This document shows positions 1 through 7,179 of a stretch of 7,179 bases of DNA, piece by piece. The stretch lies in the NCBI GenBank assembly GCA_009885185.1, contig VFLF01000682.1, positions 1-7,179 on the forward strand. Reading direction: 5' to 3'. Below the pieces are notes generated by a model. The model saw only the letters and a program-made list of their open reading frames with translations. It ran no database searches and was not told where the DNA came from. Within the stretch, counting starts at the first letter, position 1. The number at the start of each line of letters is the position of its first letter. The translations under genes were made by a program, and so were the position numbers. This DNA comes from Nitrosomonadales bacterium (GTDB taxonomy: Bacteria; Pseudomonadota; Gammaproteobacteria; Burkholderiales; SG8-41).

Positions 1-1
1 G

Positions 2-154
2 GTAGGCCTAGGGCACCGCATCGGCGCCACCGGCGCGATTCTCACGGTGAAAGCGCTGTATGAATTGCAGCGCACCGGCGGACGCTACGCGCTGGTGACC
101 ATGTGCATCGGCGGCGGACAGGGGATTGCTGCGGTGTTTGAACGCATGCACTGA
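2..154 (+). CDS. Thiolase (acetyl-CoA C-acetyltransferase family), C-terminal fragment
   Basis: Only the last 50 codons are present; the gene enters from the left edge and ends at TGA 152-154. The peptide carries two C-terminal thiolase signatures: [10 protein letters not shown] around fragment residues 3-12, whose His belongs to the active site, and TMCIGGGQG around residues 33-41, whose Cys35 is the catalytic base of thiolases. By family knowledge these enzymes join two acetyl-CoA units to acetoacetyl-CoA, or cleave 3-ketoacyl-CoA, in the cytoplasm. HR replaces the commoner HP after the Gly in the first signature; I recall this variant in proteobacterial thiolases. The fragment cannot separate a biosynthetic (PhaA/AtoB-like) from a degradative (FadA-like) enzyme, so no symbol is given. 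The gene is convergent with the EI24-family gene, with a repeat-rich gap between them. Confidence 0.9.
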
Positions 155-162
155 TTGTTGCG

Positions 163-177
163 GGATTGAGGATTGAG
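163..177. repeat. Inverted copies of the 7-bp repeat, forming a hairpin with the tandem array
   Basis: Two GGATTGA-type units lie here in the opposite orientation to the CTCAATC array that starts at 204, so this stretch can pair with several of the array copies. Just inside it, GAGTAAC (174-180) can also pair with GTTGCTC (196-202) with one G-T wobble. This sits between two convergent genes and could act as a shared transcription stop. There is no clean T-tract, so a canonical intrinsic terminator is not claimed. Confidence 0.6.
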
Positions 178-203
178 TAACAGCGACACTGCGGGGTTGC
201 TCA

Positions 204-286
204 CTTAATCCTTAATCCTCAATCCTCAATCCTCAATCCTGAATCCTCAATCCTCAATCCTCAATCCTGACCTTCGATCCTCAATC
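204..286. repeat. Tandem 7-bp (CTCAATC) microsatellite-like array
   Basis: Nine consecutive heptamers occupy 204-266: two CTTAATC, three CTCAATC, one CTGAATC, then three more CTCAATC. Degenerate units follow (CTGACCT, a 6-bp TCGATC) and one more exact CTCAATC at 280-286. The period is 7, so changes in copy number shift reading frame. The array runs into the 3' end of the minus-strand EI24-family gene, supplying roughly its last 13 codons and its TGA stop. Replication slippage is the usual origin of such arrays. Spacers are absent and the units are very short, so it is not a CRISPR. Confidence 0.92.
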
Positions 287-993
287 CTGAAGTTAGCCAG
301 CTCACGCAAACAAAAATGCGTGTACGCCAAGCCGTTCAGCACGGGCGCAAACAGGTTTAACAGTGGCACGAAATTCAGCGGCGCCAGCGTAAGGCCGAGC
401 AAAAAAAGGCGTCCACGTGCGTTTTTCACCAAGGCGCGATATTCATCGGCGCCGGCGTGGTCTGACAGTGCGTCGTAGCGAAACATCCGTTGCGCCAGAT
501 AGGCCGAATTGAGCGCGCCGGCAAGCATGCCCACCGGCCCCAGCAGCCACAGCGGCAGCGTCAGGATGAAGATCACCAGATAAATCGTGATGCCCGTGCC
601 GGCATTGAGCACGCTGCCGGCAACGCTGCCGCCGATGCGCTTTTCAAGTGACGGATAATCGCGCTCGGACACCACTTTGACCATCACCGGCATGGCAAAA
701 ATCTCGGTGATTATCATATTGGTGATAAGCAGCGCCGGGACCAGCAGCGCGATCAGCGCCACCACACCCAAGCTGTTGACCATCCACTGCATGCCCCAGT
801 CGGCGAGCTTGCGCGCGAATGACAGGGAGCCGATGGCTTCGCCGAGCACCGTCACCCAGCTTTGCCAGAACCACACCGCGACGGTCAGCCAGATGACCAG
901 CGACGCCAGCACCGGCAACACGATGACGGCGATTACGCGCGGCTCCTTCAGATCGCGCAGCGCGGCAAGGCAGGCGGAAAATACGGATTTCAT
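247..993 (-). CDS. EI24-domain (CysZ-like) integral membrane protein
   Basis: This 248-residue protein begins at ATG 993-991. Hydrophobic stretches at about residues 21-44, 74-96, 131-160 and 195-225 give the multi-pass profile of the EI24/DUF540 family, which includes the sulfate transporter CysZ. Family-like features are the N-terminal MKSVFSACLAALRDLKEPRV, the internal LNSAYLAQRMFRYDALSDHA and the C-terminal NFVPLLNLFAPVLNGLAYTHF. The substrate of non-CysZ members is unknown, and no cys genes lie nearby, so a sulfate role is not claimed. The last residues (about 236-248, RIEDRRSGLRIED) are translated from the degenerate heptamer array and are probably a neutral appended tail; the natural terminus may once have been near residue 235. 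No good Shine-Dalgarno is seen upstream. The gene diverges from pgi and shares its short intergenic control region. Confidence 0.88.
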   Translation of the reverse strand: MKSVFSACLAALRDLKEPRVIAVIVLPVLASLVIWLTVAVWFWQSWVTVLGEAIGSLSFARKLADWGMQWMVNSLGVVALIALLVPALLITNMIITEIFAMPVMVKVVSERDYPSLEKRIGGSVAGSVLNAGTGITIYLVIFILTLPLWLLGPVGMLAGALNSAYLAQRMFRYDALSDHAGADEYRALVKNARGRLFLLGLTLAPLNFVPLLNLFAPVLNGLAYTHFCLRELANFRIEDRRSGLRIED

Positions 994-1014
994 GCGGCTA
1001 TTCTAAACGGCCTC

Positions 1015-1042
1015 TATTGTACGCGGGCACCGGAGTACAATA
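1015..1042. promoter_or_regulatory. Perfect 8-bp inverted repeat in the EI24/pgi divergent promoter region
   Basis: TATTGTAC (1015-1022) and GTACAATA (1035-1042) are exact reverse complements separated by 12 bp, so the half-sites repeat about two helical turns apart. Each arm also contains TACAAT, a good -10 hexamer match: 1036-1041 on the plus strand towards pgi, and the complement of 1016-1021 towards the EI24 gene. No good -35 was found at 16-18 bp for either. The right arm lies between the GGAG (1032-1035) and the GTG start of pgi. A dimeric regulator site or back-to-back -10 elements are both possible; the function is inferred. Confidence 0.5.
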
Positions 1043-1047
1043 TTGCC

Positions 1048-2637
1048 GTGAACCCCGATACGCCTCGAAAACTAACCGAACTGCCCGCCTGGCAAGCGCT
1101 GGCCGAACATCATCGCGCGCAAGTATTCAACCTTGCGGCCATGTTCGCGGCTGACGCGCGGCGCGTCGAGCGGCTTTCCACGCGCTGCGGCGACGTGCTG
1201 CTGGACTACTCGAAGCACTTGCTTAACGCGGATACCCTGCGCCTGCTGCTGGCCCTCGCGCGCGAACGCGGTCTTGAACGCGCCATCGCGCGCCTGTTCG
1301 CGGGCGAGAAGATCAATGCCAGTGAAAACCGCGCGGCGCTGCACTTGGCCTTGCGTGCGGCAACACCGGTGATGCTCGACGGACGCGACGTCACCATCGA
1401 CGTAAAACGCGAACTGGAGCGCATGCGTGCTTTTGTTGACGCCGTGCGCGGCGAACAGCGGATCACCGACGTGATTCACATCGGTATCGGCGGCTCGTAT
1501 CTGGGACCGGCGTTTGCCGGCGAGGCGCTCGCCGCCTATGGTGACTATGGCGACAACGCCCCGCGCGTGCATTATCTGTCCACGGCAGACAGCGCGATGC
1601 TGCAACGCCTGCTCGCCACGCTGAACGCGCCCCATACGCTGGTCATTGTCGCCTCCAAGACGTTTACCACCGCCGAGACGCTTGCCAATGCGCGCGCCGT
1701 GCTGGAGTGGCTGGCGTCTCGGCTGGGCGGCGACAAGGCTGCGCTTGCGCAGTTCGCCGCCGTCACCGCGCGTCCCGGCGAGGCAGCCGCGTTCGGTGTC
1801 GCGCCCGAACGCATTTTTGAGGTATGGGACTGGGTAGGCGGACGCTATTCGCTGTGTTCAGCCATGGCGCTGCCGCTCGCGCTGCAACTCGGCATGGCGC
1901 CATTCGACGCGCTGCTTGCCGGAGCGCGAGCAGCGGACGAGCATTTCAAGACCGCCGCGCTGGAGCGGAATATCCCGGTGATCCTCGCGCTGCTGGATGT
2001 GTGGAACACGAATTTCCATGGCGCGACATCGCGCGTGGTGCTGCCGTATCTCAGCGGCTTCGCGCGCTTTCCCGCCTATCTGCAGCAGCTTGAAATGGAA
2101 AGCCTCGGCAAACGCGTCACCGCCAACGGCACGGACGTGGATTACTCCACCGGTCTGGTGACCTGGGGCGAATCGGGCACCAACGGCCAGCATGCGTTCA
2201 TGCAACTCATGCATCAGGGCACGCGCCTGATTCCCGCCGAATTCATCATCGACTGCCGCGCGCCGTATGCCCACCCCGGCCATCACGAAATCCTGCTCGC
2301 CAATGCATTGGCGCAGGCCGAAGCCCTGATGACAGGCAACAACGCAGCCGAACCGCACCGCGTGTGCCCCGGCAACCGGCCCAGCACCATGCTGGTGTTG
2401 CCGGAGGCAGACGCGTTTCACTTCGGCTTGCTGACCGCGCTGTATGAGCACAAGGTCTACGCCGCCAGCGTAATCTGGGACATCAACGCCTTCGATCAAT
2501 GGGGCGTGGAACTCGGCAAGCAACTGGCCGGACGCATACAAGCCGAACTGTCGCCACGCGCACCCTCGCAAGCGCACGATGCATCCACGGCGGCCCTCAT
2601 CCAACACATCAAGACGCAATCCGGGAGCCCCTTATGA
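1048..2637 (+). CDS. pgi: Glucose-6-phosphate isomerase
   Basis: Pgi interconverts glucose 6-phosphate and fructose 6-phosphate in the cytoplasm, linking glycolysis/gluconeogenesis with the pentose phosphate and storage-sugar routes. The 529-residue product is close to the usual bacterial length (about 550). Visible landmarks are GIGGS at 146-150, the phosphate-binding SKTFTT at 203-208, the family signature WVGGRYS at 262-268, the catalytic Glu351 in MESLGK, His382 in NGQHAF, and Lys491 in QWGVELGK. All expected catalytic residues are present, so the enzyme should be active. The reading frame stays open upstream to 862, but that part is antisense to the EI24 gene. The GTG at 1048 is chosen because its N-terminus (VNPDTPRKLTELPAWQAL) fits the family and GGAG lies 12 nt upstream. 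The stop overlaps the next gene by 4 bp. Confidence 0.97.
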   Translation: MNPDTPRKLTELPAWQALAEHHRAQVFNLAAMFAADARRVERLSTRCGDVLLDYSKHLLNADTLRLLLALARERGLERAIARLFAGEKINASENRAALHLALRAATPVMLDGRDVTIDVKRELERMRAFVDAVRGEQRITDVIHIGIGGSYLGPAFAGEALAAYGDYGDNAPRVHYLSTADSAMLQRLLATLNAPHTLVIVASKTFTTAETLANARAVLEWLASRLGGDKAALAQFAAVTARPGEAAAFGVAPERIFEVWDWVGGRYSLCSAMALPLALQLGMAPFDALLAGARAADEHFKTAALERNIPVILALLDVWNTNFHGATSRVVLPYLSGFARFPAYLQQLEMESLGKRVTANGTDVDYSTGLVTWGESGTNGQHAFMQLMHQGTRLIPAEFIIDCRAPYAHPGHHEILLANALAQAEALMTGNNAAEPHRVCPGNRPSTMLVLPEADAFHFGLLTALYEHKVYAASVIWDINAFDQWGVELGKQLAGRIQAELSPRAPSQAHDASTAALIQHIKTQSGSPL

Positions 2638-2840
2638 AAGACGAAGCGCTCAACATGAGCATCCGCAAGTATCTGAAAACCGTCGGCGTCAATTCGCAGA
2701 TCGCCATCGAAAAAGCGGTGCATCGAGCGCTGGCGGAACAAAAACTCAAGGGCAATGAAATGCTGCCGGTGACGATGACGCTATCGGTGGGCAAGATCGA
2801 TCTGAAACTGTCGTTTGATGGCGAACTTAATCTTGAATAG
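2634..2840 (+). CDS. Small conserved protein, resembles DUF6494
   Basis: This 68-residue protein starts at ATG 2634, which overlaps the pgi stop as ATGA, with GGGAG at 2623-2627 as ribosome binding site. The coupling suggests co-translation with pgi. An in-frame extension upstream to 2499 lies inside pgi and is rejected. The sequence begins MKDEALNMSIRKYLKTVGVNSQ and continues with an amphipathic, helix-like IEKAVHRALAEQKLKG, then LPVTMTLSVGKIDLKLSFDGELNLE, which looks like paired beta strands. From memory it matches the DUF6494 family of roughly 65-70 residue proteobacterial proteins. Their function is unknown and nothing in the sequence suggests an enzyme. There is no signal peptide or membrane segment, so it should be cytoplasmic. 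Confidence 0.8.
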   Translation: MKDEALNMSIRKYLKTVGVNSQIAIEKAVHRALAEQKLKGNEMLPVTMTLSVGKIDLKLSFDGELNLE

Positions 2841-2960
2841 GCATTACATTGTAGAAATGCAGGCTTGATCCGTCAGTCGGTGTGGGAACGCACTGCATCG
2901 ACCAGCGGGAGTCGCCCCCCTGCCGTCATACATGCCGTTGCAGCCGACCGTCCGTTCTTC

Positions 2961-2986
2961 GGCCTTATGTAAAGCTTTACAAGGCC
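2961..2986. repeat. Near-perfect palindrome at the left boundary of the inverted-repeat unit
   Basis: GGCCTT (2961-2966) pairs with AAGGCC (2981-2986), and GTAAAGCTTTAC (2969-2980) is a perfect 12-bp palindrome between them. The only irregularity is an AT bulge at 2967-2968. The AAGGCC half is also the outermost part of the left arm of the 2981-3384 unit, so the two structures share DNA. The right boundary has no matching palindrome. Confidence 0.8.
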
Positions 2987-3015
2987 GATTATGCATAGTC
3001 GCTGATTATGGAAAG
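2981..3015 (+). repeat. Left inverted-repeat arm (35 bp)
   Basis: This arm matches the reverse complement of 3350-3384 at 33 of 35 positions; the two differences are at 3002 (C versus T) and 3011 (G versus C). It contains GATTATG at 2988-2994 and again at 3004-3010, with the palindromic ATGCAT between. Confidence 0.9.
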
Positions 3016-3042
3016 TAACGTGTCAGTTTCCCGCTTTCCATA
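3007..3042. repeat. Nested inverted repeat inside the left arm
   Basis: TATGGAAAG (3007-3015) and CTTTCCATA (3034-3042) are perfect reverse complements separated by 18 bp. A further GTCGC (2998-3002) pairs with GCGAC (3044-3048) outside them after a short asymmetric gap. The left end of the unit therefore holds additional inverted half-sites that the right end lacks. Confidence 0.7.
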
Positions 3043-3278
3043 GGCGACGCAGCGGAAATTGACGGTGTCGCACGCTTGACATAATTTATACGATCGTTTG
3101 GTGCGCAATTCATTCCAGGGGGTACGGTCAGGGGACGCTTTGCTTTGCATCACACTCCATCAAATTCACCTCGCTCACTTTGGACGGCAGCGCCGGCGTC
3201 TTCGTCGGAAAATGGACTGAGTCCCGATTCATCGTTCATCGTACGCTCTGGTTACCAGCATCCTCGCCAGGAACGTCG

Positions 3279-3291
3279 CGATTATGCATAG
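3279..3291 (+). repeat. Internal third copy of the arm motif
   Basis: CGATTATGCATAG is identical to the core of both arms (2987-2999 and the complement of 3366-3378). It lies about 60 bp inside the right arm, in the same orientation as the left arm. Confidence 0.75.
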
Positions 3292-3349
3292 CGCGCGAAG
3301 CTCCTCGTCTGCAACTGTTCCTGCTGTTGGACCATGGTTTAACTTTTAA

Positions 3350-3384
3350 CTTTGCATAATCAACGACTATGCATAATCGGCCTT
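3350..3384 (-). repeat. Right inverted-repeat arm (35 bp)
   Basis: This is the reverse-complement partner of 2981-3015. Read on the minus strand it has two exact GATTATGCA copies 17 bp apart, so it is the more regular of the two arms; the left arm has lost the CA of its second copy. Confidence 0.9.
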
Positions 3385-3405
3385 TGCTGCCGTTGGGGTT
3401 CCGAG

Positions 3406-3442
3406 CTACGAACGGCTGCAACTTGGCGGTCAGCCGTCGTAG
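3406..3442. repeat. 12-bp bulged stem-loop downstream of the transposase gene
   Basis: The left strand 3406-3418 (CTACGAACGGCTG) pairs with 3431-3442 (CAGCCGTCGTAG) over 12 bp with a single bulged A and a 12-nt loop. It lies about 110 bp beyond the stop of the minus-strand fusion gene, but neither side has a T-tract, so it is not a canonical intrinsic terminator. The AACGGCTG...CAGCCGT and GAACGGCCGCTT wording recalls degenerate intergenic sequences seen in many proteobacteria; this is from memory only. Confidence 0.55.
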
Positions 3443-3475
3443 GTGCGAAAGTCGGCTCGAACGGCCGCTTGCAAC

Positions 3476-3528
3476 ATCAGGCTATGTCAGTACCCGACCC
3501 ACTGCAGAAGTTCGTGAGATACTAAAGC
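3476..3528 (+). repeat. Candidate left end of the transposon
   Basis: This stretch contains ATCAG (3476-3480), TCAGTAC (3487-3493), GCAG (3504-3507) and AGATA (3517-3521), each matched in order by the complement of 7004-7055. It lies just outside the transposase stop, where an IS end is expected. Confidence 0.4.
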
Positions 3529-3552
3529 GGCCGATCAGGAATGTTATGAACG

Positions 3553-6306
3553 CTACGCTGGGATCGTTCGATGAACCCGCGTCCGCTTGCGTCGCTCGGC
3601 AAATGCTTCCACATCCTGTTCTTCAGATAGTAGAAAATCGAGAAAGTCTATACAGCGGTATTCGCAGGTCTCCGCCACGCTCAGCAGAGTCAGGTATTCG
3701 TCGACACCCTTCCTAGACGACGTTCCGGCGATAACGTCGCGCAGTCGGGCGAAGGCCTTGATTGCGTGTTCGGCATTGTTGTTGTTCCAAGGCACGCTGT
3801 CGTAACGCAGAAACGTGAAAAGCGTGTCGCGATTTTTCTCAAAACGTTTTTTGTATTTTAAGGCTACCTCGCTCGTGAATTGCGATGTGTCGAGAAATCC
3901 AAAGAACTTGTCGACGGCGACCAGGTGCCTCCTGAGGAAGCGCGTCTTCAGTCCGCGGCGGTCAATTGTCTCCACAATCGGTTTCAGCAAGCCAGTAAAG
4001 CCCGCGCAGATCGACTTCATCTCCTGATCGAACGGGTTGTTCAGAATCTCGTCGTTGAGATCTCTCATGAGGTGGATCAGACATTTTTGCTGTGGGCATG
4101 AAATGGACTCGTAGGCTGCGTAGAAATCGGATACCAATACTCCCTTGAAATCCTTCAGCAGATCCAGGACGATCTCGGCCTCGCGGCTATCTGCAAGTAC
4201 GTAAGCCACCTCGGTCATATTGGTCAGAACCCAGACGTAGGCCAGATGCCCCTTTATGTTCGCCCGAGTCTCATCGGCATGGACGAGATCGCCGCTAACG
4301 ATTCGTTCCAATATTTTTCTTTTTGTGATCACATAATGCTCGGCGGCTTTGATCTTGAGATTATTAAGTGTGCTCCTCACCAGATTGAAGCCAAACAACC
4401 GGTTGAGGCTATGCTGCATGGTGAGCTGTGGGACGCGCAGAGCCACTATGTGGTAGACGAAGTACGCCACGACGTTCCAGCCCCATTTCCGCCCATGCCG
4501 ATACCATTCGCGAAAGCCGAATTCGTGTCCGCAACTTCGGCACTTGTATGCCTGGAAAATATACCGGACCACTCTCCGTTTCACGCTGTCCCTGCCAAAC
4601 ACCAGATCCTCTACGGTTCGCGTAATCAGCCGGCTTTTTATCCGGCTCCGCTTGCTGCACACTGGACAGCAGGCCGGTGGTTCGGCCACGACGGTCATTT
4701 CGGCTTTCCGTCGGCATGTTTTCGACCGTACCGAACGTTTCCGGATTAGCCTCGCTTCCGTTCCCGTTCGCACGAAAACCCGGTCTCGCTGGTAGTTCCA
4801 GTACGCCGCCTCGTTGATCCGTTCCATATCGGGCAGAGGGCTCTTGAAGACCCGCCATTTCGACTGGATATTCCTGCCTAGTTCTTCGGCATGGACCACC
4901 TCCGGTACGGCCGCGGGCTCGCCTGCAGGAACTGCCGGCGTCAGGAGCCGGACAATGGTCAGGGCGACGAGGCTAAGGGCCTCACAGTCGTCCGCGTTGT
5001 AGGCGATCAACTTCTCCCGTAGGCTGGCGTCCCGCGATTCTTCCCATCGAGAACGCCACGAGATCGATAGGAGCCCCGTGGCCGAAGGATCCGACCACTC
5101 GAACCCGAGAAAGCGGGCGATTTCCTTGAGCCCGTTGGAATACGCGGGGAAGTAGATCCGGGCGTAAATCACGGCAAGAACGTTTGTCGCGGACGCTATG
5201 GCCGTCGCCGCGGCTGAATGCTCCGGTGGGCTGCCGTACCGCTCACACATTCTTTTCAGAAACCTTGTCTCAAAACTTCCGTAATGCATTAGTGTAGGCC
5301 GGTCGACGTTCGACAGAATGTCCAGAAATTCATCCCAAATCCGCTTCTCGTCGGCTGGCGAATCGGCCCAGAGGGCCCGGTGTACCCTGCCACCTGCTTG
5401 CTCCACGCGGACCCCGATTAGGTAGTAAAAATCGAGGTCAGTAAGCCCCTCAACGTCAAAGAACACAGGCGTACCATTCATGGGAATCTTAGGATTTCCG
5501 ACGACATGGATTTTCCGCTCGCGGATGGCCAGGGCCTTCAAGGCGTGGTGGTACCTTTCGGGCTTCGCAGCCAGACGCTTGGAACGCCGCCGCGGACGGA
5601 ACGTGTATGCCAGTTGGGAAACGGTGAAGATGCCTTTGCCTCTGTACCTTGCTCGCTCCTTGTCGGACATACTTGAGAGTAGGCTCAGATCGTCTATGTC
5701 GACAGCAGTCTTCCTGCACCGGTCATGGAACCCGCACTCGGGACAATGGCGGTTGAGAACCGTATCCGGCGGAGAGGCGGCAGACATCAATGACGCGACC
5801 TGGGAGACCTTTTTATGCAAGGCGCGCGACATAGCTGCGGCATTTACCGAAAACGTCGCTTGTTTCTCACCATGCACGATTTTCGCTACGCCGGTCTTCG
5901 TGCCCAAAGCTTTGGCGATGGAGAGAGCCTCGAATGCGGCCAAGGTTTTATCGGCAGCGGTCAGCCTGTTTTTCGCCGCGAAGCGGATCGGCACAAATCG
6001 GGATGGCGCTCCCGCCCGCGTGATCCGCTGGATCAGCGCGATCTCGGCCTCCCAGCTTTCTGTACGTACGGTTTTGCCGACAGCGAACCGCCAGGACTGG
6101 TGCTTCCAGAGAGCAGGTTCTGTCGAAGCGATGTCTGGTCCGGTCTCTTGGGATGTCAGCTTCCGGAAGCTCTCGCGCCGGTAAGATTCCTCCCTGGCGG
6201 CGGCCCATGCTGAGTATTCGGTACCGGCGGGGACCTCGTTCTTGAACAGTAGGTGGCACTTGACGAGGCGGGCTAGAAACGCCTCAAGCAAACGCGTTGT
6301 GACCAC
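3553..6306 (-). CDS. TM0106/RecB-like nuclease fused to IS66-family DDE transposase
   Basis: The 917-residue protein has several modules. Residues 1-200 resemble the TM0106 RecB/Cas4-like nuclease family: N-terminal TTRLLEAFLARLVKCHLLFK, then Cys17 with C188-C191-C197, a likely Cas4/AddB-type Fe-S set. No clear PD-(D/E)xK acidic-Lys set is visible. Residues 280-455 form a YprB-like DEDD exonuclease domain (D284/E286 in FFDVEG, HYGSFETRFLKRM, and Y436...D440 in YNADDCEAL). C547/C550 and C589/C592 make a zinc ribbon. Residues 670-880 carry the IS66 triad: D678 (HADET), D727 (VSDFYAAY) and E846 (NNNAEHAIK). The start is GTG 6306-6304: an in-frame TGA lies two codons upstream, and GGTGA precedes the GTG by 3 nt. 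The gene begins 16 bp after vapC and is probably co-transcribed with it. It presumably mobilises the surrounding element; the role of the nuclease modules is unknown. I believe similar fusions exist in databases, usually under partial names. Confidence 0.88.
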   Translation of the reverse strand: MVTTRLLEAFLARLVKCHLLFKNEVPAGTEYSAWAAAREESYRRESFRKLTSQETGPDIASTEPALWKHQSWRFAVGKTVRTESWEAEIALIQRITRAGAPSRFVPIRFAAKNRLTAADKTLAAFEALSIAKALGTKTGVAKIVHGEKQATFSVNAAAMSRALHKKVSQVASLMSAASPPDTVLNRHCPECGFHDRCRKTAVDIDDLSLLSSMSDKERARYRGKGIFTVSQLAYTFRPRRRSKRLAAKPERYHHALKALAIRERKIHVVGNPKIPMNGTPVFFDVEGLTDLDFYYLIGVRVEQAGGRVHRALWADSPADEKRIWDEFLDILSNVDRPTLMHYGSFETRFLKRMCERYGSPPEHSAAATAIASATNVLAVIYARIYFPAYSNGLKEIARFLGFEWSDPSATGLLSISWRSRWEESRDASLREKLIAYNADDCEALSLVALTIVRLLTPAVPAGEPAAVPEVVHAEELGRNIQSKWRVFKSPLPDMERINEAAYWNYQRDRVFVRTGTEARLIRKRSVRSKTCRRKAEMTVVAEPPACCPVCSKRSRIKSRLITRTVEDLVFGRDSVKRRVVRYIFQAYKCRSCGHEFGFREWYRHGRKWGWNVVAYFVYHIVALRVPQLTMQHSLNRLFGFNLVRSTLNNLKIKAAEHYVITKRKILERIVSGDLVHADETRANIKGHLAYVWVLTNMTEVAYVLADSREAEIVLDLLKDFKGVLVSDFYAAYESISCPQQKCLIHLMRDLNDEILNNPFDQEMKSICAGFTGLLKPIVETIDRRGLKTRFLRRHLVAVDKFFGFLDTSQFTSEVALKYKKRFEKNRDTLFTFLRYDSVPWNNNNAEHAIKAFARLRDVIAGTSSRKGVDEYLTLLSVAETCEYRCIDFLDFLLSEEQDVEAFAERRKRTRVHRTIPA

Positions 6307-6322
6307 GCTTCACCGATTATCA

Positions 6323-6721
6323 TTAGGCAGCTATAAACCCCGGCAACCTGGAAGCCTTCACATCGAAGGTTGCAGTCGCTCGACATCCAAGCCGTCGGTT
6401 TTGGACACCAATCAGACAATCAGCGAAATCGGCAGTCGTATCCTTCCAGATGAAAAGAGCCTCTTCGATGGCAGGCTCATCCTCGAATCGAACATCAGTA
6501 GCATCGAGCAAGCCCGAGATTGATTCAATGATCCGATTCTTCGGCAGGCTGTATCTGCTCCGTAGCACCCATTCGGTTTCCAAGAGAACCAACTGACTTA
6601 CGAAAATGCGGCGCCCTGCCGCGACTTCACGCTTGATCAGCTTTTGTGCCTTCTCAAACTGAGCTTCGTTATCTCGAACCAGAAATCGAACGAGAACATT
6701 GGTATCGACCCCCAGCATCAC
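6323..6721 (-). CDS. vapC: VapC-like PIN-domain toxin (ribonuclease)
   Basis: The 132-residue protein opens MMLGVDTNVLVRFLVRD, the standard PIN-domain start with Asp6. The other acidic metal ligands are visible as Glu48 in LLETEWVL, Asp98 and Asp101 in ADFADCLIG, and Asp120 in TFD. By family knowledge such toxins are Mg-dependent endoribonucleases that cleave tRNA or rRNA and are neutralised by the cognate antitoxin. ATG 6721-6719 overlaps the antitoxin stop as ATGA, the usual arrangement for translational coupling that keeps toxin in step with antitoxin. Length and residues are complete, so it looks functional. Its stop lies 16 bp before the start of the nuclease-transposase fusion. The target RNA cannot be read from sequence. 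Confidence 0.92.
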   Translation of the reverse strand: MMLGVDTNVLVRFLVRDNEAQFEKAQKLIKREVAAGRRIFVSQLVLLETEWVLRSRYSLPKNRIIESISGLLDATDVRFEDEPAIEEALFIWKDTTADFADCLIGVQNRRLGCRATATFDVKASRLPGFIAA

Positions 6722-6936
6722 CGCGACAGCTGCTCAACAGGAATAGGCTTGCGACCCTTCTTGTGTAAAACACCCGCCAGTTCGGTGACACTCTTGGTCT
6801 TTACTCGCATGACAACAGTGGCATCTGGCATCAACGTGAATGTCATCCGGTCTCCGGCCTTCATGGAAAGACTATCCCGGATTTCCTTGGGAATCGTTGT
6901 TTGCCCTTTGCTAGTAAGTGTGGCGTCGTTTGACAT
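6718..6936 (-). CDS. vapB: AbrB/MazE/SpoVT-fold antitoxin (VapB-like)
   Basis: The 72-residue protein contains the swapped-hairpin DNA-binding motif of AbrB-type antitoxins: ATLTSKGQTTIPKEIRDSLSMKAGDRMTF at about residues 5-33. The C-terminal segment (KSVTELAGVLHKKGRKPIPVEQL) is the kind that wraps around the toxin. It should bind and inhibit the downstream VapC and, as a dimer, repress its own promoter. The start at ATG 6936-6934 is well supported by AGGAG (complement of 6943-6947) with 6 nt spacing. It is first in the apparent operon vapB-vapC-fusion transposase, so autorepression by VapB could also limit transposase expression. Confidence 0.92.
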   Translation of the reverse strand: MSNDATLTSKGQTTIPKEIRDSLSMKAGDRMTFTLMPDATVVMRVKTKSVTELAGVLHKKGRKPIPVEQLSR

Positions 6937-6954
6937 TGCATTCTCCTATTTTCC

Positions 6955-6975
6955 TTACGTATAGCATTATAGTAA
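6955..6975. promoter_or_regulatory. Imperfect palindrome over the vapB -10, candidate VapBC operator
   Basis: Read on the minus strand, TTAC-TATA and TATA-C-GTAA halves flank ATGC, giving an inverted repeat with one extra base in one half. It covers the TATAAT hexamer, where an AbrB-fold autorepressor would block RNA polymerase. Function is inferred from position and symmetry only. Confidence 0.4.
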
Positions 6976-6994
6976 GACGATTGATTGCTGGCAA
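6966..6994 (-). promoter_or_regulatory. Sigma-70-type promoter for the vapBC-transposase unit
   Basis: On the minus strand TTGCCA (complement of 6989-6994, 5 of 6 consensus) is followed after exactly 17 bp by a perfect TATAAT (complement of 6966-6971). The -10 ends 29 bp before the vapB ATG, leaving a short leader with a good ribosome binding site. This is the strongest promoter-like sequence seen in the window. Confidence 0.75.
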
Positions 6995-7003
6995 TATGCT
7001 GAT

Positions 7004-7055
7004 GATTTGTTATCTGAAAGGCTGCCCTACGGCACTGTACTGACCGTCTGCTGAT
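7004..7055 (-). repeat. Candidate right end of the transposon
   Basis: Its reverse complement reads ATCAG, TCAGTAC, GCAG, TTC, AGATA and AAA in the same order as 3476-3528, with gaps of 1-3 bp. It lies upstream of the vapB promoter and ends where the 26-bp inverted repeat begins. Confidence 0.4.
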
Positions 7056-7141
7056 GTTAAGGGTTGTCCGACGCCTGCCCTGAGGCCCGACGTGTGCATG
7101 CTCAACGCTGCGGGCGGGCAGGCGTCGGACAACCCTTAACA
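7055..7141. repeat. Perfect 26-bp inverted repeat with 35-nt loop
   Basis: 7055-7080 and 7116-7141 are exact reverse complements over 26 bp (outer ends TGTTAAGGG / CCCTTAACA), a GC-rich and very stable stem. The loop adds GCCCG (7085-7089) pairing with CGGGC (7111-7115), and a GCATGC palindrome near its tip. There is no T-tract, so it is not a standard terminator. The outer GTTAAGG does not satisfy the integron GTTRRRY core. It could be a small palindromic element, a pair of abutting transposon ends or a folded recombination/replication site; I do not recognise the family. The remaining bases 7142-7179 hold nothing I can call. Confidence 0.9.
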
Positions 7142-7179
7142 GTAGCGTAAGTTCGAAGAATCGTAGACCAGCCGGTCGA

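Follow-up and report, generated by a model that had tools for sequence, protein, structure and literature searches.

In CRISPR adaptation, the Cas4, exonuclease and integrase functions are spread over several proteins, namely Cas4, Cas1-Cas2 and DnaQ. Transposases of the ISBst12 subgroup of the IS66 family are single-ORF proteins of about 450-500 aa with a DDE domain carrying the D, D, E residues; the transposase of ISDge4, a member of this subgroup, has 449 aa, and the element is described in the accessible part of its report as carrying 14-bp ends and an 8-bp repeat (PMC12898284). In the accessible part of another source, COG2251 (the TM0106 family, TIGR03491) and IS66 are handled as separate groups (PMC3985635), and our literature search found no paper on a fusion of the two. 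Toxin-antitoxin pairs of the Gp49-HTH_37 and PIN-AbrB types abut the recombination module in Tn3 transposons, according to the accessible text of PMC7157771.

The protein described here shares its DDE triad and its single ORF with the ISBst12 subgroup. It is ~450 aa longer, however, and inverted repeats with an 8-bp duplication were not found within 350 bp of the gene at 48 loci; a TnpA/TnpB pair was not noticed beside the fusions. Its N-terminal half is, in sequence, that of the TM0106 family, with the cysteine cluster and the DEDDy site, whereas the stand-alone members (loci L139 and L140) keep a PD-(D/E)XK site that the fusions have lost and do not carry the DDE half. Compared with TnsA-TnsB of Tn7, the fusion likewise differs in being without PD-(D/E)XK catalytic residues. 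It has in common with Cas4 of CRISPR adaptation a predicted Cas4 fold, but the site appears inactive and the integrase-type domain is DDE, not Cas1. The toxin-antitoxin types beside the fusions are similar to those described for Tn3 transposons in the part of that source available, although the Tn3 transposase is unrelated and no resolvase or inverted repeats were found at the fusions. Finally, some fusion units lie between direct repeats of tRNA 3' ends, as tRNA-site integrative islands do; unlike such islands, four repeat-bounded fusion units have no ORF of integrase size.

Domain layout and active-site residues

The window, by which we mean the whole 7,179-nucleotide stretch of DNA analysed, encodes on its minus strand a protein of 917 aa in a single ORF with a GTG start (3553..6306). 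In this one chain follow a Cas4/TM0106-fold domain (residues 1-206, 5689..6306), a DEDDy exonuclease domain (residues 278-470, 4897..5475), a linker (residues 471-531, 4714..4896) with conserved A501, Y505, Q506 and R507, for which model confidence is partly low, and an IS66-type DDE region (residues 532-885) that includes a zinc ribbon (residues 547-592, 4531..4668) and the DDE domain itself (residues 611-867, 3706..4476), all on the minus strand. Pfam matched DDE_Tnp_IS66 at residues 611-867 (E 1.4e-29) and RNase_H_2 at residues 281-447 (E 4.3e-24), with a weak Cas_Cas4 match (E 0.027). Among NCBIfam models, TIGR03491 (TM0106) matched at residues 80-447 with 172.5 bits, above its curated cut-off of 97.45, so that both nuclease profiles, RNase_H_2 and TIGR03491, were found, and NF033517 (IS66) matched at residues 537-892 with 177 bits, slightly below its cut-off of 180. 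Predicted structures resemble Cas4, the exonuclease of a family-B polymerase and a DDE transposase; the model of residues 461-917 from a single sequence (pLDDT 34.6) was uninformative. The original prediction of a RecB/Cas4-like nuclease, a DEDD exonuclease and an IS66 DDE transposase in one polypeptide is borne out by these profiles and fold matches and by the junction, which is kept across phyla.

Across 176 aligned fusions, the exonuclease residues D284 (1.00), E286 (0.99), Y436 (1.00) and D440 (1.00) and the triad D678 (1.00), D727 (1.00) and E846 (0.99), both sets named beforehand from the window alone, are conserved almost without exception, as are the Fe-S-type cysteines C188, C191 and C197 (1.00 each) and the zinc-ribbon cysteines C547, C550, C589 and C592 (0.99-1.00). 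The DEDDy and DDE residues are intact under purifying selection: 8 pairs gave 32 segment comparisons, and dN/dS was 0.08-0.30 in 28 of them, the remaining 4 being not computable. The TM0106-type cysteine set originally proposed also included C17, which has to be replaced: it is conserved in only 130/164 sequences, and the true first cysteine lies at position 13, where 164/165 other sequences have Cys and the window copy has Arg. This R13 is one of four listed departures of the window copy among 180 columns conserved at ≥90%. The family thus appears from its alignment to have four Fe-S-type cysteines (C13, C188, C191 and C197), the window copy having R13 in place of the first.

PD-(D/E)XK residues are kept in the stand-alone TM0106 protein L139 ('NPDLL', 'PTEIKL') and, in similar form, in L140, both cyanobacterial. 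In the 15 fusions aligned with these two the set is gone: the first Asp alone is retained in a few (L060, L062, L067 and L076), and Glu-x-Lys in none. Judged from these residues, the Cas4-like domain of the fusion is inactive, its PD-(D/E)XK site having been lost, which would leave DEDDy as the only intact second nuclease. Enzymes of the DEDDy type are 3'-5' exonucleases, from which a cut in the 5' non-transferred strand is not to be expected. Since there is no active PD-(D/E)XK site and the remaining nuclease is of this 3'-5' type, the fusion would have no TnsA-like second cutter, and the analogy to the TnsA-TnsB division of labour, drawn when the window was first read, finds no support. Donor-end processing by the fusion, raised at the same time, is possible.

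Distribution and mosaic genes

Many assemblies contain full-length relatives, with identities from 84 down to 31%, and the frame of the window is therefore not an assembly accident. Of 7,997 candidate proteins scored, 3,244 pass E 0.001, not all of them necessarily fusions; the best 120 protein relatives all have both Pfam domains and span no less than 69% of the query. In a genome scan, 153 of 165 stretches were confirmed; the best 80 loci, which were kept, cover 10 phylum-level groups, isolates included. Two plasmid records have a place covering ≥80% of the fusion. The few names given to relatives are divided between 'RecB-like nuclease' and 'IS66 transposase'. The halves do not look like normally separate genes: when each was searched alone, many of the best 120 matches per half had both domains and others resembled pieces of fusions, a call that was made from identity, length and contigs of equal length, and not case by case. 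In 16 fusion-carrying genomes there are two clear stand-alone TM0106 genes (L139 and L140); of 30 further TM0106 matches listed, most lie inside long fused frames and a few in shorter or partial ones.

On the DDE tree, 68 fusions are separate from 8 IS66 transposases with support 99. Phylum labels change 33 times on this tree, against a minimum of 9 and 42 in shuffled labels (0/200 shuffles as low), and are hence slightly clustered yet widely mixed; such mixing is no proof of transfer, as bins can contain stray contigs. The phylogenetic pattern suggests that the fusion family is horizontally shared. The gene is rare in broad genome samples. A set of 150 genomes from the order to which one carrier (G001) belongs gave only this carrier and one distant 26% IS66-like match, and in 93 genomes from the class of another (G010), that genome alone matched. 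In 27 genomes there were 1-5 matches per genome, some being pieces of one gene or TM0106 alone. We discarded phage carriage, as one scan of viral contigs by two peptide patterns, not exhaustive, returned no relative. A collapsed multi-copy repeat was likewise set aside, gene ends lying within 400 bp of a contig end in 13/102 cases (9.3 expected, sd 2.3) and, for the 39 contigs ≥8 kb, in 4 against 1.9 expected; the excess is slight and unconvincing in both counts.

The identities of the two halves correlate (r 0.85, 15,051 pairs), so that much history is common to both, but the trees of the halves agree only in part (patristic r 0.57 against at most 0.21 when permuted; 20/64 splits common). The nearest relative differs between the halves in 101/174 sequences. 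In two copies from one bin (L016 and L027), DNA identity is 86-98% over residues 41-340, 31-78% from there to 880, and 95-96% thereafter. A less-alike inner block of this kind occurs in 22/2,211 pairs at a log-likelihood gain of ≥12, a threshold set without a permutation null; 11 of these blocks begin at 340-359 and 14 finish at 860-899, and the pairs have members in common and so represent few independent events. The inner block is more alike in 41 pairs, often near 190-340. A block is also seen in isolates (Microvirga, L046 and L056), which speaks against assembly chimeras alone. Some fusion genes are mosaics, judging by these alignments, and their breakpoints recur near residues 340 and 880.

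Ends, insertion sites and neighbouring genes

Up to 350 bp from the gene, a range that an element with further internal genes would escape, we looked for inverted ends of 14 bp accompanied by 8-bp duplications. IS66-type ends were not found at 48 fusion loci, where the top score was 17 against 18 in shuffled pairs and the mean 13.2 against 11.8, while 6/9 single-ORF IS66 control genes, taken from plasmids, mostly haloarchaeal and closely related to one another, scored 20-22 with an exact 8-bp duplication. Inverted matches of ≥16/20 were present in 9/9 controls, 7/48 fusions and 3/47 shuffled pairs, and matches of ≥17/20 in 2/48 fusions (L018 and L032), both without a duplication. Furthermore, similarity between the Paraburkholderia and Polaromonas copies ends at the stop codon, inverted ends were not seen in this comparison, and a search for an empty site in Polaromonas relatives gave weak or short flank matches only. 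At the homology limits in the window there is a weak inverted match (13/20), and 6/8 flanking bases agree by eye. The flanking inverted repeats of an ordinary IS66 element, which the original prediction had suggested looking for, were not found within this range at the loci covered, and the fusion family does not look like an ordinary IS.

Flanking direct repeats, on the other hand, were found at 7/69 loci, compared with 4/161 control windows drawn from these loci themselves (p 0.019); at the sensitivity used they were not seen at the other 62/69. At L020 a tRNA-like 3' end stands at both limits, 28 bp identical by eye, and ARAGORN calls no intact tRNA there. L021 has tRNA-Glu sequence at both ends of a short contig, which may be an assembly overlap, and L035, from the same bin, has mainly the terminator behind tRNA-Glu as its repeat. 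A repeat of 153 bp (80%) at L063 resembles the 3' end of comM by eye, L067 has a 60 bp direct repeat, and L032 and L079 are bounded by palindromes. Two further loci came from a targeted search at 10 nearby tRNAs, L012 with an identical repeat of 30 bp of tRNA-Gly and L023 with one of tRNA-Asn (28/30). A few of the repeat-bounded units, 3-5 kb long, contain little beyond the fusion and a toxin-antitoxin pair. No other large ORF accompanies the fusion in L021 and L035; it is joined by a HigBA-type pair in L063, by a UPF0175/DUF3368 pair and a single ORF of 85 aa in L020, and by an AbiEii-type toxin and a single ORF of 129 aa in L012. The stretch at L023 is 5.5 kb with several other ORFs inside. 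In L020, L021, L035 and L063 a second ORF >163 aa is absent, hence there is no ORF of integrase size, a statement that rests on ORF sizes.

tRNA genes are denser close to the fusions, with 10 in 252 kb (≤2 kb from the fusion) against 3 in 339 kb (2-6 kb; p 0.013), a count in which L005 was entered twice and the tRNA-SeC of L013 is doubtful, and the 3' end points towards the fusion in 8/10 (p 0.055). As multiple flank tests were tried, p values of 0.01-0.05 are suggestive only, and the evidence for insertion at tRNA ends is suggestive, not proof. REP or palindrome targeting as a general rule was rejected: short repeats make up 2.2% near the gene and 2.0% at 2-6 kb, their density per locus is up in 17 and down in 19 of 60, and paired flank repeats within 500 bp occur at 4/43 against 5/130. 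Palindrome cases remain locally at L032, L079 and L029. At the last (Chitinophagaceae, 5055-5088), a palindrome inside an interrupted fusion gene is also present on both flanks of the gene.

Toxin-antitoxin genes adjoin many fusion copies. About 14/63 neighbour ORFs of ≤200 aa gave matches of this type (Gp49, 4; PIN, 4; DUF5615, 3; and MqsR, ParE and DUF3368) against 0/29 among control ORFs at a distance of 3.5-4.4 kb (p about 0.003), although several families may match one protein. A VapC-type pair lies upstream of the Acaryochloris plasmid copy, divergently oriented, and a HigBA-type pair downstream is common to L002 and L005 and to L063 and L074. Integrase domains were found by Pfam in 5/128 near and 2/78 distant ORFs, a phmmer search from two seeds being insensitive since Pfam had 5 near. 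Of the 158 neighbour families, the first 25 include neither cas1 nor cas2; Mg-chelatase domains are present among the neighbours. PADLOC families numbered 149 near the fusion gene and 2 far; we give this contrast little weight as a sign of a defence island, as single proteins match up to 30 models at 1e-20. Several single loci also deserve mention. A Sterolibacterium copy (L042, 7362) is cut off where the exonuclease domain ends, at residue 454, with a vapC remnant upstream. Downstream of two different fusions of Microvirga tunisiensis (L046 and L059/L185), at unequal distances, lies a common stretch of 333 bp (98.8%). Two planctomycete bins (L060 and L062) share a 6.0 kb stretch that is 93% identical, in which a gene 82 bp ahead of the fusion has a methylase-like motif, and at L028 (9866-10746) a partial second stretch related to the N-terminal half lies downstream of a full fusion.

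In the window, a VapC-type PIN toxin gene (6323..6721, minus strand; Pfam PIN, 1.7e-12) lies 16 bp upstream of the fusion start and is overlapped by 4 bp by a MazE/PrlF-type antitoxin gene (6718..6936, minus strand). A promoter-like TTGCCA-17-TATAAT (6966..6994, minus strand; 11/12) precedes the antitoxin gene and is a consensus match only, one such site being found against 2.2 expected in shuffles. The vapBC genes and the fusion form an apparent mobile unit (3525..7061, minus strand), the stretch common to the window and Sulfuriferula multivorans, whose limits are sharp. A palindrome with 31-bp arms (7050..7146) stands at the left limit of this shared stretch, and in Sulfuriferula (L111) pieces of a similar palindrome lie just beyond its right limit. 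The Sulfuriferula fusion (L001 8601 / L111) is broken near codon 866 at a contig end, and its last codons end another contig. Immediately downstream of the window fusion is a MITE-like element (2981-3384), with 36-bp inverted repeats that are 94% complementary, have a TTATGCATA core and lie 332 bp apart. Elsewhere in the window, an imperfect array of CTCAATC heptamers (204-288) is adjoined by an inverted copy (163-177), and a 591-aa ORF (862-2637) resembles, by motif, what we take to be glucose-6-phosphate isomerase, in which case the context would be chromosomal.

Explanations for the fusion

We tentatively regard the fusion as a DNA-processing recombinase serving a small, horizontally transferred unit that consists of the fusion gene and, in some cases, a toxin-antitoxin pair, while placing this at somewhat below an even chance. 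The Cas4-like domain would act as a non-catalytic clamp on DNA ends, the exonuclease domain would trim 3' ends and the DDE domain would carry out a cut or joining step, whereby the unit would be inserted beside short conserved sites; the fusion itself, and not an integrase in trans, would presumably be the inserting agent. We hold it to be just as probable that the fusion is accessory cargo of tRNA-site islands moved by other integrases, likeliest a defence or competition nuclease derived from a domesticated IS66-type transposase. The low copy number, the mixed phyla without IS-like amplification, neighbours that include toxin-antitoxin, McrBC, methylase and integrase genes, and module exchange at recurrent breakpoints, as in specificity cassettes, would all agree with cargo; a fixed partner gene is absent, however, the PADLOC contrast is inflated because single kinases, helicases and RecD-like proteins each match many models, and in four units nothing more than a toxin-antitoxin pair and one small ORF accompanies the fusion. 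We chose the small integrative unit over its equally likely rival because the clearest units are without another recombinase. Against our choice we count the 62/69 loci without direct repeats, the doubts over the single units L020, L021, L035 and L023, the tRNA-end duplications, the integrase domains among the neighbours, the few copies per genome and the slight, insignificant contig-end excess; DDE enzymes are not known for tRNA-end duplications, which are the mark of tyrosine integrases.

A more specific form of the recombinase explanation, which we think unlikely as a whole, is a class of minimal integrative elements consisting of clamp, exonuclease, DDE domain and toxin-antitoxin pair that would insert at tRNA 3' ends or comM without a tyrosine integrase or inverted repeats, possibly via end trimming plus homology to the target, and whose exonuclease-DDE cassette would be swapped between conserved blocks. 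Less likely still is a transposon with ordinary terminal inverted repeats lying farther out or too diverged for our end test. The full DDE triad, the mean score above that of shuffled pairs, the failure of the combined test for 3/9 controls and the weak inverted match at the homology limits in the window would suit such ends, but the top fusion score does not exceed that of shuffled pairs, the few strong inverted matches come without a duplication when all controls reach ≥16/20, and the Paraburkholderia and Polaromonas copies part at the stop codon. A TnsA-TnsB-like split, in which the N-terminal nuclease would cut the non-transferred strand, has in its favour that nuclease-type and DDE domains share one chain; it is very improbable given the lost PD-(D/E)XK residues and an exonuclease whose 3'-5' polarity does not make such a cut. 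An assembly or deletion artefact has next to no likelihood, with ≥120 two-domain relatives, 80 loci, isolates among them, and 2 plasmid records.

Should the fusion, as we tentatively propose, integrate the unit that encodes it, a tRNA-site role familiar from tyrosine integrases would fall to a DDE enzyme, and one chain would unite the Cas4, exonuclease and integrase functions of CRISPR adaptation. If it is instead defence cargo, it would represent an unusual nuclease type with exchangeable modules.
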